A stretch of 64,000 bases of DNA, from contig JAJUGE010000001.1 of NCBI GenBank assembly GCA_029268305.1, forward strand, positions 1-64,000, read 5' to 3'. The position numbers and the translations under genes are program-made. Source of the stretch: Alphaproteobacteria bacterium. GTDB taxonomy: Bacteria; Pseudomonadota; Alphaproteobacteria; JAJUGE01. Below the pieces are notes generated by a model. It was not told where the DNA came from, did not search any database, and saw only the letters and a list, made by a program, of their open reading frames with translations. Below, piece by piece: positions 1-64,000 of this stretch (positions are counted from its first letter, which is position 1; each line of letters begins with the position of its first letter).

Positions 1-548
1 AGGCGGGCTATCGGGAGTCGGACCCCGGCCGGGCAGAGCCGCCGCGCGAAGGGCCATTCTTCCGCTTTCTCACGCGGATTGAGAATGTCGTGATGGCGGC
101 CTTCCTGCTCGCGGCGCTCGCCATCGGCGGGGCGCAGATCGTGCTCCGCTACGTCTTCAACACCGGCTTCGTCTGGTCGGAGGGCGCCGTCGTCGTGCTG
201 ACGATCTGGGGATCCTTGTTCGGCGCGAGCCAGGCGATCACGCGCGGCCTGCATGTGCGGATCGAGTTCATTGCCGACAACCTGCCGGAGCCGTGGCGCA
301 GAGCCGCCGACGTGCTCGCGAACGTGATCTCGGCGGCCTATGTCGGGGTGCTGTGCTGGTGCGGCGTGCTCTACGTCCAGTTCCTGAACAGGATCAACGC
401 CATCTCGATCGATCTCGAACTGCCGGAGTGGCTGATCTACCTGATCGTGCCGATCAGCATGGCGCTCTTTCTCGCCCGCTATCTCAGAGAGATCCTGATG
501 GCATGGAAGGGCAGGGCGGGTCGCGCAGACACCGTCCTCTACGACTGA
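1..548 (+). CDS. dctQ: TRAP transporter small permease (DctQ), 5' end missing
   Basis: This is the small four-TM membrane subunit of a TRAP (tripartite ATP-independent periplasmic) importer, which works with DctM and a periplasmic binding protein. The reading frame is open from base 3. The segment TRIENVVMAAFLL, typical of the conserved start of TM1 in DctQ, lies upstream of the first possible start (GTG at 90, ATG at 93), so the true start is probably outside the window. The stretch VLRYVFNTGFVWSEG followed by LHVRIEFI is the usual DctQ signature. The stop lies 16 bases before dctM. The substrate cannot be read from this subunit. Confidence 0.85.
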   Translation, partial: AGYRESDPGRAEPPREGPFFRFLTRIENVVMAAFLLAALAIGGAQIVLRYVFNTGFVWSEGAVVVLTIWGSLFGASQAITRGLHVRIEFIADNLPEPWRRAADVLANVISAAYVGVLCWCGVLYVQFLNRINAISIDLELPEWLIYLIVPISMALFLARYLREILMAWKGRAGRADTVLYD

Positions 549-564
549 GCGGCGGTCGCAGAGG

Positions 565-1884
565 ATGAGCATCGCCCTCCTGTTTGTCGCCTTCTTCGTG
601 CTCATCCTCATCGGCGTACCGATCGCTGTCGCCCTCGGCGCCTCGGTGCTGCTGTCGGCCATGCTGTTCTCGCCGATGCCGCTCACGATCCTGGGGCAGA
701 AGGTTTACGCGCACCTCGATCATTTCCCGCTCATGGCGGTTCCGTTCTTCTTTCTCGCCGCGGCGTTCATGGAGCGCGGCGACATCGTCCGGCGGCTGGT
801 GGACCTCGCGACCAGGCTGGTGGGTCATTTCCCCGGCGGTCTCGGCATGACTGCGATCCTGGCCTGCATGTTCTTCGCCGCGATATCGGGGTCGAGCGCC
901 GCCACGGTGGCCGCCGTCGGAGGCATCATGTTTCCCGCCCTGGTGAAAGCCGGTTACACCCCTCACTACGCGATCGGCGCCGTCTCCACTGCGGGGGCGA
1001 TCGGCATCCTGATCCCGCCGAGCATTCCGCTGATCCTCTACGGCTTCATCACCGAAACGTCGATTCCGAAGCTCTTTATGGCCGGAATCGTGCCGGGCCT
1101 CGTCTACGGCCTGTTGATGATGATCCTCGCCAACCGGCTCGCGATCCGACAGCGCTACTCGCCGATGCCTGCCGCGACATGGGCCGAACGCGGTCGTTCG
1201 CTGCGGGATGCGGGACCGGCCCTCGGCCTGCCGCTTCTGCTGATCGTCGGCATCTACGGGTTTCCGGCGTTCGAAGCCTTCGGCATGCAGTTCGCGGGCG
1301 GCGCCATCTTCACACCCACCGAGGCCGCGATCGCCTGCAGCGTCTTCGCGCTCGCCGTGGGGATCTTCGTCTACCGTCGGCTGAGCCTGTACGGGGTGGT
1401 CGAGACGGTCGTGGCGACGACGCCGCGCATCGGCATGATCTTCTGGATCATCGTCAATGCGGTGCTGTTCGGGTTCTATCTCGCGCAGCAAGGGGTGCCG
1501 GATACGGTCGCACGTTGGCTGGTCGAGATGAACATGCCGCCGTGGCTGTTCCTCCTCCTCGTCAACCTCGTGCTGGTGGTCGTCGGGCTGTTCATGGACG
1601 GCATACCGGTGATCCTGATGTTCATGCCGGTGCTGTTCCCCGCCGCGCAGGCGATGGGTGTCGATCCGATCCATTTCGGCGTGATCGTGGTGGTCAACAT
1701 CGAGCTTGGTCTCGTGACGCCGCCCGTCGGGGTCAACCTCTATGTCGGCAGCACGATCTCCAACATGCCAATCCACGAAGTTTTCCGGGCTTGCTTGCCC
1801 TGGATCGCGGTCGACGTGATCATGCTGCTGCTGGTGACGTACGTGCCGTTTCTCTCGACGTTCCTGCCCGGATTGATGGGCTGA
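565..1884 (+). CDS. dctM: TRAP transporter large permease (DctM), 439 aa
   Basis: This is the roughly 12-TM substrate-translocating subunit, and its length is normal for the family. Diagnostic motifs are GSSAATVAAVG, the hairpin IGILIPPSIPLILYG, FTPTEAAIACSV and the C-terminal LVTPPVGVNLYV. The ATG lies 16 bases after the dctQ stop, with AGAGG immediately before it, and the gene is followed 30 bases later by the binding-protein gene, so dctQMP is one operon. Uptake is driven by an ion gradient (family knowledge). The long frame antisense to it, at about 484-1893, is an arginine/histidine-rich shadow. Confidence 0.95.
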   Translation: MSIALLFVAFFVLILIGVPIAVALGASVLLSAMLFSPMPLTILGQKVYAHLDHFPLMAVPFFFLAAAFMERGDIVRRLVDLATRLVGHFPGGLGMTAILACMFFAAISGSSAATVAAVGGIMFPALVKAGYTPHYAIGAVSTAGAIGILIPPSIPLILYGFITETSIPKLFMAGIVPGLVYGLLMMILANRLAIRQRYSPMPAATWAERGRSLRDAGPALGLPLLLIVGIYGFPAFEAFGMQFAGGAIFTPTEAAIACSVFALAVGIFVYRRLSLYGVVETVVATTPRIGMIFWIIVNAVLFGFYLAQQGVPDTVARWLVEMNMPPWLFLLLVNLVLVVVGLFMDGIPVILMFMPVLFPAAQAMGVDPIHFGVIVVVNIELGLVTPPVGVNLYVGSTISNMPIHEVFRACLPWIAVDVIMLLLVTYVPFLSTFLPGLMG

Positions 1885-1914
1885 GCGTCGCAATCAATCC
1901 TGGGAGGAAGCGCA

Positions 1915-2919
1915 ATGTTCTCGAAGTTGTCTCGACTGGCGGCGGCAGCGGCCGTCGCCACCGTACTCGCGGCAGGCCCCGCCGTGGCGCAGACGAAGAT
2001 GATCGTCAACAACGATACCGGCTCGGTGTCGCTGAAAGGCCAGACCTGGGAGCATTTCAAGCAACTGGTCGAGGAGCGGCTGGGCGACGAGGTGACGGTC
2101 GAGCTCCATCATGGCGGCGCGCTGTACAGCCAGAAGACCATGCTGCAGGCCGTGCAGCTCGGCGCGATTCACGCGATCGCTCCCGTCGTCGGGGTATTCA
2201 CCGGGACATTCCCGAAGCTGGCGGTGCTCACGCTGCCCTTCCTGCTGACCACGCCGACGGCGATCGAGGCGGCGATGAACGACGAGGCGATCTCGGCCGA
2301 GCTCTTCGACGATCTGCGCGAACAGGGAGTAGAGCCGGTGGCGGTGTGGCTCAACGGGCCGCGCAACGTCGGCCGCAAGGGGCAGCCGGTGCTCACACCC
2401 GCCGACATGAAGGGTGTGAAGATCCGCGTGCCCGGTGGCTCGAACTATGTCGAGGCGTTCCGCGCCGTCGGCGCTAATGTCATCACCATGGATTGGGGCG
2501 AGGTGCCGACCGCGCTGCAGCAGGGGGTGATCGACGCAGTCGAGCCGACCCCGAACGCCTGGCTCTCCAGCCGGCTCTTCGAGATCGCGGACCATATCAC
2601 CGACACTGGCTACATCTACGATTTCTACATCGTCGGGTTGAACAAGGCGTGGTGGGACGGGCTCTCTCCGAACGTCCGCGAAGAGCTTCAGACGATCATG
2701 GACGAGACGACGAAGTGGAATTGGGAGAACACCGACCGCGTAAACGCCGAGGCCGAGGAGAAGATGATGGCCGAAGGGGCCACGATCCACAAGCTGACCG
2801 ACGAGCAGCGCAGCCAGTGGAAGGAAGCGATGCGGCCGGTGTGGGACAAGCTGGGTCGATCCTTGATCGGCGACGAGGTTATGGAGCGTTTGATCGAGAT
2901 CGGTGAGCAGAACGGCTGA
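1915..2919 (+). CDS. dctP: TRAP transporter substrate-binding protein (DctP), 334 aa
   Basis: This is the periplasmic receptor of the TRAP system. A Sec signal peptide (residues 1-26, ending GPAVAQ) is followed by the DctP fold. KGVKIRVPGG contains the family's ligand-contacting arginine (R171), which normally pairs with a carboxylate, and it is followed by the typical MDWGEVPTALQQGVIDA block. GGGAGGA precedes the ATG. The downstream neighbours are lactone and sugar-acid type enzymes on the other strand, so an organic or sugar acid is a reasonable guess for the ligand. It is last in the operon, and a hairpin follows at 2963. Confidence 0.93.
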   Translation: MFSKLSRLAAAAAVATVLAAGPAVAQTKMIVNNDTGSVSLKGQTWEHFKQLVEERLGDEVTVELHHGGALYSQKTMLQAVQLGAIHAIAPVVGVFTGTFPKLAVLTLPFLLTTPTAIEAAMNDEAISAELFDDLREQGVEPVAVWLNGPRNVGRKGQPVLTPADMKGVKIRVPGGSNYVEAFRAVGANVITMDWGEVPTALQQGVIDAVEPTPNAWLSSRLFEIADHITDTGYIYDFYIVGLNKAWWDGLSPNVREELQTIMDETTKWNWENTDRVNAEAEEKMMAEGATIHKLTDEQRSQWKEAMRPVWDKLGRSLIGDEVMERLIEIGEQNG

Positions 2920-2962
2920 CGCCCGACTGCCGGATTTCGCCCGCAGGCCGTTCGGGAAATCG

Positions 2963-2991
2963 GATGCCGCGTCGCTCCCTGCGGCATCTTT
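2963..2991 (+). terminator. Hairpin terminator after dctQMP
   Basis: The 8-bp perfect stem GATGCCGC/GCGGCATC (2963-2970 and 2981-2988), with a 10-base loop, is followed by TTTC. It lies in the gap between the convergent dctP and GNAT genes. The T tract is short, so intrinsic termination is likely but not certain; it may serve both strands. Confidence 0.5.
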
Positions 2992-3003
2992 CATGCCGAT
3001 AGC

Positions 3004-3738
3004 TCACTCGCCGGAAGCCTCCTGCGCCTGTTGGGTGAGTTCCCGCAAGCTCCGGCGCTGGCGGCCATCCGCATCGAAGTTCGCGGGGTCGAGCCAGGTC
3101 TCGAAGGCGATCTTGATCGCCGGCCATTCCGCGTCGAGGATCGAAAACCAGGCGGTATCCCGATTGCGGCCCTTGTAGACGACCGCCTGGCGGAACAGGC
3201 CTTCGTAGCGGAAGCCGTAACGCTCGGCCGCAGCTCGAGAGGCCGCGTTCAGGGAGTCGCATTTCCACTCGTAGCGGCGATAACCGAGCTCATCGAACAC
3301 GCGGCGCATCATCAGGTACATCGCTTCCGTCGCCGCCGGCGTGCGCTGAAGCCGAGGTGAGAAGTTGATGTTGCCTACCTCTATGACGCCGTTGTTCGGA
3401 TCGATGCGCATGAAGGTGGCGACGCCTACCGCCCGGCCGCTCACATTGTCGATGATCGCGAAGAAGAGCGGATCGTCGGAGCTCGCCACTTTTTCGACCC
3501 AGGCGCGATAGCTTTCGGCCGACGGAAACGGCCCGATCGCGAGATATGTCCAGTTGCGCCCCTCGCGATCGTCGGAGTTCGCGTCGTAGAGCTCGTCGGC
3601 ATGGCGGGCGGGGTCGAGCGGCTCGAGCCGGCAATATCGGCCCTGCATCGGCATCCGCGGCGGCCGTGGCCTCGCCGACCAGTCCGGCACCGGGAATCCG
3701 ATTGGCTGGCCAAGCCCGTTCGTGGTCGGCTCTCTCAT
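3004..3738 (-). CDS. GNAT acetyltransferase, RimJ/RimL type, 244 aa
   Basis: This is a GNAT-fold N-acetyltransferase of the Acetyltransf_3 (RimJ/RimL) group, using acetyl-CoA on an amine whose identity is unknown. Visible features are the beta4 strand EVGNINFSPRLQ, the helix region TPAATEAMYLMMRRVFDELGYRR, and the C-terminal block WKCDSLNAASRAAAERYGFRYEG, which is the classic end of this subgroup. About 30 residues precede the domain. It lies 22 bases after the amidohydrolase gene on the same strand, probably as the last gene of the SMP-30/amidohydrolase/GNAT operon. It may have no metabolic link to the lactonases. Confidence 0.85.
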   Translation of the reverse strand: MREPTTNGLGQPIGFPVPDWSARPRPPRMPMQGRYCRLEPLDPARHADELYDANSDDREGRNWTYLAIGPFPSAESYRAWVEKVASSDDPLFFAIIDNVSGRAVGVATFMRIDPNNGVIEVGNINFSPRLQRTPAATEAMYLMMRRVFDELGYRRYEWKCDSLNAASRAAAERYGFRYEGLFRQAVVYKGRNRDTAWFSILDAEWPAIKIAFETWLDPANFDADGRQRRSLRELTQQAQEASGE

Positions 3739-3760
3739 GTCACTGTCATCTCGCTGGCGT

Positions 3761-4681
3761 TCATGCCGGTGGGAAACCGTAGAGCCGCGCAGGGTTGGCG
3801 GCCAGAATATCGCTGAAGATGGATTCGTCGCCGATCATGTCGGCATAGAGGTCGATTTGTGCACCATCGTCTATCGGCAGGAACTCCAAGGGCGGGGCCG
3901 ACTTGTCGGCTCCGTGCGGATGCGGGCCGGTGTGCGGCCAGTCGGTGCCCCAGACGAGACGGTGCGGCGCCGCGTCGACCATGGCCGAAAGCATCGGCCG
4001 GACGTCGGCATAAGTGGGTTCCGCCTGCGAGACGCGATGAAGGCCGCTGATCTTGACCCAGCATCGATCGCCTTCGAGAGCTCGCAGCAATTCCCGAAAG
4101 CCCGGATGCGCGAGGCCGGCGCTGGCAGGTACATTGCCCATGTGATCGATGACGAGATCCGTCGGGAGATGCTGCGCGAAGGCGAGCACGTCCGCCAGCC
4201 GATCGGGCGGTGCGAAGACCTGCACGTGCCAACCGAAGCCGGCGATGCGGCGGGCGAGCTCGGCGGTTGCCGTCGCGATGCCGCTGCCGCTGCCCTGAAT
4301 GGAGGCGAGATTGATGCGGATGCCGCGCACGCCCTTCTCGTGCATTCGCTCCAGCTCCGCGTCTGGCGTGGCATCGTCTATGACGGCGATGCCTCGGCAA
4401 CGGCCCTGCACCTCGTCCATTGCGTCGAGCATCCGGCTGTTGTCGGTGCCGTAGGCGCTCGGCTGCACGAAGACCATTCGCGCAATGCCGAGCGTGTCGC
4501 AGAGAGCGAGGTATGTCTGGAGCGCGGCGTCGGGTGGGGTGTAGCTCCGGTTCGGGCTATAGGGGTAACGTTCCGCTGGTCCGAAGACGTGGAAGTGGCA
4601 GTCCGTCGCTCCCCGGGGCATGGCGAAGCGCGGACGCGTCATCGGCTCTGCCGCTTTCGGCGGAAGATCGGCCGCGGTCAT
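3761..4681 (-). CDS. Lactonase-type amidohydrolase (LigI/galactarolactone isomerase-like), 306 aa
   Basis: This is a TIM-barrel amidohydrolase of the small group containing 2-pyrone-4,6-dicarboxylate lactonase and D-galactarolactone isomerase. The strand-1 HxH motif is DCHFHVFGP (H29, H31). LVIDHMGN supplies the later His and VWGTDWPH the terminal Asp. These enzymes open or isomerise carboxylated lactones. It starts 10 bases after the SMP-30/gluconolactonase gene, so two lactone-handling enzymes share a transcript, and a TRAP importer lies next door. I infer a sugar-acid or aromatic-acid lactone substrate; which one cannot be told from sequence. A weak GAGG precedes the ATG. Confidence 0.85.
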   Translation of the reverse strand: MTAADLPPKAAEPMTRPRFAMPRGATDCHFHVFGPAERYPYSPNRSYTPPDAALQTYLALCDTLGIARMVFVQPSAYGTDNSRMLDAMDEVQGRCRGIAVIDDATPDAELERMHEKGVRGIRINLASIQGSGSGIATATAELARRIAGFGWHVQVFAPPDRLADVLAFAQHLPTDLVIDHMGNVPASAGLAHPGFRELLRALEGDRCWVKISGLHRVSQAEPTYADVRPMLSAMVDAAPHRLVWGTDWPHTGPHPHGADKSAPPLEFLPIDDGAQIDLYADMIGDESIFSDILAANPARLYGFPPA

Positions 4682-4691
4682 TTGCGAATCC

Positions 4692-5612
4692 TCATGTATG
4701 GGAGAACATCGGGCGGCCGGGCACGGTCAGTTTGGCGCGCAGGATCGTGCCGCTCCGCGATTCGGTGATGTAGAGCTCGGTTCGGTCGGGACCGCCGTAG
4801 GCGACGTTCGTGGTGTAGAGGCCGTTGCACGACCTGATCCGATAGATCGGGTCGCCGAGGCGGTCGAAGAGCCAGACGACGCCATATCCCGCATGGGCCA
4901 CTGCGAGATTCTCCTCCTCGTCCATGGCGAGCCCGTCCGGCCCGGCGAGGCCGCCCGACATCTGGATGAAAACGCCGGTCTTGGCGACCGCGCCATCCGG
5001 GAAGAGACGCACCCGCCAGATCGCGTTGGCGCGCGTCACAGCGAGCAGAATCGCGTTCTCCTTCGGCGTGAGCACGAGGCCGTTGGGGCTCGGCACATTG
5101 TCGAGCAGAACGTCCAGCTGGCCGCTCTCGCGCAACCGGTACAGGCGGCCGCGCGGCTCCTGCATTCCGCTCTGGCCCTGGTCGGTGAAATAGAGGTCGC
5201 CGTTGCTGGCGAAGACGAGGTCGTTGCAGCCGATGAAGCGTTCCATCCGCGGGCGATCGAGAAGCGCTTCGACCCTTCCGCTCGCGGGGTCGAGGGTCAT
5301 GATCCCGTTCTTGTGATCGGCGATGTAGATACGGCCGTCGCGGTGGATCTTCAGTCCGTTCGGCTCTCCGTCATACTCGGCGACGGTCGTGAACTCGCCT
5401 GTCGGCGAGACGCGGAAGATGCGCCCGAAGGGAATGTCGACGCACCACAGATTGCCGTCGCGATCGAATGCGGGCCCTTCGAGAAAGCAATCGACGTTCT
5501 CCCCCGGATGCTGCATGCGGGCCCAGAAGGACTCTTCCGGCTTGCGGCGAAGCGAATCGGGCAGGCGCGCGAAAACCTCGGTCTCGATGATTTCGGGTGG
5601 GGCGGTGAACAT
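4692..5612 (-). CDS. SMP-30/gluconolactonase/LRE family lactonase, 306 aa
   Basis: This is a six-bladed beta-propeller lactonase that hydrolyses sugar or other lactones with a divalent metal. Candidate metal ligands by family pattern are E45 (LEGPAFD), N177 (PSPNGL) and D226 (GPDGLAMD), with N130 (GCNDLVF) in the substrate position. There is no signal peptide, so it is cytoplasmic. It is the first gene of a leftward operon with the lactonase-type amidohydrolase and a GNAT gene. GAGGGA precedes the ATG. It diverges from the GST gene at 5736 across 123 bases that should hold both promoters. Confidence 0.9.
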   Translation of the reverse strand: MFTAPPEIIETEVFARLPDSLRRKPEESFWARMQHPGENVDCFLEGPAFDRDGNLWCVDIPFGRIFRVSPTGEFTTVAEYDGEPNGLKIHRDGRIYIADHKNGIMTLDPASGRVEALLDRPRMERFIGCNDLVFASNGDLYFTDQGQSGMQEPRGRLYRLRESGQLDVLLDNVPSPNGLVLTPKENAILLAVTRANAIWRVRLFPDGAVAKTGVFIQMSGGLAGPDGLAMDEEENLAVAHAGYGVVWLFDRLGDPIYRIRSCNGLYTTNVAYGGPDRTELYITESRSGTILRAKLTVPGRPMFSHT

Positions 5613-5735
5613 GCCTGCTTCCCTCGCACCGGCAGGATCGTCACGATAAGCCGCGGCGGAAAATCATCAAGCGCGAACGCAAATCCATTGTATCGTGCTC
5701 GCCCGCGGCAGAACGGGGTCGAACAGGAGGGACGC

Positions 5736-6356
5736 ATGCTGAAGATCTGGGGGAGATCGTCATCCAGCAACGTGGCCAAGGTATGCTGGGCCTGCGGCGA
5801 GATGGGACTTGCCTTCGAGCGCTATGACGTAGGGGGCGATTTCGGCGGCAACGATACTCCCGAATATCTCGCGATGAACCCGAACGGTCGGGTGCCCACA
5901 ATCGACGACGACGGCTTCGTCCTCTGGGAGTCGAATGCGATCGTGCGCTACCTCGCGCGCAAGCACGACCAGGGCGGCCTCTGTCCCTCCGACCCCCGAG
6001 CGTATGCGGATGCCGATCGCTGGATGGACTGGCAGCAGACGACGCTCGGTCCCGCCTTCAGCCCGTTCTTCAGACAGATGGTCATGACCCCGCCGGCAGA
6101 GCGCCGGCAGTCGGTCATGGATGCTTCCGTGAAGGAGACGGCACAGGTGCTCGGCATTCTCGAGCGGCACCTGCAGACGCGCGATTACATGCTCGGCGAT
6201 CGCCTCACCATGGCCGACATCCCGTTGTGCGCCGTGATCTATCGCTGGTTCGAAATGGACATCGACCGGCCGGCGCTGCCGGCAGTCGAGGCGTACTATC
6301 GGCGGCTTGCGGCCCGGAAGCCGTTCCAGGACTACGTAACGCTGATGCGCAAATAG
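5736..6356 (+). CDS. Glutathione S-transferase family protein, 206 aa
   Basis: An N-terminal thioredoxin-fold domain (about 1-78) has the glutathione-site pattern NPNGRVPTIDDDG followed by WESNAIVRYL. It is followed by an all-helical C-terminal domain with LTMADIPLCAVIYRW. The N-terminal GRSSSSNVAKV offers a serine in the catalytic position, as in theta/beta-like classes. A strong AGGAGG five bases before the ATG at 5736 fixes the start; the frame extends further upstream but across the divergent promoter and antisense to the SMP-30 gene. A second GST follows 24 bases later. The substrate is unknown; detoxification or ring/ether cleavage are possible. Confidence 0.9.
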   Translation: MLKIWGRSSSSNVAKVCWACGEMGLAFERYDVGGDFGGNDTPEYLAMNPNGRVPTIDDDGFVLWESNAIVRYLARKHDQGGLCPSDPRAYADADRWMDWQQTTLGPAFSPFFRQMVMTPPAERRQSVMDASVKETAQVLGILERHLQTRDYMLGDRLTMADIPLCAVIYRWFEMDIDRPALPAVEAYYRRLAARKPFQDYVTLMRK

Positions 6357-6380
6357 GCGGCAACGGGGAGGGACCGTCCG

Positions 6381-7082
6381 ATGATAGATCTCTATTACTG
6401 GCCGACATCCAACGGCAAGAAGATCAGTATCATGCTGGAGGAATGTGGCCTGCCCTATAAGGTGATCCCCGTAAACATCGGCGCGGGCGAGCAGTTCGAG
6501 GAGCACTTTCTGGAGATCAGCCCGAACAACCGCATCCCGGCGATCGTCGACCACGACCCCCCGGGCGGTGGTGGGCCGATCTCCATCTTCGAATCCGGTG
6601 CGATCTTGCAGTACCTGGCCGAGAAGACCGGCAAATTCTGGCCGCAGGACCTCCGTGGGAAATACGAGGTCACGCAGTGGCTCATGTGGCAGATGGGCGG
6701 CCTCGGCCCGATGGCCGGACAGGCCAATCATTTCCGTAACTCGATGCCTGGGCAGAGCGACTACGCGGTCAAGCGCTATACGGACGAATGCAATCGGCTC
6801 TATGGCGTGATGAACAGGCGTCTCGCCGATCGACAGTTTCTCGCCGGCGATTTCTCGATCGCGGACATCGCTTGTTACGGCTGGGTCCAGGGCCATGAGC
6901 GGCAGGGACAGACTCTCGAAGAGTTTCCGAACGTTCGGCGGTGGTTCGAGGACATGGGCGCTCGCCCGGGTGTGGCGCGCGGGGCCGCTGTCGGAAAGGA
7001 TCTCCGCAAGTCACCCGACCAGGAGACGCCGGAGGAACGGGAATTGCGGATCAAGACGATGTACGGCCAGCGCGCGCGCTGA
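6381..7082 (+). CDS. Glutathione S-transferase, YghU/YfcG-like, 233 aa
   Basis: This is a GST of the bacterial Nu/YfcG-YghU type, often described as glutathione-dependent disulfide-bond oxidoreductases. It shows the thioredoxin-fold start IDLYYWPTSNGKK, the site ISPNNRIPAIVDHD, IFESGAILQYLAEKTG, and the characteristic QWLMWQMGGLGPMAGQANHF of this subgroup. The C-terminal domain carries the GST N-capping box (FSIADIACYGW). GGGAGGG precedes the ATG. It is the second gene of a GST pair with the gene at 5736, from which it is quite diverged, so they are not a recent duplication. Confidence 0.92.
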   Translation: MIDLYYWPTSNGKKISIMLEECGLPYKVIPVNIGAGEQFEEHFLEISPNNRIPAIVDHDPPGGGGPISIFESGAILQYLAEKTGKFWPQDLRGKYEVTQWLMWQMGGLGPMAGQANHFRNSMPGQSDYAVKRYTDECNRLYGVMNRRLADRQFLAGDFSIADIACYGWVQGHERQGQTLEEFPNVRRWFEDMGARPGVARGAAVGKDLRKSPDQETPEERELRIKTMYGQRAR

Positions 7083-7238
7083 TCGAAAGACCGGCGCGGA
7101 AGGCAACCGACAGAGGCAATTGACTGCAGAACGGGCGCCGGAGGCCGAGGGAGCGCCGCTCTCGAGGGCTCTGTGCTGGACACCGCACCTGGGCTCCTGC
7201 TACCTGCACCACCACAAAAAAGTGCAACAGAGGCGAGC

Positions 7239-9197
7239 ATGACGGGGAGAGAGGAGAGCGCGGCGACGACGCCGGGCGGGTACGAGAGCGAGGGCTTCGG
7301 CGGCGGCGATCCCGACCGGATCCGCGGCGCGGCCTACTGGGTGCTGCTCGTGCTCGGCACGATCGGCAATCTCGTGGCGATCAACCAGATCTTCAATCTG
7401 CAGGCGTTCGGCCTGCTGTTCATCGACACGGCGTACTTCTACGCGCTCATGGCGATCTTCCTGTCGCTGGTGTTCGTGATTTATCCGGCGCACAAGGGCG
7501 CGGCGCACCATGTGCCCTGGTACGACTGGCTGCTGGCGGCGCTGACGCTCGGGACCGGCTTCTATCTGGCGTGGAACGGCGGCCGAATCGTGCAGGAGGG
7601 GTGGGACATCATCGCCCCGCCGACGGCGACGGTGATCGCTGGCATCGTCTGCGCGCTCGCCCTGGAAGGGGTGCGGCGCTGCGGCGGCACGCCGCTGTTC
7701 ATCATCTGCGCCTTCTTCTTCGCCTACCCGCTGTTCGCGGAATCGATGCCGTCGTTCCTCTGGGGGCCGCAGAGCCCGATCGAGGAAGTGGTGCGGATGC
7801 ATGCGCTCGGCACCGAGAGCATGATCGGCGTGCCGATGCGGGTGGTGGCGAGCCTGCTGCTCGGCTTCCTGATCTTCGGCTCGGCGCTGGTGGTGACCGG
7901 CGGCGGCGAGTTCTTCATGGCGTTCGCGACGGCGCTGATGGGGCGCTCGCGCGGCGGGCCGGCCAAGGTGGCGATCCTCTCCAGCGGCTTCTTCGGCTCG
8001 CTTTCAGGCAGTGTCATCTCGAACGTGGTGACCACCGGGCAGCTCACGATCCCGACGATGAAGCGGACCGGCTATCCGGCGGTCTACGCCGCCTCGGTCG
8101 AGGCGTGCGCCTCGACCGGCGGCGCGCTGATGCCGCCGGTGATGGGGGCGGTCGCCTTCATCATGGCCGAGTTCCTGAACATCCCCTACGCCACGGTGAT
8201 GATCGCCGCCCTGGTGCCGGCGATCCTGTACTATCTGGCGCTGCTGCTGCAGGTCGACAATTTCGCGGCGCGGCACAACCTGCAGGGCCAGCCGGCGTCG
8301 GAGATCCCGAACCTCTGGGAGGTGCTGAAGGACGGCTGGTACTACCTCTTCAGCCTCGTCGTGCTCGTCTACATGCTGCTGTTCATGGGGATCGAGGCGT
8401 TCGCGCCCTACTACGCCACGGCGATCCTCGTCCTGACGGCGATGCTGCGGCGGAAGAACCGCTTCGGGCTGCGCGATGCGGCGGCGCTGATCGTCGACGC
8501 GACCAAGACGATCGCCAACATCGTCGGCATTCTGGTCGGCATCGGCCTGATCGTCGGGGCGCTCTCCTACACCGGGGTCGGCGGCGCGTTCAGCCGCGAG
8601 CTGCTGCAGTTCGCCGGCGGCAACATCTACCTGCTGCTGTTCTTCGGCGCGATCACCAGCTTCATCCTCGGCATGGGGATGACGGTCAGCGCCTGCTACA
8701 TCTTCCTGGCGATCGTGCTCGGACCGGCGCTGATCCGCGGCGGGCTCGACCCGATCGCGAGCCACCTGTTCATCCTGTACTGGGGCATGCTGTCCTACAT
8801 CACGCCGCCGGTGGCGCTGGCGGCGGTGGCGGCGGCGGCGATCGCCAAGTGCAATCCCTTCACCACCGGCTTCCAGTCGATGCGGATGGGCACGATCAAC
8901 TTCATCCTGCCTTTCCTGTTCGTGCTGAACCCGACGCTGATCCTGATCGGCGAGCCGCTGCCGATCCTTCACAACGTCACGACGGCGGCGCTTGCCGTGT
9001 GGCTGATGGCGTCGGCGTTCGAGGGCTGGCTCTACGGCATCGGCCGGATCGGCTGGGAGAGCCGCGTGCCGCTCCTCGTCGGCGCCTTCATCTTGCTGGT
9101 GCCCGGTACCTATTCAGATGCCGCCGGCGTGCTGATCCTGGCGGTTGTGTACGGCTTGGGTTACCTCAGGCGCAGAAGGACGGTGGCGGCGGAATAG
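7239..9197 (+). CDS. Fused 4TM/12TM TRAP permease (DctQM fusion, TAXI type), 652 aa
   Basis: This is a single-chain TRAP permease in which DctQ-like helices precede a DctM-like core, the form that normally pairs with TAXI-type binding proteins. Core motifs include SGFFGSLSGSVISNVVTTG, EACASTGGALMPPVMGAVAF and LGMGMTVSACYIFLAIVLGPAL. I place the start at ATG 7239 (MTGREESA); a 22-codon upstream extension to 7173 has no RBS and reads poorly. No TAXI or DctP gene lies on either side, which is unusual, so the partner must be elsewhere or lost. The coding sequence is strikingly rich in CTG and GCG codons compared with its neighbours. Confidence 0.93.
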   Translation: MTGREESAATTPGGYESEGFGGGDPDRIRGAAYWVLLVLGTIGNLVAINQIFNLQAFGLLFIDTAYFYALMAIFLSLVFVIYPAHKGAAHHVPWYDWLLAALTLGTGFYLAWNGGRIVQEGWDIIAPPTATVIAGIVCALALEGVRRCGGTPLFIICAFFFAYPLFAESMPSFLWGPQSPIEEVVRMHALGTESMIGVPMRVVASLLLGFLIFGSALVVTGGGEFFMAFATALMGRSRGGPAKVAILSSGFFGSLSGSVISNVVTTGQLTIPTMKRTGYPAVYAASVEACASTGGALMPPVMGAVAFIMAEFLNIPYATVMIAALVPAILYYLALLLQVDNFAARHNLQGQPASEIPNLWEVLKDGWYYLFSLVVLVYMLLFMGIEAFAPYYATAILVLTAMLRRKNRFGLRDAAALIVDATKTIANIVGILVGIGLIVGALSYTGVGGAFSRELLQFAGGNIYLLLFFGAITSFILGMGMTVSACYIFLAIVLGPALIRGGLDPIASHLFILYWGMLSYITPPVALAAVAAAAIAKCNPFTTGFQSMRMGTINFILPFLFVLNPTLILIGEPLPILHNVTTAALAVWLMASAFEGWLYGIGRIGWESRVPLLVGAFILLVPGTYSDAAGVLILAVVYGLGYLRRRRTVAAE

Positions 9198-9240
9198 GCA
9201 GGCAGGCAGGCCGTCCGTCTGCGGGTCTCCTTTCGCCGCC

Positions 9241-9465
9241 TCAGCGGCGGTAGGGATTCTCCAGCTCGTCCACCATCCGCCGCAGAACCTCGCGTACCTG
9301 CGCTTCGTCGCAACCCATCAGCAGGGCATCCTCGAAGGCGTCCTGGCACATCTCGCCAAGCTCTTCGAGGTTCTCGTTAAGGACCTTGATCTTCTCTTGA
9401 CAGGAGACCGGCTGGCCGTCGGGCTGCCGCCATGTTTCCGGTGCGACGCGATCGCTGCGGGTCAT
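9241..9465 (-). CDS. Small acidic conserved-type protein, 74 aa
   Basis: Unrecognised. From ATG 9465 the protein is MTRSDRVAPETW followed by a Glu-rich helical stretch (EKIKVLNENLEELGEM) and QVREVLRRMVDELENPYRR. It has three cysteines (positions 22, 40 and 52), no signal peptide and no TM segment, and looks fully helical. The same frame continues upstream antisense to nothing useful and without protein-like composition, so I use the internal ATG. It starts 13 bases after the stop of the exported protein at 9479-9823, which suggests co-transcription. A function cannot be assigned. Confidence 0.65.
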   Translation of the reverse strand: MTRSDRVAPETWRQPDGQPVSCQEKIKVLNENLEELGEMCQDAFEDALLMGCDEAQVREVLRRMVDELENPYRR

Positions 9466-9478
9466 CGGGGCACCACTT

Positions 9479-9823
9479 TCACTGCCGATTGTCGAGCCAT
9501 TCACGGAGGTCCGACTCGTAACCGGGTCGCGACCGCCAATCGGGACCGTATCGGCGGCGCTGTTCTCTGCGCCACGCGAGGAAGTTCGGGTCGAGACGAT
9601 CGAAGCGATCATCCTCCCAGATCCGATAATCCTGATCGCGCCCCGGAATGTACGGCTGGGATTCGTGCATCCAGCTCGGATAGTGATCGATGCCCGGACG
9701 GTCCAGCGGCTGGGTCGGCTGGGCACTGGCCGGGCTCTGCAATACGGCGGCCGCGCCTGCGGTGCTGACGAACAACGCGCCGAGGACGAGGGTTCTCAGG
9801 CGACGAGGCGATTTCGCGAACAT
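9479..9823 (-). CDS. Small exported protein, 114 aa
   Basis: Unrecognised secreted protein. A typical signal peptide (MFAKSPRRLRT, then a hydrophobic run ending SPASAQ at about 33-35) is followed by a roughly 80-residue hydrophilic domain rich in Tyr, Trp, Asp and Arg (IPGRDQDYRIWEDDRF, RREQRRRYGPDW). No catalytic motif is visible. It probably resides in the periplasm. It is upstream of the small acidic protein gene on the same strand and 116 bases from the MFS gene, whose transcript runs towards it. Confidence 0.7.
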   Translation of the reverse strand: MFAKSPRRLRTLVLGALFVSTAGAAAVLQSPASAQPTQPLDRPGIDHYPSWMHESQPYIPGRDQDYRIWEDDRFDRLDPNFLAWRREQRRRYGPDWRSRPGYESDLREWLDNRQ

Positions 9824-9939
9824 GTGATAGATCTCCGATGGTCTGCTTACAAAATCGCGCCCCTGCCTGCCTGGATCAAGGCTTCACCCGAGAGCCGCGC
9901 GGAAGGGTGACGGCCATCCGATCCCGAGGAGGCAAGGCG

Positions 9940-11196
9940 TCACCCATTCCTCACGGTCGGGGCCACGTCATGGATGCGCCAATACAGCAGAAGGGCGCCG
10001 CCGGACAGGAGCGCCATGACCGCGAACGCCACCTGATAGCCAATTTGCGGTGCGATGGCCTGGGAGTCGTGCGGGAACGAGTCGATGATCGCGCCTGCCA
10101 GTAATTGCATGACCGCGACGATCCCCATCACCCCCATGGTTATGAGCGTCATGCCGCGGCCGATCAGCCGCTCGGGGACCATGGCGCGGATATGTGCATG
10201 TACCAGGGCCGGATAGCCGCAGCCGAACGAGATCGCTCCGAAGAGCAGCGCTGCCAGCCATGCCGGAGGTTTGTCGAGCGTCGCCAGCACTCCCAGGGCG
10301 GCGATCACCAGGATGGTGCCTCCGGCGACCACCCCGCGAACCGAACCGAACCGGGCCGACATCTGTCCCAGCACGAAATGGCTGACGACGCCAACGCTCG
10401 CCATGAAGAGCAGAACGTTGCCTCGGCTGATCTCATCGAGTCCCTGAACGTCGTGGAGATACGGCCCACCCCAGATGCCGGAGATGACCGGCGCGGCGGA
10501 CATTCCCACGCCGGTGCAGACAAGACGCGGCATCCCCGGAATCCTGGCGATCCGTGCCATGCCGGCGATCGATTCGAACAGGCTCTCCGTCGGCGCCGGC
10601 GAAGCCACGGCAGCCGGATGTGGCGGGTCGCGAAGAACGGTCCAGACCAGCAACAATGCGGCGCCTGCCATGCCGGCCATGAGGAGGGCCGCCCCGCGCC
10701 ATCCCAGCAATGCGGTCGCGCCGGCGAGCGGAGTCGCTGCGAGCAGCGTTCCGGTCATCGCAATGCTGTTGAAGAGCCCGCCGTGAAACGCGAACCGCTC
10801 CCGTGGAATCCTGCGGGCGAGAATGTAGAACGTACCGGTGAAGCACCCGGCGCATCCGGCGCCCATGAGGATCCGCGACAGGAGCAGGGCCGATTGAGAG
10901 GTTGCCGCCGCGAACAGAAGTGCGCCGGCTGTCGTCAGGACCATCAGGCTGCCGAGCGTGGGCCTGGCGCCGTATCGATCGAGCAGAACGCCGGTTGGAA
11001 TCTGCATGAGCGCATAAGCGAAAAAAAAGGCACTCGCGACACCGCCCAGCACCACCGGCTCGATTGCGAGGCTGACCGCTATCTCCGGCCCGATGACGCC
11101 CAGTGAATTCCGAAGGAAAACATTGAGAATGCCGAGGAAGTAGAGGGTCAGGAACGCGGAAGAGACGTACGAGCCCAGACCGGCCGAACCTCTCAT
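9940..11196 (-). CDS. Major facilitator superfamily transporter, 418 aa
   Basis: This is a 12-TM MFS permease. The loop 2-3 motif is GVLLDRYGARPTLG, and helices such as LTLYFLGILNVFLR and GGALLLYWRI bracket the protein. TM1-2 (LGVIGPEIAVSLAIEPVVLGGVASAFFFAYALMQ) resembles the organic-anion/hexuronate side of the family more than drug exporters, but the substrate is not predictable. The ATG at 11196 has only a weak upstream purine stretch. It is transcribed leftwards, away from the Bax-inhibitor gene, with a 299-base gap on its 5' side. Confidence 0.88.
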   Translation of the reverse strand: MRGSAGLGSYVSSAFLTLYFLGILNVFLRNSLGVIGPEIAVSLAIEPVVLGGVASAFFFAYALMQIPTGVLLDRYGARPTLGSLMVLTTAGALLFAAATSQSALLLSRILMGAGCAGCFTGTFYILARRIPRERFAFHGGLFNSIAMTGTLLAATPLAGATALLGWRGAALLMAGMAGAALLLVWTVLRDPPHPAAVASPAPTESLFESIAGMARIARIPGMPRLVCTGVGMSAAPVISGIWGGPYLHDVQGLDEISRGNVLLFMASVGVVSHFVLGQMSARFGSVRGVVAGGTILVIAALGVLATLDKPPAWLAALLFGAISFGCGYPALVHAHIRAMVPERLIGRGMTLITMGVMGIVAVMQLLAGAIIDSFPHDSQAIAPQIGYQVAFAVMALLSGGALLLYWRIHDVAPTVRNG

Positions 11197-11495
11197 CAGC
11201 CTGTCGTTCCGATCGCTCGGAACTGAACGGGCCGGAAGGTGGAGATAAGCATCATGCGGCTGGTCTGATTCCGAGCGGGACGATGCCGCAACTCAAGCGC
11301 GCCCACATCGGCGCAATCATGGCAGTCCCCAGTCTCTGCGGCACCTCGCATATCTGGATGGTAATCGAGATGAGCGGGAACTCAATCGTCGCGAGCGCGG
11401 CCTGCGGACACTCTTCTTCGCTCGCTACCGCCCAACCGGAAAGGCCCGGGATCATGGATCCCGGGCCCCATTGACCAACGCTGCTGCCGCTAGAG
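11197..11495. other. 299-base gene-free gap upstream of the MFS gene
   Basis: I find no convincing coding sequence; short frames here lack ribosome-binding sites and protein-like composition. The gap should hold the leftward promoter of the MFS gene near its left end. Its right end holds the hairpin at 11443-11467 behind the Bax-inhibitor gene. Confidence 0.5.
11443..11467 (-). terminator. Terminator hairpin behind the Bax-inhibitor-1 gene
   Basis: A perfect 11-bp inverted repeat, GGCCCGGGATC/GATCCCGGGCC, with a 3-base loop lies 28 bases past the stop of the leftward gene at 11496-12212. On the minus strand it is followed by TTTCC. The stem is very strong and the U tract short, so it is a probable intrinsic terminator. 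Confidence 0.6.
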
Positions 11496-12212
11496 CTACT
11501 CGCGGCTGCCGAAAATCTGCAGAAGGAACATGAACAGCGCGACGAAGGAGATGTAGAGCTGCAGCGCGCCCATCACCGACTTTTTCGTCCGCACGCCCGC
11601 TTCCTCGTGCTCGACGTACATCTCCTTGATCTGCTGCGTGTCGTAAGCGGTCAGGCCAGCGAAGACGAGCACGCCGAGCACCGAGATGGCGAACTGGAGC
11701 GCCGCGCTTCCGAGGAACCAGTTCACGATCGTCGCCAGCAGGATGCCGAACACGCCCATGATCAGGAAGGAGCCGAAGCCCGACAGATCACGCTTGGTCG
11801 TATAGCCGTAGAGGCTGAGCCCTGCGAAGGCGCCGGCGCTGATGAAGAACACGCGCGCGATGCTTTCGCCGGTAAAGGCGAGGAAAATTGTGGCGAACGA
11901 CAGTCCATAGGCGGTGCACAGACCCCAGAACAGTGCCTGGAGCGTGGTCGGACTGAAGCGATTGATGCCGAAGCTCATCGCGAACACGAACGCGAGCGGC
12001 GACAGCATCACGACCCACATCAGCGGGGTGCCGAAGATCACCTGCATGAGAGCGGGAGACGACGAGACCAGAAACGCTACGATCCCGGTCAGTAGAACGC
12101 CCGACGCCATGTAGTTGTACACGCCGAGCATGTACTGCCGCAGGCCGACATCGACCTCCGCCCGATCGATCGTCCGCGTCGCCGTGAAAACCCGTCTGTC
12201 CTGTAGCGCCAT
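11496..12212 (-). CDS. Bax inhibitor-1/YccA family membrane protein, 238 aa
   Basis: This is a seven-TM protein of the BI-1 (UPF0005/YccA/YbhL) family. Signatures are VDVGLRQYMLGVYNYMASGV at the N-terminus, GLSLYGYTTKRDLSGFGSFL, and the C-terminal FAGLTAYDTQQIKEMY, where the paired acidic residues of the proposed pH/calcium-sensing centre sit. Family members act as cation leak channels or modulate membrane proteases. AGGGGT precedes the ATG. A good promoter with an internal inverted repeat lies at 12248-12276, and a strong hairpin follows the gene. Confidence 0.93.
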   Translation of the reverse strand: MALQDRRVFTATRTIDRAEVDVGLRQYMLGVYNYMASGVLLTGIVAFLVSSSPALMQVIFGTPLMWVVMLSPLAFVFAMSFGINRFSPTTLQALFWGLCTAYGLSFATIFLAFTGESIARVFFISAGAFAGLSLYGYTTKRDLSGFGSFLIMGVFGILLATIVNWFLGSAALQFAISVLGVLVFAGLTAYDTQQIKEMYVEHEEAGVRTKKSVMGALQLYISFVALFMFLLQIFGSRE

Positions 12213-12247
12213 CTGTGACCCCTGTCCGAGCGATTTTCTTCGATCCT

Positions 12248-12276
12248 GATATTGCCTTGCGCCACGCGCAAATCAA
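12248..12276 (-). promoter_or_regulatory. Candidate promoter of the Bax-inhibitor gene with an inverted repeat in the spacer
   Basis: On the minus strand, TTGATT (12276-12271) and AATATC (12253-12248) are separated by 17 bases. The spacer contains the inverted repeat TTGCGC-GTG-GCGCAA (12257-12271), which could be a repressor site. The first start codon lies 36 bases downstream. Identified by pattern only. Confidence 0.35.
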
Positions 12277-12320
12277 TAGCGGATGTGCCTGCCCACAAAT
12301 TGCCCTAATCGGGAAAGTGG

Positions 12321-12611
12321 CTATGTCTCAACGGCTTCCGATTCGCCCGCTGGCAGATCGGAGCCATCGTCTGGGCGTTTGCGACGGATGATGATGTCGC
12401 CGTGCTCATTGATCTCCGGCAGTTCGTACTGCGGAATCGCCTGCAGCAGGCCTTGGAGCGTTGTAATCAGTTGGTCGACCAGCTTATCGAGCATCGCTTC
12501 CGGCCTGCTCTCCGGCTCCGCCGGCAGCTTCAGCGCGTCCGCGGCAAGGGCGCCGCCTGCCGTGCCGAGCGAGAGCGCGGCGGCCAAGGCGAGGGCTCGG
12601 ACGATACTCAT
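12321..12611 (-). CDS. Small exported protein with IPQYE...GDIIIRR motif, 96 aa
   Basis: A signal peptide of about 23 residues (MSIVRALALAAALS...GALAAD) leads to a short mature protein. Its middle is an amphipathic helix (MLDKLVDQLITTLQGLL) and it has a conserved-looking core, AIPQYELPEINEHGDIIIRRKR. Proteins with this core are common in alphaproteobacteria, sometimes misnamed as ATPases; there is no Walker motif here. It is probably periplasmic with unknown function. It is transcribed in the same direction as the ABC genes that end 42 bases upstream of its ATG, so it may be in their operon. Confidence 0.75.
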   Translation of the reverse strand: MSIVRALALAAALSLGTAGGALAADALKLPAEPESRPEAMLDKLVDQLITTLQGLLQAIPQYELPEINEHGDIIIRRKRPDDGSDLPAGESEAVET

Positions 12612-12653
12612 GATGATTGAGGTGGTGCCCGCCGCGCGACGAACAAGTGGCCT

Positions 12654-15179
12654 TTACGGGTTACGGAGGAGGGGCGCAGCCTTCTGTCCCAGAGCGCGCC
12701 AGACGCCGACAAAGCCGAAGACGACAGTGATGGCGACACAAGCGAGAGTGGTCGAGACGAGCGGGCCCGGGACGAAGCTCCAGTCCAGTTCCATTACTCT
12801 CGTCACGACCACGAACGCCACGACACCGCCGATGACGGCGCCGATCGCCGCAGTGACGGCGCCGAGGATCGCGAACTCCATCAGGTAGGCCTGCAGCACG
12901 TCTATTCGTTTGGCGCCGAGCACCTTGAGCACCACTGAATCGTAGATCCGTCGACGTTGTCCGGCCGCCACTGCTCCGGCCAGTACCAGAGCGCCGGCTA
13001 CGAGGCTGATACTGCCCGTGGCACGAACCGCCGTGCCGATCTGGTCGAGAATGCCCTTCGCTGCTTCGAGGGCATCCTTGACGCGGATCGCCGAAACATT
13101 CGGGAAACGATCGGTGAGGGCTCGAACCAGCGGCGCTTCGGCGGCTGGTTCGGTGCGGGTGGTGGCGATAAACGTCTGCGGTGCTCCCTCAAGCGCGCCT
13201 GGTGCGAAGATGACGGCGAACTGCATCTGCAGATCGCCCCACTCGATCTCGCGGAGGTTCCGGATTTCCGCCTCGATTTCGCGCCCGAGCACATTGAAGG
13301 TGAGTGTGTCGCCGACGCCGACGCCGAACCCGCGCGCCAGGCCGCTGTCGAACGAGATGATCGGCGGCCCGCTATAGTCGGCCTGCCACCAGGTTCCGGC
13401 TACGATCCGGGAGCCGTCGGGCGGCTCGGCCGCATAGGTCAGTCCGCGCTCGTTTCGGACCGCCCATTGTGCCTCGGGAGCGATTTCGCGCTCTTCTACC
13501 GGGACGCCGTCGATCGCGACGATGCGCGCCCTCAGGTGCGGCATCATCTCAGGACTGTCTGCGCCGTCGACGGAGGCGACGATCCTGCGGAACTCCTCCA
13601 CCTGTTGCGGCTGGATGTCTATGAAGAAGAAGGTGGGGGCCTGCTCCGGGATCCTATCGTCGATCTGGCGTCCGAGGTTCGCTTCGATCAATGCGACCGC
13701 GACGAGCACTGTCACCCCGAAACCGAGCGAGAGCACGACGCTCGGCGTAGGGCTGCCCGGGCGGCCGAGATTGGCGAGCGCCAGTCGGAGCCTCGGATTC
13801 CGAACGTGCGGCAGTCTGGCCGTCACCTCCATGATCAGCCGGGCCGCGCCGCTGAAAAGAGCGAGGGAGCCGGCCGCGCCGGCAACGAACCAGGCGGCGA
13901 AGACACGGTCCTCGGCGGTGAGGATCGCTGTCGCCGCCAACGCCGCAGCGGCGAGCGCCGTCGCCACTAGGTACCCCGGCTTCGGCCATGCCCGTGCGGG
14001 TGCGATCAGGTCCCGGAACAGGGCCGCCGCGGAGATCTGCTGCGTCCGCGCCAGAGGCCAGAGCGAGAACGTCACTGCCGTGAGCAGTCCGAAGAGCCCT
14101 GCCGACAGGAGCGAAAATGGATAGAGGCGGGGTTCGATGGTAACGGGGAAGAACCGCGGTATGAGGTCGGCCAACGCAAAGGGGACGGCAGCTCCGAAAG
14201 CCAGCCCCAGGACGATGCCGAGCAGGGCCAGTATCATGATCTGCGTCATGTACGTAGCGAATACCGTCGAGGCCGGGGCGCCGAGGCACTTCAGCGTCGC
14301 GATAGTGCCGCGCTTCGCGCCGAGATGGCTGCGGACGGCATTCGCCACGCCTATGCCGCCGATCAGCAGGGCGGTCAGACCGACGAGCGTCAAAAAGAGC
14401 GTGAGCCGTTCCACGGTGCGGCGCAACCCGGGCGCCGCCTCGGTGTACGGCCTCACGCGCCACCCCTCGTCGGGGTACTCGGCCGCCAGCGCCTCGCTCA
14501 GGCTCTGCGCATCGGCCGGAGGGTCAGTGGCAATGCCGTAAAGGTACCGCACGAGACTGCCCGGCTGGATCAGGCCGGTGTCGGCGACAGCTTCACGCGC
14601 GATCATGAGGCGGGGTCCGAAGTCGAAGAGCCCGACACCGCGGTCGGGCTCCATCCGGATCACGCCCCGAACCTCGAACTCGGTATCGCCGACGGCAACG
14701 CGCTCGCCTTGTGCGAGGTCCAGGACGTGGAGCAGGCTCTCCTCGACGACGGCCCCCCAGACGCCACCCTGGAGCGCGAGTGCATCGGCGAGCGGCGCCT
14801 CCGGGTCCAGCTGCACTTCGCCGTAGAGGGGGTAGACATCGTCGACTGCCTTGAGTTCGACGAGCCCGCGATTGTCTCCGGCGCGGGCCATCGCGCGCAT
14901 CTCCAGCGTTTCGGCGACCCGCCCTGCGGCGCGGAAGCGGGCGAGCTGCTCGGGCGTCGCTTCCCGATAAGTGGCCCGTACAACCACATCCCCGCCAGCC
15001 AGCCGGCGCGCATCGCGAGAGAGGCTGTCCTGGATGGCACTGGAAAGCGATCCGACGCCGGCAATGGCGGCGACGCCGAGGGCGAGGCAGGCAAGGAAGA
15101 CCCGAAAGCCCTGCAACCCGCTGCGCAACTCACGGCGCGCGAAGGTGAGCGGGAGCGCCAGGCGGCGGATCATGGTCAC
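12654..15179 (-). CDS. ABC exporter permease, FtsX-domain (YbbP-like), 841 aa
   Basis: This is a large permease with TM segments near residues 25-45, three grouped at about 260-390, an internal group near 400-500 and three at the C-terminus (about 725-830). Long extracytoplasmic domains lie between them. The FtsX-type domain appears twice, as in YbbP and predicted lipoprotein/lysophospholipid exporters. GTG at 15179 overlaps the TGA of the ATPase gene (GTGA); an ATG two codons in (15173) is also possible. With the ATPase and the divergent GDSL esterase at 16030 it forms the conserved ybbA-ybbP-tesA neighbourhood. The substrate is not established; a lipid or acyl product is the usual inference. 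Confidence 0.9.
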   Translation of the reverse strand: MTMIRRLALPLTFARRELRSGLQGFRVFLACLALGVAAIAGVGSLSSAIQDSLSRDARRLAGGDVVVRATYREATPEQLARFRAAGRVAETLEMRAMARAGDNRGLVELKAVDDVYPLYGEVQLDPEAPLADALALQGGVWGAVVEESLLHVLDLAQGERVAVGDTEFEVRGVIRMEPDRGVGLFDFGPRLMIAREAVADTGLIQPGSLVRYLYGIATDPPADAQSLSEALAAEYPDEGWRVRPYTEAAPGLRRTVERLTLFLTLVGLTALLIGGIGVANAVRSHLGAKRGTIATLKCLGAPASTVFATYMTQIMILALLGIVLGLAFGAAVPFALADLIPRFFPVTIEPRLYPFSLLSAGLFGLLTAVTFSLWPLARTQQISAAALFRDLIAPARAWPKPGYLVATALAAAALAATAILTAEDRVFAAWFVAGAAGSLALFSGAARLIMEVTARLPHVRNPRLRLALANLGRPGSPTPSVVLSLGFGVTVLVAVALIEANLGRQIDDRIPEQAPTFFFIDIQPQQVEEFRRIVASVDGADSPEMMPHLRARIVAIDGVPVEEREIAPEAQWAVRNERGLTYAAEPPDGSRIVAGTWWQADYSGPPIISFDSGLARGFGVGVGDTLTFNVLGREIEAEIRNLREIEWGDLQMQFAVIFAPGALEGAPQTFIATTRTEPAAEAPLVRALTDRFPNVSAIRVKDALEAAKGILDQIGTAVRATGSISLVAGALVLAGAVAAGQRRRIYDSVVLKVLGAKRIDVLQAYLMEFAILGAVTAAIGAVIGGVVAFVVVTRVMELDWSFVPGPLVSTTLACVAITVVFGFVGVWRALGQKAAPLLRNP

Positions 15180-15928
15180 GCGCCGGCCACGCGAGCTTCC
15201 ACCCTTCGATCTTCGGCAGTGCGCCCGTCCGCAATCCCCACGATCCTGTCGCAGCGCTCGGCGAGGGCCGGATCATGCGTGATCAGGAGCAGCGTCGCAC
15301 CACGTTGGGCGGAAAGATCGAACAGGACTTCTATGACCCTGGATCCGGTCGCTCCGTCGAGATTGCCGGTCGGCTCGTCGGCCAGCAGCAGGGCCGGCTC
15401 GGCTGCGAAAGCGCGGGCGACGGCCACCCTCTGCTGCTCTCCGCCGGAAAGCTGCCCCGGATAATGGTCCAGCCTGTGTCCGAGCCCGACCAACTCGAGG
15501 TCTTCACGGGCGCGGTCGAAGGCGTCGCGACGGCCGGCGAGCTCGAGAGGGATGGCGACGTTCTCGATCGCGGTCATCGTCGGAACCAGGTGAAAGGATT
15601 GGAAGACGATGCCCACATGATCGCGGCGGAAGACGGCGAGCTCGTCCTCGCTCATGGTGCCGAGATCGTGCCCTGCCACCTCGACCCGGCCGCTGGTCGC
15701 CCGCTCCAGACCCGCCAGCACCATCATCATCGTCGACTTGCCGGAGCCGGATGGTCCCACGACCGCCACTGTCTCTCCTCGCCGCATCGTGAGATTGACG
15801 CCGCGCAGGATGTTGACCTCTCCCGCCTGGCTATCCAACTTCAGGTGGACATCGGCCAACGTAACCAACGGCCGATCCTTTTCGCCGGCGGCGTGGAGAC
15901 TTGACCTGCTGGAGGCGTTCTCGAACAT
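15176..15928 (-). CDS. ABC transporter ATP-binding protein, LolD/YbbA-like, 250 aa
   Basis: This is the ATPase partner of the FtsX-type permease. Walker A is GPSGSGKS (58-65), the signature LSGGEQQR starts at 160, and Walker B is LLLADEP followed by TGNLD near 180-191, the last being typical of the LolD/MacB/YbbA group. CGGAG precedes the ATG. It is first in the operon and translationally coupled to the permease by a 4-base overlap. It diverges from the esterase gene at 16030 across 101 bases. Confidence 0.93.
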   Translation of the reverse strand: MFENASSRSSLHAAGEKDRPLVTLADVHLKLDSQAGEVNILRGVNLTMRRGETVAVVGPSGSGKSTMMMVLAGLERATSGRVEVAGHDLGTMSEDELAVFRRDHVGIVFQSFHLVPTMTAIENVAIPLELAGRRDAFDRAREDLELVGLGHRLDHYPGQLSGGEQQRVAVARAFAAEPALLLADEPTGNLDGATGSRVIEVLFDLSAQRGATLLLITHDPALAERCDRIVGIADGRTAEDRRVEARVAGA

Positions 15929-16029
15929 CGACGCTCCGTGCGAGACTCTGCGCGATCGACAACGACGATCCTGGAAGGTGACGTCGGCGGCTTCCGGCGT
16001 CGGAAAGACAACGAACCGGATATGGCCTG

Positions 16030-16674
16030 ATGTCCCGTGTTTTCAACTTTGGCTTGGCGCTGGCGATCACGCTCATCGTACTTCAACCCGCCCGCGCGGC
16101 GGAGCAAGTTCGACTGCTGATTCTCGGCGACAGCCTGACCGCCGGCTACGGTCTGCCGAGCGAGGAGTCGTTTCCGGCTCGCTTGCAGGAAGCCTTGGCG
16201 GGGGAAGGCATCGACGTCGAGGTCATCAACGCAGGGGTCTCCGGGGACACCACCGCCGGCGGCCTCGCGCGGCTGGATTGGGCGCTGGCGGACCGGCCTA
16301 CCCATGTGCTCGTCGCCCTCGGGGCTAATGACGGGCTTCGCGGCCTCGATCCCGCTGTGACCGAGAGCAATCTCGAACAGATCATCCAGCGCCTCCAGGA
16401 GGCCGGGGTGAAGGTCATGCTCGCCGGCATGTACGCACCGCCCAATCTCGGGCGGGAGTATGGCGAGGCTTTCAATGGCATGTATCCGAAGCTCGCTGAG
16501 CGCTACGACGTGCCGCTGTATCCCTTCTTCCTCGAAGATGTCGCTAGGGTGCCGGAACTCAATCAGGCGGACGGGATCCATCCGAACGCGCGAGGCGTCG
16601 ACGTCATGGTGGAGAAAATCGTCCCCTCGGTGCGCGCCTTCATCGAAGGTGACAAGGGAGAATCCCATGGCTGA
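16030..16674 (+). CDS. tesA: GDSL arylesterase / acyl-CoA thioesterase I (TesA-like), 214 aa
   Basis: This is a periplasmic SGNH-fold esterase. It has a signal peptide (residues 1 to about 24, ending PARAAE), the nucleophile motif GDSLTAGYG with S35, the oxyanion Asn in GANDG (N100) and the Asp/His pair in DGIHPNARG (D181, H184). The complete SGNH set is present, so it should be active on acyl esters or lysophospholipids. It lies divergent from the ATPase/FtsX-permease pair, the same grouping as E. coli tesA-ybbA-ybbP. Its last 8 bases overlap the FIST gene. Confidence 0.93.
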   Translation: MSRVFNFGLALAITLIVLQPARAAEQVRLLILGDSLTAGYGLPSEESFPARLQEALAGEGIDVEVINAGVSGDTTAGGLARLDWALADRPTHVLVALGANDGLRGLDPAVTESNLEQIIQRLQEAGVKVMLAGMYAPPNLGREYGEAFNGMYPKLAERYDVPLYPFFLEDVARVPELNQADGIHPNARGVDVMVEKIVPSVRAFIEGDKGESHG

Positions 16675-17809
16675 CGCGACCGGGCGCGCCGGCGCACCCG
16701 TCCGCTTCCAGGCCGGTCACTCGACTGGCAGGGAATGGGACCGGATCGCGCAGGGCTGCCTCGACAGCATGGGGCCAGTCGATCCGGCGGCGAACCTCGG
16801 CTTTTTGTACGTATCCGACCCGCTCGCCGGGCACATGTTGAGCCTGCTCGCCTACATGCGCGACAAGACCGGCATCCAGCATTGGGTCGGGACGGTGGGG
16901 GTCGGGGTGCTCGGCGGCGGCCGCGAATATTTCGACGAGGCGGCGATGGTCGTGATGACCGCCAGCCTCCCGCGCGGGTCGTTCCAGATCGTTCCCGGAA
17001 TCACCGACGAGGGCGCCGCTTTGGCCCCCTCCGTTACTCGCTGGCTTCGCGAGCACCGCACCCGTCTCGGGCTCGTCCATGCCGACCCGCGCAATCCGGA
17101 GCTGCCGCAGCTGCTCGGCGATCTCGGGGAGCGGACCGGCGCATTCCTGGTCGGCGGACTGACTTCGTCCAGAGGCCGTATGCGGCAGCTCGCCGACAAT
17201 CTGGTCGAGGGCGGTGTCTCCGGGCTGCTCGTCTCCGACGAGGTCCGCGTCGCTACCGGCCTGACGCAGGGGTGCATGCCGATCGGTCCGGTGCGATCCG
17301 TGACGAAGACCCATCGCAACGTCGTGCTGACGATCGACGGCCGGTCGGCCCTCGAGGTTCTGCGGGAGGATATGGGCGATCTGCTTCTCAGGAATTCGCG
17401 GGCACTCGACTCGTTGCATGTCGCCTTGCCGGTTCCCGGTTCGGATTCGCGGGACTATCTGGTGCGGAACATCATCGGCCTCGACACCGAGACCGGCGCA
17501 GTGGCGGTCGGCGATCTGCTCGATCCGGGCGACCGCCTGATGTTCTGCCGCCGCGACCGCGAGAGTGCCGAGGCCGACCTGCGCCGAATGCTTCAGGACA
17601 TGCGGGACCGCGTCGGCGGTCCGGTACGTGGCGGCATCTATGTATCCTGTCTGGCACGCGGGCCAAACCTGTTCGGTCCGGGGTCCCGAGAGCTACGGAT
17701 CGTGACCGAAGAGCTCGGCAACTTTCCGCTCGTCGGATTCTTCGCGAACGGCGAGATCTCGCACAATCGTCTCTACGGCTATACCGGCGTCCTTACCCTG
17801 TTCTACTGA
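16667..17809 (+). CDS. FIST N/C domain sensor protein, 380 aa
   Basis: This is a stand-alone FIST protein. FIST domains are predicted intracellular small-molecule (perhaps amino-acid) sensors, usually fused to signalling domains. The N-terminal FIST domain covers about 15-200, including NLGFLYVSDPLAGHML and HWVGTVGVGVLGGG. The FIST_C domain covers about 215-375, with the end block LVGFFANGEISHNRLYGYTGVLTLF. No kinase, GGDEF or methyl-accepting domain is attached. I use ATG 16667 (MADATGRAG), which overlaps the tesA stop by 8 bases and has AAGGGAGAA in front. Co-translation with a secreted esterase is notable. Confidence 0.85.
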   Translation: MADATGRAGAPVRFQAGHSTGREWDRIAQGCLDSMGPVDPAANLGFLYVSDPLAGHMLSLLAYMRDKTGIQHWVGTVGVGVLGGGREYFDEAAMVVMTASLPRGSFQIVPGITDEGAALAPSVTRWLREHRTRLGLVHADPRNPELPQLLGDLGERTGAFLVGGLTSSRGRMRQLADNLVEGGVSGLLVSDEVRVATGLTQGCMPIGPVRSVTKTHRNVVLTIDGRSALEVLREDMGDLLLRNSRALDSLHVALPVPGSDSRDYLVRNIIGLDTETGAVAVGDLLDPGDRLMFCRRDRESAEADLRRMLQDMRDRVGGPVRGGIYVSCLARGPNLFGPGSRELRIVTEELGNFPLVGFFANGEISHNRLYGYTGVLTLFY

Positions 17810-17845
17810 ACGCGACCGCACCGTGTGCGGCGAGGCTGATTTCCC

Positions 17846-18472
17846 ATGAAAGCTATGCGTCTGTTCGTTGCTATCGAACTGCCTGAAGACATACGCGCGG
17901 CGCTCGCATCCCTCGGCGGGGGGGTTCCGGGAGCGCGGTGGGTGCCGGAGGAGAACATGCACCTCACTCTCCGCTTCCTCGGCGAAGTGGATGGCAGCAC
18001 CGGCGACGACATCGCCGAAAGCCTGTCCGAAGTCCGCGGCGACCCGTTCGAGCTTCGATGTGAAGGCATCGGCCATTTCGAAACGGCGCGCCAGCCGAGG
18101 ACCATCTGGGCGGGAGTCGCCGCAGGTCCGGAGTTGCGGGAGCTTCAGGGTCGGGTCGAGAAAGCGGTCCAACGGGCGGGGCTGCCGGCGGAGACGCGGA
18201 AGTTCATGCCGCACGTGACGCTGGCGCGTCTGAAAGCAGCGCCCGCTGATCGCGTGCAAAGCTTCATCGCGCACCACAATCTGTTTCGCAGCCGCGCGTT
18301 CGAGGTGAACGGCTTCACCCTGTTCTCCAGCTTCCTTTCCAAGAGCAATCCGATCTATCGCGCCGAGGCTGAGTTCGACATTCGCGGCAACGGTGGCGGA
18401 ACGTCGGACGAGGAAAGCGAGGTTTACGATCCCTGGTCATCCCAAGAATCGGGCGCAGATGAGCGCTCCTGA
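17846..18472 (+). CDS. thpR: RNA 2',3'-cyclic phosphodiesterase (2H family, ThpR), 208 aa
   Basis: This 2H phosphoesterase hydrolyses 2',3'-cyclic phosphates at RNA ends and was once called 2'-5' RNA ligase. Both catalytic HxTx motifs are present: HLTL at 39-42 and HVTL at 123-126. The N-terminus MRLFVAIELPEDI and FTLFSSFLSKSNPIYRAEAEF are characteristic. The C-terminal 25 residues are an acidic extension. The start may be ATG 17846 or the in-frame ATG three codons later. The 3' end overlaps the uracil-DNA glycosylase homologue by 14 bases, so the two are probably co-expressed. Confidence 0.92.
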   Translation: MKAMRLFVAIELPEDIRAALASLGGGVPGARWVPEENMHLTLRFLGEVDGSTGDDIAESLSEVRGDPFELRCEGIGHFETARQPRTIWAGVAAGPELRELQGRVEKAVQRAGLPAETRKFMPHVTLARLKAAPADRVQSFIAHHNLFRSRAFEVNGFTLFSSFLSKSNPIYRAEAEFDIRGNGGGTSDEESEVYDPWSSQESGADERS

Positions 18473-19079
18473 GGCGGCCGTTATCGATCCGGATAGATCG
18501 CTCGACCGCGTCCTCGGCGAGGCGCGTGCGTGCGCTCGTTGCGCAGCGGCATTGCCGCTCGGTCCTCGGCCGACCCTACGCGGGAGCACCACCGCTCGCA
18601 TCCTCATCGTCGGCCAGGCGCCCGGCACGCGTGTCCACGAGACCGGCGTGCCGTTCAACGACCCGAGCGGGGACCGGCTACGCCTGTGGTTGGGAATCGA
18701 CCGGGATGTGTTCTACGACGAGAGCCGGATCGCGATTGTGCCCGCAGGCCTCTGCTATCCCGGAAGGAACGCCAGGGGCGGCGATCTGCCGCCGCGAAAG
18801 GAGTGCGCCCCGCTGTGGCACCCGCGCATCCGCCCGTTGCTGACCGGAGTAGAGCTCACGGTGGCGGTCGGGCTCTACGCGCACGCGATCTATCTCGGAC
18901 CGCGCCGGCACCGCACCCTGACCGAGACGGTCCGTCACTGGCGGGATTACCTGCCGGAGATTCTGCCGACGCCGCATCCGAGTTGGCGCGTCAATATGTG
19001 GCTGAAGCGGAACCCGTGGTTCGAAGCTGAAGTGGTCCCGGAGCTGCAGCGACGAGTAGCGACGCTGCTCGATCGCTGA
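18459..19079 (+). CDS. Uracil-DNA glycosylase superfamily protein, 206 aa
   Basis: The UDG fold is clear from motif 1 (ILIVGQAPGTRVHETGVPFNDPSGDRL) and the motif-2 region PTPHPSWR (near residue 174). These are not the exact family 1 signatures; the pattern fits the divergent UDG-like group. A C-A-R-C pair near residue 23 recalls the N-terminal cysteines of Fe-S family 4/5 enzymes, but only two such cysteines are obvious. ATG 18459 lies inside the end of thpR. An earlier in-frame start at 18393 would add 22 poorly conserved residues. A role in base-excision repair is likely, but activity is not proven. Confidence 0.85.
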   Translation: MSAPEAAVIDPDRSLDRVLGEARACARCAAALPLGPRPTLRGSTTARILIVGQAPGTRVHETGVPFNDPSGDRLRLWLGIDRDVFYDESRIAIVPAGLCYPGRNARGGDLPPRKECAPLWHPRIRPLLTGVELTVAVGLYAHAIYLGPRRHRTLTETVRHWRDYLPEILPTPHPSWRVNMWLKRNPWFEAEVVPELQRRVATLLDR

Positions 19080-19084
19080 CCCGG

Positions 19085-19498
19085 TCAGTCGCTCCCCTCG
19101 ATCGCTTCCATGTCCTCGTCGCTGAAGCCGAAATGGTGCCCGACCTCGTGGATCAGGACATGGCGCACGATATGCTCCAGATCCTCGCCGGTCTCGCACC
19201 AGTAGTCGAGGATCGGGCGGCGGTAGAGGAAGATCATGTCCACATCCTCAGGCGTCGCCGCCACGCTTTTCCGGTCGAGAGAGACGCCGCGATAGAGGCC
19301 GAGCAGGTCAAAGGGCGATTCGAGACCCATCTCCCTCTCGGTCTCCTCGTCGGGAAAGTCCTCGACGCGGATGACCACATCCTTGACGTGTCGGCGCAAC
19401 TCCGCCGGGATGGAGCCGAATGCCCTGTCGGCGATGAGCTCGATATCCTCGATCTGCGGGGCGCGGCCGATGCCGCCGGGAGAGCGCTTGTTCGACAT
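19085..19498 (-). CDS. Minimal zincin-like metallopeptidase (DUF1025 family), 137 aa
   Basis: This is a short metzincin-like protein with HExxH at residues 117-121 (LIHEVGHHFGFSDED), where the downstream acidic cluster may give the third ligand. FDLLGLYRGVSL and DMIFLYRRPILDYW are hallmark strands of this bacterial/archaeal family. It has no signal peptide, so it is cytoplasmic. The substrate is unknown. It is convergent with the glycosylase gene, with stops 5 bases apart, and diverges from phhB across 71 bases. There is no evident ribosome-binding site. Confidence 0.9.
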   Translation of the reverse strand: MSNKRSPGGIGRAPQIEDIELIADRAFGSIPAELRRHVKDVVIRVEDFPDEETEREMGLESPFDLLGLYRGVSLDRKSVAATPEDVDMIFLYRRPILDYWCETGEDLEHIVRHVLIHEVGHHFGFSDEDMEAIEGSD

Positions 19499-19569
19499 GG
19501 CAGCGGACTATCTCGTGTGGATGGATGCGGCCGGCAAGTCGGTGCGGACAACAGCGGAAAGGTGACGAG

Positions 19570-19869
19570 ATGGCAAGGCCCGCGAAACTCGATCAGACCG
19601 ACCTCGCAACCGCTATGGGCGAACTGAAGGGTTGGGATGCGGCCGCAGACGGCAATGCGCTGAAGAAGTCGTACAAGTTCGCGGACTTCAACCAGGCCTT
19701 CGGCTTCATGAGCCGGGTGGCCCTGATGGCGGAGCGGATGGACCATCATCCGGAGTGGTCGAACGTCTACAACCGGGTCGATGTCACGCTCAGCACCCAC
19801 GATGCAGGCGGGGTGACCGAACTCGATATCCGCATGGCGAAGTTCATGGACGAGGCCGCCGGGACATAG
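19570..19869 (+). CDS. phhB: Pterin-4a-carbinolamine dehydratase, 99 aa
   Basis: This enzyme dehydrates 4a-hydroxytetrahydrobiopterin, recycling the cofactor of aromatic amino-acid hydroxylases. The family signature is complete: ERMDHHPEWSNVY with H59 and H60, then H77 and the following Asp. The length is normal. GGAAAGGTGA before ATG 19570 fixes the start. No phenylalanine hydroxylase lies nearby, so a role in molybdopterin metabolism or as a moonlighting coactivator remains open. Confidence 0.93.
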   Translation: MARPAKLDQTDLATAMGELKGWDAAADGNALKKSYKFADFNQAFGFMSRVALMAERMDHHPEWSNVYNRVDVTLSTHDAGGVTELDIRMAKFMDEAAGT

Positions 19870-19893
19870 CGCCCGGCGGCCTCCCTGAGTTGG

Positions 19894-20295
19894 TCAGGCG
19901 GTGGCGGCGCTCAGGTTGCGGACCCCGAAGAACTCGAGCTCGGCGAGCACACCCACGGCGAGTGCCTGCCCACCGACGAGGACATGGCCGAGCGCGTTCG
20001 GGGAAAGACCGGCCCCGACCAGCAGCCAGATGCTCGCGACCACCCATGCGCCGTTCCCGACGACGATCAGCCAGACCGCCGGCTCCGAAATCTGGTCACG
20101 AGTGGCAACGAAGCCGATGAAGCCCGCGATCGGCAGGAGTGCCACCCCCGCGACGAGCAGGAGCGAGTGGGGCAGGGCGGTCCACCCAGCGATCGTGCCG
20201 GACGCCGCCGCGAGCACAGCACCCATCAGAGCACAGGCAGCGGCGTCGACGAGGAGGACGCGGCGCAGGAAAGCCGGAGAGCGAAAGATCGACAT
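19894..20295 (-). CDS. Four-TM membrane protein paired with an MmyB-type regulator, 133 aa
   Basis: This is a small integral membrane protein with four hydrophobic helices (about 12-33, 42-65, 76-97 and 103-121) and the end motif VGVLAELEFFGVRN. I recognise the type as a common alphaproteobacterial protein without a known function. AAGGAGC before ATG 20295 sets the start; the longer frame upstream is not supported. It is divergent from the XRE/MmyB regulator at 20426, with a palindromic site between them at 20374-20390, so the regulator probably controls it. Confidence 0.75.
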   Translation of the reverse strand: MSIFRSPAFLRRVLLVDAAACALMGAVLAAASGTIAGWTALPHSLLLVAGVALLPIAGFIGFVATRDQISEPAVWLIVVGNGAWVVASIWLLVGAGLSPNALGHVLVGGQALAVGVLAELEFFGVRNLSAATA

Positions 20296-20373
20296 CGGAA
20301 GCTCCTTCTCTGCAGTTCGCCGGCGGGACGCCGGCCGATGAACGCAGGGTCGGTTCTCTCGCGCGCTGCGTCG

Positions 20374-20390
20374 ATTACCCCGGAGGTAAT
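20374..20390. promoter_or_regulatory. Palindromic operator between the membrane gene and the MmyB-type regulator
   Basis: ATTACC-CCGGA-GGTAAT is a perfect 6+6 inverted repeat, AT-rich at its ends in GC-rich surroundings. It lies 35 bases before the regulator ATG and 78 bases before the divergent membrane gene. It is a likely binding site for the XRE/MmyB regulator acting on both genes. Confidence 0.55.
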
Positions 20391-20425
20391 TGGTGAGCGG
20401 ACCGTAGCTCGGTACTCTTCGCGAC

Positions 20426-21229
20426 ATGAGCATGCAGATGCAGCCCGTCGGACGCCTCCTTCGCGAATGGCGCCATCGCCGCCGCCTGAGCCAGCTCGAT
20501 CTGGCGCTGGAGGCGGAGATCTCTCAACGGCACCTCAGTTTCGTAGAATCCGGCCGGTCGACGCCGAGCCGCGAGATGCTGCTTCGCCTGGCGGAGCGGC
20601 TCGACATCCCGCTTCGCGAGCGGAACGTTCTGCTCACGGCGGCGGGATTCGCGCCGACCTACCGCGAGCGCCCGTTGGATGATCCGGATCTCGTGGCGGC
20701 GCGCGAGGCGGTCGACGTGGTCATCCGGGGGCATGAACCTTATCCGGCCCTGGCCGTGGACCGTCACTGGCATCTCGTCAGCGCGAACGCGGCGGTGATG
20801 CGCTTACTGGTCGGCGTTCCGGAGCGGATGTTGCAGCCGCCGGTCAATGTACTGCGCCTGAGCCTGCATCCTGATGGGCTGGCGCCGCGCATCCTGAACT
20901 TCCGCGAGTGGCGCGAGCACGTGGTCGTCCGCCTGTCGCGCCAGATCGACGTCTCGGGGGATGGCGCTCTGCTCGCTCTCCTGGAAGAGCTGAAGGGCTA
21001 TCCAGTGCCGGACCGATTCCATCCGCCGCAGAGGCGAGGTGACGTGGGAGGCGCGGTCGTCCCGTTCCAGCTCACGCTCGAAGGCGCACAGCTCTCCTTC
21101 TTCACGACGACGACCGTGTTCGGCACGCCCGTCGACGTGACGCTGTCGGAGCTCGCCATCGAATCGTTCTTTCCGGCCGACGCAGAGACGGCCGACGCGA
21201 TGCGGCACATGGCGGGGCAGAGCCGCTGA
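20426..21229 (+). CDS. XRE-family regulator with MmyB-like ligand-binding domain, 267 aa
   Basis: The N-terminal helix-turn-helix (about 8-65: LLREWRHRRRLSQLDLALEAEISQ, with FVESGRSTPS as the recognition end) is followed by the MmyB/PAS-like domain. That domain has YPALAVDRHWHLVSANAA and the C-terminal TVFGTPVDVTLSELAIESFFPAD. Such regulators, in Streptomyces and proteobacteria, are proposed to sense fatty acids or other small ligands. No Shine-Dalgarno sequence precedes the ATG (CTCTTCGCGAC), so it may be leaderless. The operator at 20374 suggests autoregulation and control of the divergent membrane protein. Confidence 0.92.
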   Translation: MSMQMQPVGRLLREWRHRRRLSQLDLALEAEISQRHLSFVESGRSTPSREMLLRLAERLDIPLRERNVLLTAAGFAPTYRERPLDDPDLVAAREAVDVVIRGHEPYPALAVDRHWHLVSANAAVMRLLVGVPERMLQPPVNVLRLSLHPDGLAPRILNFREWREHVVVRLSRQIDVSGDGALLALLEELKGYPVPDRFHPPQRRGDVGGAVVPFQLTLEGAQLSFFTTTTVFGTPVDVTLSELAIESFFPADAETADAMRHMAGQSR

Positions 21230-21286
21230 TCGAAGCCGGCTGCGGAACGGAAGAGCGGCTGGCGGTAACGGAGATGGAGGAAGCGG

Positions 21287-22060
21287 GTGACGGAACAGAG
21301 CATCGTCGATTACGAGGTCCGAGACCGGGTGGCGGAGATCACCATGCGCCGCGAGCCGGTAAACGCGATCAACATGCAGCTGACGCGCGAGATCAACGCC
21401 GCCTACCGCCGTGCGAAGGACGACCCGGAGGTGAGGGCGATCATCCTCACCAGTGGCTGCGAGAAGGCGTTCAGCGCCGGCATGGACCTCGCCATGATCC
21501 GGGGCGGCAGCGGCATGGATCTCCGCCGCTTCCTCGAAGAGCTCTATTTCACGATGCACGACCTGCAGTACCGGATGGGCAAGCCGACGATCGCTGCCGT
21601 GAACGGGCCCGCCAGGGCGGCCGGTGTGACGCTAGCGGTCTCGTGCGACGTCATCGTCGCTGCCGAGGATGCCGACATGTCCTACCCGGAGATCAATGTC
21701 GGCGTGATTCCGGCGATGCACTTCGTCCACCTGCCCCGACAGATCGGCCGGCACAAGGCCTTCGAGCTGTTGTTCGGTGGTGATCCGATCTCCTTCAGGG
21801 AAGCCGCAGCGCGAGGGCTGGTCAACGCGGCCGTCCCCCGCGCCCAGGTTCTGGCCGAAGCGCGTCGGATCGCGCGCTCGTTCGCGTCCAAATCGCCGGT
21901 GGTGATGAAGCTCGCTCGCGACAGTTTCATGCGTGCGAACGACTTCGAGTATCGCCGCAACATCGAAAACGTCGTCGAGACGATCTGCAACATCATCGAG
22001 ACCGAAGATGCGCAGGAGGGCCTCGACGCCTTCAACGAGAAGCGGCCGCCCAACTGGTGA
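21287..22060 (+). CDS. Enoyl-CoA hydratase/isomerase (crotonase) family protein, 257 aa
   Basis: This is a crotonase-fold acyl-CoA enzyme. The first oxyanion-hole region is KAFSAGMDLAMI, and the second is NGPARAAGVTLAVSCD. One of the two hydratase glutamates is kept (SYPEINVGVIP), but the position that normally holds the other (GGCEL in the rat mitochondrial enzyme) reads GVTL. Simple hydration is therefore doubtful, and isomerase, thioesterase or decarboxylase chemistry is possible. The start is GTG 21287 with GGAGG seven bases upstream. It stands alone, convergent with the DUF454 gene. Confidence 0.88.
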   Translation: MTEQSIVDYEVRDRVAEITMRREPVNAINMQLTREINAAYRRAKDDPEVRAIILTSGCEKAFSAGMDLAMIRGGSGMDLRRFLEELYFTMHDLQYRMGKPTIAAVNGPARAAGVTLAVSCDVIVAAEDADMSYPEINVGVIPAMHFVHLPRQIGRHKAFELLFGGDPISFREAAARGLVNAAVPRAQVLAEARRIARSFASKSPVVMKLARDSFMRANDFEYRRNIENVVETICNIIETEDAQEGLDAFNEKRPPNW

Positions 22061-22117
22061 TCCGAGCCTCGACAGCGCGCGAGCCACGGCGGAGGCAGGG
22101 TACGGGCGATCGCGGCG

Positions 22118-22510
22118 TCATCCATTCTCTTCTCGCTCTCCGCGAGGCCGAGGTTTCGGCGAGGGGCGGGTGAGCAGAAAGGTCGCGACCGCTCCCGCCA
22201 CCACGAGCTGGACGACGATCACCTTCGCAGAGGCGCCCACGGCCGCCGCGGCCACGATCGCGGCGGCCAGCGCCGCCATCGCCAACGCCTTCGCTCTAAC
22301 GGAGATCGCCCCTTGCTCCTGCCAATCTACGATCGCTGGCCCGAAGCGCGGGTGCGCCAGGAGCCAGGTATGAAGCCGGTCGGACCCGCGGCTGAAGCAG
22401 AATGCGGCAAGGATGAGGAACGGTGTGGTCGGCAGCAGCGGCAAAGCGATCCCCACGATGCCGAAGCCGAGGGCAATGATGCCCGCGATGCGCCACATCA
22501 CGGGCCTCAT
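22118..22510 (-). CDS. YbaN/DUF454 family inner-membrane protein, 130 aa
   Basis: A small membrane protein of the YbaN (DUF454) family. The conserved N-terminal block is GIIALGFGIVGIALPLLPTTPFLILAAFCFSRGSDRLHTWLL, followed by HPRFGPAIVDWQEQGAISVRAKALAM and two further helices. The C-terminus is short, basic and proline-rich. The family has no established function and in some bacteria lies near haem or iron genes, which are absent here. The ribosome-binding site is weak. Confidence 0.9.
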   Translation of the reverse strand: MRPVMWRIAGIIALGFGIVGIALPLLPTTPFLILAAFCFSRGSDRLHTWLLAHPRFGPAIVDWQEQGAISVRAKALAMAALAAAIVAAAAVGASAKVIVVQLVVAGAVATFLLTRPSPKPRPRGEREENG

Positions 22511-22558
22511 GCCGCTACTCTACTCGGTCTGGACCACGTCGCCGAACGAGCCTTCCTG

Positions 22559-23083
22559 CTAGTCGTCAGCGGCCAGCTGTTCGCGATAGCGCTTCCAGTT
22601 CTGGACGTACCGCCTCGCGCCGCCGGTGTATCTGGCGGCTTCTTCCGGGGTCAGCGTCTTCACTACCTTGCCCGGCGAGCCCAGAACCATTGAATAGTCG
22701 GGAATCTCTTTGCCCTCGGTGATCAACGCGTTCGAGCCGATGACGCATCCTTTGCCGATCTTCGCCCCGTTCATGATGACGCTACCGATTCCGATCAGGC
22801 TGTTGTCGCCGATCGTGCAGCCGTGCAGCATCACCATGTGGCCGATGGTGACGTTCTTGCCGATCAGGAGAGGGTGCCCCGGGTCGGTGTGGCAGACGGA
22901 ATTGTCCTGAATGTTCGACCCCTCGCCCACGGTGATCAGCTCGTTGTCGCCGCGAAGCACCGCATTCCACCACACGCTTGCGTCGGTCTCGAGGTGCACC
23001 TTTCCGATCAGCACGGCGGTCGGTGCAATCCAGTAATCGTCGCTCGCCGTGGTGACGCGGCTTTCTCCGAGCGCATACTTCAT
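22559..23083 (-). CDS. Gamma-class carbonic anhydrase-like protein (PaaY/YrdA type), 174 aa
   Basis: This is a left-handed beta-helix hexapeptide-repeat protein. The three zinc-ligand histidines are H65 ([10 protein letters not shown]), H82 and H87 (IGHMVMLHG), in the spacing expected for the gamma-CA/PaaY family. A C-terminal helix ([24 protein letters not shown]) follows. It may act as a carbonic anhydrase or, as PaaY does, as a CoA-thioesterase. GAGGAAG precedes ATG 23083. It follows the SDR gene by 32 bases in an operon of acyl-CoA type enzymes. Confidence 0.9.
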
Positions 23084-23115
23084 CGGGCTTCCTCTCTGGT
23101 GTGCAATCGTAGGGG

Positions 23116-23883
23116 TCAGCGCGGGGCCATGCGGATGGCGCCGTCGAGACGGATCGTCTCGCCGTTCAGATAATCGTTCCGGATGATCTCCATGGCGAGC
23201 GAGGCGTACTCCCGGTCTCGGCCGGTCCGCTTCGGGAACGGTACCTGCCTGCCCAGCATGTCCAGGGTTTCCTGTGGCAGCCCCATCAGTAGCGGTGTGT
23301 GGATGATGCCCGGTGCGATGGTGCATACGCGGATGCCCCAGCTCGCGAGGTCGCGCGCCGCGGGAAGTGTCATGCCGATCACGCCGCCCTTGGCCGAGGC
23401 GTAGGAGATCTGACCGATCTGGCCTTCGTAGCCGGCGACGGAAGCCGTGTTCACGATGACGCCGCGCTGGCCGTCTGCATCCAGGGGATCCAGCTTCGAC
23501 ATATCGGCTGCCGCCAGGCTCAGGGTATTGAACGTCCCGATCAGACACACCTCCACGATTCGGCGGAAATGATCGAGCTCCATCGGCTGATTCTGGCGGT
23601 CGACGATACGCTTGGACCCGCCGATGCCGGCGCAATTGATGCAGATCCGGGCGGGACCATGCGCTTCGCGGGCGGTGGCGAAGGCAGCCCTGGCACTGTC
23701 GGCGCTGGTAACTTCGCATTCCACCGCGAGAGCCCCGATCTCAGCCGCAGCCTTCCGTGCGAGCTCCAGGTTCCGGTCGAACAGCGCTACCTTGACCCCG
23801 GCTTCGGCAAGTGCTGCCGCCGTTGCCCGGCCGAGACCGGAGGCGCCCCCGGTTACGACCGCCGCCTCTCCCTCGATCCGCAT
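23116..23883 (-). CDS. Short-chain dehydrogenase, 3-hydroxyacyl-CoA type (HSD10-like), 255 aa
   Basis: This is a classical SDR. The NAD-binding motif is TGGASGLG (11-18), the cofactor turn is INCAGIG, and the catalytic YxxxK is in ISYASAKGG. The C-terminal [11 protein letters not shown] is the usual end of the type II 3-hydroxyacyl-CoA dehydrogenase (HSD17B10) group. A strong GGAGGA precedes the ATG. With the gamma-CA/PaaY-like gene downstream it forms a small leftward operon probably acting on acyl-CoA thioesters. Confidence 0.9.
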
Positions 23884-23937
23884 CGTTTTCCTCCACTGTC
23901 TTTCGATTCCGAGGACTTCATAGCAAAGCCCGGCGTC

Positions 23938-26610
23938 TCAGGCATCAGTCCGGCGGGGCAGCTTGTGCATCAGTGCCGGCAGCACAATCAGTGTCGCCAC
24001 CAATGTCCAGACGATCGCGATCGTGAGCAGGAGGCCCATGCTCATCATGCCCCTATGACCGGAGATCGCGAGGCTCCCGAACGAGGCCACGGTCGTCAGC
24101 GCGCTGAAGAGCACGGCGCGAGGCGTACTGGAGTTCATCAGGTCTCCGCTGCCCGCCATCTGGCGCCGGCGCACGACAAGCTGGATGCCGCTGCTGACGC
24201 CAAGTCCCAGCAGCAGGGGCAAAGCGATCACGTTCGCGAAGTTCAGCGACAGGCCGAGCGCCACGGTCGTAGCGCCGGACAGGATGGCAGCGAGAGCCAG
24301 CGGCGCGAGAACCATAAGAACCTCGGAGGGGCGCCGCAGTGCGACCGCCAGTATCAGGGCGATCGCGGCCAGCGCGATCAGGCTCGCCTCGACGAACGCC
24401 TTAATCACTGCAGCACCGGCTTCTGAGACGACGATCGGGACGCCGGTGGCGGTCGGTGCGGTCGCCAGCACCGCACCGGCGAACGCCTCCATTTCGGCAT
24501 TGTTCAGGAGTGGGCGGGCCGGCGAGGCCTCGACGCGAATGCGGCCGTCCTCGGCTACCCAGAATTGGGTGAGATCCGGAGGCAGGTCCTGGAGCCCGAC
24601 CGGCTCCGCCAGCAGTGCATTGCGCAGTCCCCCGACAGCGGCGGGTATGTTGCCCGCCAGGCTGCGGTTCAGCCGGGCGAGGAGATCGACGTCCGCCTCC
24701 GCTTCGCCGATATCGGTCAAGGCCGCGGCTAGGCGCTCTGCCGCCGCCGCCGTTTCCCCGCTTGCTCGCGATGCCAGTGACGCGGCATTGGTGCGCAAGC
24801 TGCGCAGAGCTTCCCGCAGCTGCTCCGGCGCAAGCTCCACCTTTCCCGGCTCCGTCTGCACGACCGGGCCAAGAAAGAGAGACATGTCCTCGATGATCCG
24901 GAGCTTCTCTTCCTGGTCGTCCGGCACGAAGCTCTCGACGGTGAGCACCCGCCCGACCTCCGGCAGCACCTCGAGCCGCTCCTTTAGGACGCGAGCCTCA
25001 TCCAAGTCCTCTGCCAGCACTTCGGCGGTGTACACCCCGCTGTCGGGATCGGCCGCCAGCTCCAGGAACGTGGAGACCGACGGCATCGTCGGATCCGTCA
25101 GGTTGATCGGATTGAAGTCGAAGCGAAGAAGCGGCAGAAGCGCCACGCCGGCGAGGCCGACGGCGAGCGCCAGGCCGAGCACAGTGCCGCTTCGTCGTTG
25201 GAGGATGCTCTGGCGGGTGTTTTTCGAGATCTGCGGCTTTGCATCCGCTTCGCCCGGCGAGAAGGGAAGCAGAGTCAGAATCGCCGGCAGCAGTGTCAGG
25301 CTCAGACCCAGCGCGATGAACATGCCTGAGCCGGCGATCAGGCCGAGCTCTGCGAGGCCCAGATAGTCCGTCGGCAGGAACGAGTAGAAGCCGGCCGCCG
25401 CCGAAACGGCGCTTAGGAAGAGAGCGACGCCCACCGCCGCTGCCGCGATGCGGATCGCCCGGCGCCGGTCGCCGTGCCGGATCGCCTCCTCGCGATATCG
25501 GAGGCACAGGTGAATGCCGAAGTCGATGCCCAGCCCGACGAACAGCACGGCGAAGGCGACCGAGATCAGGTTCAACCTTCCGACCGCGAGGGTCGCGAAC
25601 CCTGCAGTCCAGATCAGGCCGATTACGAGCGTGCCCACGGCTGCCAGAACCAGAACCCACGAACGGAGGCCGATGATGAGAAGGAGCGATACCAGTGTCA
25701 GCGAAAGCACGGCGGCGAGCCGTCCGCCGAGCTCGACACTTTCCAGTTCCTCGTGATCGAGCGCGGCGGGGCCGGTCAGGCGGAGGCGCGTTCCTCCGGC
25801 ATGGCCGATGCCAACCTCCCGTGCCAACCGGTGGATTTCGTCGATGGCCGGTTCGGCAGGCTTGAGGGCATCTTCATCGAATTCCGGTTGGATAAGCACC
25901 ACTCGACGGTACTGACCAGATTCCGTCGGAGCTTCCGGCGAGAAGAGCGCTTGCCAGGAGAAGGAGCGCGGTCGCCCTTCACCGACCGATCGGACCGTAG
26001 CGGCCATCCTGTTGAGGAGGCTGGCGAGTTCGTCGCTTGCTGCCGCCTGCGGATTGGCGTTGATCGTCTCGAGAAGGGAATCGAGCCCACGGAGATTCGG
26101 CTCCTGCGCCATCTCGGCGAGAAGGGGCTGTGCCGCCGCCAACCGGTCACCGAGCTCGGCGAGCTCCGTCGCGTCGAGGAACAGCAATCCTTGGCGCTCG
26201 AAATACGGTCCCGACCCGGGGCGTGCGATTCTCTCGAGACGGGTGGCGCTTTCCTGCAATCGGTCCTGCAGACGGCCGGCCGCGGCCTCCGCGGCCTCGG
26301 GTGTCTCCGCTTCGATTACGGCGACGATCGGGTCGACGAAGTTCGGAAAGGCTGCCCGGAGAGCCATGTCGTTGCGACGGAACTGCACATCCCGCGAAAT
26401 CATGTCCAGCGTGCTGGTGCTGATGACGAGATGCTGCGCTGTGTAGTAGGCCGCGACGCCCGTGACTGCTATGGCCACGAGGATGATCAGAATTGCCATC
26501 CGCTGGACCACGGCGGCCAGACGATAAAGGGTGCCGTTCACTCCCGGCGGTGCCGACTCAGGCAAGATCGCATCCCCACTGTCTCGGTCGGGGCCAGGCA
26601 TTCGCGTCAT
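23938..26610 (-). CDS. hpnN: Hopanoid-associated RND transporter HpnN (MMPL family), 890 aa
   Basis: This is an RND/MMPL-fold transporter with 12 TM segments in two 6-TM halves and two large periplasmic domains. TM1 is at about 36-56 and is followed by a long loop. The first TM cluster includes LFVGLGIDFGIHLCLRYREEAIRHG and the second LPLLLGLGVSSGIQLVVRRRQ. Length and organisation fit HpnN, which moves hopanoids from the inner to the outer membrane. The ATG at 26610 lies only 6 bases from the GTG of the divergent hpnM, and an ATG three codons in (26601) is an alternative start. No hopanoid synthesis genes are in this window. Confidence 0.88.
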   Translation of the reverse strand: MTRMPGPDRDSGDAILPESAPPGVNGTLYRLAAVVQRMAILIILVAIAVTGVAAYYTAQHLVISTSTLDMISRDVQFRRNDMALRAAFPNFVDPIVAVIEAETPEAAEAAAGRLQDRLQESATRLERIARPGSGPYFERQGLLFLDATELAELGDRLAAAQPLLAEMAQEPNLRGLDSLLETINANPQAAASDELASLLNRMAATVRSVGEGRPRSFSWQALFSPEAPTESGQYRRVVLIQPEFDEDALKPAEPAIDEIHRLAREVGIGHAGGTRLRLTGPAALDHEELESVELGGRLAAVLSLTLVSLLLIIGLRSWVLVLAAVGTLVIGLIWTAGFATLAVGRLNLISVAFAVLFVGLGIDFGIHLCLRYREEAIRHGDRRRAIRIAAAAVGVALFLSAVSAAAGFYSFLPTDYLGLAELGLIAGSGMFIALGLSLTLLPAILTLLPFSPGEADAKPQISKNTRQSILQRRSGTVLGLALAVGLAGVALLPLLRFDFNPINLTDPTMPSVSTFLELAADPDSGVYTAEVLAEDLDEARVLKERLEVLPEVGRVLTVESFVPDDQEEKLRIIEDMSLFLGPVVQTEPGKVELAPEQLREALRSLRTNAASLASRASGETAAAAERLAAALTDIGEAEADVDLLARLNRSLAGNIPAAVGGLRNALLAEPVGLQDLPPDLTQFWVAEDGRIRVEASPARPLLNNAEMEAFAGAVLATAPTATGVPIVVSEAGAAVIKAFVEASLIALAAIALILAVALRRPSEVLMVLAPLALAAILSGATTVALGLSLNFANVIALPLLLGLGVSSGIQLVVRRRQMAGSGDLMNSSTPRAVLFSALTTVASFGSLAISGHRGMMSMGLLLTIAIVWTLVATLIVLPALMHKLPRRTDA

Positions 26611-26616
26611 TGAAAC

Positions 26617-27306
26617 GTGCTCGTCGCGGCCAACATTCAGCCGGAGCGGACACTAGCCGCCGCTGCACGGTTCTCCAACGGGGTTCGGCGCTTGGCAGCT
26701 CGATTCCATCTCCTGGTTCTCTCGGTTCTGATCCTACTCGCTCCGCTGCCTGTTTCGGCTCAGGGCGCGCCCGAACAGCAGATCTCGCGCCTCAACGACC
26801 GCTTGCTCGAAGCGATGCAAAGGGCCGAAGAGCTCGGTTTCGAGGGACGATATGAACTGCTGGCAGCGCCGCTGACCGAGACCTTCGATTTCGAGGAGAT
26901 GGCGCGAGCTTCGGCTGGCAGTCACTGGTCGAAGTTCGACTCGGACGAGCGGGAGCGCTATGTCGACGCCTTCACCCGCATGAGCATCTCCACCTTCGCC
27001 AGCCGCTTCGACGGTTATTCGGGGGAGACTTTCGAACTGGTCGGCGAGAAGCCCGGAACGCGCGGGACGAAGATGGTGGAGACCAGGATCGCCGCGCCCG
27101 GCGAGGAGCCGGTGGCGATCAACTACGTCTTCCGGGAGACGGAACAGGGTCCCCGCGTCGTCGACGTCTATCTCGATGCGACCTACAGCGAGATCGCGGT
27201 CAAGCGCTCGGAATACACCTCGCTCCTCCGTCAGGTCGGCGTCGACGGCCTCGTAGCCGCGCTCGATCGCAAGATTGCGCAAATGAAGACCGGCGGCGGG
27301 GGATAG
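26617..27306 (+). CDS. hpnM: MlaC/Ttg2D-type periplasmic lipid carrier HpnM, 229 aa (start uncertain)
   Basis: This is a Tol_Tol_Ttg2/MlaC-fold lipid-binding protein. FDFEEMARASAGSHWSKFDSDERERYVDAFTRM is the family hallmark, followed by the NTF2-like strands NYVFRETEQGPRVVDVYLDATYSEIAVKRSEY. Head-to-head pairing with HpnN points to HpnM, a proposed hopanoid carrier. The first start (GTG 26617) leaves no room for a ribosome site. TTG at 26692 gives MAARFHLLVLSVLILLAPLPVSAQG, a textbook signal peptide, and may be the true start. Confidence 0.85.
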   Translation: MLVAANIQPERTLAAAARFSNGVRRLAARFHLLVLSVLILLAPLPVSAQGAPEQQISRLNDRLLEAMQRAEELGFEGRYELLAAPLTETFDFEEMARASAGSHWSKFDSDERERYVDAFTRMSISTFASRFDGYSGETFELVGEKPGTRGTKMVETRIAAPGEEPVAINYVFRETEQGPRVVDVYLDATYSEIAVKRSEYTSLLRQVGVDGLVAALDRKIAQMKTGGGG

Positions 27307-27363
27307 GGCTCACTGCGGACAGATTCTGCGCTAGGCTTTCGCGGCAATCAGGGGAGATCCGCC

Positions 27364-28545
27364 ATGCCGACCGCGAGGGGCCGCCATTTCCTGCAGATTC
27401 CCGGCCCGACGAACGTTCCGGACCGCATCCTGCGGGCGATCGACCGTGCGACGATCGATCATCGCGGCCCGGAATTCGGCGCGATGGCTCGGGAGATTTT
27501 CGCTGAGATCGGCCAGATATTCGGCACCTCCGGGGCGGTGGTGATCTACCCGTCCTCCGGAACCGGCGCCTGGGAGGCTGCGCTCGTCAACACGTGCGAA
27601 CCGGGCGATCGCGTGCTCATGGCAGAGACCGGCTGGTTCGCGACGCTCTGGTGCGAGGTGGCAAGGCGTCTCGGGCTGAACCCGGAGCTTCTGCCGGGAG
27701 ACTGGCGGCACGGCGTCGACCCGGCGGAAATCGAGGCACACCTGGCCGCGGATCGCAGCCATTCGATTCGGGCCGTCTGCGTCGTCCACAACGAGACGTC
27801 GACAGGCGTTGCAAGCCGCGTCGCAGAGGTGCGGAAGGCGATCGATCGGGCAGGCCACCCGGCGCTGCTGATGGTGGATACGATCTCGTCGCTCGCCTCG
27901 ATCGACTACCGGCACGACGAATGGGGCGTCGACGTAACCGTGGCTGGCTCACAGAAGGGACTCATGCTGCCGCCCGGGCTCGGGTTCAATGCCGTCGGAG
28001 AGAAGGCGCTGAGGCGGAGCGAGACAAGCCGGTTCCCGCGGTCCTATTGGGACTGGCGCGCGATGATCGCCGCGAATGCCGGGGGGTACTTTCCCTATAC
28101 CCCCGCCACAAACTTGCTCTATGGCCTCCGCGAGGCGATCCGGATGCTGCTCGAAGAAGGCATGGAGGAGGTATTCGCGCGCCACGATCGCCTCGCGGAG
28201 GCGACCCGGCGTGCGGTGCGCGCCTGGGGACTGGAGATCGTCTGCGCCGAACCGCGGGAGTATTCGAACTCGCTCACGGCCGTGATGCTGCCGGAGGGGC
28301 ATGACGCGGATGCTTTTCGCAAGGTGACGCTCGAACGGTTCAACACCTCGCTCGGAAACGGCCTCGGGAAGTTGCAGGGTCGGGCGTTCCGGATCGGCCA
28401 TCTCGGCGACTTCAACGAGCCGATGCTCGCCGGTACGTTGGCGTCCGTGGAGATGGGGCTGGCCGCGGCCGGCGTTCCGCACCGAAAGGGAGGCGTGGAC
28501 GCCGCGCTCGACTATCTCGCCGGCAATACGCGATCGCCCGGATGA
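27364..28545 (+). CDS. Class V PLP aminotransferase (serine/alanine-glyoxylate type), 393 aa
   Basis: This is a fold-type I, class V aminotransferase resembling serine-glyoxylate aminotransferase. FLQIPGPTNVPDRI is the canonical start, YPSSGTGAWEAAL forms the phosphate-binding turn, VDTISSLASI contains the PLP-ring aspartate, and SQKGLMLPPG carries the Schiff-base lysine (K198). GGGGAGA precedes the ATG. The donor/acceptor pair is not certain: serine, alanine or a phosphonate/sulfonate amine are all family possibilities. A two-subunit sulfopyruvate-type decarboxylase sits 4 kb downstream. Confidence 0.92.
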   Translation: MPTARGRHFLQIPGPTNVPDRILRAIDRATIDHRGPEFGAMAREIFAEIGQIFGTSGAVVIYPSSGTGAWEAALVNTCEPGDRVLMAETGWFATLWCEVARRLGLNPELLPGDWRHGVDPAEIEAHLAADRSHSIRAVCVVHNETSTGVASRVAEVRKAIDRAGHPALLMVDTISSLASIDYRHDEWGVDVTVAGSQKGLMLPPGLGFNAVGEKALRRSETSRFPRSYWDWRAMIAANAGGYFPYTPATNLLYGLREAIRMLLEEGMEEVFARHDRLAEATRRAVRAWGLEIVCAEPREYSNSLTAVMLPEGHDADAFRKVTLERFNTSLGNGLGKLQGRAFRIGHLGDFNEPMLAGTLASVEMGLAAAGVPHRKGGVDAALDYLAGNTRSPG

Positions 28546-28641
28546 TGCTGCGTGCCGATGCCGAAAGCGCATTCGGCCGGGTGACGACCTGACGGAGTTG
28601 GCCAGGATGAGGTTTGGCACGAAATCCAGAGATTGCTGCGG

Positions 28642-30498
28642 ATGAGCGCGTACGGACTTCGTATCGAAGACTACGGGCTGATCGGCAACACGTTCACGGC
28701 GGCGCTAGTCGGGCGAAACGGCTCCATCGACTGGCTTTGCCTGCCGCATTTCGACTCCGGCGCCTGCTTCGCTTCTCTCCTCGGCACCCCTGACAATGGT
28801 CGCTGGCTGCTCGCGCCCGCTTGCGAAGCGAAGCGGGTGACGCGTCGGTATCGGCCCGGCACGATGGTGCTGGAGACCGAATTCGAGACCGAGGAAGGCA
28901 CGGCCTCGCTCATCGATTTCATGCCGATTCCGGAGAGCGAGGAGCGGGTCGATCTTATCCGCCTCGTCGTCGGCAAGGAAGGGTCGGTGCCAATGCGGCT
29001 CGATCTCGCCTTCCGCTTCGACTACGGGCACATCAAGCCTTGGGTGCGGCGCATCCGAGGCGGGCTATCCGCCATCGCCGGACCGGATGCCGTCGAACTG
29101 CGGACTCCGGTCGAGATGCATGGCGAGGATTTCCGCACCGTCGGCGGATTCACGGTGCATGCCGGCGAGACGGTGCCGTTCTCGCTGGTATGGCATCGCT
29201 CGCACTGGCCGGCCCCGCCGCCGCTGGATTGCGTCGATGCCTTGCGCGAGACCGAGCGTTGGTGGCGCGGGTGGTGCGGAGAGCACACCTATGAAGGGCC
29301 GTGGCAGGAAGCGGTGGAGCGTTCGCTCCTCACCTTGAAGGCGCTGACGTTCAGCCCGACCGGCGGGATCGTCGCCGCCCCGACGACATCGCTTCCGGAG
29401 AAAATCGGCGGGGTCCGGAACTGGGATTACCGCTATTGCTGGTTGCGCGACGCGACGCTGACGCTGTACTCGCTGCTCATCTCCGGACACAAGCAGGAAG
29501 CGCGCGACTGGCGCGAGTGGCTCCTCCGCGCAGTGGCCGGCGAGCCCTCGCAGCTCAACATCATGTACGGCATCGCCGGCGAGCGCCGGCTCGACGAAGT
29601 TGAGCTTCCCTGGCTGTCCGGCTACGAGAATAGCCGCCCGGTGCGCATCGGTAACGGCGCATATGCCCAGTTTCAGCTCGATGTCTACGGCGAAGTCCTG
29701 GATGCGTTCTACGCGGCCCGACGATTCGGCATCGAGCCCATGGATGACGCCTGGCAGGTGCAGAAGGTCCTGCTCGACTTCGTCGAGTCCAATTGGGACA
29801 AGCCGGACGAAGGCATCTGGGAGGTGAGGGGACCCCGCCGTCATTTCACCCATTCCAAGGTGATGGCCTGGGTCGCCATGGACCGTGCGATCAAGACGGT
29901 CGAGAGGTTCGGCGGCAACGGCGCCGTCGATCGCTGGCGGTTGTTGCGCGACCGCATTCATGCCGATGTGTGCGAAAAGGGCGTCGATCCCGAGCGCGGC
30001 GTGTTCGTGCAGTATTACGGATCGAAGGAGCTGGACGCGGCACTCCTCCTGATTCCGCTGGTCGGCTTCCTGCCCGCGGACGATCCTCGGGTCGTGGCGA
30101 CGATCGAGTCGATCGAGAGGGAGCTGACGGTCGACGGGCTCGTTCGTCGGTACAGCAACAGGAACGACGTGGACGGACTTCCGGGCGAGGAAGGCGCCTT
30201 CCTCGTCTGCACCTTCTGGCTGGCAGACGCGCTGGCCATGATCGGCCGCCGCGCCGAAGCTGTCGCGATATTCGAGCATTTGCTGGAGTTGCGGAACGAC
30301 CTCGGCCTGCTGGCGGAGGAATACGATCCACGGGCGAACCGGCAGCTCGGCAACTTCCCACAGGCGTTCTCCCATATCGGCCTCATCAATACGGCTCACA
30401 ATCTTCGGCCGCAGAAGGAAGCGGGACCCGCAGAGCGCCACGAGAGCGGCGTGCCGGACCGGGCGGCGCGCGAGCACGTCAGCCGTGGCGAGGACTGA
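28642..30498 (+). CDS. Glycoside hydrolase family 15 (glucoamylase/trehalase-like), 618 aa
   Basis: This is a GH15 enzyme with an N-terminal beta-domain (IEDYGLIGNTFTAALVGRNGSIDWLCLPHFDSGACFA is the classic start) and an (alpha/alpha)6 barrel from about 240. The catalytic general acid region is RNWDYRYCWLRDA and the base is in LLAEEYDPRANRQLGNFPQAFSH. There is no signal peptide, so it is cytoplasmic. This bacterial subgroup includes trehalases and oligosaccharide glucosidases. I use ATG 28642; a TTG three codons earlier is possible. It is convergent with the TauE/SafE gene, with stops 3 bases apart. Confidence 0.93.
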   Translation: MSAYGLRIEDYGLIGNTFTAALVGRNGSIDWLCLPHFDSGACFASLLGTPDNGRWLLAPACEAKRVTRRYRPGTMVLETEFETEEGTASLIDFMPIPESEERVDLIRLVVGKEGSVPMRLDLAFRFDYGHIKPWVRRIRGGLSAIAGPDAVELRTPVEMHGEDFRTVGGFTVHAGETVPFSLVWHRSHWPAPPPLDCVDALRETERWWRGWCGEHTYEGPWQEAVERSLLTLKALTFSPTGGIVAAPTTSLPEKIGGVRNWDYRYCWLRDATLTLYSLLISGHKQEARDWREWLLRAVAGEPSQLNIMYGIAGERRLDEVELPWLSGYENSRPVRIGNGAYAQFQLDVYGEVLDAFYAARRFGIEPMDDAWQVQKVLLDFVESNWDKPDEGIWEVRGPRRHFTHSKVMAWVAMDRAIKTVERFGGNGAVDRWRLLRDRIHADVCEKGVDPERGVFVQYYGSKELDAALLLIPLVGFLPADDPRVVATIESIERELTVDGLVRRYSNRNDVDGLPGEEGAFLVCTFWLADALAMIGRRAEAVAIFEHLLELRNDLGLLAEEYDPRANRQLGNFPQAFSHIGLINTAHNLRPQKEAGPAERHESGVPDRAAREHVSRGED

Positions 30499-30501
30499 GC
30501 C

Positions 30502-31257
30502 TCAGTTCGAGGGCGCCATGCCCTGGACGATGAGCAGGATGCCGCCGACCACGACAGCGCCGTCCAGGATCCACGCATGCATGCGCACCGGCATCCGCTC
30601 CATCAGCCATTTGGCGGTGTAGGCCCCGGGTAATGCGACCAGTGCCAGCACCGCCGCCATGATCCATGAAGCCAGCGGCAGGGCCCCGGTCGTCTGGAAG
30701 ACCGTCGCCTTTACGACGCCCAGCATGAGCGAAACCGCGGCATCGGTGGCGATGACGGCCATGCCCTCGAGCCCGGCGGCAAGCAGGATCGAGATCAGCA
30801 CGACACCCGCGCCGGAGGTGCCGCCGACCAGCAGTCCGTAGCCCGCGCCGGCGACCGCCAGACCCCGGTTCCGAAGGTTACCGCGAGCGCGGACGAGCGC
30901 ACGGCGCAATGGAACCAGAACGATGAGCAGACCGCCCAGCAGCAGCGTGATCATAGGCCCGGAAAGCCGGGTATAGGCATAGGCGCCGACGATGCAGGTC
31001 GGTAGGGCGCACGCCAGCACCAGCGCCGCCTTCCGTGTGTCTATCTTGCCGCGCAAGGCGAGCAGTCGGCTGGCGTTGGTGGCGAGCGAAGAGACGCTGA
31101 GAATCGGTATGACGGCTTCCGGCCCCACCAGCGGCACCAGCACCGGCAGCATCAACAGCCCCGTGCCGTAACCGGCGACGCCGCCGACCACCGAGGTCAG
31201 GAACGCCGCCGCGGCGACCATCGCATATTGGGCGAGGCTCACGTCCGCGAGAACCAT
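30502..31257 (-). CDS. TauE/SafE (TSUP) family permease, 251 aa
   Basis: This is an eight-TM protein of the sulfite/sulfoacetate exporter family. The N-terminal repeat GGVAGYGTGLLMLPVLVPLVG and its counterpart GLLVGGTSGAGVVLISILLAAGLEGMAVIATDAAVSLMLGVVKA are the family hallmarks. GAAGGGA precedes the ATG. It lies 24 bases after the MFS gene on the same strand. Substrates in the family include sulfite, sulfoacetate and other sulfur-containing anions. The neighbouring divergent decarboxylase of the sulfopyruvate type makes a sulfonate role worth testing. Confidence 0.9.
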   Translation of the reverse strand: MVLADVSLAQYAMVAAAAFLTSVVGGVAGYGTGLLMLPVLVPLVGPEAVIPILSVSSLATNASRLLALRGKIDTRKAALVLACALPTCIVGAYAYTRLSGPMITLLLGGLLIVLVPLRRALVRARGNLRNRGLAVAGAGYGLLVGGTSGAGVVLISILLAAGLEGMAVIATDAAVSLMLGVVKATVFQTTGALPLASWIMAAVLALVALPGAYTAKWLMERMPVRMHAWILDGAVVVGGILLIVQGMAPSN

Positions 31258-31281
31258 CAGATCGCAGTCCCTTCACTCCGC

Positions 31282-32469
31282 TCAGGCCGCGATCGCGGCG
31301 CCTTCTTTCAGTTGCCGTGCGAGAGCCGCGCAAACGGCGAGGCTCGCTACCGAGAAAGCGGTCATGACCAGAAAGGCGCCTCCGGCGAGTGCGTCGTACA
31401 GCCAGCCGCTGGCCATCATCGCCAGGCCTACGACCAGACCCATGCCGATCGAGGCGTAAAGACCCTGGGCGGTGGCGGAAAGCTCCGGCGGGATTACCTG
31501 CTGTATGAAGCTCATGGCGCCGAGGTGGGTTGCGCCGAAGGTCAGCCCGTGCAGCGCCTGAAGGGGAAGCAACAGCCAGAGATCGGTCGTGAGCCCGGTA
31601 CCGATCCACCGCGCCACGCCCGCTCCCGCGCCGAGCGTGAGCAGGCCTGCCGTCCCCATCAGCGGAACGACCCGCTTCGAGAACGCGAACAGGACGACTT
31701 CGGCGACAACTCCGACCGCCCAGAGCACGCCGATCAGCCCGTCGCTGATGCCGCCCGTGCGCCAATGAATGGTCGCGAAGCCGTTGAGGACCGCATGGCT
31801 CGCCATGCTCAGGGACGCCGCCGCGATGAAGAGCAGGAAGAGCCGGTTGCGGAGCAGGAGAAAGAGCGGGCGCCGGCCTCTGCCGATGCGCGCCGGGCGG
31901 ACGTCGGGAAGCCCGACGACCGAGAGGAACGTCAGGCCGAGCAGGCCGACGATCATCCAGAGAATGAGCGATTCCGAACGCCCTTCGAGGACCGCGCCGG
32001 CCCCGAACGAAGTCGCGATGAAGGCGATCGACCCCCACAGTCTCATCCGCCCGTAGTCGAGCCCGCGTTCACGCGCCGTCAGGAGCGCGATGTTGTCGCC
32101 GAGTGGCATGAGCGGTGCGTGCACGGCCGTATAGAGAAGGGCGACGAATAAGATCGACCAGAAGCTCCAGGTGAGGGAGAGGCAAGCCGCGATCCCGGTC
32201 GCGAGCGCCGCCAGCACCAGCATCATCCGCCTGCGCTCACCAAGACGATCAGCTAGCTGTGTCGCGAAAGGATTGGAGATCACCCTGATCCACATCATGC
32301 AGGAGAGCAGGATGCCGATCTCCGCCGGCTCGAGTCCCCGCGACTTCAGCCAAACCGGCATGAACGGCATGTAGACGCCGACCATCCCGAACATCGCTGT
32401 GTAGTACAGCGAGATCCGGAGCGCGGGCATGGAAACGGGGAAATGGGGCGGCGAGTCCGGTGGCTGCAT
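31282..32469 (-). CDS. MFS transporter of the HcaT/MFS_1-like type, 395 aa
   Basis: This is a 12-TM permease of the group containing phenylpropionate permease HcaT and nucleoside transporters. SLYYTAMFGMVGVYMPFMPVWLKSRGL is the characteristic TM1, RVISNPFATQLADRLGERRRMM the loop 2-3 motif, and LRLWGSIAFIATSFGAG the motif in TM4-5. It lies upstream of the TauE/SafE gene in one leftward unit and divergent from the decarboxylase subunits at 32563. The start may be ATG 32469 or ATG 32430 (MPALRISLYY); neither has a good ribosome site. The substrate is not known. Confidence 0.88.
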   Translation of the reverse strand: MQPPDSPPHFPVSMPALRISLYYTAMFGMVGVYMPFMPVWLKSRGLEPAEIGILLSCMMWIRVISNPFATQLADRLGERRRMMLVLAALATGIAACLSLTWSFWSILFVALLYTAVHAPLMPLGDNIALLTARERGLDYGRMRLWGSIAFIATSFGAGAVLEGRSESLILWMIVGLLGLTFLSVVGLPDVRPARIGRGRRPLFLLLRNRLFLLFIAAASLSMASHAVLNGFATIHWRTGGISDGLIGVLWAVGVVAEVVLFAFSKRVVPLMGTAGLLTLGAGAGVARWIGTGLTTDLWLLLPLQALHGLTFGATHLGAMSFIQQVIPPELSATAQGLYASIGMGLVVGLAMMASGWLYDALAGGAFLVMTAFSVASLAVCAALARQLKEGAAIAA

Positions 32470-32562
32470 GGCGAGGCATTACTCGCACGTCGCGATGGGC
32501 ATGGAAATGGCGTTGCCGGTCGTGTATCCACGCCTGCAGGTTCGGGGCTGAGAGGAGAGGCT

Positions 32563-33090
32563 ATGCAACCCTGGCAGGACGACATCTACGACGCGCTGAC
32601 GGAGGCCGGCGTCCGCCAGATCGCCTTCGTCCCCGATGCCGGACACAAGCGGCTGATCGAGCGCTGCCTCGAGGATCCGAAGATGCGCGCGATCTCGCTC
32701 ACCACCGAGGAGGAGGGAATCGCGCTGCTCGGCGGCGCGTGGCTCGGCGGCGACAAGGGAGCGCTGCTCATGCAGTCGAGCGGCGTCGGCAACTGCATCA
32801 ACATGCTCTCCCTCACCAAAACCTGCCAGTTCCCGCTGGTGATGCTGGTGACGATGCGGGGCGAATGGGGCGAGTTCAACACGTGGCAGGTGCCGATGGG
32901 CCGCACCACGCAGGAGCATCTCGAGCTCTGCGGCGTCGCCTGTTACCGCTGTGACGAGCCGGAGCCGGTGGCCGACACGGTCCGCACGGCGATGCGATTT
33001 GCCTATTACACCAATTCCGCGGTCGCGATCCTGCTCGGCCAGCGGCTGATCGGCGCCAAGATCTTCGAAGAGGGGGAGGCGGCACGATGA
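32563..33090 (+). CDS. Thiamine-diphosphate decarboxylase, N-terminal (PYR) subunit, ComD-like, 175 aa
   Basis: This is the pyrimidine-binding half of a split ThDP enzyme like sulfopyruvate decarboxylase alpha (ComD) or the N-half of phosphonopyruvate decarboxylase. TTEEEGIALLGGAWLGG contains the glutamate that activates thiamine, and MQSSGVGNCINMLS is typical of the sulfo-/phosphonopyruvate branch. GAGGAGAGG precedes ATG 32563. The stop overlaps the ATG of the second subunit (ATGA), as expected for a heteromer. The true substrate, a 2-keto acid with a charged tail, is inferred from family only. Confidence 0.88.
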   Translation: MQPWQDDIYDALTEAGVRQIAFVPDAGHKRLIERCLEDPKMRAISLTTEEEGIALLGGAWLGGDKGALLMQSSGVGNCINMLSLTKTCQFPLVMLVTMRGEWGEFNTWQVPMGRTTQEHLELCGVACYRCDEPEPVADTVRTAMRFAYYTNSAVAILLGQRLIGAKIFEEGEAAR

Positions 33091-33680
33091 CGGCGTCGGA
33101 AAAGCTGAACCGCCGGGAGGTGGTGAAGAGTCTGCTCAGCAATCGTGGCGAGACTCTGGTGGTGAGCGGTCTCGGCCAACCTGCGTACGACGCATTCGCG
33201 GCCGGGGACGACCCCCGCAATTTCTATCTCTGGGGCGCGATGGGCGGTGCCGCGTCGATGGGCCTCGGCCTCGCGGTGGCGCAGCCGGAACGGCGGGTGG
33301 TCGTGCTCACCGGCGATGGGGAGCTGTTGATGGGGCTCGGCAGCCTTGCAGCCGTGGGTGCTGAAAAGGCAGGCAATCTGGCGATCGTTGTGCTCGACAA
33401 CGAACGCTACGGGGAGACTGGTCAGCAGAAGACCCACACCGGGCGCGGCACCGACCTTGCAGCGGTGGCCATGGCGGTTGGCTTCCGGACGGCGCTGACC
33501 GTAGCCGATGAAGCCGATCTGCCGGAGGCGATCCGGATTGCCCGCGAGGGGGAAGGGCCGGTAATGGTGGTGATCAAGGTCTCCGAGGCGCCTGCCGGGA
33601 TGGCGCTCCCGCCGAAGGATGGTGCCTACCTCAAGATGCGGTTTCGGGAAGCCGTCCTCGGTGACAGGACGCCGGGCTGA
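33087..33680 (+). CDS. Thiamine-diphosphate decarboxylase, C-terminal (PP) subunit, ComE-like, 197 aa
   Basis: This is the diphosphate-binding half. GDGELLMGLGSLAAVG begins the Mg/ThDP motif and continues to LDNERYGETGQQ, which matches sulfopyruvate decarboxylase beta (ComE) and phosphonopyruvate decarboxylase. It is coupled to the PYR subunit by a 4-base overlap. Together the two are the size of one full decarboxylase (about 370 residues). The active complex would form sulfoacetaldehyde, phosphonoacetaldehyde or an analogous aldehyde. Confidence 0.9.
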   Translation: MTASEKLNRREVVKSLLSNRGETLVVSGLGQPAYDAFAAGDDPRNFYLWGAMGGAASMGLGLAVAQPERRVVVLTGDGELLMGLGSLAAVGAEKAGNLAIVVLDNERYGETGQQKTHTGRGTDLAAVAMAVGFRTALTVADEADLPEAIRIAREGEGPVMVVIKVSEAPAGMALPPKDGAYLKMRFREAVLGDRTPG

Positions 33681-33791
33681 CACGCCGACCCATGATCTGG
33701 CCGAGGTGGCGTATGCCGCCTCACCATTGATCGTGCCGCGGCTATCGGAGACTATCGCGCCGTTCATTTCCTCGCTCGGAGGCCGGAGCTC

Positions 33792-34703
33792 ATGTCAGTC
33801 GAAATTCCCTTCAACAAGGCGTTCGATGCCGAGCCGGGCCGCGTCTACGAGCTGTCGCCGCTTCTGAGGCGGATGACGGCGAACAATCCGAGCATGTTCA
33901 CCTTCAAGGGGACCAACACCTACATCATCGGGCGCGGCCGCGTCGCGATCGTCGATCCCGGGCCGGAGTCGCCGGACCATGCCAAGGCGATCCTCGATGC
34001 GGTCTCGGGCGAGACGGTGACGCACATCCTCGTCACACACACCCATAACGACCATTCGCCGGGAGTGCCGGCCATCAAAGCGGCGACCGGCGCGCCGACC
34101 TACGCCTTCGGACCGCACGGCGCCGGCGTAAAGGGAGACTGGCCATTCGCTTCGCCCGAGGGGGGCGATACCTCCTTCGTGCCCGACGTGCGGGTCGGAG
34201 ACGGCCAGATCGTCGAGGGCGATGGATGGTCGGTCGAGGCGCTGCATACGCCGGGGCACATCAGCAATCACCTGTGTTTTTCGTTGCGCGAGGAGAACGT
34301 TCTTCTCTCCGGTGATCATGTCATGGGCTGGTCCACCTCGGTGGTCTCGCCGCCCGATGGGGACATGTCCGACTACATGGCAAGTCTGGAGAAGCTTCTG
34401 GGCCGGCCGGAGACGACCTACTGGCCCGGACATGGCGGGCCAGTGATCGACCCGCAGCCGTTCGTTCGCGCCTTCATTGCCCATAGGCGCGAGCGGGAAG
34501 AGCAGATCGCCGCCTGTCTGGCCGACGGGCCCCGCACCATCCCGGAGATGGTGCGGGTGATGTACGCTGATGTGCCGGAAGCCCTGCACCGTGCCGCGGC
34601 GCGGTCGGTCCTCGCCCATCTGGTGCACATGGTCGACCGCGGCGACGTCCGTTCCGATGCCGGCAGGGCTAGTCCGGATGCGGTCTATTCACTGCCTGCC
34701 TGA
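33792..34703 (+). CDS. MBL-fold metallo-hydrolase (LACTB2-like), 303 aa
   Basis: This is a metallo-beta-lactamase fold hydrolase. The zinc motif THTHNDHSPG gives H83, H85, D87 and H88, with LHTPGHISNHLCF, LLSGDHVMGW and YWPGHGGPV supplying the remaining ligands. A C-terminal winged-helix-like tail (TIPEMVRVMYADVPEALHRAAARSVLAHLVHMVDRG) is typical of LACTB2/SdsA-like RNases or thioesterases. GGAGGCCGGAG precedes the ATG. It begins a run of rightward genes (MDR, GNAT, OsmC) with short gaps. The substrate is unknown. Confidence 0.92.
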   Translation: MSVEIPFNKAFDAEPGRVYELSPLLRRMTANNPSMFTFKGTNTYIIGRGRVAIVDPGPESPDHAKAILDAVSGETVTHILVTHTHNDHSPGVPAIKAATGAPTYAFGPHGAGVKGDWPFASPEGGDTSFVPDVRVGDGQIVEGDGWSVEALHTPGHISNHLCFSLREENVLLSGDHVMGWSTSVVSPPDGDMSDYMASLEKLLGRPETTYWPGHGGPVIDPQPFVRAFIAHRREREEQIAACLADGPRTIPEMVRVMYADVPEALHRAAARSVLAHLVHMVDRGDVRSDAGRASPDAVYSLPA

Positions 34704-34718
34704 TCCGGGGACCGTTCC

Positions 34719-35687
34719 ATGACCGCCATGGTGATTTACGGCCACGGCGGACCAGAGCAATTTCGGCGCATAGAAGAGAGCATCGAGGCGCCGGAGCCCG
34801 GCCTGGTGCGGGTCAGGCACACCGCCATCGGCTGCGGCTATCTCGACGTCGATCAGCGGCGCGGTCGCTTCGGGCCTCATCCGCTGCCGTTGGTGCTCGG
34901 TCACGAAGGTGTCGGGATCGTAGAGGCGGCCGGCGACGGCGTGGAAAGCTTCGAGCCGGGACAGCGGGTCTTCTACGTCGATGTCCGCGGCGCCTATCGG
35001 GAGCGACGGCTGGTGCCTGCGGATCGCCTGTTGGCGCTGCCCGCCGACCTGGATGACGAGGTCGTCGCGGCGGTGGCGCGCCGCGGCATGATGGCGGACA
35101 TTCTGGCGCATCGGGTTTGTCGTCTCAGCGAGCGCACCGCAGTACTGGTCCATGCAGCAGCGGGCGGGGTAGGTCAACTCGTCTGCCAACTCGCTCGGCA
35201 TTTCGGCGCCACCGTGATCGGCGTAGTGGGGAGCGACTCCAAAGTCGAAGCTGCCCAGGCGGCGGGATGTGCGCATGTCATCGTTGGCGCACACGAGGAT
35301 TTCGTCGAGCGGGTGCGGGAGATCACCGGTGGGCATGGGGTCGCTGTCGTCTTCGATTCCGTCGGCAGGGATACTTTTCTGCGCTCCCTCGACTGTCTGC
35401 GGCGCGGCGGTACGGCGATCAGCTTCGGCACCACCTCTGGCGAGGTGCAGCTGTTCCCGCTTTCGCGGCTGGAGGCCAGATCTCTGGCCGTGGCGCGGCC
35501 GTCGCTCGCTTCGTGGATTTCCACGCGGGCCGAGCTCGAGATTGCTGCCGGACGCTTGTTCGAGATGCTGCGAAGCGGGCGGATTCGTGTGGATATCCGC
35601 CACCGGTACGCGCTCGGGGACGTCGCGATGGCGCATCGCGACCTCGAGAACCGCAGGACGATCGGCCCGCTCGTGCTGGTGCCATAG
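34719..35687 (+). CDS. Quinone oxidoreductase (zinc-independent MDR), 322 aa
   Basis: This is a medium-chain dehydrogenase/reductase of the NADPH:quinone oxidoreductase group. The N-terminal catalytic domain lacks the zinc cysteines of alcohol dehydrogenases (LGHEGVGIVEAAGDGV is kept). The Rossmann motif is HAAAGGVGQLVCQLARHFGA. The C-terminal HRYALGDVAMAHRDLENRRTIGPLVL is the standard end of this group. It starts 15 bases after the MBL gene, so the two are likely co-transcribed. Confidence 0.92.
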   Translation: MTAMVIYGHGGPEQFRRIEESIEAPEPGLVRVRHTAIGCGYLDVDQRRGRFGPHPLPLVLGHEGVGIVEAAGDGVESFEPGQRVFYVDVRGAYRERRLVPADRLLALPADLDDEVVAAVARRGMMADILAHRVCRLSERTAVLVHAAAGGVGQLVCQLARHFGATVIGVVGSDSKVEAAQAAGCAHVIVGAHEDFVERVREITGGHGVAVVFDSVGRDTFLRSLDCLRRGGTAISFGTTSGEVQLFPLSRLEARSLAVARPSLASWISTRAELEIAAGRLFEMLRSGRIRVDIRHRYALGDVAMAHRDLENRRTIGPLVLVP

Positions 35688-35723
35688 GGCGAGCTGCGGC
35701 CGAACTGCCAATGGAGTTGACGC

Positions 35724-36278
35724 ATGGTCGCTGATGTGACGGTTCGCCCCTCTCGCGACGAAGACATGTCGGCGGTGACCGACATCTACGCGACGTCGGT
35801 GCGGGAGGAGACGGCCTCGTTCGAACTGGCGCCGCCGGACGAGGCCGAGATGCGGCGCCGTCGTGATGCTCTGTTGTCGGCGGGCTATCCACACCTGGTG
35901 GCGGAGATTGACGGACGCATCGCCGGCTACGCCTATGCTTCCGCCTACCGGCCGAGGCCGGCTTATTCGAACACTGTCGAGAACTCCGTCTATGTCGCTC
36001 GCTGGGCGCAGCGCAAAGGGGTGGCGAGGCGCCTGATGGAGGAGCTGATCCGCGCCTGTTCCGCGACGGGACGTCGGCAGATGATCGCGATCATTGGGGG
36101 ATCTAGACACAAGGCATCGATCGAGCTGCACCGGTCGCTGGGGTTCGAGATGGTGGGCGTGCTCAAGAACGTCGGATGGAAGCACGAGCAATGGCTGGAT
36201 ACGGTGCTGATGCAGCTGCCGCTGGGGCCGGGTGCGAGTCGTCCGCCGGGTGCTGATGGGGAGGAGAACGAGGCGTGA
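35724..36278 (+). CDS. GNAT acetyltransferase, phosphinothricin acetyltransferase-like, 184 aa
   Basis: This is a PAT/BAR-type GNAT. VRPSRDEDMSAVTDIYATSVREETASFELAPPD is the usual N-terminus, followed by YAYASAYRPRPAYSNTVENSVYV (the acetyl-CoA strand), QRKGVARRLMEELI and the closing SRHKASIELHRSLGFEMVGVLKNVGWKHEQWLDTVLMQ. Members acetylate phosphinothricin, methionine sulfoximine/sulfone or related compounds. GGAG precedes the ATG. The stop overlaps the GTG of the OsmC gene (GTGA). Confidence 0.92.
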   Translation: MVADVTVRPSRDEDMSAVTDIYATSVREETASFELAPPDEAEMRRRRDALLSAGYPHLVAEIDGRIAGYAYASAYRPRPAYSNTVENSVYVARWAQRKGVARRLMEELIRACSATGRRQMIAIIGGSRHKASIELHRSLGFEMVGVLKNVGWKHEQWLDTVLMQLPLGPGASRPPGADGEENEA

Positions 36279-36691
36279 AAGCGCGCGTGAAATGGGTTCA
36301 GGACGTGATGTTCGTCGGAGAGAGCGGCAGCGGCCACGGCGTGGTGATGGACGGCGCGCCGGATTTCGGCGGCCGCAATCTCGGGCCGCGCCCGATGGAG
36401 ATGCTGCTGCTCGGACTGGGCGGCTGCACGGCCTTCGACGTCATGCACATCCTCCGCCGTGGACGCGAGCCCGTAGAAGATTGCGTGGTCGAGATCGACG
36501 CGGTTCGGGCCGAGACCGATCCCAAGGTGTTCACCCGGATTCATCTTCGCTACGTCCTCACCGGCAAAGGTCTTTCCCGGGCGAAGGCTGAGCGGGCGGT
36601 CGGTTTGTCTGCCGAGAAATACTGCTCCGCCACCGTGATGCTCGGCGCGGTGGCCGAAATGACGCATGAGGTCGAAGTTCGTGATTCCTGA
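36275..36691 (+). CDS. OsmC family peroxiredoxin, 138 aa
   Basis: This is an OsmC/Ohr-fold thiol peroxidase. The two redox cysteines are C51 (GLGGCTAFDVMHILR) and C117 (EKYCSATVMLG), the pair used to reduce organic peroxides. The length is normal for YhfA-like OsmC proteins. The GTG start at 36275 overlaps the acetyltransferase stop by 4 bases, so translation is coupled. It comes just before a group of small stress-type genes. Confidence 0.93.
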   Translation: MKARVKWVQDVMFVGESGSGHGVVMDGAPDFGGRNLGPRPMEMLLLGLGGCTAFDVMHILRRGREPVEDCVVEIDAVRAETDPKVFTRIHLRYVLTGKGLSRAKAERAVGLSAEKYCSATVMLGAVAEMTHEVEVRDS

Positions 36692-36769
36692 GTGCCGATG
36701 GAACCCGAAAGCCGTCCAGAGCTTTAATGCTCCGGCAAGACGGAGAATTTCGGGGCGGAGACCATTGGC

Positions 36770-36844
36770 ATGCACAGCATCATTTATCTCGTCGGGCTCG
36801 TAGTCGTCGTTCTCTTCATCCTTTCGCTTCTGGGCCTCGCCTGA
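36770..36844 (+). CDS. Tiny single-TM protein, 24 aa
   Basis: ATG 36770 opens a 24-codon frame beginning MHSIIYLVGLVVV and ending LLGLA, almost entirely one hydrophobic helix. Very similar micro-proteins of the MxxIIYLVGLVVVxLxILSxxGL pattern precede holin-superfamily genes in many alphaproteobacteria, which is why I accept it. GGGGCGGAG lies about 11 bases upstream. A GGAAC at 36700 followed 16 bases later by GCTTTAA could be a degenerate EcfG-type stress promoter, but the match is poor. Function unknown; probably a membrane micro-protein. Confidence 0.6.
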   Translation: MHSIIYLVGLVVVVLFILSLLGLA

Positions 36845-36906
36845 TCCGGAGTCGACCGCGGCCGGCTCACAAGCCTCATCCAGCGGGGGCAACAGGAGGA
36901 TCTCAC

Positions 36907-37293
36907 ATGGCGGAACCATCGGAGTCACGTTCCCTTCCGCAGCTCCTTTCCGACCTTTCGCACGATGTCACCACACTCGTCCGCCAGGAGGCGGAGCTCG
37001 CGCGCGCGGAGATCTCCGAAAAGCTCCACCAGCTCGGCAAGGGCGCCGGCGAAGTTATCGCCGGCGCGATCTGTCTGCTCGCAGCGCTGCTTGTACTGCT
37101 TCAAGCCGTCGTCGTGGCTCTGGCGAACTGGATCGGCCCCGGATGGGCTTCGCTCGTCGTCGGTTTGGTGGTGGCGATCATCGGCGCCATTCTGGTGAAG
37201 ATGGGTACGAGCAACATGAGTGATCTGGAACCGGAGCGCACGACCCGGCAGGTCCGCAAGGACGCCAACCTGGCGAGGGAGCATTTGCGATGA
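36907..37293 (+). CDS. Holin-superfamily (DUF1469) membrane protein, 128 aa
   Basis: Annotated in many genomes as phage holin family, but this is a chromosomal stress-type protein. It has an N-terminal amphipathic helix (SLPQLLSDLSHDVTTLVRQEAELARAEISEK), two TM helices (about 49-71 and 79-100) and a polar tail. AGGAGGA precedes ATG 36907. It overlaps the DUF3618 gene by 4 bases (ATGA), a pairing common in alpha- and actinobacteria. No phage genes are near. Its role may be in envelope stress or membrane curvature. Confidence 0.88.
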   Translation: MAEPSESRSLPQLLSDLSHDVTTLVRQEAELARAEISEKLHQLGKGAGEVIAGAICLLAALLVLLQAVVVALANWIGPGWASLVVGLVVAIIGAILVKMGTSNMSDLEPERTTRQVRKDANLAREHLR

Positions 37294-37667
37294 CGCGATC
37301 TGCAGAGGAAATCGAACGGGAGGTCGAGCGGACCCGCAGCCATATGGACCGCACCGTGGACGAATTGAGCGAACGGATGTCGCCTGGACAGCTGCTCGAC
37401 GAAGTGGTCCGCGGAATGCGCGGGAGCGGGCGGTTTTCCGATATGAGCCGACAGATCAGGGAGCAGCCGTTACCGCTGGCGCTGTTCGGCGTCGGATTGG
37501 TCTGGGTCGGTGCCGGCCTCGTCTGGCTGGCCGTCAACTCGGAGAAGAGACGCCGGGAAGAGATCCCATACCGTGAGTACCGAGACTACACCGGCACGCT
37601 GAACCAGCCCGGAGAGGATCGCTATTCCGAGGCGACGCCGGCACGGGAGGATAGTGGTCTTCCCTGA
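37290..37667 (+). CDS. DUF3618 domain membrane protein, 125 aa
   Basis: The N-terminus RSAEEIEREVERTRSHMDRTVDELSERMSPGQLLDEV is the DUF3618 hallmark, a helical region. It is followed by an amphipathic stretch and one TM helix (about 69-91: PLALFGVGLVWVGAGLVWLAV). The tail is charged. Translation is coupled to the DUF1469 gene by ATGA. The two proteins are usually found together and their products are thought to act at the inner membrane; a molecular role is not known. Confidence 0.9.
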   Translation: MTRSAEEIEREVERTRSHMDRTVDELSERMSPGQLLDEVVRGMRGSGRFSDMSRQIREQPLPLALFGVGLVWVGAGLVWLAVNSEKRRREEIPYREYRDYTGTLNQPGEDRYSEATPAREDSGLP

Positions 37668-37672
37668 GACCG

Positions 37673-37707
37673 GGGAGGGCGCGGGTGCAAGACATCGCCG
37701 CCCTCCC
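37673..37707. terminator. GC-rich hairpin between convergent genes
   Basis: A perfect 9-bp stem GGGAGGGCG/CGCCCTCCC (37673-37681 and 37699-37707) with a 17-base loop sits between the DUF3618 stop and the convergent cyclase stop. Neither side has a T tract, so it may only assist termination or protect 3' ends. Confidence 0.35.
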
Positions 37708-37716
37708 GAATCGTCC

Positions 37717-38775
37717 TCAGTCGACGGCGATCGGTTGTGCCATCGAGCCGGTCGCGCCCACAATCGGCGTAGGACTGTACATATACAGGAAGGTATAGAC
37801 GCCGTCCTCGGCCAGCCCATCCAGGTTCATGTTCTCCTGATTAACGATGCCGTGACGTGTGAGGAGGAACGCGTCCACGCAGAACACGCATCCCTCGTCC
37901 GGGTTCGGCACAGCTTCCGTTGGCCAGGTGTCAGCACCGACCACGCCGGCTTGGACTTCCTCAGCTAGCCAGCGGGCAACCTCCATGCCGATACCGGGAG
38001 CGCCGGATCCGAACCGCTCATTGTCCTGGCCCCAGAGATCGCCCCACCGGGTGCGGAAGAACACCCCGTCGCCGCCTTCGAACTGGAAGTCGGCCATACC
38101 TTGTTTCTCCAGCGCCGCCCGCACATCGGCCATCGTGATCTCGTAGCCACGGTCGAGCATCTCCCCCTTCTCGCCGGCGACATCGATCAGGACTCCGCGT
38201 GTGACGATCGGATGCAGCTTCTCGATACCGAGCTTCTTCATTCCAGTCTCGGACACGATCTCATGCTCGGTGAAGCCGTTGTAGAACCGCATCTCCGATT
38301 GATCGGTCTCGTCGCCTACCTGGACGCCGATATGGCCGAAGCCGTCGAACTGCGTCCCCACCTGGCCGACATTGGTTGCGAGGAATTCCTGGTGTGACAG
38401 CAGCTTGTTCATGCCGAAGGGACCACGTCGGTGCGGGATCCAGAGCGCGAATTTGCGCGAGCCGAACAGCGGCATGTCCGCCGAATAGGGGCGGCCGAGC
38501 TTGTATGTCTTACCCTGGTCGGCTTCAGAGAGCCCGCGCTTCACGACTTCAGGTCGGGTGAACCAATTGGTTGACCCTGCCTCGTCGCCTTCGCCCCACA
38601 TCGGATGCGGCCACCATACGGAGCCGAGCGGCGTTTCCATCGTGTCGCCATCGACCCACGGCTTGTCCCCGCATTCCTTCCAGTTCTCGGGCGAGCACTG
38701 CGCAATCGCTTCGGACTGGGTGGCGGCCATGAGGCCGATGGCTCCAGCGGCGCAGAGCCAGATGCGCAACGTCAT
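37717..38775 (-). CDS. Secreted cyclase-family protein (PF04199-like), 352 aa
   Basis: A signal peptide (MTLRIWLCAAGAIGLMAATQSEAIAQ) precedes a cyclase-fold domain, the family that includes bacterial kynurenine formamidase. WFTRPEVVKRGLSEADQGKTYKLGRPYSADMPLFG and the tail region FCVDAFLLTRHGI fit the long secreted subgroup. The usual metal motif HxGTHxDxxxH reads QVGTQFDGFGH here: both early histidines are glutamine while Asp and the last His stay. Enzymatic function may thus be altered, though this may be normal for the subgroup. AGGAGGA before ATG 38775 is excellent. Confidence 0.82.
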   Translation of the reverse strand: MTLRIWLCAAGAIGLMAATQSEAIAQCSPENWKECGDKPWVDGDTMETPLGSVWWPHPMWGEGDEAGSTNWFTRPEVVKRGLSEADQGKTYKLGRPYSADMPLFGSRKFALWIPHRRGPFGMNKLLSHQEFLATNVGQVGTQFDGFGHIGVQVGDETDQSEMRFYNGFTEHEIVSETGMKKLGIEKLHPIVTRGVLIDVAGEKGEMLDRGYEITMADVRAALEKQGMADFQFEGGDGVFFRTRWGDLWGQDNERFGSGAPGIGMEVARWLAEEVQAGVVGADTWPTEAVPNPDEGCVFCVDAFLLTRHGIVNQENMNLDGLAEDGVYTFLYMYSPTPIVGATGSMAQPIAVD

Positions 38776-38869
38776 GCCGTTTCCTCCTGCGTGATTCCTG
38801 GTTGGAGGAAGATGGTCGCGCTCGATGCTGCTCCGCCCAACCCGCCGAAAAGGGGGGAGGACGTGCCGT

Positions 38870-39748
38870 TCAGATTCCGGGCTTGCCGAGGAAGTCGCGC
38901 ACGATCGAAACGAACCTGTCGAACTGGTCGTGGTGCACCCAGTGTCCGGCGCCCTCGACGTTCTCGACGCGAACGTTCTTGAAATAGCTGGCGCGACCGT
39001 CGGTAGCCGGATCGCTGGCCCAGCTCTCGGTGCCGCGGAAGAGGAGTGTCGGGCAGGTGATCGCCTGCCACAGCTCTCGAATGTTTTCGATGTCCATCCC
39101 GAAGGCGCGGTTCGCGCGGACGTAGTTGTCGAACTTCCAGCTGTAGGTGCCGTCTTCGTTCTGATTGACGCCATGCACCGTGAGATGGCGGGCTTGTTCG
39201 GGTGAGAGGTGGGGGTTCTCACTCTGCATCCGCTGGTACGCATCTTCGAGCGTGGGGTAGCGGCGCGGAACGCGGCCGGAGAGCTTCCGGATCTCGGTAA
39301 TCCAGCGGTCGAGCTTCTCGCCGGTGGTCCGCTTCGGCCGCTCGGCCAGCCGCTTGGGCGAAAGGCCGAGTCCTTCGATCGCGACCAGCTTCGTCACTGT
39401 TTCCGGGTAGATGCCGCTGTAGCAGAGGCTGATAGCGCCGCCGAGGGAGTGGCCGATGATGGTGATCGGTTTGAGGTTGGTCTGATGGATGAGCTGGGCG
39501 ATGTCGTAGACAAAGTCGGTCAGCCGGTAGACACCGCCGATGAGCCACTGCGAATCCCCGTGACCGCGAAGATCCGGGGCGATGACGTGATAGTCGTTGC
39601 GGAACTCCTGCGCCACCCAGTCCCAGTTGCGGCAATGATCCCGACCGCCGTGAATCAGGAGCATCGGCGGGGCGTCCTCGTTGCCCCAGTCGACGTAGTG
39701 CAGGCGGAGGCGCTGCGAAAAATAGCTGTGGGAGGTTGGGCCGGGCAT
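38870..39748 (-). CDS. Alpha/beta hydrolase, 292 aa
   Basis: This is an alpha/beta-fold hydrolase. The oxyanion motif is LIHGGRDHCRNWD, followed by DLRGHGDSQW and the nucleophile elbow GHSLGG (S101 from ATG 39748); the catalytic His is in GAGHWVHHDQFD. I choose ATG 39748 (MPGPTSHSYFSQRL) because it begins right before the first beta-strand. An upstream TTG would add 31 residues without any conserved look. It lies 94 bases upstream of the cyclase gene on the same strand and they may form an operon degrading an ester or amide. Confidence 0.88.
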   Translation of the reverse strand: MPGPTSHSYFSQRLRLHYVDWGNEDAPPMLLIHGGRDHCRNWDWVAQEFRNDYHVIAPDLRGHGDSQWLIGGVYRLTDFVYDIAQLIHQTNLKPITIIGHSLGGAISLCYSGIYPETVTKLVAIEGLGLSPKRLAERPKRTTGEKLDRWITEIRKLSGRVPRRYPTLEDAYQRMQSENPHLSPEQARHLTVHGVNQNEDGTYSWKFDNYVRANRAFGMDIENIRELWQAITCPTLLFRGTESWASDPATDGRASYFKNVRVENVEGAGHWVHHDQFDRFVSIVRDFLGKPGI

Positions 39749-39963
39749 GCGGGTCGGCACGGGAGTGCGTCCTTCAGATGGAAAAAACCGGCCGCAGTTT
39801 AGCCGACCCCCGCCCTCGCCGGAAACGCCAGTGAGCGGCAAGCTGTTGCAGGAAGAACGTTCACAATCTCGGATTCCGGCGAGTGACTTCTTTCACCTCC
39901 AGCGCAAATGGCGGTAGGATATTTCTCAGGCAGGTAATTGGCCCAGCCATCGGGGAGGTGATC

Positions 39964-40521
39964 ATGTTCGACAAGGAGCAGTTCATCGCCGAGTGCCGCG
40001 CGGCGCGCGCCGCCGATCCGTCCCACAAGGCCGTGCGCGAAGTCGTCGCCCGCGCCGTGTCCGATCCTGCATCCGTCCTGAGGGGTCTCGGAGAGCCGAA
40101 GCGCGCCGGCGTGGAAAAGCTCTATCACGACCGCGACCTCACGATCCTCAACCTGGTGTGGGGCCCTCACATGACGATCATGCCCCATGACCACCGCATG
40201 TGGGCGGTTATCGGCATCTACACCGGGCGCGAGGACAACATCTTCTGGCGCCGGTGCGAGGGAGAGGGCGGCCGGATCGAGGCGGCGGGCGCCAAAGACC
40301 TTGGTGCGGGGCAGGTGGCGCCGCTCGGCCGCGACGTCATCCATTCCGTCACGAACCCCTTGCCACGCCTGACGGGGGCGCTGCACGTTTATGGCGGCGA
40401 CTTCTTCGGCGAGCCGAGGAGCGAATGGGATCCGGAAGCCTTGCGGGAGGAAGCCTACAGCGTCGAGCGTGCGCTCAAGCTCTTCGAGGATTCAAATCGA
40501 TGGCTGCACGCCGCGGAGTGA
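39964..40521 (+). CDS. Cupin-type metal-dependent protein (COG5553-like), 185 aa
   Basis: This is a double-stranded beta-helix protein related to cysteine dioxygenase-like predicted metal enzymes. MPHDHRMWAVIGIYTGREDNIFWRR carries the metal histidines, and DVIHSVTNPLPRLTGALHVYGGDFF supplies the third. A GGGGAGGTGA sequence sets the start at ATG 39964. It stands alone, convergent with aroC (stops 15 bases apart). The substrate is unknown; thiol dioxygenase-like chemistry is the family's best guess. Confidence 0.85.
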   Translation: MFDKEQFIAECRAARAADPSHKAVREVVARAVSDPASVLRGLGEPKRAGVEKLYHDRDLTILNLVWGPHMTIMPHDHRMWAVIGIYTGREDNIFWRRCEGEGGRIEAAGAKDLGAGQVAPLGRDVIHSVTNPLPRLTGALHVYGGDFFGEPRSEWDPEALREEAYSVERALKLFEDSNRWLHAAE

Positions 40522-40536
40522 CCTCGCGCGGGAAAA

Positions 40537-41640
40537 TCAGTCAGAGCCAGGTGCTGTAAAGCCGCAGACGCCGCGGTGAATCAGCAGGTGGTCGGCCAGC
40601 ACCGCCGCCATCATTGCCTCGCCGACCGGGACGGCTCGGATGCCGACGCAGGGGTCGTGCCGGCCCTTGGTCATCACGTCCACCTCTTCGCCGGTCCTGG
40701 TGACGCTTCGGCGCGGTATCAAAATCGAACTCGTCGGCTTGACGGCGAACCGTGCGACAATCTCCTGGCCCGAGCTGATGCCGCCGAGAATGCCGCCCGC
40801 ATGGTTCGAGAGGAAGCGCACGCCGGTGTTTGCGCGTCGCATCTCGTCGTGCGCGTCCTCGCCGCGCATGGCGGCTGCGGCGAAGCCGTCTCCGATCTCC
40901 ACGCCCTTGACGGCGTTGATGCTCATCAGTGCGCTGGCGAGGTCCGCATCGAGCTTGGCGTAGATCGGATCGCCGAGCCCTGCCGGAATTCCGGATGCCA
41001 CCACCTCGATTACCGCCCCGACGGATGATCCCGCCTTGCGGATGCCGTCGAGATAATCCGCCCATTCAGCGGCGGAGACGGCATCGGGACAGAAGAAGGG
41101 GTTGCGGTCGACTTCCGCCCAGTCCCAACGACTGCGATCGACGGTGCGGTCGCCCATTTGCACCAGCGCGCCGCGGACCTGCGCGCTCGGACCCAGAAGA
41201 TGCTCCAAAATCTTTCGTGCGAGACCCCCGGCAGCGACGCGCATCGCTGTCTCGCGTGCCGAGGAACGACCGCCGCCCCGATAATCCCGATGCCCGTACT
41301 TGGCCTGATAGGTATAATCGGCGTGGCCGGGGCGAAACCGCTCGCTGATCTCGCTGTAGTCCTTGGAGCGCTGGTCGACGTTTTCGATCATCAGCGACAC
41401 CGGAGTACCGGTGGAACGGCCTTCGAACACGCCCGACAGTATCCTGACCTTGTCCGGCTCGCGACGCTGCGTGGTAAAGCGGGACTGACCGGGCCGCCGG
41501 CGATCAAGCCAACGTTGAAGATCCGCCTCGTCGACGGCGAGGCCGGGGGGAACGCCATCGACCACGCAGCCGATCGCGGGGCCGTGGCTCTCGCCCCAGG
41601 TCGTGAACCGGAACAGCCGGCCGAAGCTGTTGCCAGCCAT
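40537..41640 (-). CDS. aroC: Chorismate synthase AroC, 367 aa
   Basis: This enzyme makes chorismate from EPSP with reduced FMN, the last step of the shikimate pathway. All family blocks are present: [31 protein letters not shown] at the N-terminus, [26 protein letters not shown] in the middle, and [19 protein letters not shown]. Its length is normal. GGGGACGAG precedes the ATG. It follows fabI by 15 bases, a fabI-aroC pairing common in alphaproteobacteria. Confidence 0.98.
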
Positions 41641-41655
41641 ATCTCGTCCCCGCCG

Positions 41656-42492
41656 CTACTTCTCTTCGAAGTCCGCCAGCAATGCGGCCGTATCCTTCGC
41701 GCGGTGCGGATTCATCATTCCGACGACGTGATAGCCGCTGTCGACGTGAAGGACTTCGCCGGTAACGCCGCGCCCGAGCTCGCTGAGCAGGTAGAGTGCG
41801 GAGCCGCCGACCTCCTCGATCGTGACGTTGCGCTGCAGGGGAGCATTGAACTCGTTCCAGCGCAGAATGTAGCGGAAGTCGCCGATACCGGAAGCGGCCA
41901 GCGTGCGCACCGGCCCAGCCGAGATCGCATTGACGCGGATGCCGTCGGGCCCGAAGTCGGCGGCGAGATAGCGCACGCTCGCCTCGAGCGCCGCCTTGGC
42001 GACGCCCATGACATTATAGTGCGGCATTACGCGCTCGGCGCCGTAATAGGTGAGGGTGAGAAGGCTCCCGCCCTCGGACATCAGCTCCGCGGCACGGCGG
42101 CTGACATCCGTGAACGAATAGCAGGAGATGTCCATCGTCCGCAGAAAGTTCTCGCGGGTGGTGTCGGCATACCGGCCCTTGAGCTGATCCTTGTCGGAGA
42201 ACGCGATCGCGTGAACCAGGAAGTCCAGGCTTCCCCATTGCTTTTCGACCGCCTCGAACACGGCGTCGAGGCTGGCGGCGTCAGTCACGTCGCAGGGGAG
42301 CACGAAGTCGGAGCCGAGCGATTGTGCCAGCGGCGTAATGCGCTTCTTCAGCGCTTCACCTTGATAGGTGAGAGCCAGCTCCGCCCCGTGGTCCGCGAGG
42401 GATCGCGCGATCCCCCAGGCGAGGGAGCGCTCGTTCGCCACTCCCATGACGAGGCCCTTCTTGCCGGCCATCAACGCTTGAGGTTCTGTCAT
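41656..42492 (-). CDS. fabI: Enoyl-ACP reductase (NADH) FabI, 278 aa
   Basis: This SDR-fold enzyme reduces trans-2-enoyl-ACP, the last step of fatty-acid elongation. GKKGLVMGVANERSLAWGIA is the FabI cofactor motif, and the catalytic Tyr-x6-Lys is in PHYNVMGVAKAALE. ISAGPVRTLAASGIGDFRYI is the substrate loop. GGGAGCC precedes ATG 42492. It is first of the fabI-aroC operon and divergent from the FAD oxidase gene across 158 bases, which contain the 10-bp palindrome TTGCCGGCAA at 42548-42557. Confidence 0.97.
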   Translation of the reverse strand: MTEPQALMAGKKGLVMGVANERSLAWGIARSLADHGAELALTYQGEALKKRITPLAQSLGSDFVLPCDVTDAASLDAVFEAVEKQWGSLDFLVHAIAFSDKDQLKGRYADTTRENFLRTMDISCYSFTDVSRRAAELMSEGGSLLTLTYYGAERVMPHYNVMGVAKAALEASVRYLAADFGPDGIRVNAISAGPVRTLAASGIGDFRYILRWNEFNAPLQRNVTIEEVGGSALYLLSELGRGVTGEVLHVDSGYHVVGMMNPHRAKDTAALLADFEEK

Positions 42493-42650
42493 CGGGGCTC
42501 CCGCGACTTTGGCTCCAGGACGGGCGCGCATCCTACACGAAAGCCTTTTGCCGGCAAGGCGCGAGGGTTTTCTCTGGTTTCGCCGTGCTTTTCTCCGTCT
42601 GGCTGGCGCGATACCGTCATATCGACGCGGAAAATCAGGGGGAAGTTCGG

Positions 42651-44087
42651 ATGGATCCGGCCGCAACGCATCCCGAAGCAGCAGTCGATGCGATCCGGAG
42701 GAAGCTGGGGCCGGCTGGTTGGATCGACGATACGTCCGAGATGGCCGCTTACGTAATCGACTGGTCGCGTCGGTTCGGAGGCGAAGCTGTCGGCATCGCG
42801 CGTCCGAGTTCGACCGAAGAGGTTGCGGCAGTGGTGCGAGCGGCTGCAACCGCGGGCTTCGGTATTGTGCCGCAGGGCGGCAATACCGGGCTTTGCGGCG
42901 GCTCGGTTCCGATAGCGGGTTCCGGGAAGCCCGTTCTCATCCTCTCGTTGCAGCGCATGAACCGGGTGCGGGCGATCGATCCGGTCGACTACACAGTGAC
43001 GGCAGAGGCCGGCTGTGTGCTCGAGACCCTGCAGAAGTTCGCGGCCGAGCATGGCCGGTACTTCCCGCTGAGCCTGGCCGCTGAGGGGAGCTGCACGATC
43101 GGCGGAAATCTCTCCACGAATGCGGGCGGAACGAACGTCCTCAAATACGGCAATGCGCGCGAGCTCGCGTTGGGCCTCGAGGTGGTGTTGCCGGACGGTG
43201 AGATCTGGGACGGGCTGCGAAGCCTGCGCAAGGACAATCGCGGCTATGACCTGAAAGACCTGTTCATCGGTGCGGAGGGAACGCTCGGCGTGATCACGGC
43301 CGCCGTGCTGCGGCTCTTCCCGCTGCCGCGGGCGATCGCCGCGGCGCTCGTGGCGGTGAAGTCGCCGGAAGCGGCCCTCCTGCTGCTCGATCGGGCACGC
43401 GCAGCCAGCCGTGATTCTGTCGAGACTTTCGAACTGCTCCCCCGCGAGACCCTCGAACTGGTGCTCCGACACATACCCGGGATCCAGGAGCCGATGCCTG
43501 AGATCTCTCCGTTCTATGTGCTGCTGGAACTCGTTTCGACCGCTGACGGCGACGGTGAGACGGGGGAGCTCCTGGAGGGGCTGCTGGCATCCGCATTCGA
43601 GGAGGGTATTGCCACCGACGCCGTAGTGGCGAAGAGCGAGGCGCAGCGCAACGCTCTCTGGCGTATCCGCGAGAGCATCCCCGAAGCGGGCAGGGTGGAA
43701 GGCCCGTCGATCACCCACGACGTCTCGGTGCCCGTTTCGAAGGTGCCGGAGTTCTACCGCGCCGCCCTTTCGGCGATCGGAAAGGCGGCGCCGGGCGCGC
43801 GTGCATTCGGCTTCGGGCATCTCGGCGACGGCAATCTGCACTTCAGCATTCGACCGGCGCCGGGCGAAGACCCGCAAATCCTGATCGAGAGGGAAGCCGA
43901 GGTGAGCGCCCCCCTGTTCGAGCTGCTGGAGCGGATGAATGGATCCTTCAGCGCCGAGCACGGAATCGGGCAGCGCAAGGTCGGCCAGCTGGTCCGCTCC
44001 AAGAGCGCAGTCGAGATGCGGCTTATGCGCAGCATCAAGGATGCTTTAGATCCGCTTGGGATCATGAACCCGGGCAAAGTGCTGTGA
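42651..44087 (+). CDS. FAD-binding oxidoreductase, D-lactate/glycolate/2-hydroxyglutarate dehydrogenase type, 478 aa
   Basis: This is a GlcD/DLD-type flavoenzyme oxidising a D-2-hydroxy acid. The VAO-family FAD domain covers about 15-210 (PQGGNTGLCGGSVPI; GGNLSTNAGGTNVLKYGNARELALGLEVVLPDG). The C-terminal cap has FGHLGDGNLHFSI and ends AEHGIGQRKVGQL with LDPLGIMNPGKVL. The substrate is open between D-lactate, glycolate and D-2-hydroxyglutarate. The TGA stop overlaps the GTG start of the next gene (GTGA), so a conflict-type membrane protein is translationally coupled to it. Confidence 0.92.
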   Translation: MDPAATHPEAAVDAIRRKLGPAGWIDDTSEMAAYVIDWSRRFGGEAVGIARPSSTEEVAAVVRAAATAGFGIVPQGGNTGLCGGSVPIAGSGKPVLILSLQRMNRVRAIDPVDYTVTAEAGCVLETLQKFAAEHGRYFPLSLAAEGSCTIGGNLSTNAGGTNVLKYGNARELALGLEVVLPDGEIWDGLRSLRKDNRGYDLKDLFIGAEGTLGVITAAVLRLFPLPRAIAAALVAVKSPEAALLLLDRARAASRDSVETFELLPRETLELVLRHIPGIQEPMPEISPFYVLLELVSTADGDGETGELLEGLLASAFEEGIATDAVVAKSEAQRNALWRIRESIPEAGRVEGPSITHDVSVPVSKVPEFYRAALSAIGKAAPGARAFGFGHLGDGNLHFSIRPAPGEDPQILIEREAEVSAPLFELLERMNGSFSAEHGIGQRKVGQLVRSKSAVEMRLMRSIKDALDPLGIMNPGKVL

Positions 44088-45289
44088 AGGCGCCGGATCA
44101 GCCCGCGGAGGATCGGCCAGCCGCGCCGTCTATCGGGGGGTGGGGCGCTGCCGATGCTGTGACCGAGGCCGATGACGGGGGCCTGTTGCTGTCCGACGTC
44201 CGGCGCAGATTGCGTGACCACGTATCGGCGGACCGAGAACTGAGCACTCTCCGGGAGATCGTCGACGAGCGCGCACGATCGCGCGTTCTGATCGAGATGG
44301 CGGAACACCTGTCGCCGGTACAGCTGCACAGGGCCTTCGCCATCGCTCGGGAGATTTCGGACGAAGAGGCGCGCCGGGATGCTTTGGCGGCGATCGCCAT
44401 CCGGATCGTGCCCGGATCCGAGGCGGGTTTATCCAGGCGGATTGCCGCGCTGGCGGTGCAGTGGGCCCGGGGACAATGGTCGGATCGCCTGCTGATGCTG
44501 GTCAGCTTCGCGCTCGTCGCGGTCGCCTTCGCCGGCCTCGCTTGGATCTGCTGGTTCTGGTGGCTGCCGGTGGTCTGGGAGTGGGGCTTCGGTCGTCTCA
44601 CATGGGCGAGCCTCGTTGCGCCGTTCGCCATGATCTATCTCGTCATCATCCCCTTCGCCGCGGTCTGGCTTGCGCCCGCGATCACCAACTTCTGGGCGGA
44701 GTTCGGCGCGCTTCGGCAGGATGTCGAATCCGCCCGGGTGTCGCAGCAGGACATCGAGCAGGAGTTGAGGGAGGACGACCCGCAAGGGCTCGTTCTGATG
44801 TTGAGCTATAGCCGTGCCGTGCTCAGCGAATATTACGCGATCGCGATGAGCCAGGCGCAACGCAGTTTCCGCTATTGCCTGATTGCGATGTGGCTCGGGT
44901 TCGCCGTGCTCATCACCGGCGTCCTCGACAGCTTCCTGCCGATGCGAGGCCTGCTCCCCGGCTACCTCCCGCCAGGAACGGACGGTGTGGCCGCACTCGG
45001 CGCGGGTGGTGACGACAGGAACACCTTGGTGCTTTTGACAGGAGCCGTCATCGAGTTCATCGCGGCCGCTTTCCTGTGGGTCTACCGGTTCTCGATCCAG
45101 CAGCAGACCTACTACTATCGGCGGCAGCTCAGCCTGCACAACGCCCTGCTCGCCCACCGCCTCGCGACCACAATGGAGGCGAAGGACGACAGCACGAAGA
45201 TGATCGTCGAGCGGCTCCTGCAAGACATGGAGGGACCCTCGAGCGAGTTGCACGGCAGTCGCGGCATCATGGGATTGCTCAAAAGGTAG
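44084..45289 (+). CDS. Membrane protein with helical repeats and a TRADD-N-associated-like 2TM domain, 401 aa
   Basis: Not a known enzyme. Residues about 45-110 form one to one-and-a-half helical repeats (VDERARSRVLIEMAEHL, then ISDEEARRDALAAIA) like those found in bacterial NTPase/conflict proteins. Two TM helices follow (about 135-165 and 175-197), then a polar helix with YYAIAMSQAQRSFRYCLI. This last part and the final segment GAVIEFIAAAFLWVYR, which is followed by a Gln/Tyr-rich cytoplasmic helix, match what I recall of the cyanobacterial TRADD-N-associated two-TM domain. The GTG start overlaps the upstream oxidase stop. A sensor or pore role in cell defence is inference only. Confidence 0.75.
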   Translation: MKAPDQPAEDRPAAPSIGGWGAADAVTEADDGGLLLSDVRRRLRDHVSADRELSTLREIVDERARSRVLIEMAEHLSPVQLHRAFAIAREISDEEARRDALAAIAIRIVPGSEAGLSRRIAALAVQWARGQWSDRLLMLVSFALVAVAFAGLAWICWFWWLPVVWEWGFGRLTWASLVAPFAMIYLVIIPFAAVWLAPAITNFWAEFGALRQDVESARVSQQDIEQELREDDPQGLVLMLSYSRAVLSEYYAIAMSQAQRSFRYCLIAMWLGFAVLITGVLDSFLPMRGLLPGYLPPGTDGVAALGAGGDDRNTLVLLTGAVIEFIAAAFLWVYRFSIQQQTYYYRRQLSLHNALLAHRLATTMEAKDDSTKMIVERLLQDMEGPSSELHGSRGIMGLLKR

Positions 45290-45316
45290 TGGCTCGTCCG
45301 GCGTGGGATCGCGGCG

Positions 45317-45769
45317 TCAGATGCGGCCGCGATGGCCGCGCAGCTTCATCGTCAGGTGCTCGAGCGCCGAGAGTGTCTCGTCACTGACATGGTGCTCGAT
45401 GCCTTCGGCGTCGATCTCGGCGTTCTCGTCGCTGACGCCGATCGCCTTCAGGAAGTCGAGCACGATCTGGTGCCGGTGGCGCGACATCTCGGCCAGCTCG
45501 GTGCCGGCTTCCGTCAGGAAGATCGAGCGATAGGGGCGGGTCGTGACCAGGCCTTCCCGCTGCAGCCGGGCCACCGTCTTGTTGACGGTCGCGTGCGTCA
45601 CCCCGAAGCGCTCCGCGAGATCGACGATCCGGGCCTCGCCGTGCTCCGCGATGAGATCGGCGATCAGCTCGCAATAATCCTCCGCGAGCTCGGACTGTCG
45701 CGCCCGCCTGATCTGATCGAAGCTCGCTGCCTGCCGCTCCGCTGTGCCTAGCCGTCCGCCGCCGGTCAT
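45317..45769 (-). CDS. mntR: Manganese-responsive DtxR-family repressor MntR, 150 aa
   Basis: This winged-helix repressor binds Mn(II) and shuts off manganese import. The DtxR-type HTH is in ARIVDLAERFGVTHATVNKTVARLQREGLV. The metal ligands of B. subtilis MntR (D8, E11, H77, E99, E102, H103) align with D31, E34, H100, E122, E125 and H126, with identical spacing. ATG 45769 with TGGAG upstream is preferred over ATG 45838, which would lie next to the operator. It is divergent from mntABCD, with an MntR box between them. Confidence 0.93.
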   Translation of the reverse strand: MTGGGRLGTAERQAASFDQIRRARQSELAEDYCELIADLIAEHGEARIVDLAERFGVTHATVNKTVARLQREGLVTTRPYRSIFLTEAGTELAEMSRHRHQIVLDFLKAIGVSDENAEIDAEGIEHHVSDETLSALEHLTMKLRGHRGRI

Positions 45770-45831
45770 CTCACGCTCCACTGACACACCGGGAGAATGG
45801 GGGATCGCGAGCCGATTGACAATGATGCCGC

Positions 45832-45859
45832 TCGACACAAATGTAGCCGAGGCTACAAT
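45832..45859 (+). promoter_or_regulatory. Promoter of mntABCD
   Basis: TCGACA (45832-45837) and TACAAT (45854-45859), separated by 16 bases, form a good sigma-70 promoter reading into mntA. The MntR box at 45839-45860 covers the spacer and the -10 element, so a bound repressor would block polymerase. Confidence 0.5.
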
Positions 45860-45860
45860 T
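45839..45860. promoter_or_regulatory. MntR box
   Basis: The site AAATGTAGCCGAGGCTACAATT is cited here by position only beyond its core: TAGC-N4-GCTA, within the perfect repeat TGTAGCC-GA-GGCTACA (45842-45857). The core and spacing are those of the E. coli MntR box. It lies between mntR and mntA. Confidence 0.8.
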
Positions 45861-45876
45861 AGGCCGTGCCTTCGGA

Positions 45877-46893
45877 ATGCGAACGGTCAGGTCGATGTTC
45901 GGCGCGATGCGATTTCTCCGGATCGGTGGCCGCCGTCTTCTGGCGGCAGTCCTGGTCGTGGCGGTGCTCGGCTTGGCCGGCGGCGCCGTATCCGCCGCGG
46001 AGCAGCGATTCCGCGCGCTTTCGACGATCGGAATGCTGGGGGATCTGGTTGCGCGTATCGTCGGGGATGCGGCGACTGCCGAGACGCTGCTGGGACCGGG
46101 GGTCGACCCGCACCTCTACAAGCTCACCCGTGCCGACGTGCGCCGGCTGATGGCCGCGGACATCGTTTTCTACAACGGGCTCTTCCTCGAAGGGAAAATG
46201 GCCGACGCCATGGAACGTGCCGCGAGCGCCGGCCGGCCCGTACTGGCCGCTGCCGAGACGTTGCCGAAGAGCTACCTCCTCGCTCCGGCGGAATTCGCAG
46301 GTGCATACGATCCGCATGTCTGGATGGACGTGTCGGGATGGGCCCAGGTAGCGGAGGCGGTCCGCGGGAGCCTTTCCGAGTTTGCGCCAGAGCGCGCGTC
46401 CCTGTTCGAAGAGAACGCCCGGCGGCTTCAAAGCGAACTGGAACGCCTCGACACCTATGCCCGAACGGTCCTTTCGACGGTGCCGGAGGACAAGCGCGTG
46501 CTGGTCACGGCACACGATGCATTCAACTATTTCGGCCGCGCCTACGGCTTCGAGGTTGTCGGCATCCAGGGCATCAGCACGGAGTCGGAAGCCGGATTGC
46601 GCCGGATTCAGGAAATCGTCGACCTGCTGGTCGAGCGGCAGATCCCCGCCGTCTTCGTCGAGACCACGGTATCGGACCGCAATGTGCGGGCGCTGATCGA
46701 AGGCGCGGCCGCGCGCGGCCACGAGGTCGTCATCGGCGGCTCGCTCTATTCCGACGCGATGGGTGAACCCGGCACCTATGAAGGCACTTACGTCGGGATG
46801 ATCGACCACAACGTGACTACCATTGCCCGCGCGCTCGGGGGCGAAGTGCCGGAGAGAGGCATGAATGGCGAACTCGCAGTCGCTCGCAACTGA
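45877..46893 (+). CDS. mntA: Manganese ABC transporter substrate-binding protein MntA, 338 aa
   Basis: This is a cluster A-I (PsaA/MntC/ZnuA) periplasmic receptor. The signal peptide ends near AVSAAE. Metal ligand candidates are His in GVDPHLYKLT, His in YDPHVWMD, Glu in GISTESEAG and Asp in MIDHNVTTI, the His/His/Glu/Asp set of manganese receptors; the His-rich loop of zinc receptors is missing. The start may be ATG 45877, 45895 or 45907; all are in frame. Placement behind an MntR box supports manganese. It overlaps the ATPase gene by 29 bases. Confidence 0.92.
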   Translation: MRTVRSMFGAMRFLRIGGRRLLAAVLVVAVLGLAGGAVSAAEQRFRALSTIGMLGDLVARIVGDAATAETLLGPGVDPHLYKLTRADVRRLMAADIVFYNGLFLEGKMADAMERAASAGRPVLAAAETLPKSYLLAPAEFAGAYDPHVWMDVSGWAQVAEAVRGSLSEFAPERASLFEENARRLQSELERLDTYARTVLSTVPEDKRVLVTAHDAFNYFGRAYGFEVVGIQGISTESEAGLRRIQEIVDLLVERQIPAVFVETTVSDRNVRALIEGAAARGHEVVIGGSLYSDAMGEPGTYEGTYVGMIDHNVTTIARALGGEVPERGMNGELAVARN

Positions 46894-47653
46894 AGAGATC
46901 CAGGTTCCGGCCTTGGCTGCGCTGCCGGCTCTGTCGGTGCGGGACCTCACCGTCGCCTACGATCGGCAGCCGGTACTCTGGAGCGTCGATTATGTCTCGC
47001 CGTCTTCCGGACTGACCGCGATCGTCGGCCCCAACGGCGCCGGCAAATCGACGTTCATCAAGGCCTGCCTGGATCTCGTGCCGCGGCTTTCTGGGGAAGT
47101 GCGCTTCTTCGGGGAGCCGCTGCGCAAGCGCCGGCGGCAGGTCGGCTATGTTCCGCAGCGAAGCAGCGTCGACTGGCAATTTCCCGTTACCGTGCTCGAA
47201 GTCGTGGCGATGGGGCGATACGGGTTCATCGGCTGGTGCCTGCCGGTCAGCCGCCGCCACCGAAATGCTGCGATGGAGTGCCTGGAGAAGGTCGGCATGG
47301 CCGACTTGGCCGGACGGCAGATCGGACAGCTTTCCGGGGGACAGCAACAGCGGGTGTTCCTCGCGCGTGCGCTCGCGCAGGAAGCGCAGATCTACTTCAT
47401 GGACGAGCCTTTCGCCGGGGTGGATGCGGCGACCGAGCGGGCCGTGATCGATGTCCTTAAATCGCTGGACGACGAGGGCAAGACCGTGATCTGCGTGCAC
47501 CACGACCTGCAGACGGTCGCCGACTACTTCAGCTCGGTGCTGATGCTGAACCTGACGAAGATCGCCGATGGTCCGGTGGCGACCACACTGACTCAGGAGA
47601 ACATCGCCAGGACGTATCGCGGACGCGTGCACGACCTCAACCTCCGGGCCTGA
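46865..47653 (+). CDS. mntB: Manganese ABC transporter ATPase MntB, 262 aa
   Basis: This is the ATPase of the importer. Walker A is GPNGAGKS, the signature is LSGGQQQRVFLARAL, and Walker B is IYFMDEPFAGVD, with HHD for the H-loop (VHHDLQTVADYF). GYVPQRSSVDWQFPVTVLEVV is characteristic of Mn/Zn-type ATPases. GGAGAGAGG lies in front of the ATG inside mntA. It is followed by mntC after 4 bases. Confidence 0.95.
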   Translation: MANSQSLATEEIQVPALAALPALSVRDLTVAYDRQPVLWSVDYVSPSSGLTAIVGPNGAGKSTFIKACLDLVPRLSGEVRFFGEPLRKRRRQVGYVPQRSSVDWQFPVTVLEVVAMGRYGFIGWCLPVSRRHRNAAMECLEKVGMADLAGRQIGQLSGGQQQRVFLARALAQEAQIYFMDEPFAGVDAATERAVIDVLKSLDDEGKTVICVHHDLQTVADYFSSVLMLNLTKIADGPVATTLTQENIARTYRGRVHDLNLRA

Positions 47654-47657
47654 CCCG

Positions 47658-48899
47658 ATGGATGGGGCGCTGTCCGTCGCGCTGGAGGTGCTGACGTTCC
47701 GGGCGGGATACAACGCATCGGTGGTAACGCTCGGTGCGACTTGCCTGGGCGTCGCCGCGGGAGTGGTCGGCACGTTCACCTTTCTGCGCCGACGCGCCCT
47801 GATCAGCGACGCCATGAGCCATGCGACGCTTCCGGGCGTCGTGCTCGCGTTCCTGTTGGGGATCGCTTTTGGCCTGGAACAGCGCAACCTGCCGCTTCTG
47901 CTCGCGGGTGCGGCGGTTACCGGAGGCCTCGGTGTTTTCCTCGTCCAACTCATCACGCGCTCCAGCCGGATCACGGAGGATGCCGCTATCGGCATCGTTC
48001 TCAGCGTGTTCTACGGGCTGGGGGTGGTGCTGCTGACCTATGTTCAGTCGCTTTCGGTGGGAGGTCAGGCGGGTCTCGAATCGTTCATCCTCGGCCAGAC
48101 CGCGGCCATGCGACGCGACGAAGCTATCGCCCTGGCGATTCTGGCGTTAGCCGCGATCGTTTCCACGGTGCTTCTGTTCAAGGAGTTCCGGCTGGTGTGC
48201 TTCGACGCCGAGTTCGCGCGGGGCCTCGGCTGGCCGGTCTTCCGGATCGACCTGCTGATGGCCGGTCTCTCGGTCTTCGTCACGGTTATAGGCCTGCAGA
48301 CGGTCGGCCTGATCCTGATTGTGGCCCTGCTCATTCTGCCGCCGGTCGCTGCCCGTTTCTGGTCGGACGACCTTCGGACGATCGTCATCCTCAGCGGCTG
48401 CATCGGAGGAGCGAGTGCCTGGATAGGCGCAGCTCTCTCGGCCGCCTTCGCCGACCTGCCGACCGGCGGCATTATCGTGCTCGTCGCGGGCGTCCTCTTC
48501 GTCGTCAGTCTGCTTCTGGCGCCTCGACGGGGCGCGGTGGCGAACGGCTGGCGCCGGATGAGTCTCGCATTCAGGCTGCGTCGCGACCGGGCCCTCGCAG
48601 AGCTTCTCGCTGCCGAGCGTGAAGCAGGCCCCATCACGATCGGTCAACAAGCGCGGCTCTGGCTGATCCTGAGCGGCTACCTCCGCAACGGCCGTCTGAC
48701 GCCGCTAGGTCGGCAGCGGGCCATGGCCGCGGATCGGAATTTTCGCCTTTGGGAGGAGGTTCTGAGGAGCGACCGGGCGATGGTGCCGCCCGAGGCGGCT
48801 TTCGGGATCGATCCCGTCGAGCGGCTTCTGTCCACGGAGCAGCTTCGGAGCCTCGAGCGGGGGCTGCTGCGCCCGGCGGGACCGGAGCACGCATCGTGA
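47658..48899 (+). CDS. mntC: Manganese ABC permease MntC with degenerate MntR-like tail, 413 aa
   Basis: Residues 1-290 form the usual ABC-3 permease (TFTFLRRRALISDAMSHATLPG is the hallmark; eight or nine TM helices). About 120 extra residues follow. The tail contains LTPLGRQRAMAADRN, then FRLWEEVL, then DPVERLLSTEQLRSLERGLL, which align with the MntR dimer/metal region. At the positions of the MntR ligands it has F362, D385, E388 and R389, so the histidines are lost. This looks like a decayed, fused DtxR-type domain. mntD overlaps its stop by 4 bases (GTGA). Confidence 0.9.
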   Translation: MDGALSVALEVLTFRAGYNASVVTLGATCLGVAAGVVGTFTFLRRRALISDAMSHATLPGVVLAFLLGIAFGLEQRNLPLLLAGAAVTGGLGVFLVQLITRSSRITEDAAIGIVLSVFYGLGVVLLTYVQSLSVGGQAGLESFILGQTAAMRRDEAIALAILALAAIVSTVLLFKEFRLVCFDAEFARGLGWPVFRIDLLMAGLSVFVTVIGLQTVGLILIVALLILPPVAARFWSDDLRTIVILSGCIGGASAWIGAALSAAFADLPTGGIIVLVAGVLFVVSLLLAPRRGAVANGWRRMSLAFRLRRDRALAELLAAEREAGPITIGQQARLWLILSGYLRNGRLTPLGRQRAMAADRNFRLWEEVLRSDRAMVPPEAAFGIDPVERLLSTEQLRSLERGLLRPAGPEHAS

Positions 48900-49855
48900 C
48901 CTGGATGGAGTTCATGCAGGTCGACTTTCCCGCCCTCGCCACGGCGATCCTGGCGGCGCTGATCTGCGGGGTTCTCGGGAATTTCCTCGTCCTGCGACGC
49001 CAGAGCCTGATGGGAGACGCGATCTCCCATGCCGTGCTCCCCGGCATCGTGGTCGGCTTCATCGTCGCCGGATCGCGATCGACGCTGCCGATGATGGGGG
49101 GTGCGGTTGGGGCGGCCGTCCTCGCCGGCGTTCTGATCGAGCTCGTACGCCGGTTCGGCCAGATCGAGCCCGGCGCCGCCATGGGGGTGGTGTTCACGGT
49201 GATGTTCGCCCTCGGCGTGGTCCTGCTGGAGCAGGCGGCGGCGCATAGCGTCGATCTGGACGCCGACTGCGTCCTCTATGGACAACTCGAGGACATTCTC
49301 TGGTTCGAGGCCAGCGGCTGGTGGTCGCTGTTCGACCGGGAGGCGCTTTCCGGTCTGCCGAGGGAGCTGACGACCCTGGCAGTGCTCGCCCTGGTCACGT
49401 TCGCGCTCCTCGGGCTGTTCTACAAGGAGATCAAGATCACCACGTTCGATGCCGGGCTGGCGAGTGCTCTCGGAATTCCGGCGCAGGCTTTCCACTATGG
49501 GCTGATCCTGTTCGTCTCGCTCGCGGCGATCGCTTCGTTCGAAGCGGTCGGCTCCATTCTGGTTATCGCGATGCTGATCTGCCCGGCGGCGACTGCCCGG
49601 TTGATCACCGACCGGTACGGAGCCCAGCTCATGCTGAGCGGCCTCTTCGGTGTCGGGAGCGCCGTCTTCGGCTATGTAGCAGCGGGGTTCGTCCCGGGGT
49701 GGTTCGGCGCCGATTGGGCGTTGAGCTCTTCGGGGATGATGGCGGTCGTGTCCGGCGTCTTCTTCGGCATCGCTCTCGTCGCCGGGCCGAGATACGGTGT
49801 GCTGGCGACACGTGTGTTCCGAGCTGCACCCGTGCCGCGGCCCGAGACGATCTGA
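48896..49855 (+). CDS. mntD: Manganese ABC permease MntD, 319 aa
   Basis: This is the second ABC-3 family permease. LVLRRQSLMGDAISHAVLPGIVVGF is the family signature, with nine hydrophobic segments and the end block AMLICPAATARLITDRY. GTG 48896 overlaps the mntC stop (GTGA); an ATG three codons later (48905) is an alternative. It lacks the regulatory-type tail of MntC. The orphan binding-fold gene begins 13 bases after its stop. Confidence 0.93.
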   Translation: MTWMEFMQVDFPALATAILAALICGVLGNFLVLRRQSLMGDAISHAVLPGIVVGFIVAGSRSTLPMMGGAVGAAVLAGVLIELVRRFGQIEPGAAMGVVFTVMFALGVVLLEQAAAHSVDLDADCVLYGQLEDILWFEASGWWSLFDREALSGLPRELTTLAVLALVTFALLGLFYKEIKITTFDAGLASALGIPAQAFHYGLILFVSLAAIASFEAVGSILVIAMLICPAATARLITDRYGAQLMLSGLFGVGSAVFGYVAAGFVPGWFGADWALSSSGMMAVVSGVFFGIALVAGPRYGVLATRVFRAAPVPRPETI

Positions 49856-49868
49856 AGGAAATCCGGCC

Positions 49869-50771
49869 ATGGCCGGTTACCGTTTCTCGATTGCGGTTCT
49901 GACGAAGAACCGGACGAACCCGGCATATGTCGGCGCCAGGATCGGTGCCGACCGCATCGCGGCGGCTGCGGGCGGGGAGGCGCGGCACTACGTGCCGAGC
50001 GAGCCAGACGACGTGGCCGAGCAGATCGCGCTGGTCGGGCAAGCGGTCCGGGATGGCGCCGACGCCATCGTCATCGCGCCGGCGCATCCAACCGCGCTCG
50101 TACCGCCTCTGAACGAGGCGTACCGGGCAGGTCTTCCGATCGTGACGCTCGTCAGCCGCATCGATTGGCACCAGGCGGTGTGCCATGTCGGGTCCGATGA
50201 TGCCGCCCTTGCCGCCGCAATCACCCATCACCTGTGCGGCCATCTCGGGGGCGTGGGCCGACTCGCCTATATCGGTGGGCACCCCGATTCGAGCACGAGC
50301 CATGATCGGGAGAGAGGGTTCCGCCAGGCACTGCTGGACTGGCCGAAGATCCGATGTGTCGCCGAAGCCGGCGGGCTCTACCAACGAGAACCCGCCCGCC
50401 GCGCGATGGCGGAGATCATCGCCGAAGGGCATGCTGTGGATGGCGTCGTCGCAGCCAATGATTTTATGGCTGCGGGTGTTCTCGACGCGCTCGATGGAGC
50501 CAGGCAAAGGCTGCCCGTAGTGGGAGTGAACGCCGTTCCCGAAGCGGTGAAAGCGATCCGGCACGGCCGACTGCTGGCGAGTGCCGCCTTTGATGCGATG
50601 GCGATGGCCTGCATCGCTACGGAGGCAGCGATCCGCGCGCTTCGCGGCGAAGCCGTGCCGCGGGAGATCGAGCTGCCGGTGGAAATCGTCGACGCCACCA
50701 ATGCCGCGCGATGGGACAAGCCGTACGAGGAGCGGGACGTTCCGGAGTGGGAGGACGTTGCGGGAATGTAG
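49869..50771 (+). CDS. Periplasmic-binding-fold (Peripla_BP_4/LacI type) protein without signal peptide, 300 aa
   Basis: This is a sugar-type class B periplasmic-binding fold: YRFSIAVLTKNRTNPAYVGARIGADRIAAAAG, then GADAIVIAPAHPTALVPPLNEAYRAGLPIVTLVSRID, and VVAANDFMAAGVLDALDG. There is no signal peptide and no N-terminal helix-turn-helix, so it should sit in the cytoplasm as a ligand-binding protein or non-classical sensor. AAGGAAA precedes ATG 49869. It is the fifth gene of the manganese operon by spacing, yet no sugar transporter is near. Its job is not known. Confidence 0.8.
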   Translation: MAGYRFSIAVLTKNRTNPAYVGARIGADRIAAAAGGEARHYVPSEPDDVAEQIALVGQAVRDGADAIVIAPAHPTALVPPLNEAYRAGLPIVTLVSRIDWHQAVCHVGSDDAALAAAITHHLCGHLGGVGRLAYIGGHPDSSTSHDRERGFRQALLDWPKIRCVAEAGGLYQREPARRAMAEIIAEGHAVDGVVAANDFMAAGVLDALDGARQRLPVVGVNAVPEAVKAIRHGRLLASAAFDAMAMACIATEAAIRALRGEAVPREIELPVEIVDATNAARWDKPYEERDVPEWEDVAGM

Positions 50772-50897
50772 CGATAGGCGGCGGCTGCGGTCCGTTGGCA
50801 TCGGATGGGATCATCCGTTCGCTGCCATCGTTAACCGAGCAAGCGACATCCGCCGAAACGAGCGTGGCGCGCGAGACACTCCGAGGAGGTTAGCGCA

Positions 50898-52016
50898 ATG
50901 CTGTACGTCGACATTCCTACGGCTGCCGACATCGCGGCTCTCACCGAACACCGGGGAGACTCGAGCGTCTCGATCTACCTGCGCACGACACCGGTCACAC
51001 CGGATACGCAGGCAGACCGCATCGAGCTCAAGAACCTGGCACGGCGTGCTGCCGCGCAACTTCAGGAGGGTGGAGCGGACAAGCGGGAAATAGCGGCGGT
51101 CATCGAACAGCTCGATGACCTGATCGACGACAGCGAGTTCTGGCGCTTCCAGGCGCGCAGCCTCGCGATCTTTGTCACACCGGAGAATCTGCGGACCTTC
51201 CGATTGGCGAATGCGCTGGAGCCGCTCGTGGTCACCTCCGATCGGTTCCATATCAATCCGTTGCTCCGCAGCGTCAGCTTCCCGCATTCCTGTTATGTAC
51301 TGGCGCTGGCCCAGCGGTCGGTCCGGGTGATCGAGGTGTCCCCGGATCTCCCGGTCGGCGAGGTGAAGGTCGAGGGCATGCCCGAAGATGCTGGCAGAGC
51401 CGTGCGCGGAACGGGCGAGGTCGACTATTGGCCGAGCGGCCGCATCCAGGCGGCCGAGGGGCAGAAAGTGCTCCTGCGACAGTTCGCGCGCCAGGTGGAT
51501 AAGGCGTTGCGTCCGCTTCTGACCGGCAGCGGCATCCCGCTGGTGCTGGCCGCCGCCGAGCCGCTGGCTTCGATCTACCGGTCGGTGAACAGCTACTCTC
51601 ACCTGGCGGATGAAACGATCACGGGGAGCCCGGAAGGGATGTCCGATGCCAAGCTCGCGGAACGGGCTCGGGCGGTCCTAGATGGAATTTACCGTGACGA
51701 GCTTGAGGCTTGGCGGGCCAACTTCGAGAACCGCGCCAATCAAGGTCGCGCAACGACTGACATTGCGCAGGCGGCGCGCGCCGCGACGGCCGGCGCGATC
51801 GAGACAATGTTGGCGGACATCGACCACATCATCCCGGGCCGGATCGACGATAACGGCGCTGTCACGTTCGCAGACAAGATAGGTCCGTCGGCTTACAGCT
51901 TGATTGATGAAATCGCGCGTCGGGTGATTACCACGGGGGGCCGCGTCATTGCCGTGCGGAAGTCCGATATCCCCCGGGGCGAGCCGCTCGCAGCCATTCT
52001 GCGATATCCGATCTGA
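50898..52016 (+). CDS. Bacterial archaeo-eukaryotic release-factor-like (baeRF) protein, 372 aa
   Basis: I recognise the pattern of the baeRF family (eRF1/Pelota-like middle-domain fold, family 11 type). Key regions are the start MLYVDIPTAADI with SVSIYLRTTPVTPDTQADRI, then LAIFVTPENLRTFRLAN, CYVLALAQRSVRVIEV, PLVLAAAEPLASIYRSV and the end ARRVITTGGRVIAVRKSDIP. Such proteins are predicted ribosome or RNA surveillance factors, but no function has been shown that I know of. GAGGAGG precedes the ATG. The gene stands alone. Confidence 0.85.
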   Translation: MLYVDIPTAADIAALTEHRGDSSVSIYLRTTPVTPDTQADRIELKNLARRAAAQLQEGGADKREIAAVIEQLDDLIDDSEFWRFQARSLAIFVTPENLRTFRLANALEPLVVTSDRFHINPLLRSVSFPHSCYVLALAQRSVRVIEVSPDLPVGEVKVEGMPEDAGRAVRGTGEVDYWPSGRIQAAEGQKVLLRQFARQVDKALRPLLTGSGIPLVLAAAEPLASIYRSVNSYSHLADETITGSPEGMSDAKLAERARAVLDGIYRDELEAWRANFENRANQGRATTDIAQAARAATAGAIETMLADIDHIIPGRIDDNGAVTFADKIGPSAYSLIDEIARRVITTGGRVIAVRKSDIPRGEPLAAILRYPI

Positions 52017-52112
52017 ACGAGTGCCGACCCTGGTTTCCGGCGGGGCAACTCCGTCCCCGCCCAATGGGACGGCCCGCCGGCGGCCTGCGCAGTTCCCTCA
52101 CGCTGCAAGCGC

Positions 52113-52292
52113 TTATCCGGAGTGGCTCATCTCTGCAGGCGCCCGAGGCGGGTGCAAAGCCGGTGTCGGCGGTGAGTCCTCCCAGTCATCGGATTCCGTG
52201 ACCCATTCGCTGGGAGCCGGGGCGCCGCCCTCGTTCTCCCATCGCTCGATGCTTTTCCAGAATTGGCGGTCGAGCTCTTTGAAGGTCGACAC
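52113..52292 (-). CDS. Small acidic protein, 59 aa (GTG start)
   Basis: A GTG at 52292 with an excellent AAGGAGGAGAA sequence opens a 59-codon frame: MSTFKELDRQFWKSIERWENEGG, then APAPSEWVTESDDWEDSPP and a proline-rich end. The N-terminus is an amphipathic helix and the composition is natural (many Glu, Trp and Ser, few Arg), unlike shadow frames. There is no TM segment or signal peptide. No family recognised. Convergent with the baeRF gene. Confidence 0.65.
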   Translation of the reverse strand: MSTFKELDRQFWKSIERWENEGGAPAPSEWVTESDDWEDSPPTPALHPPRAPAEMSHSG

Positions 52293-52758
52293 ACTTCTCC
52301 TCCTTCGCTGGTGGCAATCCGAAAGCCGCCACAGGCGATGCCTCGCCGGCTAGTTCGGCTGCGTCGCGCCAAAAAAAAAAGCGCCTGCGCGGCGACGGTG
52401 AAGCGCCCCCGGACGGGCGGGATACCGGCCACGGCCCGAGGTTCGCTGGGCTGTCTGATGTCTTTGCGCGGTGGTGAGTTTTTTCTAGAACTTCTTCCAC
52501 CTCATCTTCTATATAGAGGAGGTGTCGTCGCAATCAAGGTATGCGTTCGGCGAAGTGCGATCTTCAGGGCTGAAGAAAAGGGATGCTTGTCAGTTTGGGT
52601 GACAGGTTGAAAAACCTTTTGACGATTGTCCGGACAACGGAAGTCGTATTTCCGCGTCCGAAGCCGTTCACCCGGCTTCGCGCGATCATTGTCAGCAGGT
52701 TTCGCTGAAGGGGGAGCGAGGGAAGCGCACGCTCGGACGAGCGTGGCCTCCCCGCGCG
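52293..52758. other. 466-base AT-rich, hairpin-rich intergenic region (candidate structured RNA)
   Basis: No convincing protein gene. The A10 run at 52371-52380 is rare in this GC-rich DNA. The region then becomes AT-rich and carries a string of hairpins: CACCTC/GAGGTG around TCTATATAGA (52508-52517); TCTTCA-GGGC-TGAAGA (52561-52576); AGGTT-GAAA-AACCT then TTT (52604-52620), like a plus-strand terminator; the palindrome TTGTCCGGACAA (52626-52637); and CGAAGCCG-TTCACC-CGGCTTCG (52659-52680). The direction of any transcript is unclear. It also holds the promoter of the minus-strand 59-aa gene. Confidence 0.4.
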
Positions 52759-54198
52759 TCAGGCGTTAGTGGTCGTGACGAACTTCGAGATCATGTAGGA
52801 ATCGAGGCCTTCGACCCCGCCTTCCTTTCCGTAGCCGCTCTCTTTCACGCCGCCGAACGGCGTCTCCGGCAAGGAGATGGCGAGGTGGTTCACGCCGACC
52901 ATTCCACTCTCCAGCGCATCGGCGATCTCGGCCGCACGCTGGTTCGACTTGGTGAAGGCGTAGGCGGCGAGGCCGTAGGGCAACCCGTTCGCCTTCTTCA
53001 CCATCTCATCGACGGTGGTCCAGCGCTGCATCGGAGCGACGGGGCCGAACGGCTCCTCGTTCATGATGCGGGCGTCGTCGGGCACGTCGCCGAGAACGGT
53101 CGGCTGATAGAAGAAGCCCTGGTTGCCGATCCGCTCGCCGCCGGCCAAGAGCTTCGCGCCCTTGTCGACCGCATCGCCGATGAACTCGTCCATCGCCGAC
53201 ATGCGGCGGTCGTTCGCAAGCGAGCCCATCCTGTTCGCCTCGTCCAGGCCGTTGCCGACCGGCAGTGCCTTCGCCAGCTCGCTGAAGGTGCTGACGAACT
53301 TGTCGTAGACGGCATCGTGCACGAAGAAGCGAGTCGGCGAGATGCAGACCTGGCCGGCGTTCCGGTACTTCCCGGCCACGGTGATCTGCGCAACCTTCTC
53401 CACGTCCACATCGTCGAAGACGATCACCGGCGAATGCCCGCCGAGTTCCATTGTCGCCGGCTTCATCCCCTGCGCCGCGAGTTGCGCCAGGTGCTTGCCG
53501 ACCGGAATCGAGCCAGTGAAAGACACCTTCCGGATGATCGGCGAGGGGATCAGATACTCGGAGATTTTCGCCGGCACGCCGAACACCAGATTGCACACGC
53601 CCGCCGGCAGACCGGCATCGGCGAGGGCGCGAACCATCGCCACGCAGGTGCCCGGCGTCTCCTCCGACGCCTTGATGATGATCGAGCAGCCGGCGCCGAG
53701 AGCGCCGCCGATCTTCCTCGCCGGTGTGACTCCGGGGAAGTTCCAGGGGGTGAAGGCCGCCACCGGGCCGATCGGCTCGCGCACGACGATCTGGCGCACG
53801 TCTCCCGAGCGTGGCGGAATGACCCGGCCGTAGGTGCGCTGGCCTTCCTGGCCGTACCAATCGATGATGTCGGCACTCGTCGCCACCTCGGCCCGGGATT
53901 CGCCGATGGTCTTGCCTTCCTCGAGGGTGAGGGTGCGGGCGATCGATTCCAGTCGTTCGCGCATCAGGTCGGCGGCCTTGCGCATGATCTTGCCGCGCTC
54001 GGCCGGCGACGTTCTGCGCCAGACCTCGAAACCCTTCGCTGCTGCCTGCAGCGCCCGGTCTAGGTCGGCGGTGCCGGCGTGGGGAAGTCGAGCGAGCGCC
54101 TCCTCCGTTGCGGGGTTGATCACCTCTCCGTACTCGCCGTCGCTCCCATCGCACCACACGCCGTCGATGTACATCTGGAGTGTTTCGTATCCGCTCAT
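52759..54198 (-). CDS. NAD(P)-dependent aldehyde dehydrogenase, succinate-semialdehyde type, 479 aa
   Basis: This ALDH oxidises an aldehyde to its acid. The nucleophile is the Cys in NAGQVCISPTRFF and the general base the Glu in MELGGHSPV; FTPWNFPGV and FTGSIPVGKHLA form the cofactor site. The end block VNHLAISLPETPFGGVKESGYGKEGG fits the SSADH/GabD-like branch. GGAGAGAGAC precedes ATG 54198. It lies 35 bases after the L,D-transpeptidase gene, but I see no functional link. It could as well act on other semialdehydes. Confidence 0.93.
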   Translation of the reverse strand: MSGYETLQMYIDGVWCDGSDGEYGEVINPATEEALARLPHAGTADLDRALQAAAKGFEVWRRTSPAERGKIMRKAADLMRERLESIARTLTLEEGKTIGESRAEVATSADIIDWYGQEGQRTYGRVIPPRSGDVRQIVVREPIGPVAAFTPWNFPGVTPARKIGGALGAGCSIIIKASEETPGTCVAMVRALADAGLPAGVCNLVFGVPAKISEYLIPSPIIRKVSFTGSIPVGKHLAQLAAQGMKPATMELGGHSPVIVFDDVDVEKVAQITVAGKYRNAGQVCISPTRFFVHDAVYDKFVSTFSELAKALPVGNGLDEANRMGSLANDRRMSAMDEFIGDAVDKGAKLLAGGERIGNQGFFYQPTVLGDVPDDARIMNEEPFGPVAPMQRWTTVDEMVKKANGLPYGLAAYAFTKSNQRAAEIADALESGMVGVNHLAISLPETPFGGVKESGYGKEGGVEGLDSYMISKFVTTTNA

Positions 54199-54233
54199 GT
54201 CTCTCTCCTCGTTTCGGCGGGACGCCCGCTCGG

Positions 54234-55196
54234 TCAGAGGTCCAGCCACGGGATCAGGGGCGGGGAGGGCGTGACCCGAATGGGATAGCCGCGGCGCTCC
54301 GCCAGCACTCTCTCCAACAGATCGCGGTCGAGCTTCCGCCCCTTGCCGGCGGCTTCCTGCTCGATTTCGTTCATGAATGCCGGTGCCGCAACCGGTTCGA
54401 TCTCCCGGTCTTCCTCTATGTCGTCGGCCTGGGCCAGGGTCGGGTGCGCCTCGACGTAGAGATCGTCTCCGATCCATGCCCATTTCAGTGGCTGGTCGAC
54501 CACCGCGACCGGAGTGCCCTTCGCAACCGCCTCGTAGAGGAGCGGAATGTGCTCCGGATATAGGCGGATGCAGCCGTGGCTCACCCGTCTTCCCACGCCC
54601 AACGGCTCGTTCGTGCCGTGGATGAGATAGGCGGGCCAGCCGAGATAGATGGCGTGGCTGCCGAGCGGGTTCTCGGGACCGGGAGGGACGGCCTTCGGCA
54701 GGTCCGGCTGTTCGCGACGAATGGAAGCCGGAGGATACCACGTCGGCTTTTCTTTCTTCCGGACCACCGTGGTTGTCCCCTTCGGCGTATCCCATCCGTC
54801 GCGGCCTACTCCGATCGGATAGCTCGTCGCTTTGCCGCGGTCGTCGAAATGGTAAAGTCGCATTTCGGGCAGGTTGATGACGATGCCCTCGCGTGGTGCA
54901 TCCGGAAGGAGGTGGGCCGTCGGCACCACCAGCTCCTTGCCTCCTCCGGGCAACCACACGTCGACCGTCGGGTTGGCAGTTCGCAATTCGACGAAGCCGA
55001 CTTTCAGTTTGTGTGCGACATCCGGAAGAGTGTCCTCTTCTGCGGTGCGATAGGTGCTCATCTCTCCGATGAGGCCGGCACTATCCGACGAAGGAAGGGT
55101 GGGTTGCCCGCCGAACCAACCGTCGGAAATCGAGCCGGCCGCCTGACAGCCGGTCAGCGCGGCGAGAGCCGCAGCGAGGATCACCAAGCGTCTCAT
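54234..55196 (-). CDS. L,D-transpeptidase lipoprotein (ErfK/YbiS type), 320 aa
   Basis: This is a cell-wall enzyme that makes 3-3 cross-links or attaches lipoproteins to peptidoglycan. The lipobox LTGC (C17) marks lipid attachment. A LysM-like region follows (about 48-95), and then the YkuD domain with the motif H193-GTN...S-H207-G-C209-IR, the complete His/Cys active site. A C-terminal extension (about 260-320) is charged and helical, unusual for the family. The start at ATG 55196 has only a weak ribosome site. Confidence 0.92.
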   Translation of the reverse strand: MRRLVILAAALAALTGCQAAGSISDGWFGGQPTLPSSDSAGLIGEMSTYRTAEEDTLPDVAHKLKVGFVELRTANPTVDVWLPGGGKELVVPTAHLLPDAPREGIVINLPEMRLYHFDDRGKATSYPIGVGRDGWDTPKGTTTVVRKKEKPTWYPPASIRREQPDLPKAVPPGPENPLGSHAIYLGWPAYLIHGTNEPLGVGRRVSHGCIRLYPEHIPLLYEAVAKGTPVAVVDQPLKWAWIGDDLYVEAHPTLAQADDIEEDREIEPVAAPAFMNEIEQEAAGKGRKLDRDLLERVLAERRGYPIRVTPSPPLIPWLDL

Positions 55197-55240
55197 GCGT
55201 CCCGAGCGTAGCGGCTTACAGGCGGATCGCAACCGCCGTG

Positions 55241-56527
55241 TCAGCCGTAGAACAAGTTCGGGACCGCCAGCGTCAGCGGCGGGAAGTAGGTGACGAGCAT
55301 CAGGACCACGACCTGGACGAGCAGCATCGGCCAGAGCGCACGAGCGACGGCCTCGATGCCGAGCCCGGAGATCGCCGATCCGACGAACAGCGAGTATCCG
55401 AAGGGCGGCGTCGCCATGCCGATGGCAAAATTGATCACGACGATCGCACCGAAATGGATCGGGTCGATCCCGATCTGCGCGGCAATATGCGTCAGAACGC
55501 CGCCGAGGATGATCATGGCCGCGACGTTGTCCATGATCGCGCCGATCAGGAGCAACAGCAGATTCAGCATCAAGAGGATGACGATCGGATCGTCGGAGAC
55601 GCTTAGCAGAGCCTCCGCGATCGTGCCCGGAAGTCGCTCGAGCGCCACCAGCCAGCCGAAAGCCGAAGCGGTGGCGACGATGAACACCACCATCGTCGAC
55701 GTGCGCATAGCGGCGAGGAAAATTGCCGGCAGCGATCCGAACGAAAGCTCGCGGTGCAGGAACAGGCCGACGATCAGGCCATAGGCGACGCCGACGGCGC
55801 CGGCTTCCGTCGGGGTGAAGATACCACCATAGATGCCGCCGAGGATGATGAACGGTGCCAGCAGCGCCCATTTCCCGTCTCGGATCGCGTCGAGAAGATC
55901 GGCAGCCGTGGCGCGCCGCGTCTCGCGGGCGATGCCCATGCCACGCGCCAGAACCCAGCAGACCAGCATTAGCCCCGCACAGATCAGCAACCCGGGAACG
56001 AGGCCGGCCAGAAACAGCCGCGATATCGACTGTTCGGCGATTACCCCCCAGATCACCATCGGGATCGATGGGGGGATCATCTGGCCGATCGGGCCGGATG
56101 CCGTCGCGAGCGCCGCGGAGAAGTCGCGCCGATAGCCCCGCTTCACCATCTCCGGGATCATCAGCTTGCCGATTGCGGCGGTGGTTGCCGGTGCCGAGCC
56201 GGAGATCGCGGCGAAGAAGGTCGCCGAGAGTACGGTGACCATGCCGAGGCCGCCGGTCAGATGCTGAACGAATGCCTGCGCCACGCGAACCAGCCGACGG
56301 GAGAGGCCCCCGACGCCCATCAGCTCTCCAGCCAGGATGAAGCACGGCACGGCAAGGAGGCTGAAGGACTGCGCGCCCGAGACGAGCCGTTGGGCCAGGA
56401 CGATCACGTCGATGCCGGCGACCAGAAGCGTGACGAGGGCGGCGATCGCCAGAGCGAAGGCGATGGGCATGCCGGCGATCACGAGGCCGGCGAAGCCGAC
56501 GCTCAGGATCCAGCCCGCCTCGGTCAT
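55241..56527 (-). CDS. dctM: TRAP transporter large permease (DctM), second system, 428 aa
   Basis: A second DctM, well diverged from that at 565-1884. GSAPATTAAIGKLMIPEMVKRGY, ASGPIGQMIPPSIPMVIWGV, IFTPTEAGAVGVAYGL and GMATPPFGYSLFVGSAISG are the family blocks. ATG 56527 overlaps the dctQ stop by 4 bases. It is the last gene of a leftward dctPQM operon. It ends 44 bases before the transpeptidase ATG on the same strand; a read-through transcript is possible. Substrate unknown. Confidence 0.95.
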   Translation of the reverse strand: MTEAGWILSVGFAGLVIAGMPIAFALAIAALVTLLVAGIDVIVLAQRLVSGAQSFSLLAVPCFILAGELMGVGGLSRRLVRVAQAFVQHLTGGLGMVTVLSATFFAAISGSAPATTAAIGKLMIPEMVKRGYRRDFSAALATASGPIGQMIPPSIPMVIWGVIAEQSISRLFLAGLVPGLLICAGLMLVCWVLARGMGIARETRRATAADLLDAIRDGKWALLAPFIILGGIYGGIFTPTEAGAVGVAYGLIVGLFLHRELSFGSLPAIFLAAMRTSTMVVFIVATASAFGWLVALERLPGTIAEALLSVSDDPIVILLMLNLLLLLIGAIMDNVAAMIILGGVLTHIAAQIGIDPIHFGAIVVINFAIGMATPPFGYSLFVGSAISGLGIEAVARALWPMLLVQVVVLMLVTYFPPLTLAVPNLFYG

Positions 56528-57039
56528 TGCGGCGTCTCGCTCCGAGGCTGCTCGATCGAGCAGAGATCGCGTACCAGCCAGCCCATAGCCTGCAGCAGGA
56601 TCAGGGCACCACAGACGAAGGCGGAGACGTGGAGAATCTCGATGGGATAGCTCATCGCGGCGGAGACCTGGCCGCGCGTCTCCGCGACGTAGCTCCATCC
56701 GCCGATCATGAGGAATACGGCGAAAGCACAGATCCCCAGCATGAGCAGATGCTCGATGCCACGTCGGAGCGCGCTCGGAAGCAGCGCGAGCCCAACCGTG
56801 AGGCGCACATGGAGCCCGTCGCGAACACCGACGCCCGCCAGAAGCAGCGTGACCCACGCGAACATGAGGAGCGCCACTTCCTCGCTCCCGGTGAGCGCGT
56901 GACCGACGACATAGCGAAAGAAGATCTGGAGAAGGAGTGCGGCGATCATGACCATCGACATGATCGCCGCCAGCCATGAAGCCACGGTCGCAACTGTGTC
57001 GCACAGTCGCAGAAACGCCCGGATGACGCCGCTCGGCAC
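56524..57039 (-). CDS. dctQ: TRAP transporter small permease (DctQ), second system, 171 aa
   Basis: Four TM helices with the DctQ pattern: LLLQIFFRYVVGHALTGSEEVALLMFAWVTLLLAGVGVRDGLHVRL is the conserved core. The start is GTG 57039 with a weak ribosome site; it lies 32 bases after the dctP stop. It is translationally coupled to dctM by ATGA. Confidence 0.93.
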   Translation of the reverse strand: MPSGVIRAFLRLCDTVATVASWLAAIMSMVMIAALLLQIFFRYVVGHALTGSEEVALLMFAWVTLLLAGVGVRDGLHVRLTVGLALLPSALRRGIEHLLMLGICAFAVFLMIGGWSYVAETRGQVSAAMSYPIEILHVSAFVCGALILLQAMGWLVRDLCSIEQPRSETPQ

Positions 57040-57071
57040 GCCGGTGACTGCCGACAGGTCCCGATCGCCCG

Positions 57072-58079
57072 TCAGTTGACGGCAGCGAGGAAGCTGTCGA
57101 GGCGATCGCTACCGATCTCTTCGCGGAACTGCTCGTAGACCGGCTTCACCTTTTCGCGGAAGGGGGCCACATCCTCGACCTGGTTGACCTCCATGCCCTT
57201 CTCCCCAAGGCCTTTGATGGTCGCTTCGACGGTTTCCGCCACCCGCGCGCGTTGCGTATCACAAGTTCGCACGGCGGCTTCGCGCACTGCCGACTGCTGC
57301 TCCGGCGTGAGTCCGTCGAATATCCGCTTGGACATCAGAGCCAGAATCGCCGAATAGGTGTGGTTGGTGAGCGAGAGGTACTTCGTCACTTCGTAATATT
57401 TGGTGGCATCGATGATCATGATCGGGATCTCGAGGCCATCGAGGGCGCCCTGCTGAACCGCCGGAAACACCTCGCCCCATGCCATCGGCACCGCATTGCC
57501 TCCGAGCGAGGAGAACATGCCGATGTAGACCGGGTTCTGCATCACCCGATATTTCACCCCTTCCACGTCCGAGGGCTGAGTCACCGGGCGGACGTTGTTG
57601 ATCATGCTGCGGAAGCCGCCCTCGCAGAAGCGAAGGCCGATGATTCCCTTGTCCTCAAGGCCGGCGAGGAGTTCCTGACCCAGCTCCCCGTCGAGAATCC
57701 GATGGGCCACTTCGGCGCTCGGATAAAGGAAGGGCATGTCGTTGACCTGGAGCGGCTTGTGGACGTTCGCGACGACCGCGTTCGTCACCACGCCGGCCTC
57801 TATCGTTCCGAAGCGGATGCCTTCGAGGATTTCCTTTTCGTCCCCGAGCTGACGGTTTGGAAAGAGCTGCACTTCCAACTCGCTATTGGTGAGCTCCTCG
57901 AGGTTCTTCTTGAACTCCGCGCCCACGATGCCGTACGGGTCCGTCGGGGAGTCCGTGCTCGTCCAGGCGAACTTGATCGTCTTGGCTTCCGCCCCGGTCA
58001 GGTTCGAGGACAGGACGAGGCAGAGAGCCACGGCCATACCGGAGGCCGCGCGCAAAAGACCAGGGGCCACTCGTCTCAT
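57072..58079 (-). CDS. dctP: TRAP transporter substrate-binding protein (DctP), second system, 335 aa
   Basis: The signal peptide ends near GAEAKT. The mature protein shows the TRAP receptor blocks: FKKNLEELTNSELEVQLFPNRQLGDEKEILEGIRFGTIEAG, and GVKYRVMQNPVYIGMFSSLGGNAVPMAWGEVFPAVQQGALDGLE, with the ligand arginine in KYRV. KYLSLTNHTYSAILALMSK is the typical end of the ligand site. GGGAGGG before ATG 58079 is strong. First gene of a leftward dctPQM operon; the receptor resembles C4-dicarboxylate or sugar-acid binders, but the ligand is unknown. Confidence 0.93.
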   Translation of the reverse strand: MRRVAPGLLRAASGMAVALCLVLSSNLTGAEAKTIKFAWTSTDSPTDPYGIVGAEFKKNLEELTNSELEVQLFPNRQLGDEKEILEGIRFGTIEAGVVTNAVVANVHKPLQVNDMPFLYPSAEVAHRILDGELGQELLAGLEDKGIIGLRFCEGGFRSMINNVRPVTQPSDVEGVKYRVMQNPVYIGMFSSLGGNAVPMAWGEVFPAVQQGALDGLEIPIMIIDATKYYEVTKYLSLTNHTYSAILALMSKRIFDGLTPEQQSAVREAAVRTCDTQRARVAETVEATIKGLGEKGMEVNQVEDVAPFREKVKPVYEQFREEIGSDRLDSFLAAVN

Positions 58080-58255
58080 GACAGTCCCTCCCATGATGTT
58101 TTCATGCGTCATCGCTTGTTGACCTGAAGTCTGCGCGCAAGCGAGGCGGTGCGCAAGCAATCCGCTGCCTTCACCCGATGGTGCGGGGCGTCGGTGGAAC
58201 CCGGCGAGCAGGCTCTCGTTCACAGTGGCTGTTCCTCCGCACCAGGAGCTGAGCT

Positions 58256-59170
58256 TTGACCGGCCGCCGCGCGTTACTCATCGTCAACAGGAAGGCCAGG
58301 AACGGGCGAAGCGACCTCGCAGCTGCGTTGGAAGGGCTGGCAGCGAGCGGGATCACGTTGCTTGACGTGCCCGCATCGACGCCGAAAGAAGCGATGGCGG
58401 CCATTCGCGACCATCGCAAGGACGTCGATCTTCTGATTGTCGGGGGAGGGGACGGCACCTTCAACACGCTGGCGGAGATTCTCGTGGAGGCGGGGCTGCC
58501 CGTCGGTGTCCTGCCGCTCGGTACCGCCAACGATCTCGCGCGAACCCTCGGGATTCCGCCGTCGCTCGAGGAAGCCTGTGCCGTCATCGCCGGGGGGAGG
58601 CAGCACCGCATCGACCTCGGTTCGGTCAACGGCAAGCTGTTCTTCAACGTCGCCAGCATGGGCCTCAGCACGGAGTTGAGCCGCAAGCTCACCCGTGACG
58701 AGAAGCGCCGGTGGGGCGTGCTCGGATATGCCTTCAGATCCTGGGATGCGTGGCGGAGCTCGCGGCCGTTTCGCGCGACCATCGTGGCCGACGGCAAGCG
58801 GCTTCAGGTCCGGTCGATCCAGATCTCGGTCGGGAACGGCAGGTTTTATGGCGGTGGGATGGCGATTGCCGAAGAAGCGGTGATCGACGACCAACGCCTC
58901 GACCTCTACAGCCTCGAACCTCTGGGGTTCTGGCGTCTCGCCGCGGTTCTCCCGGCCTTCCGAAGCGGCCCGCACAAGCGGCTGGAGCCGTTTCACTGTG
59001 TTCAGGCGGAACGCATCGAAATCGAGACGAGCATCCCCATGGAGATCGACACCGACGGTGAGCTGACGACCCGGACACCCGCACGCTTCCACGTGATCCC
59101 GGAAGCGCTCTCCGTCTTCGTGCCTGCCGACGATAATCCCGGATTGAAGGACAGCAGGGATGTTGCGTGA
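58256..59170 (+). CDS. Diacylglycerol/lipid kinase family protein (YegS-like), 304 aa
   Basis: This is a DagK-catalytic-fold lipid kinase. RRALLIVNRKARNGRS starts the domain, the ATP/phosphate loop is VGGGDGTFNTLAE, and LPLGTANDLARTLGI is the second family block. The C-terminal beta-sandwich has GRFYGGGMAIAEEAVIDDQRLDLY and MEIDTDGE. I take the TTG at 58256, with AGGAG in front. It phosphorylates a lipid such as diacylglycerol, phosphatidylglycerol or sphingoid base. It overlaps the next gene by 11 bases. Confidence 0.92.
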   Translation: MTGRRALLIVNRKARNGRSDLAAALEGLAASGITLLDVPASTPKEAMAAIRDHRKDVDLLIVGGGDGTFNTLAEILVEAGLPVGVLPLGTANDLARTLGIPPSLEEACAVIAGGRQHRIDLGSVNGKLFFNVASMGLSTELSRKLTRDEKRRWGVLGYAFRSWDAWRSSRPFRATIVADGKRLQVRSIQISVGNGRFYGGGMAIAEEAVIDDQRLDLYSLEPLGFWRLAAVLPAFRSGPHKRLEPFHCVQAERIEIETSIPMEIDTDGELTTRTPARFHVIPEALSVFVPADDNPGLKDSRDVA

Positions 59171-59609
59171 CGATCGACAGGTTGCGCTGGACGACGTGAT
59201 CGTCGCACTCGAGACTGCTGCCGACGCCTACGCCGATGCGTTCGAGCTCCTGCAGCCGAGCGAACCGGAGCTTGCTTCCCGCTTCGACATGATGGCTCGA
59301 CGGCGCTCAGCCGCGGCGGCACGCCTTTCAGAGCATCTTCAGGCGATGGGCGATCTTCCGTCCGAACCGGATCAGGACCTCTCGACGTTGGACACCGTGG
59401 TGCGGCATTTGCGCGCGCAATTTGTGACGGCGGAGTGGGATGAGCTGATTTCCGAGGCGGTGGCGCATGAGGAGGAGATTGCGGCGAAAGCCGAACTAGC
59501 GGTCGAGACAGGTCCGCCCGATGCGGTCGTAGCTGCCCTTAACGATGTTGCCGAAGAGGCTCGGCAAACCATTGCGGCGTTGCGACGCGAGCGGTCCGAG
59601 CATGAATGA
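59160..59609 (+). CDS. Four-helix-bundle protein (DUF2383/ferritin-like type), 149 aa
   Basis: Almost wholly alpha-helical with few aromatic residues. Four predicted helices run from VALDDVIVALETAADAYADAF to DAVVAALNDVAEEARQTIAALRR. The pattern resembles PA2169/DUF2383 ferritin-like proteins; a clear set of iron ligands (ExxH pairs) is not complete, so metal binding is doubtful. ATG 59160 lies inside the end of the lipid-kinase gene. Co-expression with the kinase is likely. Function unknown. Confidence 0.8.
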   Translation: MLRDDRQVALDDVIVALETAADAYADAFELLQPSEPELASRFDMMARRRSAAAARLSEHLQAMGDLPSEPDQDLSTLDTVVRHLRAQFVTAEWDELISEAVAHEEEIAAKAELAVETGPPDAVVAALNDVAEEARQTIAALRRERSEHE

Positions 59610-59744
59610 GTGTTCGACGACACTCGTGGCTACCGTCTGCCCCTATCGCGCCGCACCCGGAATTCTGTATAAGCCCTGCAATTGCGGGCGGCTGCAGAGC
59701 CGATCCTCATAGCCCCTTTTCGAAGCGAAGGGATACAGCTTTTC

Positions 59745-60536
59745 ATGCCGGATATCCGTGACGCGATCATATCGAGCCTTCCTTACCTCCGCCGCTATGC
59801 GCGCATGCTCACCGGCACTCAGCAGAGAGGCGACGAATATGTGAAGGCCTGCCTCGAGGCGGTGGTTGCCGAGCCGGAAGACCTGGAACTCGTGCAGGAT
59901 ATTCATCTCGAGCTGTTCGCTCGCTTCCACGCGATCTGGAGCGTGGTGGACGCGACCTTTCCCGAAGATGTGGGGAACGAGAGAAGCGAGCTCGACGGGC
60001 GCATCCGGCGAACTTTGGGCGACCTGCCGTCGATCGAGCGCCAGGCGCTTCTGCTCGTATCGGTGGAAGGCTTCACCACCGACCAGGTGAGCCAAATTCT
60101 GAGCCGGCCCGAGGCGGAGGTGCGCGACCTGATCCGTCAGGCCCGTCTGGACATCTCTCGCGTCTCCGCGTCCCGGATCCTGATCATCGAGGACGATCCG
60201 ATCATCGCCCTCGACAACAGCGAGATCGTGAGACAGATGGGGCACGAGGTGATCGGTACTGCCGCACGACAGAGCGAAGCGCTGAAGCTCGCTTCCGAGA
60301 ACCGGCCGGACCTCATACTTGCGGACATTCAGCTCGCCGACGGTGACGACGGAATGGTCACGGTTCGCGAGATCCTCACGACGACCAACGTGCCGGTGAT
60401 CTTCGTGACCGGTTTTCCGGAGCGGCTGCTCACCGGCAGCACCCTCGAGCCTGCGTTCGTCGTCACCAAGCCGTTCGATCCCGAGACTCTGAAGACCGCG
60501 ATCGCGCACGCGCTTTCGACGACCGAAGAGGCCTGA
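59745..60536 (+). CDS. phyR: General stress response regulator PhyR, 263 aa
   Basis: This is the alphaproteobacterial anti-anti-sigma factor. An N-terminal sigma-like domain (LPYLRRYARMLTG and LPSIERQALLLVSVEGFTTDQVSQIL) is fused to a C-terminal receiver with acidic pocket E149-D151, phospho-acceptor D194 (LILADIQLADG), and VIFVTGFPERLL and TKPFD of the FATGUY group. When phosphorylated it binds NepR and frees EcfG. The start is ATG 59745 with GAAGGGA; the frame goes further upstream without a ribosome site. No nepR or ecfG lies in the window, which is unusual. Confidence 0.93.
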   Translation: MPDIRDAIISSLPYLRRYARMLTGTQQRGDEYVKACLEAVVAEPEDLELVQDIHLELFARFHAIWSVVDATFPEDVGNERSELDGRIRRTLGDLPSIERQALLLVSVEGFTTDQVSQILSRPEAEVRDLIRQARLDISRVSASRILIIEDDPIIALDNSEIVRQMGHEVIGTAARQSEALKLASENRPDLILADIQLADGDDGMVTVREILTTTNVPVIFVTGFPERLLTGSTLEPAFVVTKPFDPETLKTAIAHALSTTEEA

Positions 60537-60590
60537 TCCCAGCTGTTTTCGGACTGCGTCCACTTGTCCGGGAGAACTGGTTTGCGATCT

Positions 60591-60610
60591 ATATAAGGAT
60601 ATGTTTATAT
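60591..60610. promoter_or_regulatory. AT-rich palindrome upstream of the split metH
   Basis: ATATAAGGATATGTTTATAT is palindromic at 16 of 20 positions and lies 34 bases before the MetH-N start, near TTGTCC (60564-60569), a possible -35. It recalls AT-rich sites of ArsR-type (SahR-like) regulators of the methionine/SAM cycle, which is established for metH/metF in some Proteobacteria; binding here is inference. Confidence 0.45.
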
Positions 60611-60644
60611 AACGATGTAGCAGATTCGGCGGAAGGATGCCCAC

Positions 60645-61712
60645 ATGGCGGAGCAAGACGAGAGGATCGCGGCCCTCGAAGCCCTGGCGCGTGAACGGAT
60701 ACTCGTGCTGGACGGCGCGATGGGCACGATGATTCAGTCGCTCCGTCTCGACGAGGCGGGCTTCCGCGGACAACGCTTCGCCGATCATCCGCGTGACCTC
60801 CAGGGAAACAACGACCTGCTGGTGCTGACGCAGCCGGATGCCGTGCGTCGTATCCACCTCGATTATCTCGAGGCGGGCGCTGACATCATCGAGACGAACA
60901 ATTTCAACTCGACGACCATCTCCCAGGCCGACTACGGCATGGAGCATCTGGCACACGAGCTGAATGTGGCCGGAGCGCGCCTCGCCCGGGAAGCGGTCGA
61001 GGAGGTGATGAAGAAGGATCCGCACCGGCCGCGTTTCGTCGCCGGTGCCATCGGTCCGACGAACCGGACCGCTTCGATTTCGCCCGACGTCAACGACCCG
61101 GGTTTCCGCAATGTCACCTTCGACGAGTTGCGTCTCGCCTACGGCGAAGCGGCACGCGGGCTGATCGAGGGCGGGGCCGACATTCTGCTGGTCGAAACCA
61201 TCTTCGATACGCTGAATGCCAAAGCCGCGCTCTTCGCGATCGACGAGGTGTTCGAAGAGCTGGGGCGGAAGCTGCCGGTGATGATATCCGGCACGATCAC
61301 CGACATGTCCGGCCGCACGCTCTCGGGCCAGACGCCGGAAGCGTTCTGGATTTCGATCCAGCATGCACAACCCTTCAGCATCGGCCTGAACTGCGCCCTT
61401 GGCGCGAAGCAGCTCCGGCCGTTCCTGGCGGAGTTGTCGAGGGTAGCGGACACACGGGTGAGCGCTCACCCGAACGCGGGCCTGCCAAACGAGTTCGGCG
61501 GTTACGACGAGACACCGGAACAGACGGCGGCGCAGATCGGCGAATGGGCGCGCGCGGGCCTGGTCAACATCGTAGGCGGTTGCTGCGGCACGACGCCACT
61601 CCACATCCGGGCGATCGCTGCGGCGGTCGAAGGCGTCGCACCGCGGGATATCCCGCCCAAGCCCACCGGTCTTCGTCTTTCGGGACTAGAACCGTTTGAG
61701 TTGGTGGCATGA
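60645..61712 (+). CDS. metH: Methionine synthase, homocysteine-binding subunit (MetH N-part), 355 aa
   Basis: This is the homocysteine-binding/methyl-accepting barrel of cobalamin-dependent methionine synthase as a separate protein. [20 protein letters not shown] is the start of the domain. Zinc ligands are C250 (GLNCALG) and C313-C314 ([11 protein letters not shown]). [14 protein letters not shown] and [17 protein letters not shown] are standard blocks. GGAAGGA precedes ATG 60645. The stop overlaps the second gene by 4 bases (ATGA). Splitting metH at this point is common in alphaproteobacteria. Confidence 0.95.
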
Positions 61713-64000
61713 ACGGCACATTCGTAAATATCGGCGAGCGGACGAACGTCACCGGCTCCGCCCGTTTCCGCAAGCTGATCGTCGCCGGCGACTATGAAGG
61801 CGCATTGGCAGTCGCGCGCGACCAGGTCGAGAACGGCGCCCAGATTATCGACGTCAACATGGACGAGGGCATGCTCGACTCCGAGGCGGCGATGGTGAAA
61901 TTCCTCCGCCTGGTCGCCTCCGAGCCCGACATCAGTCGCGTTCCGGTGATGATCGACTCCTCGAAGTGGTCGGTGATCGAGGCCGGGCTGAAGTGCGTGC
62001 AGGGGAAGGCGATCGTCAATTCGATCAGCCTGAAGGAGGGTGAGGAGCAGTTCGTACAGCAGGCGAAGCTGATCCGCCGCTACGGTGCCGCCGTCGTCGT
62101 CATGGCGTTCGACGAGGAGGGGCAGGCCGACACCGCCGATCGGAAGTTCGAGATCTGCAAGCGCTCCTACGACATCCTGACGGGGAAAGTCGGTTTCCCG
62201 CCGGCAGACATCATCTTCGATCCGAACATATTCGCGGTCGCCACCGGCATCGACGAGCACAACAACTACGCCGTGGAGTTCATCGAAGCGGCGCGCCGCA
62301 TTCGCGAGAACCTGCCGCACTGCCACGTTTCCGGCGGCGTCTCGAACATCTCGTTTTCGTTCCGCGGCAACGACGTGGTGCGGGAGGCGATGCACTCGGC
62401 GTTTCTATATCACGCCGTCCGCGCCGGGATGGACATGGGCATCGTCAATGCCGGTCAGCTCGCGGTGTACGAAGATATCCCCGAGAACCTGCGCGAGGCA
62501 GTCGAGGACGTGATCCTCAACCGGCGGGCGGATGCGACCGAGCGGCTCGTCGAAATCGCCGAGTCCTACCGGGGCGGCGGGAAGAAGCGTGAGATCGATC
62601 TCTCGTGGCGCGATGCGAGTGTCCGGGATCGGCTCGTCCACGCCCTCGTGCACGGCGTGACCGACTTCATCGAGGAAGATACCGAGGAGGCGCGCCAGCA
62701 GGCCGACCGCCCGCTCTCGGTGATCGAGGGGCCGTTGATGGACGGCATGAATGTCGTCGGCGATCTGTTCGGAGCCGGCAAGATGTTCCTGCCGCAGGTG
62801 GTGAAGAGTGCTCGCGTGATGAAGCGGGCGGTCGCCTACCTCCTGCCGTTCATCGAGGAAGAGAAGACGGGAGACGTGCAAGAGAAGAATGGCAAGGTCC
62901 TGATGGCGACCGTGAAGGGCGATGTTCACGACATCGGCAAGAACATCGTCGGCGTCGTCCTCCAGTGCAACAACTACGAGGTGATCGACCTCGGCGTCAT
63001 GGTGCCGAGTGCCACGATCCTCGAAAAGGCGAAGGCGGAGAAGGTCGACATGATCGGGCTCTCGGGCCTGATCACGCCGAGCCTCGACGAGATGTGCTGG
63101 GTCGCGAGCGAGATGAAGCGGGAAGGGTTCGATATCCCGCTGCTGATCGGCGGCGCCACGACCAGCAAGGTGCATACCGCCGTAAAGATCGCGCCGAACT
63201 ACGATGGTGCGGTGGTGCATGTGCCCGACGCATCGCGCGCTGTCGGTGTCGCGGGCCAACTGCTCTCCTCAACCCGCGGCGCGGAGTTCGCGGAGAAGGT
63301 ACGAGACGATTACGCCAGAATGCGGGAGGCGCACGCCCGGCAGCAGATGGCCGCAGACCGGGTGCCGATCGCTGCGGCCCGCGCCAACCGGGCGCCGATC
63401 GACTGGTCGGCGTACCGGCCGGTGCCACCGAACCGTCTCGGACTGATCACGCTGGACGACTATGATCTGTCGGAGATCATCTCCCGCTTCGACTGGAAGC
63501 CGTTCTTCGCGACGTGGGAGCTAGCCGGCCGCTTCCCGGAGATTCTCGAGGACGAGGTGGTAGGGGAAGCTGCGCGCAGCCTCTACAACGACGCGCAGGC
63601 CATGCTTCAGCAGCTGGTCGGAGAGAAATGGACGGTGGCCAGAGCGGTTGCCGGGTTCTGGCCGGCCAATGCCGTGGGGGATGATATCGAGGTCTACGCG
63701 GACGAGGACCGGTCGTCCGTTCTCGCCGTCTTTCATACCCTCAGGCAGCAGATGTCGCGAAAGGGCAAGAAGCGGCCGAACCTGGCACTCGCCGATTTCG
63801 TCGCGCCGAAATCCTCCGGCATTGCGGATTATATCGGCGGGTTCGCCGTCACTGCCGGTGCGGGGATCGACCAGAAGGCGCAGGAGTTCAAGGCGCAGAA
63901 CGACGACTACAGCGCCATTCTCGTCCAGGCTCTCGGCGACCGCATCGCCGAAGCCTTCGCCGAGCGACTGCACGAACGGGTGCGCAAGGAATTCTGGGGT
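61709..64000 (+). CDS. metH: Methionine synthase, folate/B12/activation part (MetH C-part), 3' end missing
   Basis: ATG 61709 begins the pterin-binding barrel ([42 protein letters not shown]). The helical cap and cobalamin domain follow with D405-V-H407-D-I-G, where H407 is the axial ligand of B12 ([15 protein letters not shown]). The SAM-dependent activation domain begins near 570 ([31 protein letters not shown]). The frame is open through the last base, with 764 codons in the window; about 100-130 residues are missing. It methylates cobalamin from methyl-tetrahydrofolate and reactivates it with SAM. Confidence 0.95.

Follow-up and report, generated by a model that had tools for sequence, protein, structure and literature searches.

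A predicted four-TM protein joining a short NB-ARC-type helical repeat to a PF20712 domain in an alphaproteobacterium

The window, that is, the whole 64-kb stretch of alphaproteobacterial DNA analyzed here, contains a gene for a 401-aa protein that lies between the gene of a flavin oxidase and a group of manganese-related genes. The features of this locus are as follows:

42651..44087, + strand: FAD-linked oxidase, GlcD-like; operon neighbor upstream, with a GTGA overlap
44084..45289, + strand: gene of the repeat and four-TM protein, 401 aa, GTG start
44183..44467, + strand: helical-repeat domain, residues 34-128, six short paired helices (repeat profile, AlphaFold)
44264-44398, + strand: part matching the repeat of NB-ARC proteins, residues 61-105 (profile)
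44483..44680, + strand: TM1 and TM2, residues 134-199 (hydropathy and AlphaFold model)
44681..44863, + strand: long helices or coiled coil joining the TM pairs, residues 200-260, up to the YY-x5-QAQRSF motif
44765..45259, + strand: extended PF20712 domain, residues 228-392, made up of an amphipathic helix, TM3, an extra-long outer loop, TM4 and C-terminal helices
44933..45010, + strand: TM3-TM4 loop, residues 284-309
45317-49855: divergent mntR, then the genes of a Mn/Zn-type ABC transporter (substrate-binding protein, ATPase, two permeases)

The start codon GTG of the 401-aa gene overlaps the stop codon TGA of the oxidase gene by 4 nt (GTGA). With a codon-position GC of 0.66/0.47/0.83 it differs little from the adjoining genes and thus has the appearance of a resident coding gene, and we read an ORF on the opposite strand (44429-45253) as a shadow ORF due to the high GC content. 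No Rfam family and no tRNA was detected in the window. Hydropathy places four TM segments at about residues 134-166, 173-199, 261-284 and 313-338. A preliminary description, made from the letters of the sequence, had given this reading frame with its GTG start, its length of 401 aa, the GTGA overlap and four TM helices, all of which are confirmed. Arginines border the TM segments at the N-terminal side, between the two pairs and at the C-terminal side, a placement in the sequence that suggests an N-in/C-in topology.

An AlphaFold model was obtained from 14 sequences with medium confidence (mean pLDDT 71, pTM 0.47). It places N-terminal helices at residues 34-44, 49-58, 62-73, 78-90, 94-108 and 115-128, followed by a long TM1, a TM2 helix extending to residue 229, a helix running through TM3 (235-284) and another through TM4 (309-363). 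The predicted layout of the protein is accordingly about three helical hairpins, two TM segments, a coiled coil, two further TM segments and C-terminal helices, probably in N-in/C-in orientation. Fold searches against the PDB and viral models returned no significant match, and no solved structure of a relative was found.

The last pair of TM helices had been ascribed to the cyanobacterial TRADD-N-associated two-TM domain, with an HMM search as the check and a missing match as evidence to the contrary. The search gave a significant match of the protein to Pfam PF20712 (CyanoTRADDas_TM), with 43.6 bits against a curated cut-off of 24.3 (E 3.2e-11). PF20712 was the sole family in a Pfam scan up to E 10, in which TRADD-N was absent, while NCBIfam gave no match and PADLOC one stray match (E 0.22). 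The protein keeps the pre-TM QA/QS motif and the GF in the first TM of the domain; both the QAQRSFR and the IEFIA motifs pointed out beforehand align with the family. A search for the motif YY-x5-Q[AS]-x2-S-F-x9-GF located it a single time in the window and never in shuffles. We aligned the domain over 18 members, all of which match PF20712, and found that their homology reaches past the limits of the Pfam model and includes a helical tail, giving an extended domain of about 150 aa. The family profile A6 scores 137 bits on the 401-aa protein, whose own row is included in that profile. The spacing from the conserved F to the G in the TM3-TM4 loop is 46 residues in the 401-aa protein versus 24-40 in the other 17 members, and this longest loop of the 18 is probably why the Pfam match is split. 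No paper on PF20712 was found under its accession or Pfam name in the literature collection searched.

The N-terminal part of the protein had been likened to the helical repeat of bacterial NTPase defense proteins. A tblastn search of plasmids with the N-terminal 100-residue repeat region gave eight records, each weak (E 1-6), yet every one of them (8/8) was cyanobacterial and annotated as an NB-ARC or equivalent regulator. Three of these cyanobacterial proteins carry NB-ARC, two of the three also EAD4, and they have long arrays of 31-32-residue repeats with a consensus of roughly [DN]Ex2RAxxLxxLxx[KH]LPxELxxEALAxAREI. From these three proteins we built a repeat profile. In its one-unit form it ranked the 401-aa ORF first among the 562 ORFs of the window, but at 11 bits; in its two-unit form it scored 31.6 bits (E 6e-9 among the window ORFs), compared with top scores of 17.8 bits among 5000 shuffles and 6.7 bits among 5500 decoys. 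Profiles made from each single cyanobacterial protein also rank the 401-aa ORF first. The recognizable repeat amounts to about 1.5 units, with no long array. A sensor-type helical repeat is therefore present, though short, and the purpose-built profile and the predicted hairpins agree with the likeness proposed earlier.

The gene has a very restricted distribution. It was not found in 58 relatives, nor in one other genome of the host's taxonomic family (G001), and the PF20712 family profile did not detect it in 384 other alphaproteobacterial genomes, a sample that contained none of the same genus. Strict conservation as a housekeeping gene, which would have contradicted the preliminary description, is thus not what these genomes contain, and the gene is best read as accessory. 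PF20712 itself scored above the cut-off in 4 of 399 Pseudomonadota genomes, the source genome counted, and the repeat was found in one of 249 genomes, the source genome alone. As both modules are rare in Pseudomonadota, chance is unlikely to have brought them together in one gene; a second protein joining an NB-ARC-type repeat to PF20712 was sought and none was found. No close relative of the protein emerged from single-sequence scans of genomic and viral contigs, and a two-sequence scan gave no match.

A stricter DNA form of the YY-x5-Q motif, scanned over the genome and viral collections, yielded 17 loci, three of which (L024, L027 and L035) are not PF20712 members. The bacterial members belong to Flavobacterium, Soonwooa, Rhizobium, Pyrinomonadaceae, Planctomycetota, Gemmatimonadetes, Sulfotelmatobacter, Roseburia and an alphaproteobacterial MAG, and further members lie on viral contigs. 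Weak PF20712 matches in four other genomes (G321, G437, G645 and G022) look spurious, being fragments or other membrane and cell-wall proteins. Given this spread over many phyla, viral contigs, plasmids and an integron-like array, the name "cyanobacterial" misdescribes the family.

Mobile and conflict-type company of the PF20712 relatives is frequent, though not universal. In one case (L013:9722-12813) the PF20712 gene is two genes away from that of a TIR protein, whose N-terminus weakly matches a SLOG-like (STALD) domain. Two are located on plasmids (L010 and L021), the latter near AbiGi, Fic and helicase-related genes. On viral contigs, one gene (L038:7823-8428) is flanked by tail-type genes and by an r1t-like holin with an amidase/glucosaminidase lysin, and another (L036:1460-3052), on a 6-kb contig with a large terminase, encodes vWA fused to PF20712. 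The latter is the sole collected member with another credible Pfam domain, which makes the TRADD-N association a naming rather than a defining feature of the family. In genome G513 the PF20712 gene (L011:9641-10384) forms a single unit of a 20-kb array in which a 111-156-nt repeat recurs in 29 copies at intervals of about 0.5-2.5 kb, an arrangement that resembles an integron cassette array. Other surroundings are ordinary, such as a universal stress protein gene (L028) or a cation-antiporter-like cluster (L029), and in many members a single N-terminal TM is present while effector and sensor domains are both lacking. An apparently conserved neighborhood of the PF20712 gene in Rhizobium was dropped, as the neighbors proved unrelated. 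In Flavobacterium the PF20712 gene (L023:5274-6553) lies directly 3' of an 8xMP (PF24838) gene, and the two possibly form a two-gene unit. Overall, the scattered and often mobile relatives support the view of PF20712 as a conflict-type domain.

The immediate neighbors of the 401-aa gene convey a different picture, as its chromosomal setting is metabolic, which speaks against a role in defense. The manganese genes, mntR and the Mn/Zn-type ABC transporter immediately downstream, were correctly recognized as a manganese island in the preliminary description and look like ordinary neighbors. NB-ARC was not detected in the source assembly, which is 92% complete, so that an NTPase elsewhere could be missed, and PADLOC revealed no credible defense gene among the flanking genes tested; its matches to the ABC ATPase and MntR reflect common folds. 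The earlier statement that no NTPase or other defense gene is adjacent is in line with these results. The overlapping oxidase, which is GlcD-like but below the equivalog cut-off, has a second FAD paralog in the source genome (C1:117645-119036; 50% identical to the window copy). The single copy of the family relative G001 is 77% identical to this paralog and 50% to the window copy; it thus corresponds to the former, and the window oxidase, for which G001 yielded no counterpart, is a divergent paralog.

Given their GTGA overlap, the two genes should be co-transcribed and are probably coupled in translation, and the protein could on these grounds be a membrane partner of the oxidase, for example a membrane dock for electron transfer. 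We consider this quite unlikely, since 31 other loci with oxidases of about 50-57% identity all lack a PF20712 gene downstream; in 12 of them an acyl-CoA dehydrogenase takes this place, in one case with the same -4 overlap. The PF20712 relatives are not found beside oxidases in the examined loci either, and no redox or cofactor motif was recognized in the 401-aa protein. The joining to a flavin oxidase that the preliminary description had stressed is therefore functionally unsupported, and the pairing looks incidental. About equally improbable is an origin from a prophage as a superinfection-exclusion or lysis-modulating membrane protein. This would suit the PF20712 genes that stand shortly before holin and endolysin (L038) or with a terminase (L036), but no phage gene was recognized around the 401-aa gene, its product and the L038 protein were both unmatched in 50,697 phage records, and PHROGs offered no convincing match for the family. 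A membrane scaffold or stress-response protein outside defense, in which the repeat would bring in a cytoplasmic partner and PF20712 would serve as an oligomerizing anchor, is a more serious alternative that we nevertheless regard as somewhat unlikely. It would agree with the relatives among ordinary genes (L028, L029), with the many members that combine one N-terminal TM with neither an effector nor a sensor domain, and with the host-like composition of the 401-aa gene, whereas the very patchy distribution, together with the recurrence on phage contigs and plasmids, is more in keeping with accessory conflict genes.

We posit, with a probability of roughly 0.4, that the 401-aa protein is an inner-membrane PF20712 effector of the four-TM form that is governed by its own repeat and operates with no separate NTPase. 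As the repeat is joined directly to the membrane module, an NTPase-free sensor-effector at the inner membrane is the simplest reading. The N-terminal repeat would serve in the cytoplasm as a sensor or as a docking surface. Once it has bound a trigger, be it a phage product or a stress signal from the host, the long helices on the cytoplasmic side of an oligomer could rearrange, and its TM pairs might permeabilize or otherwise disturb the membrane and so bring about cell arrest. The protein would in this way represent, in one chain, the STAND NTPase and the membrane effector that are split in larger systems. Oligomerization, sensing, the membrane effect and the defense role are what we infer from the domain content, and in the literature consulted we found no report of pore formation by any PF20712 member. 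This reading is favored by the domain match, by the NB-ARC-specific repeat, by the rarity of both modules and by the mobile or conflict-type company of relatives; the metabolic setting with no defense gene nearby, the shortness of the repeat, the lack of significant fold or DUF4231 matches and the medium confidence of the model count against it. A putative minimal conflict system that works is plausible. The stronger proposal, namely an immune switch that is encoded by one gene, needs no NTPase and couples a STAND-type sensor repeat straight to a four-TM membrane effector, appears rather unlikely; if true, it would show that the energy-dependent threshold step of conflict systems is dispensable. 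Should our main reading hold, the protein would be a compact NLR-like sensor-effector and provide a first functional handle on PF20712.

In its membrane part, the 401-aa protein resembles other PF20712 proteins. It shares with them the YY-x5-Q[AS]xxSF-x9-GF motif and the helical tail, and its second domain TM keeps the conserved G and the E/Q-F/I-I. Contrary to what the family name suggests, it lacks TRADD-N and its host is an alphaproteobacterium rather than a cyanobacterium. Four-TM proteins of this family also occur in Planctomycetota (L033), Soonwooa (L032), Pyrinomonadaceae (L026) and Rhizobium (L010, L025). All share with the 401-aa protein the order of two TM segments, a linker or coiled coil, the two-TM domain and a helical tail; the planctomycete protein is 34% identical to it over 151 aa. 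Their N-terminal tails are short and devoid of the repeat, and among all 18 aligned members the 401-aa protein alone has an N-terminal repeat in addition to the longest TM3-TM4 loop.

The arrangement of two TMs between cytoplasmic helices is like that of SLATT and of the SAVED-fused two-TM effectors, and SLATT has been suggested to act as a pore effector in conflict systems (PMC7159879). An hhalign comparison with the SLATT-like DUF4231 gave no significant link (probability 6%, with four sequences only), and other Pfam matches of PF20712 members were stray and weak (e.g., Saf_2TM, E 0.034). The repeat, in turn, is in register over residues 61-105 with that of the NB-ARC (AP-ATPase/STAND) proteins of Calothrix, Tolypothrix and Leptolyngbya plasmids. 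In STAND proteins, sensing of the invader falls to such repeats, and the threshold is set by the NTPase (PMC7159879); published work regards the repeats as sensors of invaders and certain multi-TM domains as possible pore-type effectors (PMC7159879, PMC8195603). While the cyanobacterial proteins have more than 10 units each, located C-terminal to NB-ARC, the 401-aa protein has about 1.5 units that precede the TMs, in a chain with neither an NTPase nor an EAD.
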